A stretch of 64,000 bases of DNA from Planctomycetota bacterium (GTDB taxonomy: Bacteria; Planctomycetota; PLA2; JAEUHO01), in the NCBI GenBank assembly GCA_029259775.1, contig JAJDEN010000045.1, positions 124,001-188,000 on the forward strand, written 5' to 3'. Positions 1 to 64,000 of the stretch are shown piece by piece. A program made the translations under genes and the position numbers. Position 1 is the stretch's first letter, and each line of letters starts with the position of its first letter. Below the pieces are notes generated by a model. That model did no database searches. It was not told where the DNA came from and was given only the letters and a program-made list of their open reading frames with translations.

Positions 1-1
1 C

Positions 2-235
2 GCCACGTGTGCGACCAACTGCACGTACGACAACATCCGCATGGTGAACACACGCTCGCAGAAGGGGGCCTTCTACATCGACGCGCAGAGCATGCCGCAC
101 ATGAAGGCGACGAAGTGCGACCTCTGCGTGACGCAGATCGGCGGCCCCGCGTGCGAGCGCGCGTGCCCGCACAACGCCTTGAAGCGGATCGACCTCGCCA
201 ACGTCGACAATCTGGCCGGCTGGGTGCGGCGATGA
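2..235 (+). CDS. Fe-S cluster protein, C-terminal part (cut by window start)
   Basis: The first 77 codons visible are the end of a 4Fe-4S ferredoxin-type protein; the start lies before the window. Cysteines are seen as C-x3-C at the very beginning, then KCDLC, then C-x3-CP followed by H, which is the classic two-cluster arrangement of electron-transfer subunits such as those of the NrfC/PsrB/DMSO-reductase B type. It probably sits in the cytoplasm or on the inner face of the membrane and passes electrons to the next gene. Its TGA stop overlaps the ATG of the membrane protein at 232 (ATGA), so the two are translationally coupled. Full length and exact family cannot be judged from this fragment. 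Confidence 0.8.
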   Translation, partial: ATCATNCTYDNIRMVNTRSQKGAFYIDAQSMPHMKATKCDLCVTQIGGPACERACPHNALKRIDLANVDNLAGWVRR

Positions 236-1053
236 CGCGGGTGTTCGCCAGGCGCCTACGCAACGGGTCCATCCTCGTGGCTGCGATCGCGGGCCTGCTG
301 CTCTGGTACGGCCGCCAGGACGATCCCCTGGATCAGCCGCAGCGCGTGACGGGTTGGCTCCTGGTCGCGCTCGTTGCGTTCCTGGCGCTCTACAGCGTGC
401 GCAAGAAGCTCGCCGTCGTCCCCCTAGGCAGCTCGGCGACCTGGCTGCAATGGCACGTGTACATCGGCCTCTTCGGAATCGTCTTGTTCGTGACGCACAA
501 CGGATGGCACGCGCCGACGGGGACGCTCGAGTCGGTTCTCGCCGTGCTCTTCGTTCTCGTCACTGCGAGCGGCCTCGGCGGGCTCCATGTCTCCCGGCGG
601 ATCCCGCCGCGGCTTGCGCGGCGCGGCGAGGAGGTGATCTACGAGCGTGTGCCGGCGTTCATCCACCGCTTGGCCGGTCGCGCGCAGGAACTGGCCCTGG
701 AGTCGGTGACGAAGACACGCTCGCGCGCCATCGCCGACTTCCACGCGGCGGAGTTGGCGGGCTTTCTCGCGCGTCCCACGGACCGGCTCGAGCACATCCT
801 GGGATGGGGCACTGCCCATCGCCGGCGCGAGCACGCGATGGCGGAGTTCCGTACGTGCCTTGGCCCGGAAGAGACGCCGGTCTTCGATGCCCTGACGGAT
901 CTGGTGCGGCGGAAGGAGGATCTCGACTTCCACCGTGCCAACCAGGGCTTGCTGAAGTACTGGTTCTTCGTCCATGTCCCGCTCACGCACGCCCTTCTCC
1001 TGTTCACGGCAGCGCACGTCGTCGTCGTACATGCGTTCGGCGGTGGCCGATGA
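232..1053 (+). CDS. Cytochrome-b-like integral membrane protein
   Basis: A 273-residue protein with about four hydrophobic segments: near residues 10-25, 40-55, 75-130 (two) and a last one at about 250-268. Histidines lie in or next to the membrane segments (WHVYIG, VTHNGW, and PLTHALLL followed by AAHVVVVHAFG near the C-terminus), as expected for a membrane-bound b-type heme or a quinone-oxidising anchor. The middle (about 125-245) is a charged soluble region. ATG 232 was chosen because it overlaps the stop of the Fe-S gene, and the upstream part of the same open frame has no plausible protein character. Its stop overlaps the start of the multiheme cytochrome at 1050 (ATGA), so all are one operon. 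It likely links the Fe-S protein to the periplasmic hemes. I do not recognise a named family. Confidence 0.75.
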   Translation: MTRVFARRLRNGSILVAAIAGLLLWYGRQDDPLDQPQRVTGWLLVALVAFLALYSVRKKLAVVPLGSSATWLQWHVYIGLFGIVLFVTHNGWHAPTGTLESVLAVLFVLVTASGLGGLHVSRRIPPRLARRGEEVIYERVPAFIHRLAGRAQELALESVTKTRSRAIADFHAAELAGFLARPTDRLEHILGWGTAHRRREHAMAEFRTCLGPEETPVFDALTDLVRRKEDLDFHRANQGLLKYWFFVHVPLTHALLLFTAAHVVVVHAFGGGR

Positions 1054-3203
1054 CCGAGAAGCTGCAGGAGTTCGGATTCCGCGACTCGTCGTACGAGCGG
1101 GTGGAACAGCCCTGGCAATGCGGTCGGCTCGACGAAGGCCCGTGTCCGCTCGGCCCCGGTCCCCGCGGCAGTTGTGGAGGCAGAGCGGGATGCCGACCGC
1201 TGGCGCACGCCTCGGCGGCGGGATTCCGCTGCGCTCGGCTGAAGGAGCACGGTGGCCCGTGCACGGAGGGCCCCTCCGCCGGCGGGGGCTGCGCGATCGA
1301 GCTGACCGCCTGCCGGCCTGTGCACAGCGTGCGCGGCCGTCGCACCATCGTCGTGCGCATGAGCTTCGCGTTCACCCTGGGTGTGTTGCTCCTGCTCCTG
1401 TTCGGGCCGGCGCGAGACGACTTCGTGAATCCGGGTGCGCTCTCCGACGCCCACCATCGCCTAGGGCTTGATTGCGCCGGCTGCCATGGAGCTGCCGAAG
1501 GGGGCGCCGTCGACTGGCTGCGCTGGGCGTTGGATGGCAACGTCGACAGCGACATGGCGAACCGCTGCAAGCAGTGCCACATGTTGAGCGACGACCAGGC
1601 ACCTCGCAATCCGCACGGTCTGACGGACGAGCGCCTACGCGAGCTCCGAGCAGGTCAACTCGGTGGGGAGGGTGCCGCAGCTGACTGGATGGTCCCGACG
1701 ATGTCGTGCAGCGCCTGCCATCAGGAGCACCGCGGCCGCGAGCGCAAGCTCACGGCCACGTCCGACGCGGACTGCCAGGGCTGCCACGTGCGGAGCTTCG
1801 CTTCGTTCGAGAAGGGCCATCCCGAGTTCCCCGCCGCGTGGCCTCACGAACAGCGCCAGCCGGTGGCCTTCGACCACAAGGCCCACTACGGCGGACTCTT
1901 CGCCAAGGGTGCCGGGGAAGCGGGACCGTCGCTCGCCGCGTGGGGCGAACCGCGCTGCACGATCTGCCACGAGCCCGACGCCGCGGGTCGCGACATGCGC
2001 CCGCGCTTCGAGCAGCACTGCCAGGTCTGCCACGGCGGTCGCATGACGTACCGCGGCGGCTCTGTCGACGACATGGCGCTGCGCTTCGTGCAGTTCCCCT
2101 GGTTCGACGAGGGGGCGCGTCCCGAGGGATGGTCGGAGGAGTTCGGCGCCATGGATCCGTCCGAGGTCTCCATCTCGGTGGAGATGAGGATCCTGCTCGG
2201 GGACGATGCGGGCACGTACACGCGCCTGATGGCCCGCGTGGACGAGGACGAGCGCTCGCCCGAGGCCTTCCTCGAGATGGGGGAGGACGCGCAGGCGGAT
2301 GTCACGGCGTTCCTCACGGCCCTGAAGCGCATGCTCACGGAACTGGCCCAAGCCGACCGCGAGCAGGCGCTGGCAGCTCTCGCCCGGCGCTTCGAGGCGT
2401 CGCTGGGCGTAAAGCCGACCCAGGCCGAGCGCGAGTTGCTATGGCCGGCGGCGCTGCAGAAGCGGGCGGGGGAGGCCCTGAAGGCTTGGTTCGCCGAGGG
2501 CGAAGCGGGGGACGACGCCGGCCCTGCGCGCTTCCGCGTCGATGCGGAGAACTTCTGTCTGGATCTAACGCCCATCTTCCAACGGCGAGCGCCCGACCGT
2601 GCGCACGGCGATCCGACGTTGCAGGCTTGGATCCCGTTCATCCTGCGGAGGCTCGAGCGCGAGCGCCCGCTGGTGGGGGCCGACGTCGCCAGGCGGATTC
2701 CGGCCGGCATCCAACGCTGCCTGAAGTGCCACAACGTCGACCGCGCCGCGGACGGCACGCTGCAGGTCGACTGGACGGGCCATGAGATCAGGCGCCGCGA
2801 GCGACTCGACCGCTTCGTCCACGCGCCGCATCTGGGGCAAGACCTCGCGGCCCTGCGCGGTGCGGCGCCCCTGCCGGCATGGGCGCGGCTGCCGGCGCTG
2901 GAGGGTGACCCCCTCATGCGGAACTGCTTGACCTGCCACGTGCCGACGGAACACGACGCGCACGATGACTTCTTCCTGCACTTCTTCCAGGGCGCCAAGG
3001 ACGGCGTGGTGCCCGGACGCACGAAGGCTCACGGGGCGCGTAGCAACTTCAGCGGAATCTCGAGAGCGCTGTGTGCGACATGCCACGCGCCGGGCCAGGT
3101 CCGTAGCGATTGCCTCACCTGCCACGTGTACCACCCCGGCGCGCGCGCGACGCGCGCCGAGCGTCCCGGCGTCGCTCGAGGCGGAGGCGCCCCGGGCCGC
3201 TAG
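1050..3203 (+). CDS. Membrane-anchored ten-heme c-type cytochrome with Cys-rich N-terminus
   Basis: A 717-residue protein with ten CxxCH heme-binding motifs at about residues 142, 173, 220, 242, 303, 324, 557, 626, 675 and 688. They form a group of six, then a heme-free stretch of about 230 residues, then four. One hydrophobic segment (about 99-121) would anchor it with the hemes in the periplasm. Before it are about 95 residues with two copies of a four-cysteine unit: C24, C32, C42, C48 and C61, C71, C81, C88. Both share C-x-RL, GPC-x2-GP, G-x-C and CRP. ATG 1050 overlaps the previous stop (ATGA). The neighbours (Fe-S protein, cytochrome-b-like protein, porin downstream) suggest a multi-step electron conduit across the envelope. 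Donor and acceptor are unknown. It is not recognisably MtrA. Confidence 0.9.
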   Translation: MTEKLQEFGFRDSSYERVEQPWQCGRLDEGPCPLGPGPRGSCGGRAGCRPLAHASAAGFRCARLKEHGGPCTEGPSAGGGCAIELTACRPVHSVRGRRTIVVRMSFAFTLGVLLLLLFGPARDDFVNPGALSDAHHRLGLDCAGCHGAAEGGAVDWLRWALDGNVDSDMANRCKQCHMLSDDQAPRNPHGLTDERLRELRAGQLGGEGAAADWMVPTMSCSACHQEHRGRERKLTATSDADCQGCHVRSFASFEKGHPEFPAAWPHEQRQPVAFDHKAHYGGLFAKGAGEAGPSLAAWGEPRCTICHEPDAAGRDMRPRFEQHCQVCHGGRMTYRGGSVDDMALRFVQFPWFDEGARPEGWSEEFGAMDPSEVSISVEMRILLGDDAGTYTRLMARVDEDERSPEAFLEMGEDAQADVTAFLTALKRMLTELAQADREQALAALARRFEASLGVKPTQAERELLWPAALQKRAGEALKAWFAEGEAGDDAGPARFRVDAENFCLDLTPIFQRRAPDRAHGDPTLQAWIPFILRRLERERPLVGADVARRIPAGIQRCLKCHNVDRAADGTLQVDWTGHEIRRRERLDRFVHAPHLGQDLAALRGAAPLPAWARLPALEGDPLMRNCLTCHVPTEHDAHDDFFLHFFQGAKDGVVPGRTKAHGARSNFSGISRALCATCHAPGQVRSDCLTCHVYHPGARATRAERPGVARGGGAPGR

Positions 3204-3321
3204 ATGGGCCTCTACGGGCCGGATGCGGGCGCGTGACGCAAGCGGCGACCAGCACCTAGGATCTGCGAAGCGCACGTCCTACACTGGCGCCTTCGGCGGT
3301 AGGGCGCGGCTGGGAGCAGGC

Positions 3322-4884
3322 ATGAGACGACGCACGGGAGCGGCCGCGCTGATTGATGGACGTAGCCGTGCGCTGCTCCTGCCCTTCGTCGTCCTCCTTG
3401 CCCTGGTCGTTGGGGCGACGGTCGCTGCGGCGATGTTCGCACCCCGTGCGTTCGCGGAGGAGCCGCCTCCCGCAGCGCCGCCGGAGGCAGGGGCTGAGGA
3501 CGCGCCCGAGGATGCCGCCGAGGATGCTAGCAAGGACGGCGCCAAGGACGCCGCCAAGGACGGCGCCAAGGACGGCGCCAAGGACGCGCCCAAGGAGCCG
3601 GATCAGCGTCCCCTTCTCACCCGGCTCTGGGAGGACAAGGGCGTCTTCGTCGACGACCCGAAGGGACCCCAGGTCCGCCTCTTCCTCCGCGGCTCCGCCG
3701 ACCAGTTCAGCGTGCACGACGACGACTACACGCGGCCGCTCGTGGACACGGGACGCGTCGACGCGCGAGGCCAGCCGATCTTCGCGCGCGGTGGTCGCCT
3801 CGGCAACACGCGCAGTGGCGAGGCCCACCCACGCATCGAGGGCGGCGTCGAGGGTCGGATCAAGCCCGACGTGCCCTTCACCGTCGGCTTCGAGGCGACG
3901 CCGGACACCTACGGGATCCGCGACGTGTTCCTCGACACCAACTTGCTGGCGCTCATGACCTGCAACGACTGCACCCCGACGCTGCGGATCGGGAACTTCA
4001 TCGAGCCCATCGGGCTCGAGCAGAACACCCCCGGCTGGCACCGGACGTTCCTGACCCGCTCCGCGGCTTCCGAGACGTTCGGCTTCGGTCACAGCCTCGG
4101 CGTGATGGCCCACCAAGGGCTCTACGGCGGCCGGCTGGGCTACGCCCTCGGCTACTTCTACAGCCCCGAAGGCAAGAACGGTGCGTTCAGCAACCGGCAG
4201 ACCGATCAGACGGTCGTGCGCGACGGCCATGGCCCGAGCGGCCGGCTCTGGTGGATGCCGTCCATCAATCCGAACCGGCTCTGCCACCGCCTGATGCTGG
4301 CTGCCTCCGTGGCCGTCCGCACGGACATGTCCGGCATCCAGCTTCGTTCGCGACCCGAGTCGTACACGTTCGGCTACGCGATCGATACCGACTTCAGCAC
4401 CGACGGGGGGGGCGTCCCGCTGCTCGACGACGCGGACTCAGCCGTCTTCATGGGTGTCGAGGCCTCGTGGGTGCGTGGTCGCTGGTTTGCCCAGGCCGAA
4501 TACTTCGCGAGCCGCATCAACTCGACACGCGGCGGCGACCCGACGTTCCATGGCGGCTACGTCATGGCAGGTCTGTGGCTGACCGGCGAGTGCCGGCGTC
4601 TGGCCTGCGGAGCGCTGCATCCCTCCCGCATCTGCCGGCCCGTGGACCCGTGCGAGGATCGCTGCGCGCGGGGCGGGCTCGAACTTGCCGCCCGCTTCAC
4701 GCATGTGGACCTCAATGACGGCAACATCGCCGGGGGCACCATGAACAACCTCGCGCTCGAGCTGAACTGGTGGCTGCGCGACAGCGGCCGCCTGATGTTC
4801 AGCTACATCCGATCGCGGGTCGACGACGGCACGGTCGATGAACCGATCCACGTCCTGCAGATGAGCGTGCAGTTCGGGCTCTAG
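3322..4884 (+). CDS. Phosphate-selective porin O/P-type outer-membrane channel
   Basis: A 520-residue protein. An Arg-rich n-region and hydrophobic segment (about 17-45) ending near AFAEE look like a long signal peptide. Next come a Pro/Ala/Asp/Lys linker with a five-fold Lys-Asp-Gly-Ala repeat (about 71-90) and a beta-rich body. Porin O/P (PF07396-like) features include GGVEGRIKPD, FLDTNLLAL, LRIGNFIEPIGLEQ, the YALGYFYSP region, and a C-terminus ending in Phe-Gly-Leu after alternating hydrophobic residues, typical of outer-membrane barrels. Extra cysteine pairs (CNDC and a cluster near residues 435-455) are unusual for a porin. It lies 118 nt behind the multiheme cytochrome and may form the outer-membrane end of that system, or may be a separate anion porin. 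Its TAG overlaps the stop of the convergent glycosyltransferase (shared CTAG). Confidence 0.85.
   Translation: MRRRTGAAALIDGRSRALLLPFVVLLALVVGATVAAAMFAPRAFAEEPPPAAPPEAGAEDAPEDAAEDASKDGAKDAAKDGAKDGAKDAPKEPDQRPLLTRLWEDKGVFVDDPKGPQVRLFLRGSADQFSVHDDDYTRPLVDTGRVDARGQPIFARGGRLGNTRSGEAHPRIEGGVEGRIKPDVPFTVGFEATPDTYGIRDVFLDTNLLALMTCNDCTPTLRIGNFIEPIGLEQNTPGWHRTFLTRSAASETFGFGHSLGVMAHQGLYGGRLGYALGYFYSPEGKNGAFSNRQTDQTVVRDGHGPSGRLWWMPSINPNRLCHRLMLAASVAVRTDMSGIQLRSRPESYTFGYAIDTDFSTDGGGVPLLDDADSAVFMGVEASWVRGRWFAQAEYFASRINSTRGGDPTFHGGYVMAGLWLTGECRRLACGALHPSRICRPVDPCEDRCARGGLELAARFTHVDLNDGNIAGGTMNNLALELNWWLRDSGRLMFSYIRSRVDDGTVDEPIHVLQMSVQFGL
3532..3591 (+). repeat. Five tandem 12-bp units inside the porin gene
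   Basis: Units of the form AAGGACGGCGCC start at 3532, 3544, 3556, 3568 and 3580; the second and the last differ slightly. They encode a Lys-Asp-Gly/Ala-Ala periplasmic linker just after the signal segment. Copy number could vary between strains because changes keep the frame. Confidence 0.9.
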
Positions 4885-6176
4885 GGCCCGCGTCGCCAGC
4901 GAGCGAGGCGCGCGGGCGAGACGCCCAGCCGCCAGCCGAGCAGGACCGCTTGATTGCGGAGCGTGCCGCGGATCGTGCCGTGCGTGCGCCAGTAGCGGGC
5001 GGAGGTCGATGCGCTGCCGTCGGCGATCACCACCTGGCCGAGGCGCTTGGCACGTTGGATCAGGTCGTAGTCCTCCATGATCGGCAGTTCCCGAAAGCCG
5101 CCGAGTTCCCGAAAGCGCCGGCGGGTGAGGAAGATCGCCTGATCGCCGTAGGGGAGCTGCTTGCGACGGCTGCGCCGGGCCACCCCGCGCTCGATGCGGC
5201 GGAGCCCCGCCCCTTCGCCGCGCAGCGCGAGGTCAAACGCTCCCGCGACCGCCTCGGGACGGCGCAGCGCTTCGCGCGCGAGCCGTTCGTAGCCGTCAGG
5301 CAGGTGCGTGTCCGCATGACAGAACAGCAGCAGCCCGCCGACGGCGGCCTCCGCGCCCGCGTTCATCTGCACGGCACGACCGGGCGCCGAGGCCACGATG
5401 CGCACGCCGCGCTTGCGGGCAATGTCCAGCGTCTCGTCGCTGCTGCCGCCGTCCGCGACAACCACCTCGGCGTCGCCGTGGCGCATCGCGACGTCGAGGG
5501 TCTCCGCCAACCGCGCGCCCTCGTTCCGCGTCGGCATGACCACCGTGACGCTGCGCTCGAGCTCCGTCTCACACGCTTCCAGGTCCTCCGGTCGGTCCAC
5601 GTCAGGCAGGGCCTCGAGCTGCGTGACGCGGAGATCGCTCGCAGCGGTGACCCGCAGCGTCTCTTCGAGCACGCGGTCCGTGCTCCAGGCGATGTCCTCG
5701 AAGAGCTCCGGATGCGGCCGCTGGACGCCTACGAGGTAGTAGCCGCCGTCCTCGGCGGGGCCCAGCACCACGTCGCCATGGCCCAGGGCGTCGAATGCGC
5801 GGGCCAGCAGGTCGACGGTGATCGCCGGGCAATCCGTGCCGATCACCACGATGCGGCCCGCACCTGCCTCCGCGCTTTCGTGCACGGCCCGCGCCAGCCG
5901 GGCTCCGAGATCGCCCTCGCCCTGCGGGCGCAGGCGCCGTCCGCGGCCGAACATCGAGGTCAGCTTCGTCTCATCGCCACCGGCGTAGCGCAGCTCGACG
6001 TGCACGCCGCGCTCGCGCGCCAGGCGGTCGGTGATGCGCAGCGTGTGCTGCGTCATGCGCCGCTGGACGTGGGCCGCGCCCTCCGGTCCGAGGGCCGGGA
6101 TCAGGCGCGTCTTCGTCGTCCCGGCTTCGGGCCAGCGGGCGAAGACGATCAGGTGTTCGATGGGGGCGTCGGTCAC
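4881..6176 (-). CDS. Fused arsenosugar-type glycosyltransferase (TIGR04282 + TIGR04283)
   Basis: A 431-residue protein with two sugar-nucleotide enzyme halves. The first (about 1-205) matches the TIGR04282/DUF2064 type: LIVFARWPEAGTTKTRL near the start, IGTDCPAI, and GPAEDGGYYLVG. The second (about 210-431) is a GT2-like transferase of the TIGR04283 type: VVMPTRNEGARL, VVADGGSSDET, FCHADTHLP and PIMEDYDL. In many genomes these are two adjacent genes in arsenosugar clusters; here they are one chain. GTG 6176 is preferred because it overlaps the TGA of the upstream flavoprotein gene (GTGA); an ATG at 6227 in the same frame would overlap that gene by 55 nt. The context (ArsS, ArsM) supports a role in attaching or modifying the sugar part of arsenosugars, which is inferred. 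Confidence 0.85.
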   Translation of the reverse strand: MTDAPIEHLIVFARWPEAGTTKTRLIPALGPEGAAHVQRRMTQHTLRITDRLARERGVHVELRYAGGDETKLTSMFGRGRRLRPQGEGDLGARLARAVHESAEAGAGRIVVIGTDCPAITVDLLARAFDALGHGDVVLGPAEDGGYYLVGVQRPHPELFEDIAWSTDRVLEETLRVTAASDLRVTQLEALPDVDRPEDLEACETELERSVTVVMPTRNEGARLAETLDVAMRHGDAEVVVADGGSSDETLDIARKRGVRIVASAPGRAVQMNAGAEAAVGGLLLFCHADTHLPDGYERLAREALRRPEAVAGAFDLALRGEGAGLRRIERGVARRSRRKQLPYGDQAIFLTRRRFRELGGFRELPIMEDYDLIQRAKRLGQVVIADGSASTSARYWRTHGTIRGTLRNQAVLLGWRLGVSPARLARWRRGP

Positions 6177-7705
6177 GTCCAGAACAAGATACGGTCCTTC
6201 ATGCGAAGCAGACGCGTCTTGAACCACGCATCCGCCGCCCGCTTGATGGCTTCGGCCTGCGTCGGGTAGGGGTGGATCACGCTCGCAAGCTGGTGCAGCT
6301 TGATGCCGTGGACCATCGCTGTCGTGAGTTCGCCGATCGATTCACCGGCGTGCTTCGAGACCAAGGTCGCGCCGAGGATCGTGCCGTTCGGCTTCACGTG
6401 CACGTGCAGTCGGCCCTGGGTCGCCGACTCCAGGATCGCCCGGTCGATGCCGGCCAGGTCGATGTCCACCGTCTCGAAGGCCGTGCCGGCCGCCTCCAGC
6501 TCGCGCGGATAGGCGCCGACGTGGGCGATCTCCGGCGCCGTGTACGTGCACCACGGCACCACGAGCTTCGAGGCCTTGGGCTTGAACGGCAGGAAGCCGA
6601 GCAAGGCGTTGCGCACCACGATGCGCGCCATCGCATCGGCCGCGTGCGTGAACTGGTACTTCGAGGCGATGTCGCCCGCCGCGAAGATGCGCTTGTTCGT
6701 CGTGCGCATGCGGTCGTCGACCTGCACACCCTTGGGCCCGTAGGCGACGCCCGCGGCCTCGAGGCCGAGACCCCTCGTGTTGGGCTCACGGCCCGCGGCG
6801 ACGAGCAGCTTGTCGACCACGACGTCGTAGGGGCCGTCGCTCGCCGTGCCCTGCATGCGGATGCCACCCTCGACCGCGCTCACCGCGAGATCCTTGCTGG
6901 CCGCGTGCACCTGTACGCCATCCTTCTCCAGCGCCGCCTGCACGACCTTCGCGCACGCCTCCTCCTCGACGGGGAGAAGCCGAGCATTGCGCTCGACCTG
7001 GTGGACCTCCGTGCCCAGGCGCGCGAAGGCCTGTGACATCTCGCAGCCGATCGCGCCGCCGCCGACGACACCCAGGCGCCGCGGCTGCTCGGTCAACTCG
7101 AAGAGATTCTCGTTCGTGAGGATCTCGACGTCCTCGATGCCGGGGATCGGCGGCACACCCGCGCGGGCGCCGGTGGCGATGCACGCTCGCTTGAACCGCA
7201 GTGTGGCGCCACCGACCTCGATGCTGTCGGGTCCGGAGAAGGTGCCCGAGCCCAGGTAGACGTTGACGCCCGCGTCGCTGAAACGCTGCGCGGAGTCGTG
7301 CGGCGCGATGCCCGCGCGCAGGCGCCGCAGGCGCTCCATGACGGCACCGAAGTCCACGTCCGGCCCCGCGCTGCCCTCTTCGAGCGAGCCGTCACCGCCG
7401 ATGCCGAAGAGGCCGGCATGCCGCACCTCCGCCGCGACGGCCGCAGCGCGCAGCAGGGCCTTGCTTGGCACGCAGCCGACGTTGAGGCAGTCGCCGCCCA
7501 TGAGGTGGCGTTCGATCAGCGCGACGGACTTGCCGAAACCTGCCGCGGCGATCGCTGTAATGAGCCCGGCCGTACCGGCGCCGATCACGACCATGTCGTA
7601 GGGCTTCTCCGGCGGCGTGGGATTGGTCCAGTCGGCGGGGTGGACGTTGTCGACGAGCTTCTGGTTGTGCTCGTCCATCGGCAGGACGGTGACGGCATCG
7701 ACCAT
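6173..7705 (-). CDS. MerA-like FAD/NAD(P) disulfide oxidoreductase
   Basis: A 510-residue class I pyridine-nucleotide disulfide oxidoreductase. It has the FAD-binding VVIGAGTAG near residue 39, the redox pair in GGDCLNVGCVPSK (C73, C78), a second dinucleotide fold at VVGGGAIGCE, the FAD motif FAAGDIA, and a C-terminal dimerisation domain with HPYPTQ. It lacks the N-terminal HMA domain and the C-terminal Cys pair of true mercuric reductase, so mercury reduction is not supported. Such proteins often sit beside a TVP38 gene, as here: ATG 7705 lies 2 nt after the TVP38 stop, and its own stop overlaps the GTG of the glycosyltransferase. The long upstream open frame overlapping TVP38 is not coding. 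The substrate is unknown. Confidence 0.88.
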   Translation of the reverse strand: MVDAVTVLPMDEHNQKLVDNVHPADWTNPTPPEKPYDMVVIGAGTAGLITAIAAAGFGKSVALIERHLMGGDCLNVGCVPSKALLRAAAVAAEVRHAGLFGIGGDGSLEEGSAGPDVDFGAVMERLRRLRAGIAPHDSAQRFSDAGVNVYLGSGTFSGPDSIEVGGATLRFKRACIATGARAGVPPIPGIEDVEILTNENLFELTEQPRRLGVVGGGAIGCEMSQAFARLGTEVHQVERNARLLPVEEEACAKVVQAALEKDGVQVHAASKDLAVSAVEGGIRMQGTASDGPYDVVVDKLLVAAGREPNTRGLGLEAAGVAYGPKGVQVDDRMRTTNKRIFAAGDIASKYQFTHAADAMARIVVRNALLGFLPFKPKASKLVVPWCTYTAPEIAHVGAYPRELEAAGTAFETVDIDLAGIDRAILESATQGRLHVHVKPNGTILGATLVSKHAGESIGELTTAMVHGIKLHQLASVIHPYPTQAEAIKRAADAWFKTRLLRMKDRILFWT

Positions 7706-7707
7706 GA

Positions 7708-8430
7708 TCAGGAACCCTCCTCGAGGGGTGCGTCGCCCGTCGCCGCTTCCGCCGCCTTCAGGCGGCCAGCGGCCTTGCGGCCAACGAAGAACAGCAGAAC
7801 GAACACGGCCAGGACCGCGCCGATGAGCAGCCACGGGATCTCGCCCGAGCTGATGGCTTCCAATACCGCGTCGGTCCCGGCTACGTAGAGGAACGTGCCG
7901 GGCAGCATGCAGATCCAGGAAACGATCACGTAGCGCCCGAAGCCGATGCGCGTCAGCCCGAAGGCGTAGTTCACGATGTTGAAGGGGAACAGGGGTACGA
8001 GGCGGATGATCGCGACGATCAGGGTCCCGTGCGAGGCCGTCAGGCGATCGATCTTCGCGAGCCCGGGCTTCTTCGACAGCCAACCCGCGACGTGGTCGCG
8101 CAGAACGTAGCGCGCGATGAGGAAGGCCAGCGCGGCGCCCAGCACCGAGGCGATGCTCACGTAGACCGTGCCCCACACGGCGCCGAATAGGCCGCCGGCG
8201 AGGATCGTGGGCACGGAGCCCGGCACCATCAGCACGGTCGCGAGTACGTAGAGCCCGATGAACGCCACGGGACCCCAGGCGCCGAGGCTCTCGATCCATG
8301 CGCGTGCCGCGCCGAGCCCGCTTTCGATGTCCACGAGCCGAGCCGCAACGAACAAGCCGATCAGGACGATGCCGAACAGCGCAGGCTTGATCCAGGCCTT
8401 GCCCTGCTTGGTCTCGGCCGCGTCGCTCAT
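7708..8430 (-). CDS. TVP38/TMEM64 (DedA-like, VTT domain) membrane protein
   Basis: A 240-residue integral membrane protein with about five or six hydrophobic segments, starting at 17-33. Family marks are the glycine-rich GGLFGAVWGTVYV stretch, the re-entrant-loop arginine region RLVPLFPFNIVNYAFGLT, and an FxxxPGTFLYV-like segment. Members of this superfamily move lipids or small solutes across the inner membrane, and several are linked to metal handling, but no substrate can be read from the sequence. It stands between arsS and the flavoprotein gene on the same strand and is very likely co-transcribed. The C-terminus is an Ala/Glu-rich soluble tail. Confidence 0.9.
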   Translation of the reverse strand: MSDAAETKQGKAWIKPALFGIVLIGLFVAARLVDIESGLGAARAWIESLGAWGPVAFIGLYVLATVLMVPGSVPTILAGGLFGAVWGTVYVSIASVLGAALAFLIARYVLRDHVAGWLSKKPGLAKIDRLTASHGTLIVAIIRLVPLFPFNIVNYAFGLTRIGFGRYVIVSWICMLPGTFLYVAGTDAVLEAISSGEIPWLLIGAVLAVFVLLFFVGRKAAGRLKAAEAATGDAPLEEGS

Positions 8431-8509
8431 GGCTCTCCCTCGATCGTCCCGGGTGTACAGGGGATCGACTCCGCACGGGGGGGTGAGGTTTCAGGCCCCT
8501 GCCGACCGG

Positions 8510-9520
8510 CTACGTGATCGCGCCGCCGCACGAGGATCCTGAGCCCGCCGTACAGCCGAAGCAGTGCTCCGCCGTCTCGATATAGCGCGCACGAAGACTC
8601 GCGGCGTCGGCGTCGCGGACGTGCAGCGCCGCGCGGGGGGCGCCGCCTGGTCCAGCGCCGCGCACCGGCATCTCGAGCGCGTAGTTGAAGTCGCAGTCGT
8701 GCAGCGTGCCGTCATGGCTCACGTGGATCTGGTTGCGGCACATGAGGCCGTCGACCGTCGCGCCGTTGAACGACTCGCGGAGCAACTGCGTGTAGCTCTC
8801 GGCGTGGCCCTTGCGCTCGAGATCGCGCAAGAAGCGGCCGATGGCCATGTTCGTGATCGCGATGAGGCGCGTGAAGCGGATCCCATACTCTTCGCCCAGG
8901 ACCCGGCGGTAGTCCTTCTCGAGCGCGGCTTGCGCCGGCGGCAGGTGCGCGCCCAGCGGGTTGTAGACGAGGTCGAGCGGGAGCGTATCCCCGTAGCCGA
9001 GCTCGTTCAGCTGCTGGATGGCTTGAATCGAGCCTTCGTAGACAAGGCGGCCGCGCTGCCGGTTGACGTTGTCCGGGAGGTAGCAAGGCAGCGAGGCGAC
9101 GAGGTGGACGCCGTGCTTCTGGAAGAACGCCGGCAGATCGGTGTAGCCGTCCTCCAACAGGATCGTCAGGTTCGTGCGCACCATCACATCGAGCCCGCGT
9201 GTGCGCGCCGCGGCGACGAACCAGCGGAAGTGCGGGCTCATCTCGGGGGCACCGCCTGTGATGTCCATGACGGTGGCGCCCGCCTCACCGGCGAGTCGCA
9301 GCACGTGCTCCAGCGTCTCGCGGGACATCTGCTCCGTGCGCTTCGGACCCGAGACGACGTGGCAGTGGTGGCAGGCGAGGTTGCAGGTCAGGCCGATGTT
9401 GATCTGCACCGTGTCGAGCGTCGCGCCCCGGAGGCGGCCACCGGTGGCCTTCTCGACGGCGACGTCGAAGGCGCCACGAGGGCGCAGGTCGGCGGCCTCA
9501 GCGGTGGCGGGCTCGGTCAT
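8510..9520 (-). CDS. arsS: Arsenosugar biosynthesis radical SAM protein ArsS
   Basis: A 336-residue radical SAM enzyme with the cluster motif C46-x3-C50-x2-C53 (TCNLACHHCH), the TGGAPE glycine motif after strand 2, LDLVYNPLGAHLPP in the middle, and a C-terminal HCFGCTAGSGSSCGG typical of the TIGR04167 ArsS family. Many family members are selenoproteins; this one reads cysteine throughout. ArsS acts on dimethylated arsenic from ArsM, joining it to the 5'-deoxyadenosyl moiety of SAM on the way to arsenosugars (family knowledge). ATG 9520 was chosen because the domain begins shortly after it; the open frame continues to 9667 with no family-like sequence. It is divergent from arsM across a 161-bp gap with two inverted repeats. 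Confidence 0.93.
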   Translation of the reverse strand: MTEPATAEAADLRPRGAFDVAVEKATGGRLRGATLDTVQINIGLTCNLACHHCHVVSGPKRTEQMSRETLEHVLRLAGEAGATVMDITGGAPEMSPHFRWFVAAARTRGLDVMVRTNLTILLEDGYTDLPAFFQKHGVHLVASLPCYLPDNVNRQRGRLVYEGSIQAIQQLNELGYGDTLPLDLVYNPLGAHLPPAQAALEKDYRRVLGEEYGIRFTRLIAITNMAIGRFLRDLERKGHAESYTQLLRESFNGATVDGLMCRNQIHVSHDGTLHDCDFNYALEMPVRGAGPGGAPRAALHVRDADAASLRARYIETAEHCFGCTAGSGSSCGGAIT

Positions 9521-9589
9521 GAACACTCTCCGGGGGCAAGGAGGACGGCATCCTAGCCCTGAGCCTTGCGTCGCCTCGCCGTAAAAGGC

Positions 9590-9615
9590 CCTTGGCCCCG
9601 AGGGGCGGGCCAAGG
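9590..9615. promoter_or_regulatory. Inverted repeat in the arsS/arsM divergent promoter region
   Basis: CCTTGGCCC (9590-9598) and its perfect complement GGGCCAAGG (9607-9615) are separated by 8 nt. It lies between the divergent starts of arsS and arsM, where an operator for an arsenic-responsive regulator would be expected. No regulator gene (ArsR) is in the window. A hairpin in the leader RNA is the alternative. Confidence 0.4.
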
Positions 9616-9642
9616 CGGGCGCTCTAGAATCCCGCAATGCGC

Positions 9643-9660
9643 GGAGGGCGGCCGCCCTCC
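9643..9660. promoter_or_regulatory. 18-bp perfect palindrome upstream of arsM
   Basis: GGAGGGCGGCCGCCCTCC is a perfect palindrome 21 bp before the arsM start codon at 9682. It could be a dimeric regulator site or a chance event in GC-rich sequence. It precedes the GGGAG ribosome-binding site at 9672-9676. Confidence 0.35.
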
Positions 9661-9681
9661 TACCCACGCGCGGGAGCCTAC

Positions 9682-10731
9682 ATGCACGACGCCGTCAAGG
9701 AGTACTACGGAGAGATCCTCAGCGACAGCGAGGACCTCAAGACCAACGCGTGCAAGACGGATGCGTCGATGCCCGCGCACCTCAAGCAGGCGCTCGCGAA
9801 GATCCACGACGATGTCCTGAGCCGCTACTACGGCTGCGGGCTCGTCTTCCCGGAGAAACTCGAGGGCATGACGATCCTCGACCTGGGCTGCGGCGCGGGC
9901 CGCGACGTCTACCTGCTCGCGCAGCTCGTCGGTCCCACGGGCCGCGTCATCGGCGTCGACATGACGGCCGCGCAGCTGGACGTCGCCAAGGGCCACGTCG
10001 AGCACCACGCCAAGGCGTTCGGCCACGACGCGCCGAACGTCGAATTCCACCACGGCTACATCGAGCGGCTGGATGAGCTCGGCCTCGAGCCGGGCAGCGT
10101 GGACATCATCGTCTCCAACTGCGTGATCAACCTCTCGCCCGACAAGCCGGCTGTGCTCCGTGGTGCCTACGACCTGCTCAAGCCCGGCGGCGAGATCTAC
10201 TTCGCCGACGTCTACGCCGACCGCCGCATCCCGCCGGCCCTCGTCGAGGATCCGGAGCTCTACGGCGAGTGCCTGAGCGGCGCGCTCTACTGGAACGACT
10301 TCACGAACCTCGCCAAGGCGGCGGGCTTCGCCGACCCGCGCCTCGTCACCAGCCGGCCGCTCACGATCGAGAACGCGGCCATCGAGGCGCGCATCGGTCA
10401 CATCGGCTTCTTCTCTGCCACCTACCGGCTCTTCAAGCTCGATGCTCTCGAGCCCGCGTGCGAGGACTATGGTCAGGCCGTGGTCTACCGCGGCGGCATC
10501 GCGCACCACGAGCAGGTGTTTCAGCTCGACGCGCACCACCGCATCGAGAAGGGCAAGGTGTTCCCGGTCTGCGGCAACACGTGGCACATGCTGTGGGGCA
10601 CGCGCTTCATGGAGCACTTCGAGTTCGTCGGCGACTTCTCGACGCACTTCGGCATCTTCGAGGGCTGCGGCACGGCGCTGCCCTTCGAGACCTCCACCGG
10701 CGCCGGCGCCGCGGACGGTGGATGCTGCTAG
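9682..10731 (+). CDS. arsM: Arsenite S-adenosylmethionine methyltransferase ArsM
   Basis: A 349-residue enzyme that methylates As(III) stepwise with SAM. The SAM-binding motif is ILDLGCGAGRDVY (about residue 65), followed by GVDMT. The three arsenic-binding cysteines of the family are all present: in NACKTDAS (C24), in SNCVINLSP, and in YGECLSGALY. The long C-terminal region and final Gly-Gly-Cys-Cys are as in other bacterial ArsM proteins. ATG 9682 has a GGGAG site 5 nt upstream and is preferred over ATG 9637, which would add 15 residues not typical of the family. The ArsC-like gene overlaps its 3' end by 10 nt, so the two form an operon. It supplies the methylated arsenic used by divergent ArsS. 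Confidence 0.95.
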   Translation: MHDAVKEYYGEILSDSEDLKTNACKTDASMPAHLKQALAKIHDDVLSRYYGCGLVFPEKLEGMTILDLGCGAGRDVYLLAQLVGPTGRVIGVDMTAAQLDVAKGHVEHHAKAFGHDAPNVEFHHGYIERLDELGLEPGSVDIIVSNCVINLSPDKPAVLRGAYDLLKPGGEIYFADVYADRRIPPALVEDPELYGECLSGALYWNDFTNLAKAAGFADPRLVTSRPLTIENAAIEARIGHIGFFSATYRLFKLDALEPACEDYGQAVVYRGGIAHHEQVFQLDAHHRIEKGKVFPVCGNTWHMLWGTRFMEHFEFVGDFSTHFGIFEGCGTALPFETSTGAGAADGGCC

Positions 10732-11159
10732 TGCCGAAGCCGAAGCCTCGCGTCCTGTTTCTCTGCACGGGCAACGCCTGCCGCAGCCAGATGGCCGAGG
10801 GCTGGGCGCGCCTGCTGCACGGTGACACCTACGACGTGCACTCGGCGGGCATCGTCGCCCACGGGCAGAACCCGCATGCCGTCGAGGCCATGCGCCGTCT
10901 GGGTGTCGACATTCGCGGCCAGCAGAGCAAGTCGCTCGACGCGCTCGGGGACATCGAGTTCGACCTCGTCGTCACGGTCTGCGACAACGCCGCCAAGAAC
11001 GTCCCGCCGCTTGCCGGTGCGCCGCGCGTCGTGCACCAGCCCTTCCCCGATCCGCCCGCGCTGGCTGAGGGCCGCGACGAGGCCGGTGCCGAGGCCTGCT
11101 ACGTCGATGTCGCGTCCTCGATCCGCGCATGGGTCAGCGAGCTGCCGGCGCGGCTCTGA
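10722..11159 (+). CDS. arsC: LMW-phosphatase-type arsenate reductase-like protein lacking one cysteine
   Basis: A 145-residue protein of the low-molecular-weight phosphatase/thioredoxin-coupled ArsC fold. It has the catalytic P-loop C15-TGNAC-R21-S and the acidic DP in PFPDPP. C87 in VTVCDNAAKN corresponds to the second redox cysteine of pI258 ArsC. The third, resolving cysteine expected seven residues later is a valine (V94). The only other cysteine near the end is in EACYVDV. It may therefore reduce arsenate by a glutaredoxin- or mycothiol-like route, or be a phosphatase acting on a sugar-phosphate intermediate. ATG 10722 overlaps arsM; GTG 10731, touching the arsM stop, is the alternative. 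The arsM context favours arsenate reduction. Confidence 0.8.
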   Translation: MLLVPKPKPRVLFLCTGNACRSQMAEGWARLLHGDTYDVHSAGIVAHGQNPHAVEAMRRLGVDIRGQQSKSLDALGDIEFDLVVTVCDNAAKNVPPLAGAPRVVHQPFPDPPALAEGRDEAGAEACYVDVASSIRAWVSELPARL

Positions 11160-11207
11160 GCCCGAGTGCGGGATTCCTGCGGCGCCACGCCGGCCCGGGC
11201 GTAGGAC

Positions 11208-12599
11208 ATGGGCATGCGAGGCGTCCTGATCCCCGCGGCTCTCTTCGGTCTGGCCGTGATCGTGATGCTCGCCGCGTCCGCGCAGGGCGATGAGGCGCCG
11301 ACCGACGCGAAGGCCTTCGAGCCGAGTGCCGCCCGCGGCTACCGCCACGTCCTCGACACGGGCTACGTCCCTGCGACGCTCGACGAGAAGGTGCTCGCTG
11401 GCATCTGGATGGCGTGGCCCGAGGCGGACCGCGCCGCCGCCGAGAAGGCCGACCCGGCCGCGCGAAGGGCGATGGTCTTTGCGCGTTACGGCTTCACGCC
11501 GCGCCCCGACGATCCCAAGGGAGCGCCGCTCCAACTCGCGAGGGCCAAGAACGGCGATCTGCACCTCAGCTGCTTCACGTGCCACGCCGGGCAGATCGAC
11601 GGCCGCGTCATGGCGGGTCTGCCGAACGTGAACATCGCGCTGCAGAGTCTCGTCGAGGACGCGCGCGCGACACGCACGGCCCTCAAGCTCCCGCTGCGCG
11701 CCCACGACATGGCCGCGGGGTTCATTCCGCACGGCGGCACGACCGGCACGACCAATGCCGTCGTGTTCAGCATCGTGCTCCTGCAGTTCCGCAACCAGGA
11801 CCTCGAGGTCGTGCCGCCGAAGCGCAGGCTGCATCTGCCGCACCACGACCTCGATGCGCCTCCGCTCTGGCACTACAAGCGCAAGACGCACCTCTACATG
11901 GATGGCTTCGCCAAGCCGAGCCACCGCGCGCTGATGCAGTTTCTGCTCGTGCCGATGAACAACAAGGCCAAGGTCGTGGGCTTCGAGAACGACTACCGCG
12001 ACATCCAGGCCTGGATCCAGCAGGTGGAGGCGCCGAAGTTTCCCTACGAGATCGACAAGGCGCTCGCAGCCCAAGGCGAGAAGGTCTTCTCGGCAAGCTG
12101 CGCGGCGTGCCACGGCACCTACGGCAAGGACGGGCGCTACCCGAACCGCATCATCCCGCTCGAGAAGGTGGGCACGGACCGTGCGCGCTTTGACGCCATC
12201 CGCGAAGAAGACCGCCTCGTCTACAGCAGGAGCTGGCTGTCGGAGTACGACCCCCAGCGCGTGCGCCTCGACACGAGCGGTTACGTTGCGCCGCCGCTCG
12301 ATGGGATCTGGGCGACGGCGCCCTACCTGCACAACGGCTCCGTGCCGACGCTCCACCACCTCTTCTTTCCCGACGAGCGTCCGCGCTTCTGGAAGCGTGA
12401 TCCGAAGGCCTACGACAAGACGCGCATCGGCCTGAAGTTCGAGACAGCCGAGGCGATGCCCACCGAGGGCAGCCGCCACGACAAGCGCCACTGGTTCGAC
12501 ACCACGGCGAAGGGCAAGTCCAACCAGGGGCACGACTTTCCCGCGAAGCTCTCCAAGCCCGCGCGCCGCGCGCTTCTCGAGTACCTCAAGACGCTGTAG
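11208..12599 (+). CDS. Secreted diheme cytochrome c
   Basis: A 463-residue protein with an N-terminal signal segment (about 5-27, ending ASAQG) and two heme motifs: CFTCH (about 124) and CAACH (about 300). The conserved APPLDGIWATAPYLHNGSVPTLHHLF is like that of diheme cytochromes in the peroxidase/RoxA-related and oxidoreductase groups. It should be exported and work in the periplasm. It begins 48 nt after the arsC stop and may be transcribed with it, but nothing in its sequence connects it to arsenic. An in-frame ATG two codons later (11214) is equally possible as the start. The electron partner is unknown. Confidence 0.85.
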   Translation: MGMRGVLIPAALFGLAVIVMLAASAQGDEAPTDAKAFEPSAARGYRHVLDTGYVPATLDEKVLAGIWMAWPEADRAAAEKADPAARRAMVFARYGFTPRPDDPKGAPLQLARAKNGDLHLSCFTCHAGQIDGRVMAGLPNVNIALQSLVEDARATRTALKLPLRAHDMAAGFIPHGGTTGTTNAVVFSIVLLQFRNQDLEVVPPKRRLHLPHHDLDAPPLWHYKRKTHLYMDGFAKPSHRALMQFLLVPMNNKAKVVGFENDYRDIQAWIQQVEAPKFPYEIDKALAAQGEKVFSASCAACHGTYGKDGRYPNRIIPLEKVGTDRARFDAIREEDRLVYSRSWLSEYDPQRVRLDTSGYVAPPLDGIWATAPYLHNGSVPTLHHLFFPDERPRFWKRDPKAYDKTRIGLKFETAEAMPTEGSRHDKRHWFDTTAKGKSNQGHDFPAKLSKPARRALLEYLKTL

Positions 12600-12755
12600 A
12601 CGCTTCCGCGGGAGCCCAGGTAGACGCCCTGCAGCCTCTGCCCAGCTTGCGTGGGTAGCGGCGCAGAAGACACGTTCCTACACTCGGGTCTCTGATCGAG
12701 TTGCGGCGCCGCCGTCGCGCACGCTCACGCGTTCGCCGGATCGCCAACGCCGGGA

Positions 12756-14051
12756 GTGGATGCCATGACGTACCAACGAGTGATCGCTCTCCTGATGGTG
12801 CTCTTCGGAGCTGCGCTGCTTGCGGTGCGCGCGCCCGCGGAGGAGGACAAGCCCCAGAAGCCCAAGATGCTGAAGGGCGCGAAGAAGTTCGCCGAGGGCC
12901 ACCACCCGTGCATTGCGCCGGATGCAACGCAGTTCGCGTTCGTGCGTTTCACCACGAACGCCAAGGAACGTGACTATCGCGGCAACCCCGTCCCGATTCC
13001 TCGACTCCACATCCAGGCCTTGAAGAAGAAGAAGGCCTCCAAGCGCAAGGTCCGCGGCATCCCGCAGGGGTGGGTCGGGATCGATGCCGTCGGCGTGAAT
13101 CCTGGCTACGTCGTGGCGGCGAAGACGGGCTCGCGTCGCAAGGACTGCGCTGTGCTTCCCAAGGACCTGGAGGTGCGTCGCGTAGCCTGGTCGCGTGACG
13201 GCCAGAAGCTCGTCTACATCGCGGACAACATGTTCTATGGGACCAACAAGGACATCAAGCCGTCGGCGGGGGTCGAGCGGACGCTCTACGTCGTCGACGC
13301 GGCCGGTGCGGTAACGAAGCTCGACCTCGGCCATTCGATCGTGACCGACGGTTGCTCGATCATGTCGTGGTCGCCCGATGGCAAGCGGATCGCCTTCAGT
13401 CTCGAGTTCTTCCTCGACGGCAACCTGCCCGTGCGCCGAATCGGCGTCGTCGACGTCGCGACGGGCAAGACCACGATGATCGCCAAGGGCAACGCGCGCG
13501 GACGGCAGGACTGGATTCTGGATGGCGGGTGCGCGGGCGGCCGCATGGGCTCCGACGGCTTCCGGGAGAACACCCCCGGCGTGTCACGCCGGGGCAGCCC
13601 GAGTTGCTCTTGCGGCACGCACGAGCTCTGGTCCGGCACGGGCAAGCACTTCGCGTTCACAGTGCGCAGCGCCGACGACACCTGGGACGCCTACGTGGCC
13701 ACGGCCGACGGATCCGACACGTTCCGGCTGACGGACGACGGGCACATGAAGTGGTCCCCGAGCCTCGACGCGGAGGGGCGGCGGATCGCCTACTGGGTTG
13801 CCGAGGGCGGCAAGGCCAAGACGGCGCCGGCCACGTGCCGCCTCGAGGTTCGCGACCTCTACACCGGCGAGGTCTTCGTCATGCCCGCGCTCAAGGGCGG
13901 CGGTGTCGGCAGCGCGATCGCCTGGGTCCCCGGCAAGCCGGAGCTGCTCTTCGAGTGGATCAACGACGAGGGCGGCTCGATCTGGCATCAGAAGCTGCCC
14001 AAGCCGAAGAAGGTCGCTGCGGACGCACCCATCCGCACGGCGGGCGACTGA
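12756..14051 (+). CDS. Exported WD40/PD40-like beta-propeller protein
   Basis: A 431-residue protein with a signal peptide (about 8-30, LLMVLFGAALLAVRAPAEE). Repeating TolB/PD40-type blades follow, marked by W-S-x-DG-K/Q phrases: VAWSRDGQKLVYIAD, MSWSPDGKRIAF, WSPSLDAEGRRIAYW and IAWVPGKPELLF. The region 255-290 is Cys- and Gly-rich. Such proteins bind other proteins or scaffold complexes in the periplasm; no catalytic motif is visible. ATG 12756 and ATG 12765 are both possible starts. It is followed 80 nt later by the cyclophilin gene on the same strand. Confidence 0.75.
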   Translation: MDAMTYQRVIALLMVLFGAALLAVRAPAEEDKPQKPKMLKGAKKFAEGHHPCIAPDATQFAFVRFTTNAKERDYRGNPVPIPRLHIQALKKKKASKRKVRGIPQGWVGIDAVGVNPGYVVAAKTGSRRKDCAVLPKDLEVRRVAWSRDGQKLVYIADNMFYGTNKDIKPSAGVERTLYVVDAAGAVTKLDLGHSIVTDGCSIMSWSPDGKRIAFSLEFFLDGNLPVRRIGVVDVATGKTTMIAKGNARGRQDWILDGGCAGGRMGSDGFRENTPGVSRRGSPSCSCGTHELWSGTGKHFAFTVRSADDTWDAYVATADGSDTFRLTDDGHMKWSPSLDAEGRRIAYWVAEGGKAKTAPATCRLEVRDLYTGEVFVMPALKGGGVGSAIAWVPGKPELLFEWINDEGGSIWHQKLPKPKKVAADAPIRTAGD

Positions 14052-14131
14052 GTCGCGCGCACGCACAAGACGCTCTGGTCGCGCCCGTGGCCACGACGTA
14101 CGCTGGTCGCCCACGAGCACGAGGAGTTCCG

Positions 14132-15664
14132 GTGGGTGTGTTGAACCGCATGAGCAAGGTCGTCGCATTCGCAGCTTGCGTGCTGTGCCTCGTGGTGGCG
14201 ACCCCCGCACGCTCCGAGTGGAACGGCCTCGTCGGGAGCGAGGCGCCCGCCCTCGAGATCACGTCCTGGGCCGCGGCCCCGGAGGGCGCCACGCTGGACG
14301 ACTTGCGGGGAAGCGTCGTGGTGCTGCTCCTCGGCTCCGCGGCCGACCTGGCCGATGCCAAGACCGTCACGCGCTGGAACGACCTGCGCGCCGGCTGGTG
14401 GGAGAAGGGCCTGCGCGTCGTGGCCCTCGTGGGCAAGGATCCGGGAGAGCTTCCCGCGGCCGTCGAGTACTCCGTCGCCGTGGGCAAGGCCCCGGCCTAC
14501 GGCGCCGGCACCGACGGCCGTGCGGTGCTCGTCGGACCGGATGGAAAGATCGTCTGGGAGGGTGAGCCCGACGCTCTCGGCGACGACCTCATCGCCAAGG
14601 CGCTGCGCAAGGCGCGGTCGCTGCATCTCGGCGTGAAAGGGCCCGCCGCCAAGTTGCCCGCGGCAGCGGCATTCAAGAAGGGCAAGCTCGCGGCGGCGCG
14701 CACCCTGGCCGGCGACGAGCCTGTCGTAGCGGCGCGCGTCACGTCGCTGTTGACCTACTGGCAAGCGCAGGCCAAGCGCGCGACCGCCGCCGAGAATTTC
14801 GACGAAGCATCGACGTGCTTGAAGCGGATCACGAAGCACCTTGATGAGGCGCCCGAGGCCATCGAGGCCGCGGGTGCGCTCAAGGCGTTGAAGGGGAACA
14901 ATCTGGTTTCCAAGGAGTGCAGTGCGGCGGACGCCTATGCCCGATTGCGCCAGGACCTCGCACGTGCGGGTGGCAAGGAGAAGAAGCTCGCAGCGCTCGC
15001 GAAGAAGGCGGAGCGCGTTGCGAAGAAGAAGCCGCTGACGAAGAGCGTCGCGCGGGCCGACCGGCTCGCCGCGCAACTACGGGCCGATCCGGCGACGGCG
15101 GCCCTCGAAGCCTTCATCGCCAAGGAGAAGATCAAGACGAAGAGTTCGTCGTGGCGCAACAACCTGCCCAAGCCGCCGCTGGTCGAGTTCGCCAAGGGCA
15201 AGACCTACCTCTGGACGCTGAAGACCAACAAGGGCTCGATGACGCTGAAGCTCTTCGCGGACTCGGCTCCGATGCACGTGGGCAACCTGATGTACCTCAC
15301 GATGCTGGGCTTCTACGACGGCCTGACGTTCCACCGCGTGATCCCGGGCTTCATGGCCCAGGGCGGATGTCCGGATGGCTCGGGAAGCGGCCGCATCGGC
15401 TACGGCTTCGACGGCGAGTTCGACGGCGGCGCGAGCCACGACAAGGGGGGCAAGCTGAGCGCGGCCAACGCCGGCCCGGGCACGGACGGCAGCCAGTTCT
15501 TCATCACCTTCGTCGAGACCAAGCGCCTGGACGGCAAGCACACGGTCTACGGCGAGGTCATCAGCGGCGAGGGCGTGCTGAAGAAGCTCGAGAAGGAGGG
15601 CACGCCCGAGGGCTCGACCCAGAGCCCGCTCACCATCGAGAAGGCCACGCTCACGGTGAAGTAG
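14132..15664 (+). CDS. Exported cyclophilin-type peptidyl-prolyl isomerase with thioredoxin-like N-terminus
   Basis: A 510-residue protein. A signal peptide (about 7-28) is followed by a thioredoxin-fold-like region (about 35-165; VGSEAPALEITSW and VVVLLLGSA) that lacks a CxxC pair, so it is not a redox enzyme. A Lys/Ala-rich helical region runs about 170-330. The C-terminal cyclophilin domain (about 350-510) has FHRVIPGFMAQGGCPDG, GSQFFITF and LDGKHTVYGEV, so the active-site Arg and Phe-Met-Gln-like positions are kept. GTG 14132 is chosen because GAGGAG ends 5 nt before it; ATG 14150 in the same frame is the alternative. It should assist folding in the periplasm. The tRNA-Cys on the opposite strand lies just after it. 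Confidence 0.85.
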   Translation: MGVLNRMSKVVAFAACVLCLVVATPARSEWNGLVGSEAPALEITSWAAAPEGATLDDLRGSVVVLLLGSAADLADAKTVTRWNDLRAGWWEKGLRVVALVGKDPGELPAAVEYSVAVGKAPAYGAGTDGRAVLVGPDGKIVWEGEPDALGDDLIAKALRKARSLHLGVKGPAAKLPAAAAFKKGKLAAARTLAGDEPVVAARVTSLLTYWQAQAKRATAAENFDEASTCLKRITKHLDEAPEAIEAAGALKALKGNNLVSKECSAADAYARLRQDLARAGGKEKKLAALAKKAERVAKKKPLTKSVARADRLAAQLRADPATAALEAFIAKEKIKTKSSSWRNNLPKPPLVEFAKGKTYLWTLKTNKGSMTLKLFADSAPMHVGNLMYLTMLGFYDGLTFHRVIPGFMAQGGCPDGSGSGRIGYGFDGEFDGGASHDKGGKLSAANAGPGTDGSQFFITFVETKRLDGKHTVYGEVISGEGVLKKLEKEGTPEGSTQSPLTIEKATLTVK

Positions 15665-15711
15665 CGGCTGACTTGAGCGACGGACCGGATCAGGCATCGC
15701 GTGTCGGAAGA

Positions 15712-15785
15712 TGGAGGCGCCGTCCGGAGTCGAACCGGACTACACGGATTTGCAATCCGTTGCCTAACCGCTCGGCCACGGCGCC
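15712..15785 (-). tRNA. tRNA-Cys (GCA)
   Basis: On the minus strand the 7-bp acceptor stem is GGCGCCG paired with CGGCGCC, with the anticodon loop in GGATTGCAAATCC giving GCA and a T-arm containing GGTTCGACTCC. The discriminator is U, as expected for cysteine tRNA, and CCA is encoded (15712-15714). Confidence 0.97.
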
Positions 15786-15891
15786 GTCCCGAGGACCAAG
15801 AGGGAAACCGGGATCGGCCCGGATGGCAAGGAGCGGTGGGGGAGAGTCGTCAGGAACGCCCGCCCGATCGGCGGCGGCGTAGACTCTGCCT

Positions 15892-15978
15892 GGGCCCGTG
15901 GCGGAACTGGCAGACGCAGGGGACTTAAACTCCCCCGAGGGACTTCCTCACTTGCGGGTTCAAATCCCGCCGGGCCCA
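15892..15978 (+). tRNA. tRNA-Leu (UAA)
   Basis: Acceptor GGGCCCG pairs with CGGGCCC at the 3' end. The anticodon is TAA in GGACTTAAACTCC, followed by a long variable arm typical of leucine tRNAs and the T-arm GCGGGTTCAAATCCCGC. Discriminator A; CCA is not encoded (ACG follows). Length 87 nt. Confidence 0.97.
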
Positions 15979-16111
15979 CGTATTGATCTTGGGTGTCTGA
16001 TCCTCTCTTCGCGAGGTGGGCCGCGCTCCCGCGCGGACTGTCCGTCGCACCGTGCTACGCACGCTGCGCCGGCAAGGGGGGACAGGCAGTCCCTCCCTTC
16101 CAATCCCCCCG

Positions 16112-16155
16112 CCCCCAAAACGAAAGGAAGGGCGCGTCATGCAACGCGCCCTTCC
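16112..16155 (-). terminator. Rho-independent terminator of the HMA selenoprotein gene
   Basis: A perfect 12-bp stem, GGAAGGGCGCGT (16126-16137) with ACGCGCCCTTCC (16144-16155), surrounds a 6-nt loop. Read on the minus strand it is followed by TTTCGTTTT, a U-tract. It lies 53 nt after the stop of the gene ending at 16209. Confidence 0.85.
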
Positions 16156-16208
16156 GTGGATCGACGAGATGGTGCGGCACCCCGGCGCTCCGAACTGGTG
16201 GGGGGGAG

Positions 16209-16745
16209 CTAGCTGGTGACCTCGCGCGAGGCGAAGCCCGCCTTCTTCAAGGCCTTCACGATCTTCGTGGTCGTCGCGCGCTTGATCTCGAAGGTGATCG
16301 TCGCGCGCTTGGAGGTCTTGTTGACCTTCACCTTGCGCATGCCCGTCACCGTGCGGATCGCGGCGTCCGCCTTCTTCTCGCAGCCACCGCACGCGAGGCC
16401 GGTGACGGCTAGCTGCACGGTCTTGGTCGGGATGACCCACGCGCCATAGCCCTGCTTCTTGACGGCGGCAACCAGGTCCGCGTCCTTGCTCGTGGCCTTC
16501 AGGGTGACCGTCGCTTCGCTGCTGTCGGAGTTGAGCTTCACATCTTGGACGCCCTGGACGGACTTGAGCGCCGCGGCCACACGGGCCGGACAGCTCACTC
16601 AGGTCACGCCCGAGAGGCCGACGTACACCTCGCGCGGCGGAGCGACCTTCTTCTTCGCCGGCGCGCGGGAGCTGCCCTTGGCGAGCGCCGCAGGCGCCAG
16701 CAGGAGGAGGGCGGCGGCGGCGAGCAGGGTCGTCAGGCGAAGCAT
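16209..16745 (-). CDS. Exported two-domain HMA metal-binding selenoprotein (UxxC + CxxC)
   Basis: Read with the in-frame UGA at 16601-16599 as selenocysteine, the protein has 178 residues. It has a signal peptide (1-22, ending ALAKG), a Lys/Pro-rich spacer, a first HMA domain starting GLSGVT-U49-V-S-C52-PARV, and a second with GLAC119-GGC122. U49 falls exactly on the first metal-binding cysteine of the GMTCxxC motif, and HMA-like secondary structure continues without a break after the UGA. This makes a frameshift or true stop unlikely. ATG 16745 has GGGAG 9 nt upstream; ATG 16787 would put 14 charged residues before the signal peptide. MerP-like proteins bind Hg(II), Cu(I) or related soft metals in the periplasm. 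A hairpin fit for a SECIS follows the UGA, and a strong terminator follows the gene. Annotated as an ordinary gene it would appear broken or start at 16598. Confidence 0.85.
16566..16596 (-). promoter_or_regulatory. Candidate bacterial SECIS element of the HMA gene
   Basis: Directly after the UGA the minus-strand RNA can form a lower stem GAGC/GCTC (16596-16593 with 16569-16566), an internal loop, an upper stem CGGCC/GGCCG (16588-16584 with 16578-16574), and the loop CGUGU. The second loop base is G, as in known bacterial SECIS loops. The loop starts 15 nt after the UGA. Confidence 0.6.
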
Positions 16746-16969
16746 GCGGCGGTTCTCCCGAGCCGCGGCGGTGCGGTCTCGACTCAAAGAGAGCTCGCAC
16801 GTCGTCCGAATTGCGGCGCCCGACGACGGTGGAGGGGAAAGGTCCCGGCCCGGCGGTCCTGGGAGGCAGAAAGTCCCTCCGCGAAACGCCCGCGGCGCCC
16901 GGCGCGTCGCCTGTACGCAATTGGACCCTGCCGCCGGTCGTCTTCTCCAGCGGTTCCGTGGAGCGCCCC

Positions 16970-17524
16970 ATGACCCGCACCCCTAGCGACGCCGAGCTCG
17001 TCGCTCAGGCCTTGGCCGGATCGACGGCTGCCTTCGACGAGCTCGTCGCGCGCTACTGGAACGGGGCCGTGGGCATGGCGTGGCAGCGCACGCGCCGCTG
17101 GGCCGATGCCGAGGACGCGGCGCAAGAGGCGTTCGTTCTCGCGTACCACAAGCTCCAAAGCCTACGCAGCCCCGAGCGGTTCGGCGGCTGGTTGTTCACG
17201 ATCGTTCACCGTGCGTGCATCGAGAACGCGCGTCGCAAGAAGCGCCGCCCGATGCCGCTCTCCGATGTCGAAGTCATGTCCGACGCCAACCACGAAACAT
17301 CCGACGCCTCGCCGAACATCGATGTCCGCCGCGAGATCATGGAGGCCATCCAGGCGCTCCCCGAGCGCTACCGCCCGGTCGTGGTCCTGCGCTACGGCCA
17401 AGGCATGGCGGTGAAGGACATCGGCATGTCCCTCGGCGTGCCCGTGGGCACGGTGGTCAGCCAGATCTTCCGCGCGAACCGAATCCTGCGTACCCAACTC
17501 AAGCACCTGGTGGGGGAACGATGA
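16970..17524 (+). CDS. ECF-type RNA polymerase sigma factor
   Basis: A 184-residue sigma-70 family protein. Region 2 (about 20-90) has FDELVARYWNGAV, DAEDAAQEAFVLAY and RFGGWLFTIVHRACIENARR. Region 4 (about 120-175) has LPERYRPVVVLRYGQGMAVKDIGMSLGVPVGTVVSQIFRAN. No extra C-terminal domain is seen. It directs RNA polymerase to a small regulon, typically including its own operon. ATG 16970 fits the family length; the open frame upstream has no sigma-like sequence. Its TGA overlaps the ATG of the next gene (17521), so the two are translationally coupled, the classical sigma/anti-sigma arrangement. The inducing signal is unknown. Confidence 0.93.
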   Translation: MTRTPSDAELVAQALAGSTAAFDELVARYWNGAVGMAWQRTRRWADAEDAAQEAFVLAYHKLQSLRSPERFGGWLFTIVHRACIENARRKKRRPMPLSDVEVMSDANHETSDASPNIDVRREIMEAIQALPERYRPVVVLRYGQGMAVKDIGMSLGVPVGTVVSQIFRANRILRTQLKHLVGER

Positions 17525-19224
17525 GCAGCTCCCGACATCCCGACAACGCGCACAACAACCCGCACGACAACGACCGCGAGTTCGAGCTGATCGACCGGCA
17601 CCTGGCCGGCATTCTCGAACGCGACGAAGAGGCCCAGCTCGAAGAGCTGATCCGCACGTCACCCGCCTGGGCCACGCGCTACCGCGAAGCCGAGGAACTG
17701 GCGCGACTCCTCCACGAAGGCGTTGGTGGTTACGGTGCGCCCGCGTCCGCGCAGCGCGCCATCCGCGATCGCATCCGTGCGGCGGCGTCCGTGCCCCTGC
17801 GGCGTGCGTTCGGCTCGCGCCGGCAGCTGCTTGTTGCGGCGGGTGTGCTCTGCGCGCTGGCCGGCGCGTACCTGTTCTGGCCCAAGGCAGGCACCGAGTA
17901 CTTGGAGGCCGTCTACGCCGCCGAGCCGCTCCCGCTGGCCGACCTGGCTCGATCCTCCGACGTCCTGCTCATCGGCCGCGCGGAAGACGTCGACGGCAGC
18001 GTGCGCTTCCGCCTCGACAAGACGGTCTACGGCGACGCCGAGCGCCACGCCCTAGCTCTTCCGGCTTCCGTCGCTGCCGGTCAGGTGATCGCCCTCTTCG
18101 GAAGCTACCGCGAGGGCATGATCGAGATCATCGATGGCGATCGCGGGGTCGTGCATCTGGACGGCGCCCAGCGGTGGGAGGGGCGCATCTTCCAGCCTGC
18201 GGTCTCGCGTCGGCGTGTCGAGCGCAGTCTGGTCCTCCGGACGCAGGAGCGGGCGCTCGCCGATCTCCAGCGCTTCCTGGCCTCCGACGCCTCCCTGATC
18301 GCGATCGATGCCGTCGAGGGGCTGCAGTACTCGGCGCCGATCACCGCCCGCTTCCTGGGCCGCTTCGAGCCCCACGCGATACGCGCGACCCTCATGCGCC
18401 TCATCATGGCGCGGGAGAAGCACCCCGACGCACGCAACGCCGGCGCCGAGGCGCTCGTCGAAGCCGATCCGCTCAATACCTGCCGCATGCTGCTGGCGAA
18501 CATCGTGAAGACGGCTAGCGTCGATCTCCACGCCGAGAGCGAAGAGGGGTTCGTCGTGCTGAGCTGCCTCCGGCTCATGCAGCGCCGGGGCGGAGCCGAC
18601 CTCGTTGAGAACCTGGCCAAGCTGGCCGCCCGCATGCACTGCCCGTCGCTCAAGCGCGCCGCCGAGGCGGCGCTCCTCGCCGTCGAGGGCAAGGGGCCGC
18701 GCGTGCCGGGTCCCCGCATTGCGCCCACGCCCATTCGTCTCATCGTGGACGGGCGCGAGGGCGTCATCATCCCCGGCTGCCAAGGCAAGGCGGACCGGAC
18801 TCTCGTTGTCTTCCGCGGCCAGGCCGGGCTCGGAGACCTCAATCCATTGGTCAATCTCGCTCTCGGCCGGGGTCTATGCGTCGTTGTTCTACCGCGCGAC
18901 GTCATGGATGCACCCGGGTGGTTGCGCGAGGCTCGGAGCACGCGGCTCTTGACCGAGGGCGAGGTCACCTACCTGGGCCTTGGCCGCGGTTCTCTGGATG
19001 CCGTGCGCGCGGCGCGCCTGCAACGCCCCGGGCGGCTGCTGCTTGTCGGGCGCTTGGCCGAGGCGCTCGAGCAGGTGCCAGCGGGTCTGGCCGCGCACGC
19101 GTGGCCCGTGGACGGAGCGCGCTCCGCGAGCGGGGAGGTCGAGCTCCACCCGGTCGAAGATTCATCGCTCGAAGAACTCCTCGCCGATCTGGGACTGTGG
19201 AAGCGGGTGCTAGCTGCCGACTAG
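17521..19224 (+). CDS. Large membrane protein with anti-sigma-like N-terminus
   Basis: A 567-residue protein overlapping the ECF sigma gene by 4 nt. The first about 90 residues (ELIDRHLAGILERDEEAQLEELIRTSPAW) resemble the cytoplasmic anti-sigma domain of FecR/RsiW-like proteins but lack the HxxxCxxC zinc motif. One membrane segment follows (about 105-122, LLVAAGVLCALAGAYLFW). The rest (about 125-567) would be periplasmic, with an Ala/Leu/Arg-rich helical region (about 240-400) suggesting HEAT-like repeats. The last 150 residues (IRLIVDGREGVIIPG, VVVLPRDVMD, LLLVGRLAEALEQV) resemble an alpha/beta-hydrolase- or Rossmann-like fold without a clear catalytic motif. It probably holds the sigma factor inactive until a periplasmic signal is sensed. 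The sensor domain is not recognised. Confidence 0.7.
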   Translation: MSSSRHPDNAHNNPHDNDREFELIDRHLAGILERDEEAQLEELIRTSPAWATRYREAEELARLLHEGVGGYGAPASAQRAIRDRIRAAASVPLRRAFGSRRQLLVAAGVLCALAGAYLFWPKAGTEYLEAVYAAEPLPLADLARSSDVLLIGRAEDVDGSVRFRLDKTVYGDAERHALALPASVAAGQVIALFGSYREGMIEIIDGDRGVVHLDGAQRWEGRIFQPAVSRRRVERSLVLRTQERALADLQRFLASDASLIAIDAVEGLQYSAPITARFLGRFEPHAIRATLMRLIMAREKHPDARNAGAEALVEADPLNTCRMLLANIVKTASVDLHAESEEGFVVLSCLRLMQRRGGADLVENLAKLAARMHCPSLKRAAEAALLAVEGKGPRVPGPRIAPTPIRLIVDGREGVIIPGCQGKADRTLVVFRGQAGLGDLNPLVNLALGRGLCVVVLPRDVMDAPGWLREARSTRLLTEGEVTYLGLGRGSLDAVRAARLQRPGRLLLVGRLAEALEQVPAGLAAHAWPVDGARSASGEVELHPVEDSSLEELLADLGLWKRVLAAD

Positions 19225-19235
19225 ATTCGTGTAGC

Positions 19236-19259
19236 CGATGGTCATTTTCGTTACCATCG
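19236..19259. promoter_or_regulatory. Inverted repeat upstream of the tiny lipopeptide gene
   Basis: CGATGGT (19236-19242) and ACCATCG (19253-19259) are perfect complements around a T-rich 10-nt centre, 12 nt after the stop of the anti-sigma-like gene. It may be an operator, or a weak terminator of that operon lacking a U-tract. Confidence 0.4.
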
Positions 19260-19263
19260 CGCT

Positions 19264-19279
19264 TGGCGATCGATCGCCA
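19264..19279. promoter_or_regulatory. 16-bp perfect palindrome before the tiny lipopeptide gene
   Basis: TGGCGATCGATCGCCA is perfectly self-complementary and ends 8 nt before the GAGGAGG ribosome-binding site. Position and symmetry fit a dimeric regulator site. Confidence 0.4.
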
Positions 19280-19299
19280 CACGTTCCGAGGAGGTAGAG

Positions 19300-19383
19300 A
19301 TGCGTTTGATTCTCAGCCTGGCCATGTTGCTCGCGACCGCGGCGATCCTTACGGGTTGCTGAAGCGGTGGCGGCTGCGGGTAG
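19300..19383 (+). CDS. Tiny lipoprotein, possible selenopeptide (UGA after lipobox Cys)
   Basis: ATG 19300 has a near-ideal ribosome-binding site, GAGGAGG (19288-19294), 5 nt upstream. Nineteen codons give a textbook lipoprotein signal: Arg2, a hydrophobic core, then Leu-Thr-Gly-Cys20. The next codon is TGA (19360-19362), followed by Ser-Gly-Gly-Gly-Cys-Gly and TAG. If UGA stops translation, the product ends on the lipid-modified cysteine and is useless as a lipoprotein. If UGA is selenocysteine, the mature product is the eight-residue lipopeptide Cys-Sec-Ser-Gly-Gly-Gly-Cys-Gly. A perfect 6-bp hairpin with loop AGUUC begins 13 nt after the UGA, like those of the two better-supported selenoprotein genes nearby. 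A terminator follows. No known family is recognised. The gene is fairly convincing; the Sec reading is a hypothesis. Confidence 0.55.
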
Positions 19384-19392
19384 TTCACCCGC
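19376..19392 (+). promoter_or_regulatory. Candidate SECIS hairpin of the tiny lipopeptide gene
   Basis: GCGGGT (19376-19381) pairs perfectly with ACCCGC (19387-19392) around the loop AGTTC. The loop begins 19 nt after the UGA and has G in second position, close to the AGTTT loop of the SelW gene. Confidence 0.5.
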
Positions 19393-19432
19393 TTGACCAG
19401 ATCCCCATGCGAGTGGGGGTGTGATTCTTCGC

Positions 19433-19470
19433 TGGGCCACGGGCGGTTCGCTGCTCGTGGCCCACTTTCT
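19433..19470 (+). terminator. Terminator after the tiny lipopeptide gene
   Basis: TGGGCCACG (19433-19441) pairs with CGTGGCCCA (19456-19464) in a 9-bp stem, followed by CTTTCT. It lies between the plus-strand lipopeptide gene and the convergent RND permease gene. The U-tract is modest. Confidence 0.6.
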
Positions 19471-19536
19471 GTCTCGCCCGCTTCTCGTTTTGGCCGCTCT
19501 CGCTCTCGCTCTCGGACGCAGCCGGCGAGCTAGGGC

Positions 19537-22500
19537 CTACGTGGCCTTGCGTCCGACCTCGACGCCAGGGTCGTAGGGCAGTTCCTGGTGCCAGCGCGAG
19601 CCGAACAGCCAGCGGGTGCCCGAGCGCAGGTCTTCGAGGATGAGGTAGAAGACCGGCAGCAGGGCGAGGATCAAGAAGGTCGCGAACGCCAGCCCGAAGA
19701 CGATCGAGACCGCCATGGGGATCAGGAACTGCGCCTGGAAGCTCGTCTCCAGCATGATCGGCGCCAGGCCGACGCAGGTGGTGATCGATGTCAGCAAGAT
19801 CGCGCGCATGCGGCCCTTGGAGGCCGCGACGACCGCATCGGTCAGCGGCAGACCCTCGCGACGCTTGCGGTTGGCCAGGTCCACGAGGATGAGCCCGTCA
19901 TTGACGACGATGCCCGAGAGAGCCACCAGCCCGATCATGCTGAGCAGCGTGAGCGGGAAGCCCATGATGACGTGGCCAATGACGGCGCCGATGATCGCGA
20001 AGGGGATGATGCTCATCACGATGATCGGCTGGACGTAGCTCCGGAAGAGCACGGCGATCGTCGCGAAGATCAGCAGCAGCGCGATCGGGAAGAGGTACTT
20101 CAGCGAGCCCATGGACTCGTTGGTCTCCTTGCGGCGGCCGACGAAGGAGAGCGAGACGCCCTCGAACTCATCTCCGATGCCAACCATCGCCTTGCGGATG
20201 TCCTCCGTGACCTGCCCCGAGTTCGCTTGCTCGTCATCGACCTGCGCCGTGATCGTCACCGCGCGCTGGCCATCCACACGCTGGATGGAGGCATAACCGC
20301 GCTCCGTGTCGAAGGTCGCCGCTTCGCTGAGCGGCACGCGGCCGCCCGAAGGCAGCGCGATGCGCAGCCGGCCGAGGTCGTCGAGGGTGCGCCGTTCCGA
20401 GGCCGGCAGCATGACGCGTACGGTGACCTCGTCCTCCCCGATCTGGAGATCCTGGACCTCGAAGCCAAAGAGCGCGTGGCGTAGCTGCAGGGCAACTTCG
20501 CTCGTGGTGATGCCTAGCAGGCGCGCGTCGTCTCTCAGGCGCATGCGCGCCTCGAGCTTGCCCAGCTCGAGGTCGTCGAAGAGTTCCTCGATGCCCGTGT
20601 AGCCGGCGATGTGCTCGCGAACATGGGTGACCGCCTTCTGGAGCACGCCCAGGTCGTCACCGCGCACGCGGACCTGGATGTCGGGTCCACCAGGTCCGCC
20701 GGAGCGGCCTGCGAAGGACAGTCGTCGGACGCCTGGCAGTGTAGCAGCCTCGGCGCGCAGCTCCGTCAGGACGTCCTGCGAACGGCGGAGGCCCTTGGCT
20801 TCGCGTTCGTCGGCGGGAACCATTTCGATCGTGATCTGGCCGACGACGGCGGGGTCGGATGCTGCCTGACGCCCTCGATCGCCGAAGGAGGCGCCAATGA
20901 CGGAGAAGGTCGTGAGGATCTCGGGCTTGGCCCGGGCGAGTTCCTCGACCCGGTTGATGATGCGCTGGGTCTCGCTCTCGGGCGTGCCCGCGGCCATTTC
21001 CAGGTCGGCCGTCAGCGTCTCGGCGTCCGACTCCGGGAGGAACACGAACGGCACGACACCACCCGCGACGAGTCCGCCCATGATGGGGAGCATCGCGAGC
21101 GCGACAGCAGCGGACGCGTAGCGCCAGCGCAGCAGGAAACGCAACTGGACCTCGAGGATGTTCGGCAGCGTCTTCTCGAAGAAACGGTGCCGCGCCTCAC
21201 CGAACCGGTGCAGGGCCTTGCCGATGGGCCCGCGCTCGCGTGTGCGCTCGCGCTTGTGCGCCAGATGGCCGGGCAGGATCAGGAATCCTTCCACCAGCGA
21301 CACCGCCAGCGCAGCGATGACGACCTGGGGCAGGACACCCAGGAAGTTGCCCATGTTGCCGTCGATGAAGGCCAGCGGCGCGAACGCGGCGCACGTCGTG
21401 ATGACCGCCGCGATGACCGGTAGGGCCACCTTGTTGGCGCCCTCCTCGGCCGCCTCCCGGGCCGGCATGCCTTCGCGCTGTTTTCGGAAGATGTTCTCTC
21501 CGATGACGATCGCATCATCGACCATCAGGCCGAGCACGACGATGAGGCCGAACAGGCTGATCAGGTTGATCGTGAGGCCGAAGAGCCACATCACGATGAA
21601 CGTGCCCATGAAGGCCACCGTGAGACCGACGGCCACCCACAGGGCGACACGCAACTCCAGGAACAACGCAAGCGCGAGCAACAACAGCAGGAGGCCCGTG
21701 CCCGCGTTGCGCACCAGCAGGTCGAGGCGCCCCTCGATGAAGCGCGAGAGGTCGGTCGTCGTGGCGAGCGCGATGGCGCCCCCGGCCAGCGTCGGCTTGT
21801 CCTTCACGTACTGCTTGACGGCTTCGGCAATCTTGATCGCGTCCTGCTCGGGCGTCTTGAAGATGAAGATCTGGGCCGCGCTCACGCTTTGGAAGCGGCC
21901 CTTCTCGGTCTTGTCCTCGAAGCCTTGGCGCACCTTGGCCACCTGACCGAGGCGGACGTGCGAGCCGTCCGGCTGCGTCAGGATGATCTTCTTCTCGATC
22001 GCCGCGGGCGTGCGGTCCTCACCCATGGTCCGTACACGGACGTTGGCTTCCGCACCCTTGAGCTGGCCGCCGGGGATGTCGCGGTTCAGCGCCGCGAGCG
22101 CCCGGCCGACCTGCTCGAACGTGATGCCGTACTCATCGAGCCGATCCGGCATGATCTCGGCGATGATCTCGCGCTTGCGGAAGCCCGTGATCACGAGCTC
22201 CGTCACGCTCTCGAGCGCCAGCAGGTCATCCTTGGCCCGCAGTACGGCTTCGTGAAGCTGATGCTCGGGTACGTTGCCCGAGAGCACGACGGCGATGACT
22301 GGGATGTTCGGTCGCGCCTCGATGATCTCGGGCTCTTCGGCGCCGTCGGGCAGACTCGGGATGACCTTGTCGATCTCGCCGCGCAGGTCGTTGAGCACGC
22401 GGTCGCGGTCGGCGTCGTCTTCGAGCTCGGCGGTGATGATCGTCAGGCCCTCGAAGACCTTCGAGCGGATCTCTTCGACGTCCGACACGTCTTCGATCTC

Positions 22501-22707
22501 GCGCTCGATGAGACGGGTGACAGAGCGCTCGATCTCCTCCGGCGTCGCGCCCGGGTAGGGCACGGTGATCATGATCTGCTCCGCCTGGGACAGCGGGAAC
22601 ATCTCGCGGATCATCGAGGACCAGGCGATCACGCCGCCGATGAGTACGGCCCACATGGCGAGGTTGACCGCCACCGGGTTGCGGACCGAGAACCGGGGAA
22701 GGTTCAC
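19537..22707 (-). CDS. RND-family efflux permease (AcrB/HAE1-like)
   Basis: A 1056-residue inner-membrane proton-driven pump. A first membrane helix (about 12-30) precedes a large periplasmic porter region, and a second one follows the middle (about 555-860). There are twelve expected helices, including GLIVVLGLMVDDAIVIGEN (the Asp-Asp of the proton relay at about 397) and LSMIGLVALSGIVVNDGLILVDLANR in the second half. The length matches AcrB-type pumps. CusA-type methionine clusters are not obvious, so drug/organic-type export is as likely as metals. Its ATG overlaps the stop of the adaptor gene (22704-22707, ATGA). No outer-membrane TolC-type gene is adjacent. Confidence 0.93.
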   Translation of the reverse strand: MNLPRFSVRNPVAVNLAMWAVLIGGVIAWSSMIREMFPLSQAEQIMITVPYPGATPEEIERSVTRLIEREIEDVSDVEEIRSKVFEGLTIITAELEDDADRDRVLNDLRGEIDKVIPSLPDGAEEPEIIEARPNIPVIAVVLSGNVPEHQLHEAVLRAKDDLLALESVTELVITGFRKREIIAEIMPDRLDEYGITFEQVGRALAALNRDIPGGQLKGAEANVRVRTMGEDRTPAAIEKKIILTQPDGSHVRLGQVAKVRQGFEDKTEKGRFQSVSAAQIFIFKTPEQDAIKIAEAVKQYVKDKPTLAGGAIALATTTDLSRFIEGRLDLLVRNAGTGLLLLLLALALFLELRVALWVAVGLTVAFMGTFIVMWLFGLTINLISLFGLIVVLGLMVDDAIVIGENIFRKQREGMPAREAAEEGANKVALPVIAAVITTCAAFAPLAFIDGNMGNFLGVLPQVVIAALAVSLVEGFLILPGHLAHKRERTRERGPIGKALHRFGEARHRFFEKTLPNILEVQLRFLLRWRYASAAVALAMLPIMGGLVAGGVVPFVFLPESDAETLTADLEMAAGTPESETQRIINRVEELARAKPEILTTFSVIGASFGDRGRQAASDPAVVGQITIEMVPADEREAKGLRRSQDVLTELRAEAATLPGVRRLSFAGRSGGPGGPDIQVRVRGDDLGVLQKAVTHVREHIAGYTGIEELFDDLELGKLEARMRLRDDARLLGITTSEVALQLRHALFGFEVQDLQIGEDEVTVRVMLPASERRTLDDLGRLRIALPSGGRVPLSEAATFDTERGYASIQRVDGQRAVTITAQVDDEQANSGQVTEDIRKAMVGIGDEFEGVSLSFVGRRKETNESMGSLKYLFPIALLLIFATIAVLFRSYVQPIIVMSIIPFAIIGAVIGHVIMGFPLTLLSMIGLVALSGIVVNDGLILVDLANRKRREGLPLTDAVVAASKGRMRAILLTSITTCVGLAPIMLETSFQAQFLIPMAVSIVFGLAFATFLILALLPVFYLILEDLRSGTRWLFGSRWHQELPYDPGVEVGRKAT

Positions 22708-24071
22708 TTCGTGTCGCCGTTCGGCTGCTTCGCCTTCTCCGGCTCGTCGGCCGTGAGCAGGCGTACGACGGAGCCCTCCGCGACGGACTCGAGGTTCGTG
22801 ACGAGGAAGCGCTCACCGTCCTCCAGGCCGTCGGAAACGAGCGCGAAGCCGCTGAGGAAGCGCACGACGGTAGGTCGGCGCTCCGAGACGACGAACGTCT
22901 CCTCGGCACCGTCCTTCGCGGGTGTGGCGACGAAGATCCGGTCCTCGAGGAATGCGCGACGCGGCACCGCGATGACGTCGGAATGCGTGCGTCCTTCGAT
23001 CTCTGCCACGACGTGGGCGCCGGGCGGAGCCGGTGTCTGCGTCGGTGTGCCGGTCACCACGAGGTAGGCGTAGAACGTGCGGTCCTCGGCGTTGATGTTC
23101 GGCGCGACGCGGCTGACCGAGCCTTCCCACAGCAGCGCGGATTCTTCCGGGAGCCGGACACGCGCTGGGGCGCCGGCGTGCACCTCGTCGTAGCGGCCTG
23201 CGGCGAGGGCGACGGGCACCTGCATGCGCGAGAGGTTGACGATCGTGAAGAGCGGATCGCCCACACGTACGCTCTCGCCGAGTCCCACCATGCGCTCGAC
23301 GATGCGTCCTGCGAACGGCGCGCGGACGACGGCGCGGCCGAACTCGCGCTCCGCCAGGCGGACGCCGCGGCGCAAGCCGTCCAAGCGCGCTTCAGCGACC
23401 TTGACGGCCTCGACGTTCTCCTTGATCTGCGCTTCGAGCAGGAGCTTGGCGCGGCGCCGTGTCGTGACCTGCAGGCGTTGCGCGTCCAGGTCGCTGCGTG
23501 TGAGTTGCTTGGGGACGAGCGGCTTGATGCGATCGAACTCGCGCTCAGCCGTAGCCAGATCGTCGTCCGTGATGGCAAGTTGCTCGCGCAGCGTGCCCTT
23601 CACGGTGCCCAGGAGCTCGATCTCGGCTTCGGCGGCTCTCACGTCGTCGCGGGCACGCTCGAGGCGATCCTCGAGATCGCGATCGTCCAGGCGGATGAGG
23701 ATGGGTAGGTGCGTGGCGTCCCCCGCGGTAGCTCCCGATCCTGTCTTCGCAGGCGCGGCCAGGATGGCGGTACCGGCTTCGAGCTTGTCGGAGATCTCGC
23801 GGACGATGCCAGCGACCTCGGCTTTGACGATCGAGCGCTCGAGCGGCAGGGCGCGTCCAAAGCCACGCAAGGTCTCGATGAAGTCGCCGCGCTTGGCGAT
23901 CTCGGCGCGGACGAGCGGGGCCAACACACCCTTGTCGCTGCGCTGGCTCTTCTTGCGCATGTCGGCGAGCTTCTTGAAGCCCATGACGCCGAGGAACAAC
24001 ACGCCCACGATCACCACCACGGAGGTGATGACGCGGCGGCGCATCGAGATAGGACCGGCTGTGGCTTGCAC
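22704..24071 (-). CDS. RND periplasmic adaptor (membrane fusion) protein
   Basis: A 455-residue HlyD/AcrA-type adaptor. A membrane anchor (about 13-28, ITSVVVIVGVLFLGVMGF) is followed by a first lipoyl half (about 55-110), a long coiled-coil hairpin (about 135-225, rich in Arg/Leu/Glu), the second lipoyl half with APFAGRIVERMVGLGESVRVGDPLF (about 245-275), and a beta-barrel plus membrane-proximal domain to the end. It links the permease of the next gene to an outer-membrane channel. It is first in the two-gene operon and starts 114 bp from the divergent SelW gene. ATG 24071 gives nine residues before the anchor; an inner Met at residue 10 is also possible. Confidence 0.92.
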   Translation of the reverse strand: MQATAGPISMRRRVITSVVVIVGVLFLGVMGFKKLADMRKKSQRSDKGVLAPLVRAEIAKRGDFIETLRGFGRALPLERSIVKAEVAGIVREISDKLEAGTAILAAPAKTGSGATAGDATHLPILIRLDDRDLEDRLERARDDVRAAEAEIELLGTVKGTLREQLAITDDDLATAEREFDRIKPLVPKQLTRSDLDAQRLQVTTRRRAKLLLEAQIKENVEAVKVAEARLDGLRRGVRLAEREFGRAVVRAPFAGRIVERMVGLGESVRVGDPLFTIVNLSRMQVPVALAAGRYDEVHAGAPARVRLPEESALLWEGSVSRVAPNINAEDRTFYAYLVVTGTPTQTPAPPGAHVVAEIEGRTHSDVIAVPRRAFLEDRIFVATPAKDGAEETFVVSERRPTVVRFLSGFALVSDGLEDGERFLVTNLESVAEGSVVRLLTADEPEKAKQPNGDTK

Positions 24072-24185
24072 AGGGGGACGATATCCGCTCGGATGGGATC
24101 GGGCCCCGAATCGGCGCCATGAAATGGGTGCGAAACACCCCCGCTCCGGGGGGCATCGAACCTACGATTCCAGCCAGGAGGCCCC

Positions 24186-24422
24186 ATGAACATCCGCATC
24201 AAGTACTGCAGCGTCTGAAACTACGAGCCCAAGGCCGTCAGTTTGGCGACCCTCCTGCTCGAGAACCTCAAGTCCAACCTCACCCTCCTGGAGATGGAGC
24301 CCGCCGGCGGCGGCTGCTTCGAGATCTCCGTGGACGGGGAGGAGATCTACTCCAAGCTCGCGACCGGCGAGTTTCCGGAGGAGCAGATGATCCTCGACGC
24401 TGTTGCAGCGCGCATGGCGTGA
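24186..24422 (+). CDS. SelW/Rdx family selenoprotein (CxxU)
   Basis: Reading TGA 24216-24218 as selenocysteine gives 78 residues with the redox motif C8-S-V-U11 at the end of the first strand (IRIKYCSV-U-NYEPKA). Then come LATLLLENLKS, EMEPAGGGCFEISVDGEEIYSK, TGEFP and a final helix. This matches the thioredoxin-like SelT/SelW/SelH (Rdx, PF10262) fold over its full length, so the UGA is not a real stop. AGGAGG (24176-24181) lies 4 nt before the ATG. The family is thought to act in thiol/selenol redox control; the substrate is unknown. A 7-bp hairpin (one mismatch) with loop AGTTT follows the UGA. The gene is divergent from the RND operon. Automated callers would miss it or place a false gene in another frame. 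Confidence 0.92.
24233..24251 (+). promoter_or_regulatory. Candidate SECIS hairpin of the SelW gene
   Basis: GGCCGTC (24233-24239) pairs with GGCGACC (24245-24251), with one C/A mismatch and one G-U pair, around loop AGTTT. The loop starts 21 nt after the UGA and has G in second position. Confidence 0.6.
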
Positions 24423-24522
24423 GTCGCCGCCCGCGTAGCCTGAGCGCCGCGCGGAGGGAACCGCCGGCCGCACGTCGCGGCGGCGGGGCCCTGCGCAGGT
24501 CCCTGGGGCTGACAGAGGCGCG

Positions 24523-25101
24523 ATGATCATCACCTGCCCGGAGTGCGGCACGCGGCAGCGCGCAGGCTCATCGGGAGCCGTCGTGCCCGGCTCCATCGTG
24601 GCTTGCACGTCCTGCTCGAACCCGATCGTCGTGCGAGAGCCTCCGCCGCCTCCGCCGCCGCGAAGGGACCCACCGCGTGCAGCGCGTGAGGCGCCTCCGC
24701 GCGACGGCGCGTCCACCCAGCTCTGGGGCACGGCGGCTCTCGTGATCGTGATCGTCGCCGCGGCGCATGCGGGCCTCTACCTGCTTCTCACGAGTGATGC
24801 TCGCAGCGGCATGCGCACACTCGAGGCGCGGCATGGCGTAACCGACATGCGCCGCGCGAAGCAGCCGGACAGCGAAGCGCCCAAGCCCGGCACGCCCGCC
24901 TACGCGCCCTGGCGCCGTGCGGTCGAGCTCTACGACGATGCTCACGCCTACAGCAACCACCGCCGCCACGTGTCGCTGCTGCATGGCGGCTTCCTGGCGT
25001 CGTTCCTCGTGCAGGTCGCCATCACCGCCTGGATCCTCATGCGGCTGCTGGGCAAGCAGAAACGCAGAGCCGCCGGTCGCGACCGCGATGCCGATGTATG
25101 A
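24523..25101 (+). CDS. Zinc-ribbon membrane protein of unknown function
   Basis: A 192-residue protein. The N-terminus is a zinc ribbon, CPECGTRQ (C5, C8) paired with CTSC (C28, C31), of the MJ0042-like type. It is followed by a Pro/Arg-rich linker (about 40-62), a membrane segment (about 70-89, AALVIVIVAAAHAGLYLLL), a polar loop, and a second membrane segment (about 155-175, LASFLVQVAITAWILMRLL) with a basic tail. Both ends should be cytoplasmic. No enzyme motif is seen. It starts 100 nt after the SelW gene on the same strand and may share its transcript. Confidence 0.7.
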   Translation: MIITCPECGTRQRAGSSGAVVPGSIVACTSCSNPIVVREPPPPPPPRRDPPRAAREAPPRDGASTQLWGTAALVIVIVAAAHAGLYLLLTSDARSGMRTLEARHGVTDMRRAKQPDSEAPKPGTPAYAPWRRAVELYDDAHAYSNHRRHVSLLHGGFLASFLVQVAITAWILMRLLGKQKRRAAGRDRDADV

Positions 25102-25272
25102 CGTCCACCCGCCCACTCTCCTCTTCTCCCCTTCCTCTTGTCTTCTCCCACGCCGCGTGCGCACGTGGCCGGCGCGGTGGATGCGGAGCCGACGTGCGAT
25201 GAGGAGTCCGACGCGTGGTCTGTCACGCGAGGGCGACGAAGCGTGCGTTCGGCCCGCAGGCCAGCGCGCCGG
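25102..25272. other. Intergenic, pyrimidine-rich start
   Basis: Between two convergent genes. The first 45 nt are almost entirely C and T on the plus strand. No gene, strong hairpin or U-tract terminator was found. Confidence 0.5.
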
Positions 25273-26526
25273 CTAGCCGCAGTGGTCGCCGCCGTGGCGA
25301 GCCAGTCGCTTCTTGCGCTCGGCCTTGCGGCGCTCCACGCCGTCGGCGAGGTTCTTCATGAGACCCTCGAGCGGAGCGCGCCAGTCCTTCTCGGACGTGC
25401 CCTTGGGCGGCGGGAAGGTGCGCCGGATCTGGAGCATGAAGCGCAGGGTGTCTTCGCAGATCTCGTCGAGCTCGAAGGCCTTCTGCAGGTGCGGCATGGC
25501 CTCGTAGGGCTTGTTGAGGTTCTCGTAGAGGAGGACGCCCAGCCACTTGTGGCCGACGGAGTCCTCGGGCGCGAGCTTGATGTAGGCGCGGATGTGCGTC
25601 TCGGCGTCGGCGTAGAGACGCGGGATCTGCTTCTTGTCCGGCTGCTGCTCGGCCAGGTGGCGCAAGCAGTTGCCCAGGCGCAGGTTGACCTGCCTCAGCT
25701 CGGCCTCCCACCCGCGGGCGGTGTGCCCCTTGGCCATCAGCGCGAGCACCTCGCGGTAGACGGGCACGGCTTGGGCGAAGCGGCTCTGGTTCGCGTGGCA
25801 GATGGCCAGCCGGTAGCGCCAGAGCGGGTTGGTCTTCTCAGCCTTGACCAGTCCGCTGTAGACCTCCGTGGCTTCGATGTAGCGATCGGACTGCACAAGC
25901 GCCGCGCCGATGTTGGCGAGCATCATCAGCTCGTAGCGGCGGTTGCCCAGGCGGCGGGCGATGCGTGCTCCGAGGCGGAACTGCACGATGGCCTCGATGT
26001 GCTTGGACGAGCGCAGCAGGTTCGTACCGTGATCGCTCAAGGCGCGGAACCACAGGTTGTCGCGCTCGACCGGCCGCGCGCGCGGGTTCGTGCTGTACAT
26101 GCGTGTGAGGCTGCGGAGTGCGCGGTCGGGGCGCTTGTCCCCGAGCAGTTGGACGAAGGCGACGAGGAAGTGGTAGTCCGGATCGTTCCTCCCCCCGGGG
26201 GAGAGCTTGGCGTAGCGCTCGATCCACGCGGCGGCGTTCTTCATGTCGCCCGCGAGCGTGGCGGCCTGCCCACCGAGCAAGGCCGCCTGCAGGTTGCGCG
26301 GCTCCTGGTTCAGGACGCTGCGGAAGATCCGCTCGGCCTCCCGGGCGTGCTTCGCGGCCTCGGCCGTCCGGTTCTGCGCGAAGTGCATCTCAGCGCGGCG
26401 CAGGAGGTCGTAGCCGCGCCGTACGAGCGTCTTGCCCACCTCCTTGGCATCCGTGCCCCGGGCTTCGGCCGGCGGCGGGAGCAGCCCCGTGAGGAGCAGG
26501 AGAGCGAGAATCGTGGCGACGCGCAT
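25273..26526 (-). CDS. Exported TPR-repeat protein
   Basis: A 417-residue protein with a signal peptide (about 3-22, ILALLLLTGLLPPPAEARG) and a string of tetratricopeptide helices across the rest. Examples are AAKHAREAERIFRSVLNQEPRNLQAALLG, EATEVYSGLVKAEKTNPLWRYRLAICHANQ and THIRAYIKLAPEDSVGHKWLGVLLYE. It ends in a Lys/Arg-rich tail with HGGDHCG. TPR proteins of this kind serve as periplasmic scaffolds; no partner is evident. ATG 26526 begins the signal peptide; the open frame further upstream has no protein character. Confidence 0.8.
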   Translation of the reverse strand: MRVATILALLLLTGLLPPPAEARGTDAKEVGKTLVRRGYDLLRRAEMHFAQNRTAEAAKHAREAERIFRSVLNQEPRNLQAALLGGQAATLAGDMKNAAAWIERYAKLSPGGRNDPDYHFLVAFVQLLGDKRPDRALRSLTRMYSTNPRARPVERDNLWFRALSDHGTNLLRSSKHIEAIVQFRLGARIARRLGNRRYELMMLANIGAALVQSDRYIEATEVYSGLVKAEKTNPLWRYRLAICHANQSRFAQAVPVYREVLALMAKGHTARGWEAELRQVNLRLGNCLRHLAEQQPDKKQIPRLYADAETHIRAYIKLAPEDSVGHKWLGVLLYENLNKPYEAMPHLQKAFELDEICEDTLRFMLQIRRTFPPPKGTSEKDWRAPLEGLMKNLADGVERRKAERKKRLARHGGDHCG

Positions 26527-27177
26527 GCGAGAGGCTTCCGTGGGGACCGACTCGGGATACCCGAACGTGGGGGCCCTGGCGAGGGTCGCTCGGGGCCCGG
26601 CGGACGAACGAGGCGTGCCGCCGAGCCAGTCCCGTGTAGCAAAACCGCACGACCGTAGCGTCCGCGAGCGTTGGCGGCGCCCGAAGGAGGTCACAACTCC
26701 TTTGTTTGCAGTCACTTGAGTTTGTGTAACGGTCTCTCGCGCTGGCATGGCGGTTGCGTTTCGCTGCCTACCCATGCTGTCCATCGATCAGACCCGCACC
26801 TCAACATCCCCCCACGGGAAGATCCGGCCCGGCCTGCAAGCCGTTCGGATCTCGAGGCTGATCGAGGGACCTGAGTCCCGGGCGAATGCCCGAGGCCGTG
26901 GTCATGCCAGCTCTGTCTCTGAAAGCCCTGATTCTAGGGCCCACGGGAGGCGGCAGGCGCGACGCGATGGGAAAGAGAGTTTCGAGGAAGCCTCGGAGCG
27001 ACGCAGAGCCCTCACCTCGGGAGGGGGGATGCTTGCGGCGCGCGGTGGTGCTTCCTATAACCCAGGCCGTCGAAACCCCTACTTTGGGGGTCTGGCGCCG
27101 GTCCGTCTGTCGCCGTGCTCGTCTGTCGAGCATGGTGATTTGCGGAAGGCGCTCACGCCGTTGAGAGGAGACTCGCA
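26527..27177. other. Long intergenic region with promoter signals and small hairpins
   Basis: No convincing gene is seen. An A/T-rich island (about 26696-26735), rare in this sequence, holds the hairpin AAGGAG/CTCCTT (26694-26699 with 26707-26702 side) followed by T-rich sequence. Small hairpins include CGGGC-GAAT-GCCCG near 26879-26892 and GCCCT/AGGGC near 26925-26940. A sigma-70-like promoter lies at 27033-27061. No riboswitch class, RNase P, tmRNA or SRP RNA was recognised. Confidence 0.5.
27033..27061 (+). promoter_or_regulatory. Sigma-70-like promoter of the Ig-like lipoprotein gene
   Basis: TTGCGG (27033-27038), a 17-nt spacer and TATAAC (27056-27061) match the housekeeping consensus well. 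Transcription would start near 27068, giving a leader of about 110 nt with the hairpins ACCCC/GGGGT and TGCTCG-TCTGT-CGAGCA (27116-27132) before the gene at 27178. Confidence 0.6.
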
Positions 27178-29691
27178 GTGACATTGTCCTTGCGTACGTC
27201 TATCGCGCTGACGCTGATTGTGGCTGTCGGTGCTGTCATGGGCTGTGGTGGTGGTTCCGGAATCGCGAATGGTTCCGATTCCGACAAGCACGTCCAAGAG
27301 CCCGTGGTCCGTAACTTCTCCCCGTTCATGTCGCCGATGGACTTCAACACCCTGCAGCAGAATCCGACGTTCACGGATTCGCAGCTGGTGGTGTCGACCG
27401 ATCCGCGATTCCTCGGGAAGATCGTCATCTTCTTCCAGTCCCAGACGAATTTGGACCCCGCGTCCGTCTTCATCGGCGGCAACCCCTTCCTGGGGCCGGA
27501 CCCGTCGGCGTTGAAGGTTCAGCGAGAGGTACCTGGTGTCGGCAACGTGCTGATTCCCGTCAGGGTCGAGCTGGTCGACGCGACCGCGGACGGCACGAGC
27601 TCGCTCAACGCGATCGTCTGTCAGCCGCTCCCGCCGTTCTCGGCGAACCTCGGCGACATCTCGGTGCCTGCGGACGGGATCGACGACTACGCCACGAACA
27701 TGCCTGACGGCCAGTACACGGTCGGCTTGTTCGCCAACCTGAAGAACACCGCCGGCCGCTCGCTGCGTGACGGCCCGGTCTTCCACACGTTCACGGTCGG
27801 CTCGACGGACACCATCCCGCCGCGCGTCGTGACGACGGATCCGGTCAACGGTGAGCAGAACGTGGGTGCCGGTACGCCGCCGCCCCCGCCGCCCCCCGGT
27901 GTGCCGGAAGACAACATCGCGAGCGTCACCACGAACATCTTTGGCGACACGTCGCCCGACATCGTGATCCGCTTTACCGAGGGTGTCTCGAGCACCTCGA
28001 TCACGGGCGGTAACATCAACGTGGTGGACGCCGGTGCGTTCGTCCCCGGTGGTGGCGCCCCGCCGCAGTTGGCGCCCGCTCCGACCTTCCCGAAGCTCAA
28101 GAGCGAGCAGGACAGCGATACGCTGCCCTCCAACGGCCACGAGGCCATCTGGCGTGCGGACGTCTCGACCGGTGGTTACCCCTTCGGTACCCAGATCCAG
28201 GTCACCGTGCTCGGTCTCTACACCAACGCGACCGCGCAGGCGACGAACCCCGACGCTGATGGCGACGGCGTGCCGGACCCGGACAACCCGAGCCCGGTCG
28301 TTGACCTCGCGGGCAACGCCATGGAGCTGAACTTCGTGTTCCAGTTCCAGACGATCGCCCCGCCGGACCTGCCCCAGAACCCGTTCCCCGAGAACTCGAT
28401 CTGGTGGTCCAACGCCGAGAGCGTCGGCACGATCGACGTCATCAACCAGCAGGGCCTCGCCGATCAGTTCAACGGCACCGCCTTCCCGTTCGGTGTCCCG
28501 CAGAACGTCTTGCCGGAGTTCACGAATGCGATTGCGAACTCGACCAACATCCAGAACTTCGACCCCTTCGAGATCAACTTCGATGGCCGCACGAACGCGG
28601 GCACGTGTCACAGCTGGATCTACGTCCAGTCGTCGAACACGGGCCAGATCGCGATCATCAACTCGCGCAACGGTGTGCCGGTCGCTCTGATCGACTCGCC
28701 CTCGCCGGGTGGCATCGCCGTCCAGGTGGGCAACGGGTCGATCGACTCGCTGCTGGTCACGAACTCGGGTGCGAACACGTTCACCGCCTTCAACATCGGT
28801 GGCATGACGCCCGGTACGGCGTTCCTGAACGGCCCGCTCTTCGTCACGAAGGTGCAGCCGACGGGCAACAACCCGCGCGCCATCTCCGTCACCACGTGGG
28901 GCGGCGGCGTCAGCGGTTGGAACCGTGACGGTGCCAACGGCGGCCCGAGCGTGCCGGTGATCATGTACGCCGACTTCTCGGACGGCACGGTCAACACCAT
29001 CACGATCTCGGCTGAAGAGCCCGCCCGTCAGTTCGCGCTGGGCCCGTCGTCGGCGCCGAACGACGTCGCGTTCACGCCTTGCTTCGGCATTCCGGCGATC
29101 ATGTTCGCCGCCATCTCGCAGGGTGGCACGCCTGGCAACGGCAAGGTCGCCTACTACGTGGCCGGCCCCGGCTGCCTGACGGGTACGGCGACCAATGCGC
29201 GTCCGGATGCGATCGTGGGTGACCTGGGTTCGTTCGACGGTCCCGACGGTCTCGATGAGAACTTCCTGAGCGGTACGCCGGTGTTCTTCACCGTCGCGGA
29301 GTCCGGTGCTGACGCCAACGCGGTCACGACGCTGGGTCTCCAGACGGGTGCTGCGAACCTCCCGAGCGTGCTCAACCGCTTCAAGAACGTCGGCGACACG
29401 CCGACCAAGGTTGCGCACCGTGCGTCGTGGAACAACCCGTGCATCGCGCCGCAGGGCTCGGGCACGTGTCTTCACCCCGCCACACCGAGCTGTTGGTACA
29501 ACGGCACGGAGCAGGATGTCCTCATCCTGGCGGGTGCGGACGGCTCCATGGTTCCGACCAAGGACTTGTTCGTGTGTGCACGAGGTGCTTCGCAGGTCAC
29601 GATCATCGACATGACCTCGGGGGCCCGGAGTTTCTACAGTCCGGTCGAGATCCCGGGCGTGCGCTTCGTCGCTGGTCCTGGCACGCAGTAA
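27178..29691 (+). CDS. Large lipoprotein with Ig-like and beta-propeller regions
   Basis: An 837-residue secreted protein. GTG 27178 follows GAGAGGAG. The signal has a lipobox at about residue 23 (AVMGC) followed by Gly/Ser, so it should be lipid-anchored. An SbsA/Big-type Ig-like domain is suggested by VVTTDPVNGEQNV (about 220) and VIRFTEGVSSTSITGGNINV, with a Pro-rich stretch between. A calcium-loop-like DADGDGVPDPDNP lies near 360. The C-terminal half (about 400-837) repeats short strand phrases (IAIINSRNG, VTIIDMTSG, VQVGNGSIDSLLVTNSGANTF) like a YVTN-type propeller. Codon use looks less GC-extreme than in neighbours, with many GGT and ATC codons, which may reflect high expression. It has its own promoter and a strong terminator. 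The role is unknown; a surface or matrix protein is likely. Confidence 0.8.
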   Translation: MTLSLRTSIALTLIVAVGAVMGCGGGSGIANGSDSDKHVQEPVVRNFSPFMSPMDFNTLQQNPTFTDSQLVVSTDPRFLGKIVIFFQSQTNLDPASVFIGGNPFLGPDPSALKVQREVPGVGNVLIPVRVELVDATADGTSSLNAIVCQPLPPFSANLGDISVPADGIDDYATNMPDGQYTVGLFANLKNTAGRSLRDGPVFHTFTVGSTDTIPPRVVTTDPVNGEQNVGAGTPPPPPPPGVPEDNIASVTTNIFGDTSPDIVIRFTEGVSSTSITGGNINVVDAGAFVPGGGAPPQLAPAPTFPKLKSEQDSDTLPSNGHEAIWRADVSTGGYPFGTQIQVTVLGLYTNATAQATNPDADGDGVPDPDNPSPVVDLAGNAMELNFVFQFQTIAPPDLPQNPFPENSIWWSNAESVGTIDVINQQGLADQFNGTAFPFGVPQNVLPEFTNAIANSTNIQNFDPFEINFDGRTNAGTCHSWIYVQSSNTGQIAIINSRNGVPVALIDSPSPGGIAVQVGNGSIDSLLVTNSGANTFTAFNIGGMTPGTAFLNGPLFVTKVQPTGNNPRAISVTTWGGGVSGWNRDGANGGPSVPVIMYADFSDGTVNTITISAEEPARQFALGPSSAPNDVAFTPCFGIPAIMFAAISQGGTPGNGKVAYYVAGPGCLTGTATNARPDAIVGDLGSFDGPDGLDENFLSGTPVFFTVAESGADANAVTTLGLQTGAANLPSVLNRFKNVGDTPTKVAHRASWNNPCIAPQGSGTCLHPATPSCWYNGTEQDVLILAGADGSMVPTKDLFVCARGASQVTIIDMTSGARSFYSPVEIPGVRFVAGPGTQ

Positions 29692-29693
29692 TG

Positions 29694-29730
29694 TGCCGGT
29701 GCAGTAGGCACTAACTTGCCGGTGCAGTAG
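29694..29730 (+). repeat. Direct repeat of 14 bp after the lipoprotein stop
   Basis: TGCCGGTGCAGTAG occurs at 29694-29707 and 29717-29730, between the TAA at 29691 and the terminator. The gene's own 3' end has a related GCACGCAGTAA, suggesting a small local duplication of the gene end. Confidence 0.7.
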
Positions 29731-29745
29731 CCCGGCGAAGCTCAG

Positions 29746-29779
29746 AAAGGCGCGGCACATGCCGCGCCTTTCTTCGTTT
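29746..29779 (+). terminator. Strong Rho-independent terminator of the lipoprotein gene
   Basis: AAAGGCGCGGC (29746-29756) and GCCGCGCCTTT (29761-29771) form a perfect 11-bp stem with a 4-nt loop, followed by CTTCGTTTT. The A-start/T-end symmetry would also work on the other strand. Confidence 0.9.
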
Positions 29780-29820
29780 TGGTGCGCGGGGTCAGGGGAC
29801 GGAGTGACGCCCAGGTGCCT

Positions 29821-30013
29821 GTAGGGGCGGGCCTTGTGCCCGCCCGAGCGCATGCTGCTACGTCGGGACTTACCAGGTAGGGGCGGGGCTTGTCCCCGCC
29901 CTTCTTCCTTGGCACCGCGTGCGAGTGCAAGAGGGCGACCACAAGGGTCGCCCCTACAGGTAAGGGCACTGGCGGGAGATTGCGTCCCGGGCGACCACAA
30001 GGGTCGCCCCTAC
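29821..30013. repeat. Four copies of a 25-nt REP-like palindrome
   Basis: Copies lie at 29821-29845 and 29877-29901 (plus orientation) and at 29933-29957 and 29989-30013 (minus orientation). Each begins GTAGGGGCG in its own orientation and folds into an 8-bp stem with the constant loop CTTGT. Stems differ but stay paired: GGGCGGGC/GCCCGCCC, GGGCGGGG/CCCCGCCC, and GGGCGACC/GGTCGCCC twice. The last two copies are identical. Similar palindromes are common intergenic repeats in several bacterial phyla. No transposase is next to them. The rest of 29692-30108 holds no gene. Confidence 0.85.
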
Positions 30014-30108
30014 AGATTGAGCCCGTCCTCGCCAGCTGACGAGCGCGCATCGGCGTGCGAGTTCCCCCCGTGGGCCCCGCGCGACCGGCGGTCGTGTCGG
30101 AGTCCGCC

Positions 30109-31131
30109 CTACGAGTCGATGGCGGCGAGGATGGCTTCCACCTCGGCGGGAAGCTCCGGCAGGTCGTGCAACACGTCGGCGACAAGCGCGTCGCCCGTCA
30201 GGCCGCGGGCCTCCGCCTCGAACGAGGGCAGCAGGCGATGGCGTAGCGCGGGCTTCAAGGCCCACGCCAGGTCGGCGGGCGTCACGTAGTGGCGGCCGTC
30301 ACGCAAGGCCGCCACACGTGCGACGCGGCAGATGCCTTCGCCACCCCGTGGGCTCGCACCCAGCCGCAAGTTGCGACGCGCCGAGTCCGTGCCGGCGGAA
30401 CTCGACGGATCCGTCGCCCGGATCACTCGCGCCACCTGACGCAGCAGCGGCTCCGGGATCTCCACCGTGCGCACCTCGGCGATCAGCGCGCGCAGGTCGT
30501 CGATCGCCAAGACGGCGTCAGGCAGCGGCGGTGTCGCGAGGCTCGTACGTTCGAATACAGTCACGAGCGCCGCTTCGTTCGGCGTCGGGACGAGGATCTT
30601 CAAGAGGAAACGATCCAACTGGGCCTCGGGCAGCGGGAACGTGCCCTCCATCTCGACGGGGTTCTGCGTCGCCAGGACGGAGAACGGCTGCGGCAACTCG
30701 TGGCGCTCCGTGCCGGCCGAGACCGTGCCTTCAGCCATCGCCTCGATGAGCGCCGACTGGGTGCGCGGCGTGGCGCGATTCACCTCGTCGGCCAGGATGA
30801 TGTTGCCGAACAGCGGGCCGCGCCGGAACTCGAACCGGCGGCCCTCCGGGCCATCCACGATGACCTCGGTGCCCGTGATGTCGGCCGGCAGCAGATCCGG
30901 CGTGAACTGGATGCGCGAGAACTCGATGCCGGCTGCTGCGGCCATGCTCTTCACCAGCAGCGTCTTGGCGACGCCGGGCGGGCCCTCTAGGAGGCAGTGA
31001 CCGCCCGCGAGCAGGCAGGCGACGGCTTCCCGGATCACGTCCGCCTGGCCCACCACGGCGTACCCTACGGCGTCCTCGAGCGCGCGAATGCGCGCCGCGG
31101 CGCCAGAGCTGGTTGCTGTCGTTTCGGCCAT
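30109..31131 (-). CDS. MoxR-type AAA+ ATPase
   Basis: A 340-residue MoxR family ATPase. It has Walker A GPPGVAKT (about 48-55), Walker B IILADEVNRA (about 110), sensor VLATQNPVEMEGTFPLPEAQLDRF, and the C-terminal lid with a winged-helix-like region. MoxR proteins act as chaperones that mature or activate partner complexes, usually encoded next door with DUF58 and von Willebrand A proteins. No such partner gene follows here within the window; the neighbour is asnS upstream on the same strand, 89 nt away. ATG 31131 fits the family start; an ATG at 31143 is possible. Confidence 0.93.
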   Translation of the reverse strand: MAETTATSSGAAARIRALEDAVGYAVVGQADVIREAVACLLAGGHCLLEGPPGVAKTLLVKSMAAAAGIEFSRIQFTPDLLPADITGTEVIVDGPEGRRFEFRRGPLFGNIILADEVNRATPRTQSALIEAMAEGTVSAGTERHELPQPFSVLATQNPVEMEGTFPLPEAQLDRFLLKILVPTPNEAALVTVFERTSLATPPLPDAVLAIDDLRALIAEVRTVEIPEPLLRQVARVIRATDPSSSAGTDSARRNLRLGASPRGGEGICRVARVAALRDGRHYVTPADLAWALKPALRHRLLPSFEAEARGLTGDALVADVLHDLPELPAEVEAILAAIDS

Positions 31132-31220
31132 GCGCGTCACCATACCCCCGGCTGGAACGCGGCTGTAGCGCGCGGGTTCGCCGGGTAGCGCTTCGTTAGC
31201 GACGAAGGGGCAAATCCCGA

Positions 31221-32522
31221 CTACGGGAACGTTCGCGACATGGTGCGAGCGAAGGGCGCCGCCTCCCGCACGTGCCCGAGGTCGCCCATCCAGGCCACGA
31301 CCCGCTCCAACCCCATGCCGAAGCCGGCTGTGGGGTTGGCGCCGTAGCGGCGCAGGTCCAGGTACCACTCGTAGGCCTCCTTGGGCAGGCCCTCCTCGGC
31401 GATCTTGTGCTCGAGGTAGGCCAGGTCCGAGGCGCGCTCCCCGCCGCCGATGATCTCGCCATAGCCCTCGGGCGCGATCATGTCGCAGCCCAGCACGACC
31501 TCCGGCTGATCGGGGTCGGGCTTCATGTAGAAGGCCTTGATCGCCGTCGGAAAGCGGTGCACGAGGATCGGCTTGTCGAACCCGGCCGAGACGGCGTCCT
31601 CCTGGGGCGCGCCAAAGTCCTCGCCCCACGGGATCTCGGCGTCCGTGCCCTTGAGGCGTTCCAGCGCATCCGAGTAGCTGATGCGTGGGTAGGGGGGCAT
31701 ACAGGCTTCGAGCTTGGCAATGTCGCGCTCGAGCGCGTCCAGTTCCGGCCGGCAGTTCGTGAGCGTGCGCTCGACGACGCTGCCGATCATGCTCTCCATG
31801 ACGTCCATCGCCTCGTTGAGGTCGGCAAACGCCATCTCGGGCTCGAGCATCCAGAACTCGGTCAGGTGACGGCGCGTCTTGGACTTCTCGGCGCGGAACG
31901 TGGGTCCGAAGCAGTACACGTCGCCGAGCGCCTGCGCGGCGGCCTCCATGTGCAGCTGACCCGTCTGGGAGAGGTAGATCGTCTCGCCGAAGTACTCGAC
32001 CGGGAATAGCGTGGCCGTGCCCTCCGCCGCCGAGGAGTTGAAGATCGGGGCATCGACGTTCGTGAATCCCCGTCCGTCGAGATGCTCGCGGCACGCGCGA
32101 ATCACCTCGGCACGAATGCGCAGGGCTGCCTGGGGGCGGCGGCTGCGCAGCCAGAGGTGGCGGTTGTCCATCAGGAATCCGACGCCATGCTCCTTCTTGC
32201 CGATGGGGAACTCACCGACCGCGGCGCTGAGTACCTGGAACTCCGTCGCAGCGACCTCGATGCCGCCCAGCTGCCGCGCGTCTTCCTTGACCGAGCCGCG
32301 GATGATGACGGTGCTCTCGAACGGCACCTTGCCGGCCGCCTCCAGCTGCTCGTCAGGCACATTGCCCTTCTTCACGACGACCTGCACGCGGCCCGTGCCG
32401 TCGTCGATCTGCATGAAGTGGAGCTTGGATCCCGACGACCGGCGCTGCCGCACCCAGCCGCACAGGACCACGTCGGAGCCGGCGTGTTCGGCCAGCTGTC
32501 GGATGCGTATGCGGTCTTCCAT
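31221..32522 (-). CDS. asnS: Asparaginyl-tRNA synthetase
   Basis: A 433-residue class IIb aminoacyl-tRNA synthetase. It has an N-terminal OB-fold anticodon domain (about 1-105; VVLCGWVRQRRSSGSKLHFMQIDDGTG) and a catalytic domain with motif 2 (FGPTFRAEKSKTRRHLTEFWMLEPE) and motif 3 (GFGMGLERVV). The phrase after the OB-fold, YLSQTGQLHMEAAAQALGDVYCFGP, is the asparagine rather than aspartate type. It charges tRNA-Asn. Full length, no oddities. Confidence 0.96.
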   Translation of the reverse strand: MEDRIRIRQLAEHAGSDVVLCGWVRQRRSSGSKLHFMQIDDGTGRVQVVVKKGNVPDEQLEAAGKVPFESTVIIRGSVKEDARQLGGIEVAATEFQVLSAAVGEFPIGKKEHGVGFLMDNRHLWLRSRRPQAALRIRAEVIRACREHLDGRGFTNVDAPIFNSSAAEGTATLFPVEYFGETIYLSQTGQLHMEAAAQALGDVYCFGPTFRAEKSKTRRHLTEFWMLEPEMAFADLNEAMDVMESMIGSVVERTLTNCRPELDALERDIAKLEACMPPYPRISYSDALERLKGTDAEIPWGEDFGAPQEDAVSAGFDKPILVHRFPTAIKAFYMKPDPDQPEVVLGCDMIAPEGYGEIIGGGERASDLAYLEHKIAEEGLPKEAYEWYLDLRRYGANPTAGFGMGLERVVAWMGDLGHVREAAPFARTMSRTFP

Positions 32523-32619
32523 GGCTGTGTTGTACGCAGCAGCGCCTGCAACAGGACCGCCTTTTCGCAGGCGCCGCGACCTCTACATGGTCGGCTGGCC
32601 GTGCCATCCTGCCTCTCGC

Positions 32620-33219
32620 ATGTACGAAGCCATTCGCGGGACCCTGCTGCAGCGTGAGCCGGCCTCCGCCGTCGTCGAGGCGGCGGGGATCGCCTACCGC
32701 GTCCACGTGCCGCTCTCCACCTTCGAGGGCCTGCCCGACATGGGGGCGGAGGTGACGCTGCGGCTCCACCTCACCGTGCGCGACGATGAGTGGCGGCTCT
32801 ACGGCTTCGGCAGCGACGGGGAGCGGGCCGTGTTCCGCGCCCTCCTGCGCGTGAACGGCGTGGGCCCGGTCATGGCGCTCAGCCTGCTGTCCGGCTTCCG
32901 GCCCAAGGAGTTCCGCGCGGCCGTGGCCGGTGGCGACGTCAAGGCACTCACGCGCGTGAAGGGCGTGGGCAAGAAGACGGGCGAGCGCATCGTCGTCGAG
33001 CTTCGTGATGCCTTCCAGGGCGAAGGATTCCCGGGCAGCGACGGCGTGCCGGGGGCCGCAGGCGGCGGGGCGGAGGGGCCGCTCGAGGATGCGATCCGCG
33101 CGCTCCAGTCCCTGGGTCTCGATCCAGTCGAAGCCCGCAAGCGCGTCACGAAGCACGCGGGCGACGACCTGAGCGCGATCGACACCTCCGACCTGATCCG
33201 CAAGGCCCTCCGCTCCTAG
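32620..33219 (+). CDS. ruvA: Holliday junction branch-migration protein RuvA
   Basis: A 199-residue protein with the N-terminal OB domain (MYEAIRGTLLQREPASAVVEAAGIAYRV), two helix-hairpin-helix motifs (ALLRVNGVGPVMALSLLSGF and VKALTRVKGVGKKTGERIVVELRD), a Gly/Pro-rich linker, and the C-terminal domain III (EDAIRALQSLGLDPVEARKRV). It binds four-way junctions and positions RuvB. ruvB and ruvC are not adjacent. ATG 32620 gives the standard length. Confidence 0.96.
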   Translation: MYEAIRGTLLQREPASAVVEAAGIAYRVHVPLSTFEGLPDMGAEVTLRLHLTVRDDEWRLYGFGSDGERAVFRALLRVNGVGPVMALSLLSGFRPKEFRAAVAGGDVKALTRVKGVGKKTGERIVVELRDAFQGEGFPGSDGVPGAAGGGAEGPLEDAIRALQSLGLDPVEARKRVTKHAGDDLSAIDTSDLIRKALRS

Positions 33220-33365
33220 CTCCGCCTCGCACCCTCATCGAGGCGCTGGATGACGAGCAGAGTGCCGGTGCGGTGACGATGCCGGCGCGTGGCCAGCGAA
33301 GCTGCTAGGGCACGCCACGCGAGGACGATGAAACGGTCTGATCGCCCCCAGCTCGGGACGACCGC

Positions 33366-34766
33366 CTACCGGCGTTTGAGCGTGACGCCCATACCCTCTA
33401 GCTTGCGGCGGACCTCGTTGAGCGAGGTCTGGCCGAAGTTCTTGGAGGCGAGCAGCTCGGCTTCGCTGTGCTGGACCAGGTCGTTGATCGTGCGGATCTC
33501 GAGGTTGTCCATGCAGCGGCGTGCGCGGATCGACAGGTCGAGCTGTTCGATCGGCACGTCCATCGGGTCGGAGCCGTCCCCGCCCGCGCTGGCCGGAGCA
33601 CCGGTGGCCATCGGCGTACCGAGGGGGCCGCCGATCGGGCTCGGAGCGGGGGGCGCACCGAAGAGGGCGTCGAGCTGGGCCTCGGCCTGCTGGCGCGGAG
33701 CCTGGTAGAGCGGCGCGCTGTCGTCTTCGTAGTTCATCCCGAGGCGCAGACCCTTCTGCGCGAGGATGTCCTTGATCTCCTGCAGGGAGGTCTCACCGAA
33801 GTTCTTGTAGGCCAGCAGCTCGGCTTCGCTCTTGCGCACGAGGTCGCCGAGCGAGCCGATGTTCATCTTCGCGAGGCAGTTGCGCGAACGCACCGACAAC
33901 TCGAACTCGCTGATGGGCGTCCGGAGGACCTGCGCGCGACGATCCTCGCGGCGCTCGTGATCCTCGTCGTAGTACATGCTCTGCGACGCGACCACGTCCT
34001 TGAGGCCCAAGCGGGCGCGGACGTTCGTCGGATCACCGCGGAGGACGCGGCGGTAGCAGGTCTCGGCCTCCTGGAAGCGCTCGTGGTCTTCGTAGAGGAG
34101 CGCGAGGTTCTGCAGCGCGTTGGCGTGCGTCGGCGCCAGCTGGATGCAGCGGCCGTAGAGGTCCATCGCCTTCGTGTCGTTGCCTTCGGTGTCGTGGCGG
34201 TGGGCGAGACGGAACATCGCGCGGGCATGCGCGGGGTCCTTCTCGATCGCCTCTTCGTACTTCTGGCGCGCTTCGCCGTACTCACCGTCGGACTCGAGCG
34301 CGATGCCTTCGGCGTAGAGCGCGTCCGCGCCGTCGGGCAGCTTCGCGGCGGCCTTCTGCGCCATGGCCGTGTCGCCGGAGAGCGCGGCGGCCGTAGCGAG
34401 GTTCGTCAGGAAGTTCTGGCCTTCCATGTCCGTGCCGACGAGACCGATGAACGCGGCGGCAGCCGTGGCCGGGTCGCCTGTCTCGAGCGCCGCGAGGCCG
34501 CGTAGGAGCACGCTCTGCGATGACTCGTCATCACCGAGCGCCTGGATCGCGTCCGCCGGGCGGCTCAGCAGGTAGAGCGCGGTCGCGCGGCGCAGGGCGT
34601 CCTTGCCCGCAGCGTCATCGGCGAGGTCGCGCAACGCGTCTTCCATGGCGCCGCGGTAGGCGGTGGAGTCGTGGACGGCAGCCTTGGCATCGCAAAGCTG
34701 GTCGGCGTTGAAGGAAATGGCGTCGAGGAAGTTCGACGCGTCGGGGGCGCTGGTGCTCGAGGGCAT
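33366..34766 (-). CDS. TPR protein with two RNA-polymerase-alpha-like C-terminal domains
   Basis: A 466-residue protein. Residues about 10-275 are tetratricopeptide-like helices ([52 protein letters not shown]). Then come two copies of the helix-hairpin-helix domain otherwise found at the end of RpoA, at about 288-344 ([47 protein letters not shown]) and 410-466 ([30 protein letters not shown]). A Pro/Gly-rich linker of about 65 residues separates them. There is no polymerase-alpha N-terminal domain, so this is not RpoA. It could bind UP-element-like DNA or transcription activators while the TPR part recruits proteins. Such fusions appear in planctomycete genomes. It is convergent with ruvA. 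Confidence 0.88.
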
Positions 34767-34941
34767 CTACGACTCCAGTGGGCGGAAGGGCGGCGGAACC
34801 CCTGAGAATACCTGTTGCGGGCCCAAGGCAAAGCCGGTGCGCGAGCGTCCGGCGCTCATCCGTCGCACTCCTTGAGCCGATTCAGGGGGGTAGGGCCCCT
34901 TATCTTTGCCCTGCGGGGCCGATTCTGCTGTCAGGAGCCAC

Positions 34942-36243
<1,302 letters not shown>

Positions 36244-36361
36244 CGAGTCGCTCGCGCATTCCCTCTGGCCCCGCCGCTGCGTCGGGTTCAATGCGCAGTT
36301 GGTCTAGCTGGCGGCTCTCTGCCGTCCGGGCCCGCCTGCGCACCCACCCCGGATCTCCCAC

Positions 36362-37759
36362 GTGTTCGAAGCCCTCGCCCAACGCTTCTCGTCGATCTTC
36401 TCCGGCCTTGGCCGGGGCGGTGCGCTGACCGAGAAGAACATCGAGGAGGGGATCAGCGAGGTTCGCAAGGCACTGCTCGAGGCGGACGTCAACCTCAAGG
36501 TGGTGCAGGCCTTCGTCGGCCGCGTGCGCGACAAGGCGCTCGGCATCGAGGGCATCCGCGGCGTCAAGCCCCATGAGCAGTTCGTCAAGGTCGTGCAGGA
36601 CGAGATCACTGCGCTGCTCGGCGGTGAAGAAGCGCGCATCGCCTGGAACGACAGTGGCCCGACCGTGATCATGATGGTCGGTCTCCAAGGCACGGGCAAG
36701 ACGACGACGACGGCCAAGCTCGCGCGCATGCTCAAGAAGCGCGAGGGCAAGTCTCCGTTGCTCGTCGCCGCCGACGTGCAGCGGCCGGCCGCGATCGAGC
36801 AGCTCAAGGTGCTCGGCAAGCAGGTCGACGTTCCGGTCTACGCGGAGGAAGGCGGCCGCCCGCCCAAGATCTGCCGCCGCGGCATCAAGAAGGCGATCGA
36901 GCTCGGCTGCGACGTCGTGCTGCTCGATACCGCCGGTCGCTTGCACATCGACGACACGTTGATGGACGAGCTCGAAGACATCCGCGACAAGGTGGGGCCG
37001 CACGAGACGTGGCTTGTCGTCGACGCGATGCTCGGTCAGGACGCCGTCACCAGTGCCGCGGAGTTCGACCAGCGCCTCGACGTCTCGGGCATCATCCTCA
37101 CGAAGACCGATGGCGACGCCCGCGGGGGCGCGGCCCTCGCCGTGCGCGAAGTCACCGGCAAGCCGATCCGCTACGTCGGCGTCGGCGAGAAGCTCGACCA
37201 GCTCGAGGCCTTCGTGCCCGACCGCATGGCCAAGCGCATCCTCGGCATGGGCGACGTCGTCGGCCTCGTCGAGCAGGCGCAGGAGGTCATCGATCAGGAG
37301 CAGGCCGCCGAAGCTGCCGAGCGGCTCTTCATGTCGAGATTCACCCTCGATGACATGAAGGACCAGTTCGAGGGCCTCATGAAGATGGGCAACCTGCGCG
37401 ACGTGCTCGCGAAGGTCCCCGGCATGGCGGGCGTCTCCGAAGAGCAGATGCGGGACATGCCTGACAATCAGGACATGAAGCGCATGGTCGCCGTCATCCA
37501 GTCGATGACGCCGAAGGAGCGCGTCGAACCGTCGGTCATCCACATGCAGAGGCGCCACCGCATCGCTCGCGGCTCCGGCACCTCGGTCAACTCCGTGGGG
37601 GAGGTCATCAAGGCCCACCGCGAGATGAACAAGCAGATGAAGACATTGAAGAAACAGGGCGTGATGGGCCGCATGGCCGATCGCGCGCTGACCAGGAAAA
37701 AGGCCAAGCGCTTGAAGAAGCACAAGCGCGAGGGAACCGACATCAAGAAGTGGTTCTAG
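36362..37759 (+). CDS. ffh: Signal recognition particle protein Ffh
   Basis: A 465-residue SRP54-type GTPase starting with GTG. The N domain (about 1-90) has GALTEKNIEEGISEVRKALLEADVN. The G domain (about 95-295) has GLQGTGKTTTTAKLARML, DVQRPAAIEQL, DTAGRLHID, TKTDGDARGGAAL and GVGEKLDQLEAF. The Met-rich M domain (about 325-440) has RFTLDDMKDQFEGLMKMGNL and a Lys-rich end. It binds signal sequences at the ribosome and docks to FtsY. rpsP follows 55 nt later on the same strand, a common pairing. Confidence 0.96.
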   Translation: MFEALAQRFSSIFSGLGRGGALTEKNIEEGISEVRKALLEADVNLKVVQAFVGRVRDKALGIEGIRGVKPHEQFVKVVQDEITALLGGEEARIAWNDSGPTVIMMVGLQGTGKTTTTAKLARMLKKREGKSPLLVAADVQRPAAIEQLKVLGKQVDVPVYAEEGGRPPKICRRGIKKAIELGCDVVLLDTAGRLHIDDTLMDELEDIRDKVGPHETWLVVDAMLGQDAVTSAAEFDQRLDVSGIILTKTDGDARGGAALAVREVTGKPIRYVGVGEKLDQLEAFVPDRMAKRILGMGDVVGLVEQAQEVIDQEQAAEAAERLFMSRFTLDDMKDQFEGLMKMGNLRDVLAKVPGMAGVSEEQMRDMPDNQDMKRMVAVIQSMTPKERVEPSVIHMQRRHRIARGSGTSVNSVGEVIKAHREMNKQMKTLKKQGVMGRMADRALTRKKAKRLKKHKREGTDIKKWF

Positions 37760-37814
37760 CGCCGCGTCGCGCCGAGCGCGCGTCGGGCAGGAGCCACCGG
37801 AGTAGGAAGACAAC

Positions 37815-38099
37815 ATGGCAACCGTGATTCGCCTGTCCCGCCAGGGGCGCAAGAACCGCCCGCACTACCGCGTCGGCGTCTACGACCGACGTACGCGCCG
37901 GGACGGCCCGCCGATCGAGAAGCTCGGTCACTACGACCCGCTCATCGACGACGACGAGAAGAAGTTCACCCTCAACGAGGACCGGATCCGCTACTGGCTC
38001 AGCGTCGGTGCGGACGTCTCCGAGACGGTGCGCAGCTTCTTGAAGCGTCGCGGGATTGCGGTCCCGACGCGTGGTGGCAAGAAGAAGACCAAGAAGTAG
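37815..38099 (+). CDS. rpsP: Small ribosomal subunit protein bS16
   Basis: A 94-residue protein with the S16 signature VIRLSRQGRKNRPHYRVGVYDRR and IEKLGHYDPL, ending in a short Lys-rich tail (GGKKKTKK) beyond the usual length. It stands directly behind ffh; the rimM-trmD-rplS genes that often follow are absent. Confidence 0.96.
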   Translation: MATVIRLSRQGRKNRPHYRVGVYDRRTRRDGPPIEKLGHYDPLIDDDEKKFTLNEDRIRYWLSVGADVSETVRSFLKRRGIAVPTRGGKKKTKK

Positions 38100-38174
38100 G
38101 CCGAGTAGCGCCGGAGCGATCCGGCGAGGGGCGCGGTCCTACGACCCGTCCCCGCTACCTGACTCGATCCTTCG

Positions 38175-38203
38175 GAGTGCGCGCTCCCAGGGAGCGCACC
38201 GGA
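38175..38203 (+). terminator. Possible terminator hairpin after rpsP
   Basis: GCTCCC/GGGAGC with an outer GTGC/GCAC pair and a 2-nt bulge form a stable hairpin 75 nt after the rpsP stop, without a clear U-tract. It may instead be a leader element of the next gene. Confidence 0.3.
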
Positions 38204-38281
38204 CGCGGCAGGTGCGTGCACCTCAACCGCTTCGCTCATGACTCTTCCGCCATTCCGCTACATCCCCTGCGAGACCCCTCC

Positions 38282-39580
38282 ATGGCAGCCAAAGGCAAGA
38301 AGCCCTCGATCAACGAGGTGCTGACCCTGCTCGAGAAGATCTACGGGCCCCATCCGACGATGGAGCGCGAGGACGATCCGCTGATCGACCACCTCATGGT
38401 GGCGGTCATGTGCGGCTACACCGACGTGAAGGGTGCGCAGGCCATCGTGCGCGGCATCTCGGAGACGTTCCTCGACTTCAACGAGGCGCGCGTCAGCCCT
38501 CTCTACGAGCTCGAGGCGATCCTGGCGCCGTACGTCGAGAAGGCCAAGCACCGCGAGGCCGCCTGGCATCTGCGCATGGCGATGCAGGACGTCTGGGACG
38601 GCTCGCACGGCCTTGATCTCGAGCCGATCCGCGATGCCACGCCCGAGGAGCAGCGCACCTTCATCAAGCACATGCCGAACATCGCCGGCGGCCCCGCCGC
38701 GCTCGTGTTCCAGATCGCGCTCGGTGAGAAACAACTGGCCTACGGTCCGCTGGAGGAGCACCTGCTCAAGCGGCTCGGCATCCTTCCGCGCAGCACGACG
38801 CGCCCGCGCGTGCGTGCGGCCCTCGAGAAGCAGGTCAAGCCCGCGGATCGCATGCGCTTTGCCTGGCTCTTTGGCCACGGCGCGCACCTCTACGAGAAGG
38901 ACTTCGACCCGAAGCACCCGTTCTGCAAGCTCCTCGTCCGCATCAACGCCAAGGAACTCGTGGTCCGCGAGCAGGAGCGCAAGCGCGAAGAGGCGCGGCG
39001 TATCGCCGAAGAGAAGAAGCGCAAGATCGAGGAAGAGCGCCAGCGCAAGGCCGACGAGCGCGAGCGGATCAAGGCGGAGAAGGAGCAGGCGAAGCAGGAG
39101 CGCCTGGCCGAGATCGCGCGCCGCAAGGCCGCGGCCATCGCCCAGAAGAAGGCCGACGCGGTCAAGAAGAAGGCCGCGGCTGCGAAGAAGAAGGCCGCGG
39201 CGGCTGCGAAGAAGAAGGCCGTCGCCGCCAAGAAGAAGGCGGCCGCCTCCAAGAAGAAGGCCGCTGCCGCGAAGAAGAAGGCCGCTGACGCCAAGAAGAA
39301 GGCCGCCGCCGCCAAGAAGAAGGCCGCGGCGAAGAAGAAGGCCAAGCCGTCCTCCTCGAAGAAGCCGGCCAAGAAGGCGAAGAAGGCCAAGAAGGCGCCC
39401 GCCAAGAAGGCCAAGAAGTCGTCATCGGCGAAGAAGCCTGCCAAGAAGAAGCCCGCCAAGAAGGCGCCGGCCAAGAAGGCAGCCAAGAAGAAGGCCGCGA
39501 AGAAGGCGCCCGCCAAGAAGGCGAAGAAGAAGGCCACCAAGAAGGCCGCGAAGAAGAAGGCGCGCCGGAAGAAGCGCTAG
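38282..39580 (+). CDS. Endonuclease-III-like domain fused to a histone-H1-like tail
   Basis: A 432-residue protein. The first about 220 residues follow the fold of Nth/HhH-GPD glycosylases: DPLIDHLMVAVMCGYTDVKGAQAIV, a helix-hairpin-helix-like MPNIAGGPAALVFQ, and GPLEEHLLKRLGIL where Nth has VDTHVxR. The catalytic Lys and Asp of Nth are not at these positions, and the C-terminal Fe-S cysteines are missing, so glycosylase activity is doubtful. A charged coiled-coil (about 235-300) leads into about 130 residues made of Ala/Lys/Pro repeats like histone H1 or bacterial Hc1/AlgP-type proteins. It probably binds DNA and may compact the nucleoid. It sits alone between rpsP and maf. Confidence 0.78.
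   Translation: MAAKGKKPSINEVLTLLEKIYGPHPTMEREDDPLIDHLMVAVMCGYTDVKGAQAIVRGISETFLDFNEARVSPLYELEAILAPYVEKAKHREAAWHLRMAMQDVWDGSHGLDLEPIRDATPEEQRTFIKHMPNIAGGPAALVFQIALGEKQLAYGPLEEHLLKRLGILPRSTTRPRVRAALEKQVKPADRMRFAWLFGHGAHLYEKDFDPKHPFCKLLVRINAKELVVREQERKREEARRIAEEKKRKIEEERQRKADERERIKAEKEQAKQERLAEIARRKAAAIAQKKADAVKKKAAAAKKKAAAAAKKKAVAAKKKAAASKKKAAAAKKKAADAKKKAAAAKKKAAAKKKAKPSSSKKPAKKAKKAKKAPAKKAKKSSSAKKPAKKKPAKKAPAKKAAKKKAAKKAPAKKAKKKATKKAAKKKARRKKR
39120..39577 (+). repeat. Lys/Ala-rich coding repeats of the histone-like tail
   Basis: Degenerate tandem units built on AAGAAGAAGGCC and AAGAAGGCG encode the KKAAA/KKAPA tail. Length changes in frame are easy here. Confidence 0.85.
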
Positions 39581-39628
39581 ACGCTGACTGAAACGAGCCG
39601 CCTTGGCGCGGTTCCTGGAGCGACCTCG

Positions 39629-40216
39629 ATGTCAGATGCCCCCTGGCCCCTGATCCTGGCGAGCCGCAGCCCGCGTCGGCGCGACTTGCTCGAGGCCGCC
39701 GGCATCGACTTCGAGACGCACGAGTACCCGGACATCGACGAGACGCCGGCGGCGGGGCTCACGGATCCGCTGGACATCGTGCGCGAACTGGCGGAGCGCA
39801 AGGCGCGCGCCGCGCTGCTCAGAACGCCGCACGTGGTCCTGCTGACCGCCGACACGCTCGTCTTCCTCGACGGGCGCATCCTGGGCAAGCCCGATGACGC
39901 CGCCGAGGCCGTGTCCATGCTGCGCGCTCTCTCCGGGCGTACCCATGAGGTCGCGACGGGTGTGGCCTTGGCCGGCCCCGTCGGCGAGGGCCGCTCGCAC
40001 GTCCTGAGCGCCGCCGAGATCACCCGTGTGAGCTTCCGCACGCTCTCCGAGGAGGAGATCGTCGCGTACGTGGCCGCCGGCGAGCCGCTCGACAAGGCAG
40101 GCGCCTACGCCATCCAGGCAGGCGCCAAGGGCTTCGTCAGCGGCATCGAGGGAGCCGAGGACAACGTCGTCGGCCTGCCACTGCAGCTCGTTCGCGGTTT
40201 GTTGGCAGAATGGTAG
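39629..40216 (+). CDS. maf: Maf-type nucleotide pyrophosphatase
   Basis: A 195-residue Maf/HAM1-fold enzyme that hydrolyses non-standard or excess nucleoside triphosphates. Family motifs are LASRSPRRRDLLEAAGIDFE at the start, LTADTLVFLDGRILGKPDD with the metal-binding Asp, SGRTHEVATGVAL, and DKAGAYAIQAGAKGFVSGIEGAEDNVVGLPL. The last fits a dTTP/UTP-type (YhdE) Maf. Full length. Confidence 0.94.
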   Translation: MSDAPWPLILASRSPRRRDLLEAAGIDFETHEYPDIDETPAAGLTDPLDIVRELAERKARAALLRTPHVVLLTADTLVFLDGRILGKPDDAAEAVSMLRALSGRTHEVATGVALAGPVGEGRSHVLSAAEITRVSFRTLSEEEIVAYVAAGEPLDKAGAYAIQAGAKGFVSGIEGAEDNVVGLPLQLVRGLLAEW

Positions 40217-40266
40217 CTCTCAGGTGATCCGGTCTCCTTGCCGATAGGGGACCGGAGTTCCAGCCC

Positions 40267-40731
40267 ATGCGCAAGTCAACCGCCATCACGATGGCCATCA
40301 TCCTCATCGCCATGGCGGGCATGATGGTCGCCGCCGACATCGCGCTGAAGCCGATGCAGCACGTTCTCACGGTCGGCAAGGACCTCACCTCGGTCCTCGA
40401 GGCCCGCGCCGACATCAAGCAGGGGTCGAAGGTCAAGACCGTCGCCCGCAAGCCCAAGGAGAGCAACCTGGCCAAGGTCGGGTGGGGCATGATCATCGAG
40501 TTGGAGCCGTCGGAAGGCGTCACCAAGCGCAAGGGCCGCCTCACGAAGCTGGCCTTCCGGGCCGCCTCGGAGGGTCGCCGCCTGTACGCCCAGGGCCAGG
40601 GGCGCCGCCTCGAGTGGATCGAGATCAAGATGGTCCTCGCCCAGGGCGTCGAGAAGCGGGCGCTGCTCAGTCTGGACCGCGAAGGCCGCCTGGGCAGCCC
40701 GGAGCCGGCCCTGCCGGCGAAGTTCCCCTAG
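40267..40731 (+). CDS. Small exported or membrane-anchored protein of unknown function
   Basis: A 154-residue protein with an N-terminal hydrophobic segment (about 6-23, AITMAIILIAMAGMMVAAD) preceded by Arg-Lys. This could be a signal peptide or anchor. The rest is a basic, beta-rich region (SKVKTVARKPKESNLAKVGWGMIIELEPSEG, RLEWIEIKMVLA). No family is recognised. It starts 50 nt after maf and could be co-transcribed. Confidence 0.65.
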   Translation: MRKSTAITMAIILIAMAGMMVAADIALKPMQHVLTVGKDLTSVLEARADIKQGSKVKTVARKPKESNLAKVGWGMIIELEPSEGVTKRKGRLTKLAFRAASEGRRLYAQGQGRRLEWIEIKMVLAQGVEKRALLSLDREGRLGSPEPALPAKFP

Positions 40732-40925
40732 GGCCGATCTCAAGAGCCCTACGGCTGCGCCGAACGCTCCACTCGCCAGGCTGGGCCCGATTTCGGCTGC
40801 AGTCCTCCACGTGCGAGGCCCAGAATCTGGGGCATCCCGCCCCCCGGATCCGGCCCCGCCCGACCTTGCGGCCTCGCCCTTCGGCGGTACCTTCATCCGT
40901 TCGCCCAAGGAAACCAAGGTGCGCT

Positions 40926-41267
40926 ATGCAGGACGGCATCCATCCCCAGTACCACCCCGTTGTCTTCGTCGACACGGGCGCGAACGCCGAGTTCGTGACG
41001 CGCTCTACCATCAAGAGCAAGGAAACGCGTGAGATCGACGGCGTCGAGCACTTCGTCGTCCGCCTCGATGTCTCCTCCGCGTCGCATCCGTTCTTCACCG
41101 GCAAGCAGCGCTTCGTCGACGCGGCCGGCCGCATCGACAAGTTCCGCAACAAGTACGGCAAGAACTACGGCCACGGCACGAAGAAGGGCGCGGCCGCAGA
41201 GGCTGCCCCGGCCGCCGCTGGCACTGAAGATGGCGCCGCGACCGAGACCGAAGGCACCGAGTCCTAG
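40926..41267 (+). CDS. rpmE: Large ribosomal subunit protein bL31 (zinc-free form)
   Basis: A 113-residue protein. The first about 80 residues match L31: GIHPQYHPVVFVD, AEFVTRST, SSASHPFFTGKQRFVDAAGRIDKF. The four zinc-binding cysteines of the classical form are absent, so it is a zinc-independent type. An acidic Ala/Glu/Thr tail of about 25 residues (from KKGAAAEAAPAAAG) is unusual. prfA follows after 81 nt, a frequent order (rpmE-prfA-prmC), here interrupted by one membrane-protein gene. The 194 nt before it show no recognisable leader element. Confidence 0.94.
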   Translation: MQDGIHPQYHPVVFVDTGANAEFVTRSTIKSKETREIDGVEHFVVRLDVSSASHPFFTGKQRFVDAAGRIDKFRNKYGKNYGHGTKKGAAAEAAPAAAGTEDGAATETEGTES

Positions 41268-41348
41268 CTAGTCCGTTTCGCGGCGGGGCTCGTTCGTCTC
41301 ACGGACGGCCTCAAGGCCTTCCCGCCTTCCTCTCCAGGGGACGAAACG

Positions 41349-42431
41349 ATGCTCACGGACCATCTCTACGCACGCCTGACGGAACTCACGAGCCAGTCCG
41401 AGGAACTCGAGGCGCGTCTGCAGACGCCTGAGGTTGCCTCGAACCACCTCGAGTACGCCCGGCTCAATCGTGAGCTGAGCGCGTTGCGCAAGACCGTCGA
41501 CATGTTCGGCGTCTACAAGCTGGCCCACGCGCAGATCGACGAAGCCAAGCAGATCCTCGCCGACGGCAGCAGCGATGACGAGGAGCGCGAGCTGGCCGAC
41601 ATGCAGCTCGCGGAGGCGACGGAGACGGCCGAGACCACGGCCGACAAGGTCAAGCGCTCGTTGGTCTCCGACGACCCTGACCACCTGCGCGACGCGATCG
41701 TCGAGATCCGTTCGGGCGCCGGTGGTGACGAGGCTGCCCTGTTTGCCGGCGACCTGCTCCGCATGTACCAGCAGTACGCCGTGCGGCGGGGCTGGAAGGT
41801 CGAGCCCATGGAGGCCAACGGCTCCGAGCAAGGCGGCTTCAAGGAAGTCTCCTTCGCCCTGCGAGGCAAGGGCGCGTTCGGCGGGATGCGCTTCGAGTCC
41901 GGTGTCCACCGCGTCCAGCGCGTGCCCAAGACCGAGACCCAGGGCCGCATCCATACCTCGACCGCTTCTGTGGCCGTCTTGCCCGAGGCCGAGGAGGTCG
42001 ACGTCACCGTCGACGAGCGCGACATCGAGATGGACACGATGCGGGCGGGAGGCCCGGGGGGGCAGAACGTCAACAAGACGTCCTCGGCCGTGCGCCTGAC
42101 CCACGTGCCCACGGGCATCGTGGTCAAGTGCCAGGCCGACCCCTCGCAGCACAAGAACCGCGCCACGGCCATGCGCCTGCTCAAGTCGAAGATCTTCGAC
42201 ATGGAGCGCGCCAAGGTCGATGCCGAGCGCTCCGAGGCCCGCGCCAGCCAGATCGGCACGGGCGACCGGAGCGAGAAGATCCGCACCTACAACTTCAAGG
42301 AGAGCCGGGTCACGGACCACCGCATCCGGCTTACCGTCCACAACCTGCCCGAGGTCCTCGACGGCCAGCTCGATGTCGTCTTGGAGGCCCTGAAGCAGGA
42401 AGAGGTCAAGAAGCGGCTGGAGGCCCTCTAG
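41349..42431 (+). CDS. prfA: Peptide chain release factor 1
   Basis: A 360-residue class I release factor with the catalytic GGQ (about 237-239, in [21 protein letters not shown]) and the RF1-type N-terminal and codon-recognition domains. RF1 reads UAA and UAG; UGA is read by RF2, which matters here because of the putative UGA-Sec genes in the window. prmC, whose product methylates this Gln, is two genes downstream. Full length. Confidence 0.96.
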
Positions 42432-42544
42432 CCGCCTCCGGCGAGGCTCAGCCCTGGTCCCGAACCGTCGGTCGCCGTCCCCGTTGGCACTGGCGCGGGC
42501 CAGCCGGTACGATTCGGCGCCCGCGGTGGCAGGAGACCCAAGCG

Positions 42545-43237
42545 ATGACCGACGATCCGAACCTCGACGACGAGACGATGGACGAGGCGCCCAGCGCCGC
42601 TGAGGACGCCATGAGCGAGATCGACGCCGCCTTCGACGAAGAGGCCGGGATCGATGTCGACACGGGAGCCATCCTGGCCGAGGCGTCGATGGAGCGCATC
42701 CATCGCCAGGCCTACTGGCACGGCAACCAGAACCAGATGTTTGCGTTCCTCTTCGCGAACTGCCTGTTCTTCGCCGCGGTCTTCGTCGCGTGGATGCGTT
42801 CGGCGCCCGGCGACCCTGCCGGTGATCCCTCCACGTACGTGACCGGCCTGCACACGATCCGCGGCGCGTTCATCTTCGCGCTCGCGATCTACGGGTTCTG
42901 GACCGCCGTCTTCAACCTCTGGCACGGCCAGATGAAGGTCTGGCCCTACCTGCTCAACGCGGTCCTCGCGCTGTGGGTCGGCATCGCCGGCTTCGCGCAG
43001 ACGATCGGCGGCGAGGAGTGGGAGAAGGCCAAGGCGCATCTCGATACGCTCGAGAGCAAGACCTTCAAGGACGATATGCTCGTCCCGCTGAGCACGGTCG
43101 CCCCCGGCTACTGGCTGCTGACCTTCGGCGGCCTGATCGTGGTCTGGGTGATCATCAACGGCTTGATGAAGGGCTCGCAGACGAGCAAGGCCTCGACGGC
43201 GCGTGAGGCGGACAGCTCGCCCCGCAAGCGCCGCTGA
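42545..43237 (+). CDS. Four-helix membrane protein of unknown function
   Basis: A 230-residue protein. An acidic N-terminus (about 1-45) precedes four membrane segments: about 66-85 (FLFANCLFFAAVFVAWM), 102-120 (FIFALAIYGFWTAVFNLW), 128-145 (LLNAVLALWVGIAGFAQ) and 190-210 (YWLLTFGGLIVVWVIING). A basic tail follows. No motif is recognised. It is placed between prfA and prmC, and its TGA touches the codons just before the prmC start, so the three are likely one operon. Confidence 0.7.
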   Translation: MTDDPNLDDETMDEAPSAAEDAMSEIDAAFDEEAGIDVDTGAILAEASMERIHRQAYWHGNQNQMFAFLFANCLFFAAVFVAWMRSAPGDPAGDPSTYVTGLHTIRGAFIFALAIYGFWTAVFNLWHGQMKVWPYLLNAVLALWVGIAGFAQTIGGEEWEKAKAHLDTLESKTFKDDMLVPLSTVAPGYWLLTFGGLIVVWVIINGLMKGSQTSKASTAREADSSPRKRR

Positions 43238-43248
43238 CCGTCCTCGAG

Positions 43249-44097
43249 GTGCTGCGCCGTTCGACGGCGTGGCTCGAGAAGCGGGGGATCGACGATCGCC
43301 CGCGCCTGGACGTCGAGATCCTGATGGCGCACGTGCTTGGCGTGCAGCGTCTCGACCTCTATCTGCAGTTCGACCGGCCGCTCGGCGACGACGAGCTGGA
43401 CGGGATCCGCAAGCTCGTCGTGCAGCGCGGCGACCGTCGCCCCATCGCCTACCTGGTGGGGGAGAAGGAGTTCTTCTCCCTCACGTTCGAGGTCGATGAG
43501 CGCGTGCTCGTGCCCCGTCCGGAGACCGAGCTTCTCGTCGAGACGGCGCTGAAGCGTCTTGCGGGCGCCGAGGCGCCGGTGGTGCTGGACGTCGGCACCG
43601 GCTCGGGCTGCATCCCCGTCGCCTTGCTGCACGAGCGCGAGGACCTGACCGCGATCGCCACCGACATCAGCGCGGGCGCGCTCGAGGTGGCCGCGGCGAA
43701 CGCGGCCCGCCACGAGGTCGAGGGCCGCCTGGAGTTGCTCGAGGGGGATCTCCTGGCCCCCGTGCGCGCCCTGCCCGCCTGGGGCAGCCTGGCCGCCGTG
43801 CTCTCCAACCCGCCCTACATCGTGGCGGGCGATCCGACGGTGGCGCCCGACGTGCACGAGCACGAGCCGCATCGCGCGCTCTACGTCGCGGGCGAGGATC
43901 CGCTCGCTCTGGCTCGCGCCATTGCCGTCGAAGCGCGCGAGGCGCTGGCGCCGGGCCGGTTCCTCGCCATGGAGGTCGGCCACGAGAGTGGTGGACCTGC
44001 CAAGGCCATGCTCGAAGAGCTGGGCTACGAGGCCGTGGAGCTGGTCAAGGACCTCGCCGGCATCGAGCGCGTCGTCGTCGGCGTCAAGGCGCCGTAG
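43249..44097 (+). CDS. prmC: Release factor glutamine methyltransferase
   Basis: A 282-residue HemK-type SAM enzyme that methylates the GGQ glutamine of release factors. It has the N-terminal helical domain (about 1-75), then PIAYLVGEKEFF, RVLVPRPETELLVE, the SAM site VLDVGTGSGCIPVALL (about 107), and the catalytic NPPYI (about 185). GTG 43249 is used; a CTG at 43234 overlapping the previous stop would give the more usual TVLEVLRR start and is a real alternative. Confidence 0.94.
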   Translation: MLRRSTAWLEKRGIDDRPRLDVEILMAHVLGVQRLDLYLQFDRPLGDDELDGIRKLVVQRGDRRPIAYLVGEKEFFSLTFEVDERVLVPRPETELLVETALKRLAGAEAPVVLDVGTGSGCIPVALLHEREDLTAIATDISAGALEVAAANAARHEVEGRLELLEGDLLAPVRALPAWGSLAAVLSNPPYIVAGDPTVAPDVHEHEPHRALYVAGEDPLALARAIAVEAREALAPGRFLAMEVGHESGGPAKAMLEELGYEAVELVKDLAGIERVVVGVKAP

Positions 44098-44098
44098 G

Positions 44099-44121
44099 GG
44101 CAGCCAACCGGTCCGGCTGCC
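44099..44121. terminator. Possible shared terminator between convergent genes
   Basis: GGCAGCC (44099-44105) and GGCTGCC (44115-44121) pair around a 9-nt loop between prmC and the convergent VIT-like gene. No U-tract on either side. Confidence 0.4.
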
Positions 44122-44148
44122 GCCGTCACTCAGGCTGACCTGATACGA

Positions 44149-45750
44149 CTACTTCATGGACTTGCGCGGCGGCGCCTTCAGGTCGGCCTCGTGACGCTGC
44201 GCGCCGAGCGGCACGCCGTCGGTGTCGTAGAGGCGACGAAGCTCCGGCGTCAGCCGGGGCTTCTCGCTGATGGGGATCGCGATGGCGGAACTGCCCGCCA
44301 TGAGCACACCCATGTCGACGGCGTAGCGGCGGGCCGCGGACAGTTCCTTGGCGTTGCTGCCGGCCCACCGGAACACGCGTCGGACGAGCTGGGCGCGATG
44401 CCAGCCTGAGACGGCGCCCTGGAGGTCGGCGTCCAGCTTCTCGCGGCGTAGCGGCAGCTTCTCGTCGTAGGAGACGATGATGCGGTCGTTGCGGTCCAGG
44501 ACGTCGACGTGGTACCCGATGTCGGCAGCTGTGCGCTGGAAGACGAGCGCCGTGACCGGCACCGGCTCACCGCTCGCGGCGATCGCGGACGGCGCGATCC
44601 GACGCGTCGAGCCCTTCAGGGCGCTCAGCTTGATGGTCAGCCCGTCGTGGAAGGTGAAGCCCTTGCTGGCGACGTACTGCTTCGGATCGAAGCGCCACGC
44701 AGCGATGCGGCCCTGCAGGCTTCCGTTGCCCACGAGGAGCGCCTCCGGGGTCCGGGACTTCGACAGGAAGGCCACGCGCGGGGCGGGTGCATCCGCCGTG
44801 GTGGCGGCGATGCCGGTGAAGTGCAACTTGCCGCCGGCCTCACCGCTGAGGGTCATGCCTTCGGCGGGCGCGGCCGAGAGAATGAGCTCGCCCGGCTGCA
44901 TCAGCCAGTCCGCCTTGTGATCCACCATCGCCGGGGGGCGACGGCCGGGTGCGTTGCCCTGCTCGGGGCGCGAGAGGCGCGGCGCCTTCTTGCCGTCTGT
45001 GGGCTTCGCGGGGCCGCCCATGACGTCGACGTAGGTGCGGCGTGCGCCTTGGCCGCGCAGCGGCGTGACGAAGGTGAGTTCGACGCGCACGGTCTCCTGC
45101 GCGTTGATCGGCCAGATCTGGATCCGGAGGCGGTCGTTGCGTTCGCGCGAGACGAGCAGGGGATCGCGGTTGGGGCCACCCGGCGTGCGGCGCGGCGGGG
45201 GCGTGCGGATGCGGGCGTACACCCGCAGCGCGTCTTCGGTTGTGAGCGTCCGCGCCCGGATGGGTGCTTCGTTGACGCGCTTGAGTACCGCACCGATGAC
45301 CTCGGCGCGCGGGTCGATGGCGTAGGTGCGCTGCCACTCCAGTACGTCCGCTCCCGTGTTCTTCACCTCGAGGGTGAGATCGACGCGGGCGAGATCGGCC
45401 ACCATGCGCACGCTGCCGTGGTGCAAGTGCACCAGGCTCGTGTCGCGCGTCGCCGCTTGAGGCGGCGTCGGACGGCCGCGCGGATTCGGGCGGGCTGCCG
45501 CCGGTGTCGCGCGCGCCACGCTCGGCGTCGACGAGGTCGCCGCGCCGAGGTCGCGCAGGCGCTTCTTGCGGTTGCGGCGTTCGCGGAGCAGCGCGCCGCC
45601 GGTGGCGCCGCTCTTGCCGGGGACCTTGGGCTTGAAGCCACCGCCGCCTGCGGCGCGACCTCCCTTGCCTCGATCCAGTCCATCGGCCCATGTCAGGCCG
45701 GCCGTCACGAGTACGAGAACCGCGACCACGAAGAGTTTGCGAACCGCCAT
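44149..45750 (-). CDS. Exported VIT-domain-like protein
   Basis: A 533-residue protein. A signal peptide (about 4-22, LFVVAVLVLVTAGLTWADG) is followed by a Gly/Arg/Pro-rich region to about 105. A VIT-like (vault/inter-alpha-trypsin) domain (about 110-255) has VRMVADLARVDLTLEVKNTG, YAIDPRAEVIGAVLKRVNEAPI and AQETVRVELTFVTPL. A beta-rich C-terminal half follows. The von Willebrand A domain that usually follows VIT is not recognisable, as no DxSxS motif is seen. ATG 45750 begins the signal; ATG 45777 would add nine residues. Function unknown, probably a surface or periplasmic protein. Confidence 0.7.
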   Translation of the reverse strand: MAVRKLFVVAVLVLVTAGLTWADGLDRGKGGRAAGGGGFKPKVPGKSGATGGALLRERRNRKKRLRDLGAATSSTPSVARATPAAARPNPRGRPTPPQAATRDTSLVHLHHGSVRMVADLARVDLTLEVKNTGADVLEWQRTYAIDPRAEVIGAVLKRVNEAPIRARTLTTEDALRVYARIRTPPPRRTPGGPNRDPLLVSRERNDRLRIQIWPINAQETVRVELTFVTPLRGQGARRTYVDVMGGPAKPTDGKKAPRLSRPEQGNAPGRRPPAMVDHKADWLMQPGELILSAAPAEGMTLSGEAGGKLHFTGIAATTADAPAPRVAFLSKSRTPEALLVGNGSLQGRIAAWRFDPKQYVASKGFTFHDGLTIKLSALKGSTRRIAPSAIAASGEPVPVTALVFQRTAADIGYHVDVLDRNDRIIVSYDEKLPLRREKLDADLQGAVSGWHRAQLVRRVFRWAGSNAKELSAARRYAVDMGVLMAGSSAIAIPISEKPRLTPELRRLYDTDGVPLGAQRHEADLKAPPRKSMK

Positions 45751-46070
45751 CAGCACCCCCAGGTGAAGCGCGTTCATCCCGCGAGGGGATCGTCGCGCCT
45801 GTGGTTGGAAACGAACGTCACAGGTCGTCTGAACCGGATCACCGAGAAGGATCACCGGGACTTGTGAATCGAGCCTGGACTCCGGTGCCGGAAGGCGGAG
45901 CGGACCCCGATCAGGTCCCCGGCCATCGTATCTGACGCTGCAGATCGCGCCGGGGTCCAATCGAACTCCCTAGCCCTAGCCCTGCCCTCGCCCGTGTGCC
46001 TGCTCTCCGGTAGGGGCGACTCCCACACGACCTACGGTCGCGCGGGAGTCGCACGGCCCGCGCCGGTTCG
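45751..46070. other. Intergenic region with a long hairpin
   Basis: No gene. At 46016-46052 GCGACTCCC and GGGAGTCGC enclose a second stem CGACC/GGTCG with a 3-nt loop. The sequence just before it (GTAGGGGCGAC) matches the start of the 25-nt repeats near 29.9 kb, so this may be a longer relative of that family. It follows purQ on the minus strand and could end that transcript. Confidence 0.6.
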
Positions 46071-46988
46071 TTACGAGAACGTGCTCTTCAGGTGCTTCAT
46101 CGCGTTGATGAAGGGCTTGAGCCCATCGGGCTTCCGCGGAGCGGTGCGGCGGTGGAAGCGCGGGTCCTGCCAGGCGAACTGGTTGCGCTCCGGATGCGGC
46201 ATGAGGCCAAGGATGCGCCCCGTCGGGTCGGTGATGCCGGCGATGTCGTCCGTCGAGCCGTTCGGGTTGTGGGGGAACGGGACCGGGCGGCTGCGGTCCG
46301 GCGCGAGGTAGCGGAGCGCGATCTGATCCGCCGCGGCCATCCGAGCGAGCGTCGCGTCGCTACAGACCAAGCGGCCCTCCGCGTGGGCGACGGGGCAGTA
46401 GATGACGTCCCCGCGCCGGAAGAAGACGCAGTTGTCCGTCACGGCCTCGAGCGTGATCCAGCGATCCTCGTAGCGGTTCTGGAGGTTGCTGGTCAGCGCG
46501 ACCGAGCGCTGCAACTCGGTGCTCTCGCTGAAGCCGGGCAACAAGCCTTCCTTCGAGCCGTCATCGGTGTGGCCCGGAAGGAGGCCCGTCTTCACGAGGA
46601 CCTGGAAGCCGTTGCAGATGCCGAGTGCGATACCGCCGCGGTCCACCATCGAGCGAATGGGGTCCAAGAGCTTGGTGCGCATGGCCGTGCCGAGCACGGT
46701 GCCCGCGCCAAGGTCGTCGCCGTAGGAGAAACCGCCGGGGATGACGAGCCCGTGCGCGCGCGTCAGCTCCTTCGGGTTGTCGAGCAGGGCGTTGATGTGC
46801 ACGTGCTTGATCGTCGCGCCTTCACGCTCGAACGCGTAGCCCGTCTCCTGATCGCAGTTCGTGCCGGGTGCTCGGACCACCAGGATGCGGATCGCCTTGC
46901 TACCGCGCTTGGCCGCGCGCTTCGGCTTGGCCGCGCGCTTCGTGGCTCGGCGCTTCGCCGTTTTCTTCTTCTTCGTGCTCGCAGCCAT
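46071..46988 (-). CDS. purQ: FGAM synthase glutaminase subunit PurQ with basic N-terminal extension
   Basis: A 305-residue class I glutamine amidotransferase supplying ammonia to PurL in purine synthesis. It has ILVVRAPGTNCDQETGYAF, GGFSYGDDLGAG, the nucleophile cysteine in LGICNGFQVLVKTGLLPG, and the His-Glu pair in MPHPERNQFAW. Before the domain are about 30 residues of Lys/Arg/Ala (from AASTKKKKTAKRRATKRAAK), not part of the normal enzyme and resembling histone-like tails elsewhere in this window. ATG 46988 lies 2 nt after the purL stop, so purL and purQ are co-transcribed. Confidence 0.94.
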   Translation of the reverse strand: MAASTKKKKTAKRRATKRAAKPKRAAKRGSKAIRILVVRAPGTNCDQETGYAFEREGATIKHVHINALLDNPKELTRAHGLVIPGGFSYGDDLGAGTVLGTAMRTKLLDPIRSMVDRGGIALGICNGFQVLVKTGLLPGHTDDGSKEGLLPGFSESTELQRSVALTSNLQNRYEDRWITLEAVTDNCVFFRRGDVIYCPVAHAEGRLVCSDATLARMAAADQIALRYLAPDRSRPVPFPHNPNGSTDDIAGITDPTGRILGLMPHPERNQFAWQDPRFHRRTAPRKPDGLKPFINAMKHLKSTFS

Positions 46989-46990
46989 GA

Positions 46991-49969
46991 CTACGACTCC
47001 TCGCCCAGGTGGAGGGCGGCGCGCCACGCTTGGCGCAGCTTGTCCGTGGAGAGCCTGACGACCTCGTGCGCCGCGCGCCCGCCCGCGGGATCGTGGCCAA
47101 CGATGCGCAGCTCAGGCTCCGGCGTCACGCGGCCGGCCTTGCCGAACGGCACGCCCGCCTTCTTGAGCGCTGCCTCGAAGGCCTTCGCCTTCGCCTTGTC
47201 GACCTCGAGCAGGAAGCGCGTCGTGCTCTCGCTGAAGAGCAGACGCTTGTTGTCCTTCGTCGTGCCCTTCGCGCGGCGCAGGTCCAGGTGCAGGCCGTGA
47301 TCGGAGGCGAACGCCATCTCGGCCGCCGCGACGGCGATGCCGCCTTCCGACGGGTCGTGCGCGGCGCGCACCTGACCGGATCGGACCGCCTTCGAGACCG
47401 CCTTCATCACGGCCGGGGCCGACGTGGGGACCTGCGGGGCATTGCGACCGACGCGGCCCTTCATGCGGTACCAGTGGCTTCCGCCAAGTTCGTCGTGCGT
47501 GAGGCCGACGACGTAGATCGGGTTGCCCGGCGTCTTGAGATCCGACGTGCAGGTCTTGCGTACGTTCGGGATCACGCCGATGGCCGAGATGAGCAGCGTG
47601 GGCGGCACGCTGATGAGCTCGCCGTCCCCGGTGCGGAACTCGTTGTTCAGCGAGTCCTTGCCGGAGATGAACGGCGTGCCAAAAAGCAGCGCCGCGTCGC
47701 GGCAGCCCTCGCACGCGCGCACGATCGAGCCGAGCGTCGAGGGGCGGTTGCAGTTGCCCCACGTGAAGTTGTCCAGGATCGCGATGCGCGACGGGTCGGC
47801 ACCCACGGCCACGGCATTGCGTATCGCCTCGTCGACGACGGCCATGGCCATCGCGTAGGGATCGATGTCGCCGTAGGCGGGGTTGATGCCGTTGCTGAGC
47901 ACGATGCCGCGATCGCTGCCGAGCTTCGGGGCAATGACAGCGGCGTCGGCCGGGCCGTTGTTCGGACCGCCGAGCGGACGCACCACCGCGCCGGCCTGGA
48001 CCTCGTGGTCGTACTGGCGGATGACCCATTCCTTCGAGCCGATCTGGGGCATGCCCAGCAGGCCGAGCAGGTCCCTGTCGTAGCGCTTCTTGGGCTTCCA
48101 GGAAGGCTCTTTGTCGCCACCTGTCTGGAAGGTCGCCTCGCGCACGATGTGCGGCAGCCCGTCATGCAAGAACGCCATGTCCATGTCGCACACGACGGTC
48201 TTGCCATGGCGCACGACGAGGCGCTTGTCGCCGGTGAACTCGCCGAGCACGAACGCTTCGACGTCTTCCGCATCGCAGAGCGCCTTGAACGTGGGCCACT
48301 TCTTCGGCGGGATGGCGGCAACCATCCGCTCCTGGGCTTCGCTGATCCAGATCTCGAAGACGTCGAGGCCCTCGTACTTGAGCGGCGCGCCCGCCATGTC
48401 GACGTTGGCGCCGACCTTCTCGCCCATCTCGCCGACGGCGCTGCTGAAGCCGCCCGCGCCGCAATCGGTGACCGCGGTGAACAGACCCTTGTCGCGAGCC
48501 TGGATGAGGATGTCGAGCACCTTCTTCTCGGTGATCGGGTCGCCGATCTGTACGGCGCCGGAGCTGACCGTCTCGGACTCGGAGTGCAGCTCGACCGAGG
48601 AGAACGTGGCGCCGTGGATGCCGTCGCGACCTGTCTTGCCGCCGAAGGCGACGCAGAGGTCGCCCGGACGGGCGCGCTTGGCGACGTACTTGCGCGGGAT
48701 GAGTCCCGCGCAGCCGGCGTAGACGACGGGGTTGCCGACGTAGCGCGGATCGAACACGATCGCGCCGTTGACCGTCGGGATGCCCATGCGGTTGCCGTAG
48801 TCGCGGACGCCGGCGACGACGCCCTTGAGCACGCGGCGCGGATGCATCGAGCCCTTCGGCACGTCTTCCATCGGCATATCGGGCTCGCCGAAGCAGAAGA
48901 CGTCCGTGTTGGCGACGGGACGGGCGCCCTTGCCGGTGCCCAGGATGTCGCGGATGACGCCGCCGATGCCGGTGCCTGCGCCGCCGTAGGGCTCGATGGC
49001 GCTGGGGTGGTTGTGGGTCTCCACCTTCATGCAGACGCCGTCCTCGCCGTCGAAGTCGATGACGCCGGCGTTGTCCTCGAACACGCTCCAGCACCAGCTC
49101 TTGTCCAGCACGGTCGTCGCGTGGAAGACCGTCTCCTTGAGCAGGTTGGCGAACGAACGCTCGCCGCGTTCGTCCTTCATGTCGACGGCGCCCGCGAGCG
49201 TCTTGTGTTTGCAGTGCTCGGACCACGTCTGCGCGAGCGTCTCGAGCTCGACGTCCGTCGGCTCGCGGCCGATGTTCTGGAACTCGTCGCGGATCGTTTC
49301 CATCTCGAGCTTCGTGAGCGAGAGGCCCATGTCGAAGCTGAGCGTGACGAGAGCCTTGCCCTCCATCTTGCGGATCGCGACGGTGTTCCGCTTGACGCGG
49401 CGCTTCGAGGGCTTGGGAAAGACGAACGTCCGCACGCGGCCCGCGATGACGTCCTCGATGACGTCGTTGCCGAGCGCGCGGCGCGCGGCGCGAAGCACCT
49501 GCTTCTCGCTCGCCTTCGTCCACACGAGGTACGTGCGCGCGCTCTGCACATCGCGCACGTCCAGCCCGATGCCCGTGAGCGCGATCTTGGCGCTCTCGGC
49601 CTCGGCGTTGGTCACCCCCGGCTTGCGCAGGACGGTGATCATGCGCATCGGGCCGCCGGGGCCTTCGGGCAGGTCGAGATCCTGGCGGACGGCGTAGGTC
49701 TCCTGCACGGGGTCGGCCAGGACCTCTTGCGCGGCCCGCTCGACGTCGGCTGGGCTGAGTCGGCCGCGGAGGAAGAAGGTCCTCAGGACGCGAACGTCCC
49801 GGATGCCTTCGAGGCCGGCCTCGGCCAGGTTGCCGCGGGCCTCGAGGCCGGCAGGGTCCAGCGAGTCGGCGTTCAGGCCGATCTCCAGACGGTAGACGGG
49901 CCGGGTGGGGCGGCCGGAGCCTCCCTGGGCACGCCGGGACGACGAGGCAGTCTTTGCGGCAATGGGCAT
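46991..49969 (-). CDS. purL: FGAM synthase, fused PurS-like/PurL
   Basis: A 992-residue protein. Residues about 25-180 are two PurS-like ferredoxin-fold units (VYRLEIGLNADSLDPAGLEARGN and MITVLRKPGVTNAEAESAKIALTGIGL). The PurL synthase follows: TWSEHCKHKTLAGAVD, VETHNHPSAIEPYGGAGTGIGGVIRDILGTG, FGGKTGRDGIHGATFSS, and the second half with NGINPAYGDIDPYAMA, FISGKDSLNNE and AAHDPSEGGIAVAAAE. It catalyses ATP-dependent amidation of FGAR using ammonia from PurQ. It is thus a PurSL fusion with a separate PurQ, intermediate between the three-gene type and the single large PurL. Confidence 0.95.
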   Translation of the reverse strand: MPIAAKTASSSRRAQGGSGRPTRPVYRLEIGLNADSLDPAGLEARGNLAEAGLEGIRDVRVLRTFFLRGRLSPADVERAAQEVLADPVQETYAVRQDLDLPEGPGGPMRMITVLRKPGVTNAEAESAKIALTGIGLDVRDVQSARTYLVWTKASEKQVLRAARRALGNDVIEDVIAGRVRTFVFPKPSKRRVKRNTVAIRKMEGKALVTLSFDMGLSLTKLEMETIRDEFQNIGREPTDVELETLAQTWSEHCKHKTLAGAVDMKDERGERSFANLLKETVFHATTVLDKSWCWSVFEDNAGVIDFDGEDGVCMKVETHNHPSAIEPYGGAGTGIGGVIRDILGTGKGARPVANTDVFCFGEPDMPMEDVPKGSMHPRRVLKGVVAGVRDYGNRMGIPTVNGAIVFDPRYVGNPVVYAGCAGLIPRKYVAKRARPGDLCVAFGGKTGRDGIHGATFSSVELHSESETVSSGAVQIGDPITEKKVLDILIQARDKGLFTAVTDCGAGGFSSAVGEMGEKVGANVDMAGAPLKYEGLDVFEIWISEAQERMVAAIPPKKWPTFKALCDAEDVEAFVLGEFTGDKRLVVRHGKTVVCDMDMAFLHDGLPHIVREATFQTGGDKEPSWKPKKRYDRDLLGLLGMPQIGSKEWVIRQYDHEVQAGAVVRPLGGPNNGPADAAVIAPKLGSDRGIVLSNGINPAYGDIDPYAMAMAVVDEAIRNAVAVGADPSRIAILDNFTWGNCNRPSTLGSIVRACEGCRDAALLFGTPFISGKDSLNNEFRTGDGELISVPPTLLISAIGVIPNVRKTCTSDLKTPGNPIYVVGLTHDELGGSHWYRMKGRVGRNAPQVPTSAPAVMKAVSKAVRSGQVRAAHDPSEGGIAVAAAEMAFASDHGLHLDLRRAKGTTKDNKRLLFSESTTRFLLEVDKAKAKAFEAALKKAGVPFGKAGRVTPEPELRIVGHDPAGGRAAHEVVRLSTDKLRQAWRAALHLGEES

Positions 49970-50107
49970 GCCCGAGATCTTCGCGTCTGGCGGCCGTGCG
50001 GCGCCCCCCGATCCGGTGATTCGCGGATATGGGCTCCTTATCGGAAGCCCGCTGCAGGCGCCGCGCTATCATGTGGCGCTGCCAGGCAGATCCAGGAGGG
50101 AGCCTCC

Positions 50108-51268
50108 ATGGCCGCATCGACGCCTTCGAACGCCGGGAGCCCGAACGCCGGGCCCCCCGGATCCTCACCTTCGGGTGGGAGGACCCCGGGCGGAAGGTCC
50201 TCAGGCAGCGGCCTGACGGCGTCCTTGGCGTTCGAGCGCCCGATCCTCGAGCTCGAGCGCAAGATCGAGGAGCTGCGCGACATCGAGGACGTGAGCCTCG
50301 GCGGCGAGCTGAAGCCCCTCGAGCGCAAGCGCGACCGCCTGCTGGCCGAGATCTTCAGCAACCTGACCCCGTGGCAGACGGTCGAAGTCGCCCGGCATCC
50401 GCGCCGGCCGCAGTTCAGCGACTACATCGACGGCATCTGTGACGAGTACATGGAACTGCACGGCGATCGCCTCTTCGGTGAGGACAAGGCGATGGGCACC
50501 GGTTTCGCCCGCATCGGCGACCGCCGCTTCCTGGTCATCGGCCACCGCAAGGGTCGCGACACCCGCGAGAAGCTCGCCTGCAACTTCGGCTGCGCCCATC
50601 CCGAGGGCTATCGCAAGGCGCTCGCGAAGATGAAGCTCGCCGACCGCTTTGGCCTGCCGATCGTCACGCTCATCAACACGCCCGGCGCTTACCCCGGCGT
50701 CGGCGCGGAGGAGCGCGGTCAGGCCTGGGCCATCGCGGAGAACATCCTCGAGATGTGCCGCCTCAAGGTGCCGACGATCTGCATCGTCATCGGCGAGGGT
50801 GGCAGCGGCGGTGCGCTCGGCATCGGCGTGGGCGACCGCGTGATGATGCTCGAGCACAGCTACTACTCGGTGATCTCGCCCGAGGGATGCGCGAGCATCC
50901 TCTGGCACGACGGCGGCCGCCGCGAGGAAGCTGCGGAGGCCCTGCGCCTCACCAGCAAAGACCTCACCAAGCTCAAGGTCGTCGATGAAGTCATCCCGGA
51001 GCCTCTCGGCGGCGCGCACCGCAGCCCCGCGGCCATGGTCGAGACCATGAAGGACGTCCTTGTCCGGACGCTCGACGAGCTCTGCGCGATGGATCCCGAG
51101 GAACGCCTCGCGGCTCGCTATGCGCGGCTGCGCGACCTCGGGAACGGCCTCGAGCCGCTCCCGGAGCCCCAGCGGGCCGAGCTGCCCAAGGGCGACGCGG
51201 CCCCGGCTGCCAAGGGCAAGGCCAAGGCGAGCGGCAAGACCAAGGCCAAGGGCAAGATCTCGAAGTAA
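50108..51268 (+). CDS. accA: Acetyl-CoA carboxylase carboxyltransferase subunit alpha
   Basis: A 386-residue subunit of the malonyl-CoA-forming enzyme. After a Gly/Ser/Pro-rich N-terminal extension of about 38 residues comes the AccA sequence: FERPILELERKIEELRDIED, TPWQTVEVARHPRRPQFSDYI, VIGHRKGRDTREKLACNFGCAHPEGYRKA, INTPGAYPGVGAEERGQAWAIAEN and GEGGSGGALGIGVGDRV. A Lys/Ala/Gly tail (KGKAKASGKTKAKGKISK) ends the protein. AGGAGGGAG lies just upstream of ATG 50108. accD is not adjacent. Confidence 0.95.
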   Translation: MAASTPSNAGSPNAGPPGSSPSGGRTPGGRSSGSGLTASLAFERPILELERKIEELRDIEDVSLGGELKPLERKRDRLLAEIFSNLTPWQTVEVARHPRRPQFSDYIDGICDEYMELHGDRLFGEDKAMGTGFARIGDRRFLVIGHRKGRDTREKLACNFGCAHPEGYRKALAKMKLADRFGLPIVTLINTPGAYPGVGAEERGQAWAIAENILEMCRLKVPTICIVIGEGGSGGALGIGVGDRVMMLEHSYYSVISPEGCASILWHDGGRREEAAEALRLTSKDLTKLKVVDEVIPEPLGGAHRSPAAMVETMKDVLVRTLDELCAMDPEERLAARYARLRDLGNGLEPLPEPQRAELPKGDAAPAAKGKAKASGKTKAKGKISK

Positions 51269-51359
51269 GCCCCGGGATGGCCTCGAACGCTGGGCCCAAC
51301 GTCCGCCTCGCGTCGGACGTAGGATGCGTGGTCTGACTGCGTTTCCCGGAGGGTTCTCG

Positions 51360-52451
51360 ATGCGCCTGCTGCTGCCGCTGTGTGTGCTGCTGCTCGTCTG
51401 TGGTCTGCTGCTGCCTGCCGCACCCGCCGCGGCGGGCGACGACACTTCCGCCAAGGTCATCTGGACCTTCGAGAAGGGCGCGGTCGTCCAGGCGCTCGAC
51501 GTGACGGACATGGACCCGGCGCTACGAGCCGCGCTGCTCGTCCAGATGAAGGACCAGGGCTGGACGCGCGCCGGGGCGAAGACGGCGGTCAAGGCAGCGG
51601 CGAAGGCGCCCCCGATGCCCAAGCCCGCGCCGAACGCCAAGGGCGACATGGAGCGGGACATCGAGGAACTGATCCGCCGTGGCGGCAAGCTGCCCAAGGG
51701 CTGGCGTCCGCACGGCCTGCGCCCCAAGCCGACCGCCCCCCAGGTGGTGGAGGGCTCGGCCAAGCAGGGGCGCAGCCTCACCCACGTCGTCGGCACGCTG
51801 ATGCTGCGCTACATCGAGACGCAGGCGGACCCCGTCCGCGGCCCGGTCTACGAAGCCATGCTGCGCGACATCGCCCGCACGATGAGCACGTCGGGCCTGG
51901 CCGGTCTGCACGCGATGCTCCCGCGGCTGAAGCAGCAGGCCGAGGCCGGCGCCCGTGAACCGAAGCTCGGTCCGGCGTACCGCGAGATCCTGCAGATACT
52001 CCGGGGTGTCCACGATCCCGTGGCCGCGTGGCGCGCGGCGCTCAAGGTACCTACGCCGCCCGTCGGCCCCTCGCGCGTGGCGCCCGTGCCCCCGCTCAGG
52101 CCTTCCCCGCCGAGGGTCCCGGTGCCTTCCGTCGCGCCCGCGCCTCCCTTCAAGGGTCCGTTCGAGGGCGCGCCCGGCAAGCTCGGGGGGGCGCCGCTCA
52201 GCTACGTTGTGCACACCGGGAATCCGGCCTCGATCCTGCTCACGGTGGGGGTCGTGCCCAAGGGCAGCACGGCCGCGGCTGCGGGCCTGCTCGACTGGGA
52301 CCGGATCATCCAGATCGACGGCAAGCCCGTCAGCGAGGCCTCGATGAAGCGGGCCGCCCGGGTCTTCCGCGAGGGGGGCAAACTCAAGCTCCTCGTGGTG
52401 CGTAGAGATGACAAGCGAGAGACATTGGATCTCGAGTTCGAGAAGGAGTAG
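51360..52451 (+). CDS. Exported PDZ-domain protein
   Basis: A 363-residue protein. A signal peptide (about 1-25, LLLPLCVLLLVCGLLLPAAPAAAG) is followed by a helical region and a Pro-rich linker (about 230-275). A C-terminal PDZ-like domain (about 280-363) has ILLTVGVVPKGSTAAAAGLLDWDRIIQIDGKPVSEASM. No protease domain is present. GGAGGG lies 6 nt before ATG 51360. It starts a three-gene run with the next PDZ protein and the phosphatase (5- and 18-nt gaps). Confidence 0.82.
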   Translation: MRLLLPLCVLLLVCGLLLPAAPAAAGDDTSAKVIWTFEKGAVVQALDVTDMDPALRAALLVQMKDQGWTRAGAKTAVKAAAKAPPMPKPAPNAKGDMERDIEELIRRGGKLPKGWRPHGLRPKPTAPQVVEGSAKQGRSLTHVVGTLMLRYIETQADPVRGPVYEAMLRDIARTMSTSGLAGLHAMLPRLKQQAEAGAREPKLGPAYREILQILRGVHDPVAAWRAALKVPTPPVGPSRVAPVPPLRPSPPRVPVPSVAPAPPFKGPFEGAPGKLGGAPLSYVVHTGNPASILLTVGVVPKGSTAAAAGLLDWDRIIQIDGKPVSEASMKRAARVFREGGKLKLLVVRRDDKRETLDLEFEKE

Positions 52452-52456
52452 CCACC

Positions 52457-53842
52457 ATGCGCCGGATCGTCCTGACCGCCCTCCTGGGCTTCGTGCTTCC
52501 CGCCAGCGCCGCCATCGTCTTGGCCGGCGAAGAGAAAAAGGCCCCCCAGGCCGCCCCCGATGCGTCCCCGGAGGTAGCTCCGCGGATGTCCCCCGAAGAG
52601 GTGGCTGCGGTCCAGAAGCTCGTCGAGCAGCTGGGCGCCGACGACTTCCGGGCACGGGAAGAAGCCAGCAGCAAGCTCGGCGCCTACGGCGCCAAGGCGC
52701 GCGCGGCCCTCGAGAAGGCCCGCCGCGAGACGACGAGCCCCGAGGTTCGCTGGCGCTCCGAACAATTGCTTCGCCGCCTCTCCGGCGCGCGCGAGATGCC
52801 GCTCGGCGCCGAGGGTACGCCGGCCAAGCCCGGCACGACGGAGGTCCGCAAGGACCGCACCGAGTTCGACGAGATGCTCGAGCGTGTCCGCAAGCAGATG
52901 GAAGAGATGATGAAGGGCCGCGGGACCTTCGGTGGGCTCGGCGGGACCGCCCGCGGTTCGCCGTTCCTCCTGCGTCGCCTCGAAGCACCCGGCCTCGTGC
53001 TCGAACGCAGCCTCACCGGCCCGGTCACGTTGCGCGTCAAGCGCGACGCGACCTCGGAGAAGGCACCCGAGAAGGCCGAGAGCGAAGCGAAGGTAGAGGA
53101 CGTCTACAAGGGGCACAGCCTGAAGGACATCCTCGCGCAGCACCCCGATCTGGCGAAGCACGCCGGCATGGACGAGCTCAAGCGCCAGGATGCCGAGCAC
53201 AGCTGGCCCGGCATCGAGTCGTTCCGCGAGCAGCTCAAGAACTGGCCGCGGATCGACCTCCGCACGGGGCCGAACGGCACGACGGGCTTCTCGATCTCCA
53301 GCAGCCAGGGCGTCGAGGTCAAGCACGACGCCAAGGGCGTCACGGTGAAGCTCCGCGAGACGGACAAGGACGGCAAGGAGACCGTCCGCGAGTTTCGGGG
53401 CAAGACCCTCGAGGAGATCAAGGCGAAGCACCCGGAGCTGGCTGACAAGCTCGGTGGCACCAGTGTCTCGTTCCGGATCGGCCGGCCCGACTTCTTCTGG
53501 CCCGGCCGCCAGCGCGCCCGCCTCGATCCGCTGCGCCCGACCACGCCCGCCACGCGGTCGGCGGGCGGCTTCGTCTTCGGGCTGACCCTGACGGACGTGA
53601 GCGATGCGCTCCGCAGCCACATCGGCATCGAGGCCGGCCTGGGTGCGCTGGTCCACAACGTCATCCCCGGCACGCAGGCGCACACGATGGGCATCCTGCG
53701 CAACGACGTCATCACCAAGGTGAACGGCAAGGCCGTTACGAAGACGGCCGCCGCCGACACCCTGCGCGCGGCCGGCGCCTCGCGCGGGGCGCTCACGGTC
53801 GAGCTGATCCGCAAGGGGAAGACGCTCACGCTGACGAGGTAG
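52457..53842 (+). CDS. Exported protein with HEAT-like and PDZ domains
   Basis: A 461-residue protein with a signal peptide (about 4-23) and a short HEAT-like helical pair (about 48-108, VQKLVEQLGADDFRAREEASSKLGAYG). A middle region carries two short related phrases (HSLKDILAQHPDLAKHAG and KTLEEIKAKHPELADKLG). A C-terminal PDZ domain (about 370-461) has IGIEAGLGALVHNVIPGTQAHTMGILRNDVITKVNGKAV. No protease catalytic residues are seen. GGAG precedes the start; the gene is coupled to the previous PDZ gene. It may recognise misfolded or C-terminal peptides in the periplasm. Confidence 0.8.
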   Translation: MRRIVLTALLGFVLPASAAIVLAGEEKKAPQAAPDASPEVAPRMSPEEVAAVQKLVEQLGADDFRAREEASSKLGAYGAKARAALEKARRETTSPEVRWRSEQLLRRLSGAREMPLGAEGTPAKPGTTEVRKDRTEFDEMLERVRKQMEEMMKGRGTFGGLGGTARGSPFLLRRLEAPGLVLERSLTGPVTLRVKRDATSEKAPEKAESEAKVEDVYKGHSLKDILAQHPDLAKHAGMDELKRQDAEHSWPGIESFREQLKNWPRIDLRTGPNGTTGFSISSSQGVEVKHDAKGVTVKLRETDKDGKETVREFRGKTLEEIKAKHPELADKLGGTSVSFRIGRPDFFWPGRQRARLDPLRPTTPATRSAGGFVFGLTLTDVSDALRSHIGIEAGLGALVHNVIPGTQAHTMGILRNDVITKVNGKAVTKTAAADTLRAAGASRGALTVELIRKGKTLTLTR

Positions 53843-53860
53843 GGGTCGTAGCCTTCGGGC

Positions 53861-54451
53861 ATGTCCCTGGCCTCGACGTTTCGCAGGATTCCCGCCTGGC
53901 TGCACGGGCTGCTGGGCGCCTGCGTCCTTCTCGGGCTGCTCGCCTACGGCGCGTACTGGGTCGATCAGTCCTGGCCGTGGCAGCACTTCCGGACGGTCGA
54001 GAACGGCGTCTTCTACCGCTCGGCCCAGCTGGGGGAGGACGATCTCGTCGACTGCATCGAGGGCTACCGCATCAAGACGGTGATCAACCTGCGCTCGGCC
54101 ATCGAGCGGGCCCGCGGCGGGGACTGGTACGCGCAGGAGATGCGCGCGATCGGGCGCACCGGAATCCGGCATGTCGACGTACCGCTGCCGGAGGGTCTCC
54201 CGCCGACACCCGAACAGGTCACACGACTGCTCGCGGTGATGGACGATCCGGCGAGTCGGCCGGTGCTCATCCACTGCGAGAAGGGCACGATCCGCAGCGC
54301 TGCGGTCGAGGGCCTGTTCCGCCGCGAGTACCTGCACGAGTCAGGCGCCGAGGCGTTCGCGCGCATCGAGACGTGGGGCCGCGACCTCGAAGCGGACTAC
54401 CCGGGGATCGCCGCGTTCATCAAGCAGTACGTGGCGCGGCGCCGGCGCTAG
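53861..54451 (+). CDS. Membrane-anchored tyrosine/dual-specificity phosphatase-like protein
   Basis: A 196-residue protein. A membrane segment (about 12-32, WLHGLLGACVLLGLLAYGAYW) is followed by a DSP/PTP-like domain with FYRSAQLGEDDL, IKTVINLRS, and the catalytic P-loop H138-C139-EKGTI-R145-S. The general acid is likely the Asp at about 106 or in the PLPEGLPPT loop. The domain would be periplasmic if the N-terminus is inside. It ends 1 nt from the stop of the convergent KASIII gene. The substrate (protein, lipid or sugar phosphate) is unknown. Confidence 0.85.
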   Translation: MSLASTFRRIPAWLHGLLGACVLLGLLAYGAYWVDQSWPWQHFRTVENGVFYRSAQLGEDDLVDCIEGYRIKTVINLRSAIERARGGDWYAQEMRAIGRTGIRHVDVPLPEGLPPTPEQVTRLLAVMDDPASRPVLIHCEKGTIRSAAVEGLFRREYLHESGAEAFARIETWGRDLEADYPGIAAFIKQYVARRRR

Positions 54452-54452
54452 G

Positions 54453-55652
54453 TCAGGCGGTGGGGGCCGCGGCCGCCATCTGCGCCTGCGTGCGCTCGAT
54501 GAGCGACGGCTCGGCGACGAAGCCCGAGCAGCCCATCAGGTAGCCCCCGCCGATCGAGGGCAGGAGGATCAGCTCACCTGCCTGGAAGCGGTGCTCTTTC
54601 TGCGTGACGACCGCGGTGACGCGCCCGTCGTCATCCAGCTCGCGGGCCATGTTGCCGTGGCGGAGGCCGAAGTCGAGCGCCACGAGGTTGGAGGCGGCTG
54701 ACATGTTGCCGTAGCGGTAGATCGTGCGCACCATGCGCTCGTGCGGCAGTCGCAGGCGGTCGGCCAGGCCGTCGATGATGCGGCCGTTGGCTTGGTGCGG
54801 TACGACGCGCGCGCCCTGGATCGTCTCCATCAGCCCGGGCTCCTTCTTGCGGAGCGCGCGTGGCTCGTAGCCGAGGCAGCAGGTGAGCATCTCGCTCATG
54901 GCCATGACGGCGCTCCGCAGCACGTTCGGCCCGCTCTCCATCTCGACGAGCGCCTGCTCGACCAGCTGCACGCCCGGCTCGATCTCGCGATCGGGGAAAC
55001 GCGCGACGTCGACGGGGATGTTGCTGTTGCCGAGGTGGATGTTGCGTGGGCTGTACTTGAAGCCGAGCTTGGCCGGCAGCATGCCGCCGCCTTCGCTGCC
55101 CTCGCGACGCGACACGACGGCGGCGCCCGCACCGTCACCGAAGATGATCGATGTGATGGGGTCGTTGAAGTTGAGTGCCTTGCTCGCCGTCTCGGCGCCG
55201 ATGACGAGCACGTGCTCGTAGACCCCCGAGGCAACCATGCCCCAGGCCATGCCCAGCGCGTAGATCGAGCCTGCGCAGGCGGCCTTGAGGTGGAAGACGG
55301 GCGTGTTCGTGGCGCCGAGGTTCTCGGCGAAGAGGCAGTGGTCGCCGGGCAGATCCTGGCTGACCGTGAAGGAGGCGTAGATGATCAGCCCGATGTCCTT
55401 GGGCTCGAGGCCGGCAACCTCCAGGGCCTGCCGGGCCGCCGGCAGCGCGAGGTCGTTCGTGCGCACGGGCCACTCGCAGAACCGACGCTCGTGGACGTGG
55501 GTCACCTGGTCGACCCAGGTGCCGAAGTCGCCGCCCCGCTCGGAGTCGAAGCCGGTGACCATCTCCGAGAGCGTATCGTTGCTGATCACGCGCTCGGGGA
55601 GGAACGAGCCGGTACCCGTGATGGTGACGTGGGGGTTGAGCGTGGCGAGCAC
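54453..55652 (-). CDS. 3-oxoacyl-ACP synthase III (KASIII/FabH-like)
   Basis: A 399-residue thiolase-fold enzyme with the full catalytic triad: Cys126 in HLKAACAGSIYALGMA, His in VVPHQANGRIIDGLA, and Asn in YRYGNMSAASNLVAL. It is longer than standard FabH (about 320), with inserts in the N-terminal third (around DSERGGDFGTWVDQVTHVHERRF) and at the end. It could therefore start a special lipid, polyketide or olefin (OleA-like) pathway rather than general fatty acid synthesis. ATG 55652 fits. Confidence 0.88.
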   Translation of the reverse strand: MLATLNPHVTITGTGSFLPERVISNDTLSEMVTGFDSERGGDFGTWVDQVTHVHERRFCEWPVRTNDLALPAARQALEVAGLEPKDIGLIIYASFTVSQDLPGDHCLFAENLGATNTPVFHLKAACAGSIYALGMAWGMVASGVYEHVLVIGAETASKALNFNDPITSIIFGDGAGAAVVSRREGSEGGGMLPAKLGFKYSPRNIHLGNSNIPVDVARFPDREIEPGVQLVEQALVEMESGPNVLRSAVMAMSEMLTCCLGYEPRALRKKEPGLMETIQGARVVPHQANGRIIDGLADRLRLPHERMVRTIYRYGNMSAASNLVALDFGLRHGNMARELDDDGRVTAVVTQKEHRFQAGELILLPSIGGGYLMGCSGFVAEPSLIERTQAQMAAAAPTA

Positions 55653-55783
55653 GGGGCGGGCCTCCCTGGGGCGGCGCCAAGCTAAGGGCCGCGACCGGGC
55701 GCAGCAAGGAGGGGCCGTGGCTGGAAGCTGTCGGACCCGCCCCCTACGGTGTCCCGCCTTTTGGTTGGAGCATCCCGCGCCCC

Positions 55784-58700
55784 GTGACCACCCCCGATCG
55801 CAGTTCCGCGCGCCTTCTCCTCACGGGGCCTGCAGGCAGCGGGAAGACCCAGCGGGCCCTGGGGCGCATCCGCGAAGCTGCCACCGCACCCGGCCCCCGC
55901 GGCCGTGGTGCGGCCGCGCCCGGTGACGCCCTGCTGGTCCTGCCGACCTATGCGCAGGTCATGCACGTCAAGCGGCTGGCGCTCTCGCGCTGGGACGTGC
56001 GTGGTCTGCTGGACCAGCCGTTCACGACCTTCACCGCGGCGGGCGAGCGCTTCCTGCCTTCGTTCCGTGTGCGGACCCTGCCCAGCCCCGAGGAGCGTGA
56101 CCGGCTGATGAAGGAGGCGCTGCAGCAACGCGAGCCGGACGTCTTTCGCGACGTCATCGAGCGCGCCGGCTTCCGCGCCCATCTGCTCCGGCTCGTCAAG
56201 GACCTCAAGCAGACCGGGCTCGAGGGCGGCGAGGCGCGGGAGCACCTCGCGGCCGCCCGCGAGCACGTCACCCACGCCTCACGCGCCAAGCTGGACGCGT
56301 TCCTCGCCGTCTTCGAGTGCTACGAAGACCTGCTCGAGCGGGCCGGCCTCGAAGACCACGAGGACGCCCTGCGCCGTCTCGCCCGACGTCTCGAGAACGA
56401 GCCGCCTGCGCGCCCGCCGTCCGTGCTCGTCGTCGACGGCTTCGATGACTTCTCGCGCATCGAGGAGCGCATCCTCGATGCGCTCGCCGACGCCGTCACG
56501 GGCGCGGGCGGCGAAGCGCTCATCACGCTGCCCTGGGACGGCACGCGACCGCACGTCTTCGCCGGCTCGCGCGGTGCGCGCGATCACCTACTGCGCACGG
56601 GCTTCGTGGAGGAGAGCCTCGTAGGCTTCCCCCGGAGTGGCTTCCCCCGGACTGGCTTTCCGCGCAGTACGGCAGCACCGCTGGCGCGCATCGCCGAGCG
56701 GCTGTTCGCTCCCGAAGGCGAGCCGCTGCCCGGCGGCGCGAGTGTGCAGATGTACGTCGCCGGCGATGCGGAGGACGAGGCCGAGACCGTCGCACGGGCG
56801 GTGCGGCACCTCGTGACCCGCTCGGATGGCGAGGAGGCGCGCGGCGAGGAGGCGCGCGGCGGCACGGCGGGCGGGGCGCGTAGCTGGCGTGACGTCGGTG
56901 TGGTCGTGCGGCGCCTCGACGAACACGCGCCGCGTCTCGAGAGCGCCTTCGCACGCCTCGGCGTGCCGCTCCGGGTCGTGGGGCGCGGCGAGGCCCTGGC
57001 CAGCGAGCCGCTCGTCCGGGCCCTGCGCGGGCCGCTCGATGTCCTCTCCGATCAGGTGGAGCCCGGCCGCTTCCGCGCGGGCCCGGTCATGGAGTGGCTG
57101 CGCTGGCGCGCGCTCTGTGTCGGCGATCTCGACGTCGCGGCACTCGATGCTTGGGACATCGAGCTGCGTACGCACGGGTTCCCGACGGACTTCGCCGCGC
57201 TGCGCGCGGCCGCGCCCGAGGCGCTCGCTGCGCCCCTCGAGCAGTTGGCGCAGCTCGCCTCCTCCCTCGCCGCCGCGCGCGGCCCCGAAGCGGTCTACGG
57301 CGGGCTCCAGACCGCGGTCGATGTCCTGGCGCCGTTGCCGGAGGCGTCCGGATTCGATGACGATGGCCGGCCGGTCGACGTCGCGCATGACCGACGCCTT
57401 GCGCGCGCCGTGTCCGGCCGTGCGCGTGTGCTGGACATCCTCCGCGCCCTGCGCGTGGCGGTGGAGCGGACCGACCTCGGCGGGGCCGCCCACATCGCGG
57501 AGGCCGCCGTCGAGTTGCACGATGCTCTCGAGCAGACGACCCTGCGTCTGCCCGATCGGCGCCTTGACGCCGTGACCTTGATGGATGCGGAGGAGGCCCG
57601 CTTCTGGGACCTTCCGATCGTCGTCGTGGCGAGTCTGGAAGAGGGGGGCTTCCCCGTGCGCCCGCGCGAAGATGTGCTGCTGCGGGACCGCGATCGGGAA
57701 GCGCTGCGCAGCGCGGACCCCGCGCTCCGCCTCCCGATGGCGCGTGAGCGCGAAGCCCGCGAGCGACGCCTCTTCTACGGCGCCGTCACCCGCGCCAGCT
57801 CTCGACTGGTGCTGGTGCGCCGCGCCTACGACGACAAGGGCGATCCGAAGGAGCGCTCGTCCTACCTGCGCGAGCTCGAGCGTGTCGTCACACCTACCGT
57901 CGCCGCGGAGGTGCGCTCGCCCGGCCGCGTCGCCCGTCCCGCCACGGAGTGCTTCACCCGCTCGGATTGGCTGCTCCACGCGGCCGCGCGCACGGGGCCC
58001 TGGGCCACCCGGCGCCAGGACGTGAGCGAGTCGGACCGCATCCGCGCGGTCGCGCTGCAGGCCGTGGCCGGCACCAGCGCCCCGGAACGTGCCGTGCGGC
58101 AGCGGCGGCGCGGCACCGACCCTCTGTGGGAGAACGACGCCGAGCGGGAGGCCGTGCTGGCGGCCTTCGCAGCTCAGACCGAGCAGGTCAGCGTCTCGCG
58201 TCTCAACCATGCGGTCCTCTGCCCGCACCGTTTCTTCCTCGCCTACGTCGCCGGCGTGCCGCAGGACGACCTGACGATCGATGGGCCCGCCTTCGACGTG
58301 CGCGACATGGGCAAGGCGATCCACCACGCGTTCGAACTCGCGATCCGCCACCCGGAGCGCGAGCCCGCCGACCTCGCGCGGGCCGGCGTCGAGCACGTCA
58401 ACGCCTCAGGCATCGAGGCGTTGATCCTCGAGAGCGAGCTGACGCGCACCGTGGCGCTGCTCCGCGATCGGGAGCGCAAGACGCGCGGCCCCTTGGCCCC
58501 GACGGCCGCCGCCCTCGAGTTCTCCTTCGGGTACGACGAGCCGGTCGAGCTTGGCCCGGACGACTGCCGCTTCCGCATCGGCGGCTACGTGGACCGCATC
58601 GACCGAGGGGTCTTGGACGATGGGACGCCGGGCGGAGGCGTGCCGGTTGCTTCCATCGTCGACTACAAGCGCAGCGCGACGTCGGCCGAGAGCTCGTTCG

Positions 58701-59095
58701 GAAAGGCGAAGGACGGCCGCGATCTCCAAGTGCCCCTCTACGCGCGCGCGCTCGAGCGGCTGCTCGGCGTCCGGGTCGTGGGCTTTGAGTGGATGGCGGG
58801 CCTCACCCGGCAGCGCGAGATCCTCCACGACGCCGACGCCGCGGCCCTCTTCGATGGCCGTCGCGAGGCGAAGAAGCCCCTGGCCGAGGCGCACGAGGAC
58901 TTTCGCGCCCGCATGGACGACGCCGAGGCCACGGCCATCCATGTCGTCCGGCAGGCGCGCGCGGGTGCGCACGACCGTGCGCCCGTCGCCGCCAAGACGT
59001 GCCTCGGTGACAAGGGGCGCGACGTCTGTCCGTGGCTCACCGTCTGCAAGCCGGATGTCGCCTTCCTCGAGCGGCAGGAGGAGGACGACGCATGA
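55784..59095 (+). CDS. addB: AddB/RexB-like helicase-nuclease subunit
   Basis: An 1103-residue protein with a P-loop at the start (LLLTGPAGSGKTQRAL). Inactive-helicase-like domains include the late phrase VVVASLEEGGFPVRPRED followed by RRLFYGAVTRASSRLVLVR. The C-terminal PD-(D/E)XK nuclease (about 800-1080) has IVDYKRS and a cysteine set fit for an Fe-S cluster: CPHRFF before the domain and C-x8-C-x5-C near the end (CLGDKGRDVCPWLTVCKPD). With AddA it resects double-strand breaks. GTG 55784 is the start. Its TGA overlaps the addA ATG. Three 15-bp units encode GFPRS/T repeats at 56624-56668, and two encode GEEAR at 56828-56857. Confidence 0.88.
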   Translation: MTTPDRSSARLLLTGPAGSGKTQRALGRIREAATAPGPRGRGAAAPGDALLVLPTYAQVMHVKRLALSRWDVRGLLDQPFTTFTAAGERFLPSFRVRTLPSPEERDRLMKEALQQREPDVFRDVIERAGFRAHLLRLVKDLKQTGLEGGEAREHLAAAREHVTHASRAKLDAFLAVFECYEDLLERAGLEDHEDALRRLARRLENEPPARPPSVLVVDGFDDFSRIEERILDALADAVTGAGGEALITLPWDGTRPHVFAGSRGARDHLLRTGFVEESLVGFPRSGFPRTGFPRSTAAPLARIAERLFAPEGEPLPGGASVQMYVAGDAEDEAETVARAVRHLVTRSDGEEARGEEARGGTAGGARSWRDVGVVVRRLDEHAPRLESAFARLGVPLRVVGRGEALASEPLVRALRGPLDVLSDQVEPGRFRAGPVMEWLRWRALCVGDLDVAALDAWDIELRTHGFPTDFAALRAAAPEALAAPLEQLAQLASSLAAARGPEAVYGGLQTAVDVLAPLPEASGFDDDGRPVDVAHDRRLARAVSGRARVLDILRALRVAVERTDLGGAAHIAEAAVELHDALEQTTLRLPDRRLDAVTLMDAEEARFWDLPIVVVASLEEGGFPVRPREDVLLRDRDREALRSADPALRLPMAREREARERRLFYGAVTRASSRLVLVRRAYDDKGDPKERSSYLRELERVVTPTVAAEVRSPGRVARPATECFTRSDWLLHAAARTGPWATRRQDVSESDRIRAVALQAVAGTSAPERAVRQRRRGTDPLWENDAEREAVLAAFAAQTEQVSVSRLNHAVLCPHRFFLAYVAGVPQDDLTIDGPAFDVRDMGKAIHHAFELAIRHPEREPADLARAGVEHVNASGIEALILESELTRTVALLRDRERKTRGPLAPTAAALEFSFGYDEPVELGPDDCRFRIGGYVDRIDRGVLDDGTPGGGVPVASIVDYKRSATSAESSFGKAKDGRDLQVPLYARALERLLGVRVVGFEWMAGLTRQREILHDADAAALFDGRREAKKPLAEAHEDFRARMDDAEATAIHVVRQARAGAHDRAPVAAKTCLGDKGRDVCPWLTVCKPDVAFLERQEEDDA
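56624..56857 (+). repeat. Short in-frame tandem repeats inside the addB-like gene
   Basis: Three 15-bp units (GGCTTCCCCCGGAGT type) lie at 56624-56668, and two identical 15-bp units (GGCGAGGAGGCGCGC) at 56828-56857. Both lie in likely surface loops and keep the frame. Confidence 0.85.
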
Positions 59096-62000
59096 GCCTG
59101 CCGCCCCTCAGTCCTGCGCAGCGCGCCGCCGTCGAGCACGCGTTCGACGACGCCCTCGTGACGGCCGGTGCCGGCTCCGGCAAGACCCGCGTCCTCTCCG
59201 AGCGCTTCGTGCACCTCGTCCGGGAGGGGTCGGTCGACCTGCGACGCCTCGCGGCGCTCACGTTCACCGAGAAGGCCGCAGGCCAGATGCGCGACCGCAT
59301 CGCCGACCTGTTCCGCCGGCTTGCCGCGCGGGCCGAGGGCGACGACGCGGCGCGCTTGCGGTCCCTGCGCGCCGACGTCGAGTTCGCGCCGATCAACACG
59401 ATCCACGCGTTCTGCGCCCTGTTGCTGCGTCAGCATGCCATCGAGGCCGGCGTCGACCCCGCGTTCCAGGTCCTCGACGCCGTCGAGGCGGACCTGTTGA
59501 TCGAGGACGCGGCCGAGCAGGCGGAGAACCGGCTCGCCGCGGAGGATCCCGAGGGCATCGAGGTCTTCCATGCCCTCGCCGGGGAGTCGCGCCCGCAGAT
59601 CCTGAAGCTGCTCGCCCAACTGCGTGGAGCGGGCGTTGCGATCGATGACATCACGTGGCACGCGGGCGACGTCGACCTGGGCGCGGCGCTGGAGCAGGCC
59701 GAGGCCGCGCTCGCGGACTGGGCCCTCGCTGGAGATTGTCTTCCGGAGGAGCGGCAGCCGAACCATGCCGACGCCGTCGCGCTGGCGGGGCATGTGATCG
59801 GGGCGCTGCGCGCCGGCGAGGCTTCCGTAGATCCGTTCCTCGCCTCGCAGGCCGAGTCGGCCGTCGCCGGCATGAAGGGGCCCACGGTGCGTGCCTACAG
59901 TACGCCCCGCAAGGCGCTCGAGACGGCGCTCGCCACGGTGCGCGCCGCCGTGCTGGACGCCTGGGCACCAGAGGTCCTCCTTCCGCGCCTGCGCCACGTG
60001 CTCGCGGCCTACGACGACGCCTACCGGCGCTTGAAGCACGAACGCTCCGCGCTCGACTTCACGGATCTCGAGCTGCGCGCTCGCGACCTCCTGCGGCAGG
60101 CCCAGGCGCGGGAGCGTCCGCTCGATCTCGCCCCACGCGGCTTGCTCGTCGATGAGTTCCAGGACACGAACCCGCTGCAGGCCGAGATCCTGTCCCTCCT
60201 CCGCTCGCACGCGCCGCAGTTCTCGGTAGGCGACCCCAAGCAGAGCATCTACCGGTTTCGCGGGGCGGACGTCGGCGTGATCCTCAGCGAGCGCGAGCGG
60301 GTGGGGGAGGACGCTGTCCACCCCATGAATGCCAGCTACCGCGCCTGCCGGCCGCTGGTAGCTGCCATCAATGCCGTGAATACGCGCCTGTTCGCGCCCG
60401 ACGCGGCGGGACGCGATGCCGCCGGCGTGATCTACGAACCGCTCGAAGCCGCGGCGACCTACCTGCCGACCGTCGATCCACGCTTGGAGGTCACAGTCAT
60501 CGATGTGGGCAAGGAGGGCAGCGCCGACGACGCACGCGCCGTCGAGGCCGCATGGATCGCCCGGCGAATCCGGCTGCTGGTCGATGCGAGGACCCCGCGA
60601 CTGCGGCCGGATGCCGACGATCCCACGCAGAGCAAGGGTCCGGTTGGCTATGGCGACATCGCGATCCTGTTCCGTGCGGCGGGCGATCTCGCCACCTACG
60701 AAGCGGCGCTGCAGGCCGAGGGAATCCCGTTCCTCACGCAGAAGAGCAAGGGCTTCTTCCAGGCCGACGAGATCACCGACCTTCTGCACGTGCTGCGCGC
60801 CGTGCACAACCCCGAGGACCGCTTCGCCTTGGCGTGCATGGCCACCGGCCCGGCGATGGCGGCGACCGATGGCGAGATCCTGCGCTGGTTCGGTCCGGGC
60901 GAAGGCACGCCGTGGCAGCGCATGCAAGCCGACGCCGCTGCGGGCGGACGTCATGCCGCGACCGTGGCGACCCTCCGTGAGCTGCGCGTCGATGCGGCGG
61001 GCGGCGCGTTGGCCGCCGCCGTCGAGCGCGCGCTCGTCGAGTTCGGCGTCTACGAGACAGCCCTCCTGATGCCCGTCGGCGATCGCCGCGCGGCCAACTT
61101 GCGCAAGGCGGTCGATCTCGCGCGCCGCTTGGACCGCGGCGGGCGACGTGGTCTGGCCGATCTCCTGCGCCATCTCCAGACGCTCCGCGACCGGGCGGCG
61201 GGCGAGGCCGAGGCGCCGATTGGCGGCGAGGCGGACGACGTCGTTCGCCTGACGACCGTGCATGGAGCCAAGGGGCTCGAGTACCCCGTGGTCTTCGTCG
61301 CCGACATCGGACGCAAGCCGGGCGGCGGCGGACCGCCGCCGATCCAGTTCGACGGGACGACGGGCATCGCCGCCAAGGTGACGGATCCCCTCGAGGGGCG
61401 TGGCTGCGCGCCGGCCGGCCACGAAGCGATCACGGCGGACGAGAAGGTCGCGGAGGCCGAGGAGGCGCTGCGTGTCCTCTACGTCGCGATGACGCGTGCG
61501 GAAGAGCACCTGTTCCTCACCGGGTGGTGCAAGGGCATCACGGGGCGGGGTGCGGCGCGGAAGCCCTCCCGCTTCCTGGGCTGGGGGGCGGATCTCTGGA
61601 AGGGCATCGCCGGCCCGGTCGAGCACGGCGTGCATGACCTCGTGCTCGACGAGGCGGACGTGCGCGTCCACTTCCTCGAGGCGGCTGACGTGGACCTGCC
61701 TCCGCCGGTCGACACGGCGGTCGCTGTCGCATCCGTCACGCCCGACGCACGTGCCGAGGCCGAGCGCCTCTGGTCGGACGCGGCGCAGTCCGTCGCGCCG
61801 CTGGGCGACACGCGCTACGTGGTGAGCGTGTCCGAGCTGCTGACCTTCGCCGAGTCGCCGCAGCGCTACTACACGGACCGGGTCGTGTTCGGCGGCGCGC
61901 GCGTCGCCGCGGCCGCGGCGTGGGACGCTCCGCCTTCCGAGATGGACGACGCACCGGGCGAGGGCTCCGAGGCCGGGCGCCGCGCCGACGCAGTCGAGGC

Positions 62001-62679
62001 GTGGGACGAGACGCCCGAGCAGCATGCGGGACTCGATCGGGCTGCGCTGGGACGTGCCGTGCACGCGGTGATCGAGCACCTCGGTGAGGGGCCGGATGTT
62101 CCGCAGGGCGTTCTCGAGCAGGCGGTGGAGGCCGAGCTCGGCGACCGCGCCCCGGACGCCGAGGCATTCGCCGCCGCCGCTCGTGGCATGGTCGAGCGCT
62201 TCCTCGCCGGTCCGACGGGCGTGGCCTTGCGCGCGGCGCTGGCCGCGGGCGAGGACGTACGGCGCGAGGTCGCGCTGCACGCGCGCATTCGATTCCCCGG
62301 CGGGGAGCCTGTCGGCGGCTTCGACTCGCTGCTGGTCAAGGGTTCCATCGACCTCTGGCTGCCGTCCGACGACGGCGTCTGGATCGTCGACCACAAGACC
62401 AACCGCGCGGGCGCGCTCTACAAGACACCGGAGGCCCTCGCCGCCCACTACGACTGGCAGCTGCGGCTCTACGCGCTGGCCGTCGAGCGCGTGCTCGGGG
62501 CCGATGTCGCGGGGGCCCGCTTGGTGCTCCTCGATCCCGGCTGGGGCGCGGAGGCCGTGGAGGTCGAGGTGGACGTCGCAGGCGACAAGCTCGAGGAAGC
62601 CCGTGCGCTGTGCCGTGCCTTTGCCGTCGCCGAGCTGGAAGGTCGATATCCCGCGGATTGGCGCTCGCTCTTGGCCTAG
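59092..62679 (+). CDS. addA: AddA-like UvrD-family helicase-nuclease
   Basis: A 1195-residue protein. Superfamily 1 helicase motifs are: Q motif LSPAQRAAVEH, motif I TAGAGSGKTRVLSERF (about 22-37), motif II GLLVDEFQDTNPLQAEIL, motif III/IV region SVGDPKQSIYRFRGADV, motif V LTTVHGAKGLEYPVVFVADIG, and motif VI LRVLYVAMTRAEEHLFLTG. The C-terminal nuclease domain has GSIDLWLPSDDGVWIVDHKTNR with the PD-(D/E)XK residues. It translocates on DNA and cuts one strand during break repair together with AddB. ATG 59092 overlaps the upstream stop (ATGA). Confidence 0.92.
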   Translation: MSLPPLSPAQRAAVEHAFDDALVTAGAGSGKTRVLSERFVHLVREGSVDLRRLAALTFTEKAAGQMRDRIADLFRRLAARAEGDDAARLRSLRADVEFAPINTIHAFCALLLRQHAIEAGVDPAFQVLDAVEADLLIEDAAEQAENRLAAEDPEGIEVFHALAGESRPQILKLLAQLRGAGVAIDDITWHAGDVDLGAALEQAEAALADWALAGDCLPEERQPNHADAVALAGHVIGALRAGEASVDPFLASQAESAVAGMKGPTVRAYSTPRKALETALATVRAAVLDAWAPEVLLPRLRHVLAAYDDAYRRLKHERSALDFTDLELRARDLLRQAQARERPLDLAPRGLLVDEFQDTNPLQAEILSLLRSHAPQFSVGDPKQSIYRFRGADVGVILSERERVGEDAVHPMNASYRACRPLVAAINAVNTRLFAPDAAGRDAAGVIYEPLEAAATYLPTVDPRLEVTVIDVGKEGSADDARAVEAAWIARRIRLLVDARTPRLRPDADDPTQSKGPVGYGDIAILFRAAGDLATYEAALQAEGIPFLTQKSKGFFQADEITDLLHVLRAVHNPEDRFALACMATGPAMAATDGEILRWFGPGEGTPWQRMQADAAAGGRHAATVATLRELRVDAAGGALAAAVERALVEFGVYETALLMPVGDRRAANLRKAVDLARRLDRGGRRGLADLLRHLQTLRDRAAGEAEAPIGGEADDVVRLTTVHGAKGLEYPVVFVADIGRKPGGGGPPPIQFDGTTGIAAKVTDPLEGRGCAPAGHEAITADEKVAEAEEALRVLYVAMTRAEEHLFLTGWCKGITGRGAARKPSRFLGWGADLWKGIAGPVEHGVHDLVLDEADVRVHFLEAADVDLPPPVDTAVAVASVTPDARAEAERLWSDAAQSVAPLGDTRYVVSVSELLTFAESPQRYYTDRVVFGGARVAAAAAWDAPPSEMDDAPGEGSEAGRRADAVEAWDETPEQHAGLDRAALGRAVHAVIEHLGEGPDVPQGVLEQAVEAELGDRAPDAEAFAAAARGMVERFLAGPTGVALRAALAAGEDVRREVALHARIRFPGGEPVGGFDSLLVKGSIDLWLPSDDGVWIVDHKTNRAGALYKTPEALAAHYDWQLRLYALAVERVLGADVAGARLVLLDPGWGAEAVEVEVDVAGDKLEEARALCRAFAVAELEGRYPADWRSLLA

Positions 62680-62705
62680 CCTCCGCTCCCGGTTACAGCG
62701 AGGGC

Positions 62706-63533
62706 ATGGGACGCATCGCTTCGTATCGGGATCTCGGCTGCCTCGTCACAGGGGCCAGCTCGGGCATCGGCCGGGACATCGCTCTTCTCCTTGCGCGTGA
62801 GGGGGCTCGCCTCGTGCTCACCGCGCGCCGCGAGGACCTCTTGCGGGAGCTCGCGGAGGCCTGCCTGGAGGCCGGCGCCATCGCGGCCTACGCCCTGCCG
62901 TACGACCTCGACGATCCCGAGACACCCAAGCAGCTCGTCGCCATGGCCGAGAATCATCTCGGCCACGTCGACGTGCTGATCAACAACGCCGGCTTCGCAG
63001 TGCCGGGCCTCTTCGCGGGCACCGACCTCGAGCGCACGCTCTCGATGCTCCGCGTGAACGTCAGCGCATCGGTCGAGCTGGCGCATCGCGTGCTGCCAGG
63101 CATGGTCCGGCGCAACGCAGGCGGCATCCTCAACCTTGCGAGCATGGCCGGCTACCAGGCCACGCCGTACCAGAGTGCGTACGCCGGGACCAAGGCGTTC
63201 CTTCTCAACTGGAGTGACGGCCTGCATCAGGAGTACAAGCACACCAACGTCGCCATCACCGCGCTCTGCCCGGGGGTCACCGACACGGAGTTCTTCAAGG
63301 CGGCCGGGTACCCGAAGGCGTCGGGCATCCTGAAGTACCGCATGGCATGTCCGCCCGTCGCCAAGCTCGGTGTGCGCGCGCTCGCCAAGGGCAAGATGGA
63401 GGCGGTGCCCGGCGGCCTCAACAAGACGCTGCTCTTCATCCAGCGCCTGCTGCCGCGCTCGTGGGTCGCCAACGTCGCCCGCAAGCTGATGGGGGTGAGG
63501 CCGATGCCCGTGCGGAAGACGCCGCGTCCCTAG
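62706..63533 (+). CDS. Short-chain dehydrogenase/reductase
   Basis: A 275-residue classical SDR with the cofactor motif TGASSGIG (about 15-22), the following LTARRED with Arg suggesting NADP(H), the NNAG motif (about 95), the catalytic Ser in NLASMAGY, and YAGTK with the active Tyr and Lys. The C-terminus is basic. The substrate is unknown; a lipid or ketone reductase is typical. ATG 62706 lies 26 nt after addA. Its TAG overlaps the stop of the convergent last gene (CTAG). Confidence 0.92.
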   Translation: MGRIASYRDLGCLVTGASSGIGRDIALLLAREGARLVLTARREDLLRELAEACLEAGAIAAYALPYDLDDPETPKQLVAMAENHLGHVDVLINNAGFAVPGLFAGTDLERTLSMLRVNVSASVELAHRVLPGMVRRNAGGILNLASMAGYQATPYQSAYAGTKAFLLNWSDGLHQEYKHTNVAITALCPGVTDTEFFKAAGYPKASGILKYRMACPPVAKLGVRALAKGKMEAVPGGLNKTLLFIQRLLPRSWVANVARKLMGVRPMPVRKTPRP

Positions 63534-64000
63534 CCCGTGCGTCTGAGCGTGCCGCCTTGGATCGCGAGCAGCGAGAACGCCTTCACGGGTGGGACCTTGC
63601 CTTCGCCGCCCGTCGTGCTGACGGGCTTGGACTCCGTCGTGACCAGCGATACCTCGAGGGTCTTGCCGCGCAGCCTGTAGCGCGCGTCGATGCTGTTGCC
63701 GGCTAGCTCGAAGCGTGCGTAGAGCGTGTCGCCGAGCAGGTAGCTGTCGATGACGATGCTGTTCTTCTCGTCGACGCGGAAGTGGCCCTTCGATCCGGCG
63801 ACGGGGAGCAACTCGTAGGGGCGCACCTGACGCTTCGCCCCCTCGCCATAGACGATCGTCCAGGTCCACGCGTCGCGGCCTTCGATCGGCTCGACATGGA
63901 GCTCCATGGCGAAGTCGATGCTCGTGCCACGCAGGTTCCCCGTTTTGCAGCGGCCCTTCCAGATGCCGTGCCAGGCCTTGGGCAGGGTCGGGGTGTGGGC
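63530..64000 (-). CDS. Unknown protein, C-terminal part (cut by window end)
   Basis: The frame is open from the window edge to the stop at 63530, giving at least 156 residues; the start lies beyond 64000. The visible part (WHGIWKGRCKTGN, FAMELHVEPIEGRDAWTWTIVYG, FRVDEKNSIVIDSYLLGDTLYARFELAGNSIDARYRL) is beta-rich and reads like a lipocalin- or calycin-like barrel in which a treated value is compared. No family is named. Met at 63907 is probably internal, since similar sequence continues upstream of it. Confidence 0.6.
   Translation of the reverse strand, partial: AHTPTLPKAWHGIWKGRCKTGNLRGTSIDFAMELHVEPIEGRDAWTWTIVYGEGAKRQVRPYELLPVAGSKGHFRVDEKNSIVIDSYLLGDTLYARFELAGNSIDARYRLRGKTLEVSLVTTESKPVSTTGGEGKVPPVKAFSLLAIQGGTLRRTG

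Follow-up and report, generated by a model that had tools for sequence, protein, structure and literature searches.

Cells pay a high price for selenocysteine (Sec), which is known almost exclusively from the reactive sites of folded proteins. Bacterial selenoproteins of the SelB/bSECIS type, for example FdhF of E. coli, have an in-frame UGA, a complete set of SelA, SelB, SelD and tRNA-Sec, and a downstream hairpin with a small, G-containing apical loop within 16-37 nt of the UGA; the AGGUCU loop of E. coli fdhF starts 17 nt after it. The 'star' families UXX-star and KCU-star, which we take to be small proteins with C-terminal Sec, have Sec close to the stop codon. Very short lipoproteins are also known in bacteria, among them LptM and the entericidins, neither of which has Sec.

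The locus described here shares with the SelB/bSECIS selenoproteins (which include SelD of its own genome) the in-frame UGA, the complete machinery and the hairpin, whose loop is AGGU, 19 nt after the UGA, in two species (G001 and G005). With the star families it shares the position of its predicted Sec close to the stop codon. In contrast to SelB/bSECIS selenoproteins, the predicted peptide has only 27 codons, an eight-residue mature part and no protein fold, and its putative SECIS straddles the stop codon. Its mature sequence is unrelated to those of LptM and the entericidins; LptM gave a weak, below-cutoff match (E 0.08) to a Sec-free relative, confined to the signal peptide. The 2026 inventory of 119 prokaryotic selenoprotein families/subfamilies, which stresses thioredoxin-like folds, holds nothing like the peptide, does not describe UXX-star and KCU-star as lipoproteins and lists different Sec motifs for them (PMC13188914). 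No Pfam or NCBIfam family scored above its curated cut-off for the peptide, and a full-text literature search for selenocysteine together with lipobox returned nothing relevant, in line with the preliminary description, which knew of no such family. To our knowledge, such an eight-residue peptide from a 27-codon gene would be far smaller than any known selenoprotein.

The micro-ORF lies on the forward strand of the 64-kb window (the whole stretch of DNA that was analysed), in which the combination of signal peptide, lipobox, single TGA and short ending occurs once. The features of the locus are:

19289..19295, + strand: Shine-Dalgarno sequence AGGAGGT, a strong ribosome-binding site before the ATG at 19300
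19300..19383, + strand: micro-ORF of 27 codons, MRLILSLAMLLATAAILTGC-U-SGGGCG-stop (TGA as U; stop TAG), from the ORF reading and five-species conservation
19300..19356, + strand: predicted lipoprotein signal peptide, its lipobox (LTG before C) suggesting type-II cleavage
19357..19359, + strand: lipobox Cys (TGC), invariant in five species
19360..19362, + strand: in-frame TGA, codon 21, predicted selenocysteine, invariant in five species
19363..19380, + strand: post-TGA codons Ser-Gly-Gly-Gly/Ser-Cys-Gly, 83-100% identical between species
19381-19383, + strand: TAG stop of the micro-ORF
19376..19392, + strand: predicted bacterial SECIS hairpin GCGGGU-AGUUC-ACCCGC, overlapping the last codons and the TAG stop
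19433..19470, + strand: strong hairpin with T-rich tail, a probable terminator, between the micro-ORF and the convergent RND gene
19537..22707, - strand: convergent RND (AcrB-like) efflux permease, the syntenic partner in five species

The codons read ATG CGT TTG ATT CTC AGC CTG GCC ATG TTG CTC GCG ACC GCG GCG ATC CTT ACG GGT TGC TGA AGC GGT GGC GGC TGC GGG TAG. The ribosome-binding site, LTGC signal, TGA, six further codons and TAG given in the preliminary description are all correct to the base, as is its 6-bp hairpin 13 nt after the TGA (GCGGGT 19376-19381, AGTTC, ACCCGC 19387-19392); its terminator corresponds to the stronger hairpin from about 19433, after which come T-rich DNA and then the convergent RND gene. 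The ORF has the marks of a lipoprotein signal, namely an MR start, a hydrophobic stretch and a lipobox of the form [LVI][ASTG][GAS]C. LTGC is invariant in all five orthologs, and each has a GGAG core 9-13 nt 5' of the ATG.

An ORF with TGA at the same codon was found in five of the six genomes, each of a different species, of this uncultured planctomycete genus (the window's own, G000, and G001, G003, G004 and G005), as the preliminary description would predict, with the consensus MR(L/W/Y/F)(I/L)LS(L/I)AMLLATAA(I/L)LTGC-U-SGG(G/S)CG-TAG. In all five the RND gene lies tail-to-tail with the micro-ORF and encodes a protein 71-81% identical to that of the window. The sixth genome (G002, 70% complete) is uninformative, with the peptide region off-contig; absence there was rejected as evidence against conservation because the RND ortholog is cut by the contig end. 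Mean pairwise nucleotide identity between the five species (9-nt windows) lay at 0.17-0.39 before the ATG and at 0.67-0.92 across the signal peptide and TGA (0.92 at the TGA). Successive windows after the TGA gave 0.96, 0.87 and 0.80; conservation stopped at the hairpin (0.27), with 0.22-0.33 beyond it. Neutral DNA is thus randomised, and conservation of the ORF continues past the TGA as far as the TAG and the hairpin.

Across the 20 codons of the signal peptide, 15 third, seven first and two second positions vary among the five species, indicating translation of the peptide under purifying selection. Species pairs are 83-100% identical over the 18 nt that follow the TGA. As a control, the DNA behind the stops of 97 other orthologous ORF pairs, some of them shadow ORFs, has a mean of 39%; several of the few high control values trace to the adaptor gene, in which the stop codon overlaps with the beginning of the RND gene. 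Selenoproteins are recognised by an in-frame UGA with the sequence beyond it conserved in relatives, and this is seen in the five species. It is this conservation, not the hairpin alone, that lifts the micro-ORF above chance; the evidence for Sec decoding comprises five sequences from one genus.

The preliminary description had proposed looking in related genomes for TGA or TGC/TGT at the codon after the lipobox. The former part was borne out by the TGA orthologs; the latter was not, as no ortholog with Cys at the UGA codon, which would make a strict Sec/Cys pair, was found. Cys at +2 is present in larger Cys-rich lipoprotein-like ORFs of the planctomycete family, a distant one in G011 (AGC-C-AGGK-C; same spacing, long tail; E 0.0096) and one in G007 (..LTGCCGCDPCG..); both are resemblances, not orthologs.

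In all five species the hairpin has a stem of 6-7 bp and a loop of 4-5 nt beginning A-G-(G/U) (AGUUC, AGGU or AGUU), 19 nt after the UGA. By itself it folds at -10.4 kcal/mol in the window and at -8.4 to -11.8 across the five species. The published bSECIS model, with a loop of 3-9 nt lying 16-37 nt after the UGA, a G in the first two loop positions, a stem of 4-16 bp and an MFE of at most -7.5 (PMC13188914), describes the hairpin in 5/5 species. All 30 pairs (30/30) are kept over the five species, and two positions differ among them: pair 5, with G-C in two species but C-G in the other three, shows a compensatory change, and pair 1, which is G-U in a single species, a wobble change. The 5'-side change at pair 5 is synonymous (GGG/GGC, Gly), and the partner base lies past the stop codon. 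The covariation that had been suggested as a check was found, and it is supportive rather than proof because it is probably a single evolutionary event. On its own, a bSECIS-like hairpin is not unusual, as DNA this rich in G+C often forms one by chance: hairpins that fit the published constraints and have 6 or more stem pairs lie behind 6.8% of the TGA triplets in the window, and those with a loop spacing of 18-20 nt behind 0.9%. Folding energy with 61-nt context was no better than that of shuffles; the hairpin alone beats most shuffles in all five species.

Alternatively, the UGA may be a true stop that leaves a 20-residue hydrophobic peptide ending in LTGC, the conserved DNA behind it being a terminator or mRNA-stability hairpin. 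Only 3 of the 18 positions after the TGA vary, so codon statistics cannot prove coding there, and rather U-rich DNA follows the hairpin in three of the five species (G001, G003 and G005), in which it could also terminate transcription. However, the hairpin covers only the part from 13 nt on, and the 13-nt spacer is conserved too. The hairpin also has the spacing expected of a SECIS and a G-(G/U) loop, and G000 has a separate, stronger terminator-like hairpin further on. An intact lipobox with nothing beyond its Cys would yield no product, since the mature peptide would be a lone Cys, and this counts for the Sec reading; so do the open-frame Gly/Cys tails of the same kind in Sec-free micro-lipopeptides (see below). 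A true stop is accordingly regarded as improbable.

The genome of the window has SelB (336.7 bits), a tRNA-Sec with anticodon TCA (70.7 bits) and SelA (501.8 bits), which adjoins SelD; the selA-selD gene pair is at G000:C57:29656-32009 (L148, L152). Lack of these genes had been named as grounds for abandoning the Sec reading, and all four are present. SelD of G000 has an in-frame TGA where its own Sec is expected (RLTQYASAGG-U-AAKVDK), and such a TGA was seen in four genomes (G000, G001, G004 and G006, the last from the next genus). From this machinery and the Sec-containing SelD, the lineage very probably decodes UGA as Sec. Above-cut-off SelB matches are present in G001, G002, G003, G005 and G006 as well. 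A complete SelB was not found in the 88%-complete assembly of G004, which has the micro-ORF, SelA and a Sec-containing SelD. FdhA was tried as a control selenoprotein, and no TGA lies inside the Fdh-alpha matches listed; SelD and an HMA protein near the micro-ORF were used as controls instead.

Translation through a UGA with a SECIS depends by nature on selenium supply. A near-cognate tRNA might read through the UGA, or the codon might be a selenium switch that gives the lipopeptide when selenium is available and an inert 20-mer when it is not, so that regulation rather than the selenol would matter. This dependence fits a switch, as does the occurrence of Sec-free micro-lipopeptides in genomes that also encode the Sec lipopeptide. 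The dedicated Sec machinery argues against both variants, and there is no same-strand gene on which leader control could act: the micro-ORF is followed by the terminator-like hairpin and then by the convergent gene. A leader peptide or attenuator was ruled out on the same ground, that no gene lies downstream on that strand. We consider read-through or a switch highly improbable.

The proposal of the preliminary description that the UGA encodes Sec is strongly supported by the conserved TGA orthologs, the Sec machinery and the covarying hairpin. We infer Sec insertion from what can be read directly in the genomes, namely the conserved ORF, UGA and hairpin and the machinery, and on this basis 19300-19383 is very likely to be a genuine micro-selenoprotein gene. 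The ribosome would read codon 21 as Sec by means of SelB, a Sec-tRNA(UCA) and the downstream hairpin as SECIS, which would be unusual in straddling the stop codon. The 27-residue product would be exported by its lipoprotein signal and lipidated on the lipobox Cys, and signal peptidase II would leave acyl-Cys-Sec-Ser-Gly-Gly-(Gly/Ser)-Cys-Gly either on the outer face of the cytoplasmic membrane or at the outer membrane. Given translation, a lipid anchor is very likely. As the first Cys would carry the lipid, the only free reactive side chains would be the Sec selenol and the thiol of the last Cys. Joined by the flexible SGG(G/S) linker, these would probably form a reversible selenenylsulfide ring or a two-ligand soft-metal site, so that the peptide would work as a minimal membrane-tethered selenol/thiol. 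Purely on chemical grounds, a function of the redox or soft-metal class is somewhat favoured.

A second family of micro-lipopeptides, without UGA, was brought up in the same genomes by the peptide search. Its member in G000 has the mature sequence CTSGGCSTCGG (L168, about 8128-8220, - strand); CTGGGCSTCG, CTGGGCAGCGG, CTSGGGCSTCG and CTGGGCSSCGG were found in the other species and in G006, of the neighbouring genus, where a second micro-lipopeptide, CRGGCCG, lies 0.3 kb further on. Members (also L095, L096, L097, L169 and L170) have 29-30 codons and a mature part that is mostly C-TGGG-CxxC-G; with CRGGCCG included, the range is 26-30 codons. Their locus is syntenic throughout the genus and in the next one, behind a gene run that includes citrate synthase and a PilZ-domain gene. 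They resemble the Sec lipopeptide in short size, lipobox signal peptide and short Gly/Ser/Cys tail, but have no UGA, carry a CxxC or CC pair instead of Sec and are encoded elsewhere; at such a length, shared ancestry cannot be proved. Since their tails are of the same style, SGGGCG is likely to be part of a mature peptide, and tiny lipid-anchored thiol peptides are likely to be a theme of this planctomycete family. Short Cys-rich lipoproteins with CCDPC-type repeats, possibly metal-binding, were also observed in the family (L116, L033 and L110).

Directly upstream of the lipopeptide gene, across a 75-bp gap on the same strand, are a gene for an ECF sigma factor and, downstream of that, a gene with a weak anti-sigma match (together 16811-19224, + strand). 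The pair is also present in G005; G001 and G004 have tRNA genes upstream instead. A protein encoded at 16209-16745 (- strand) is a second selenoprotein candidate, a secreted, CopZ/MerP/NF041115-like protein with two heavy-metal-associated (HMA) domains. Its TGA (16599-16601) falls in the first domain, which has GVT-U-VSC in place of GMTCxxC. The same TGA occurs in G005 (L093, codon at 12869), and a conserved hairpin, GGCC-CGUGU-GGCC, lies behind it; this metallochaperone also appears to contain Sec.

As a refinement of the Sec reading, the peptide could serve in heavy-metal handling together with the neighbouring RND efflux system and the candidate Sec-containing metallochaperone. Soft metals are bound well by a Sec/Cys pair, the RND gene neighbours the peptide gene in 5/5 species, and the HMA protein is encoded 3 kb off in G000 and nearby in G005. 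However, the RND gene is convergent and not co-transcribed, which rules out a functional link to the pump through an operon, and it scores better against multidrug than heavy-metal families. In addition, no HMA gene was seen beside the peptide in G001 and G004, where the upstream genes are those for tRNA. Such a role is rather unlikely.

An exact-pattern scan for LxGC-U-xGGxCG gave 37 loci in a 257-Gb genome collection. Four of these have an in-frame signal peptide, and all four are from this genus (Planctomycetota MAGs casp150-mb.218, MO_197.B21, bin_bo_oilr1.015 and OFTM31); the other 33 (Xanthomonas, Micromonospora and others) were rejected as chance matches with no in-frame signal peptide. 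A search of 392 genomes of the phylum returned the five genus members and two places in G247 (LPAC-U-AGGGCG), which were discarded because they lack a signal peptide and have stop codons in frame just upstream. In G006, from the next genus, the syntenic position is taken by a different micro-ORF, MRQVLVIGVVVVAAAFLVFFAGG-TGA-NSPRQAPSAPASSY (L127, about 4700-4815, - strand), with a perfect ribosome-binding site and a SECIS-like hairpin (GGCGCC-GUC-GGCGCC) 14 nt after the TGA. No convincing relatives of this micro-ORF were found, and its TGA may either end translation or encode a further Sec.

The locus is likely to represent a new class of micro-selenoproteins: ribosomally made, eight-residue membrane-anchored selenopeptides with a SECIS spanning the stop codon, within a wider, unannotated group of Cys-rich micro-lipopeptides that would provide the planctomycete envelope with tethered groups for redox or soft-metal chemistry. 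If so, gene finders miss such genes, since a UGA ends their ORFs and the shortest ORFs are thrown out. The peptide is a compact, synthesizable object with which selenol chemistry at membranes can be tested. For these bacteria, the finding would mean that the whole Sec apparatus is spent on an eight-residue lipid-anchored peptide, which would set a new lower size limit, and that no protein fold is needed for Sec to be of use.
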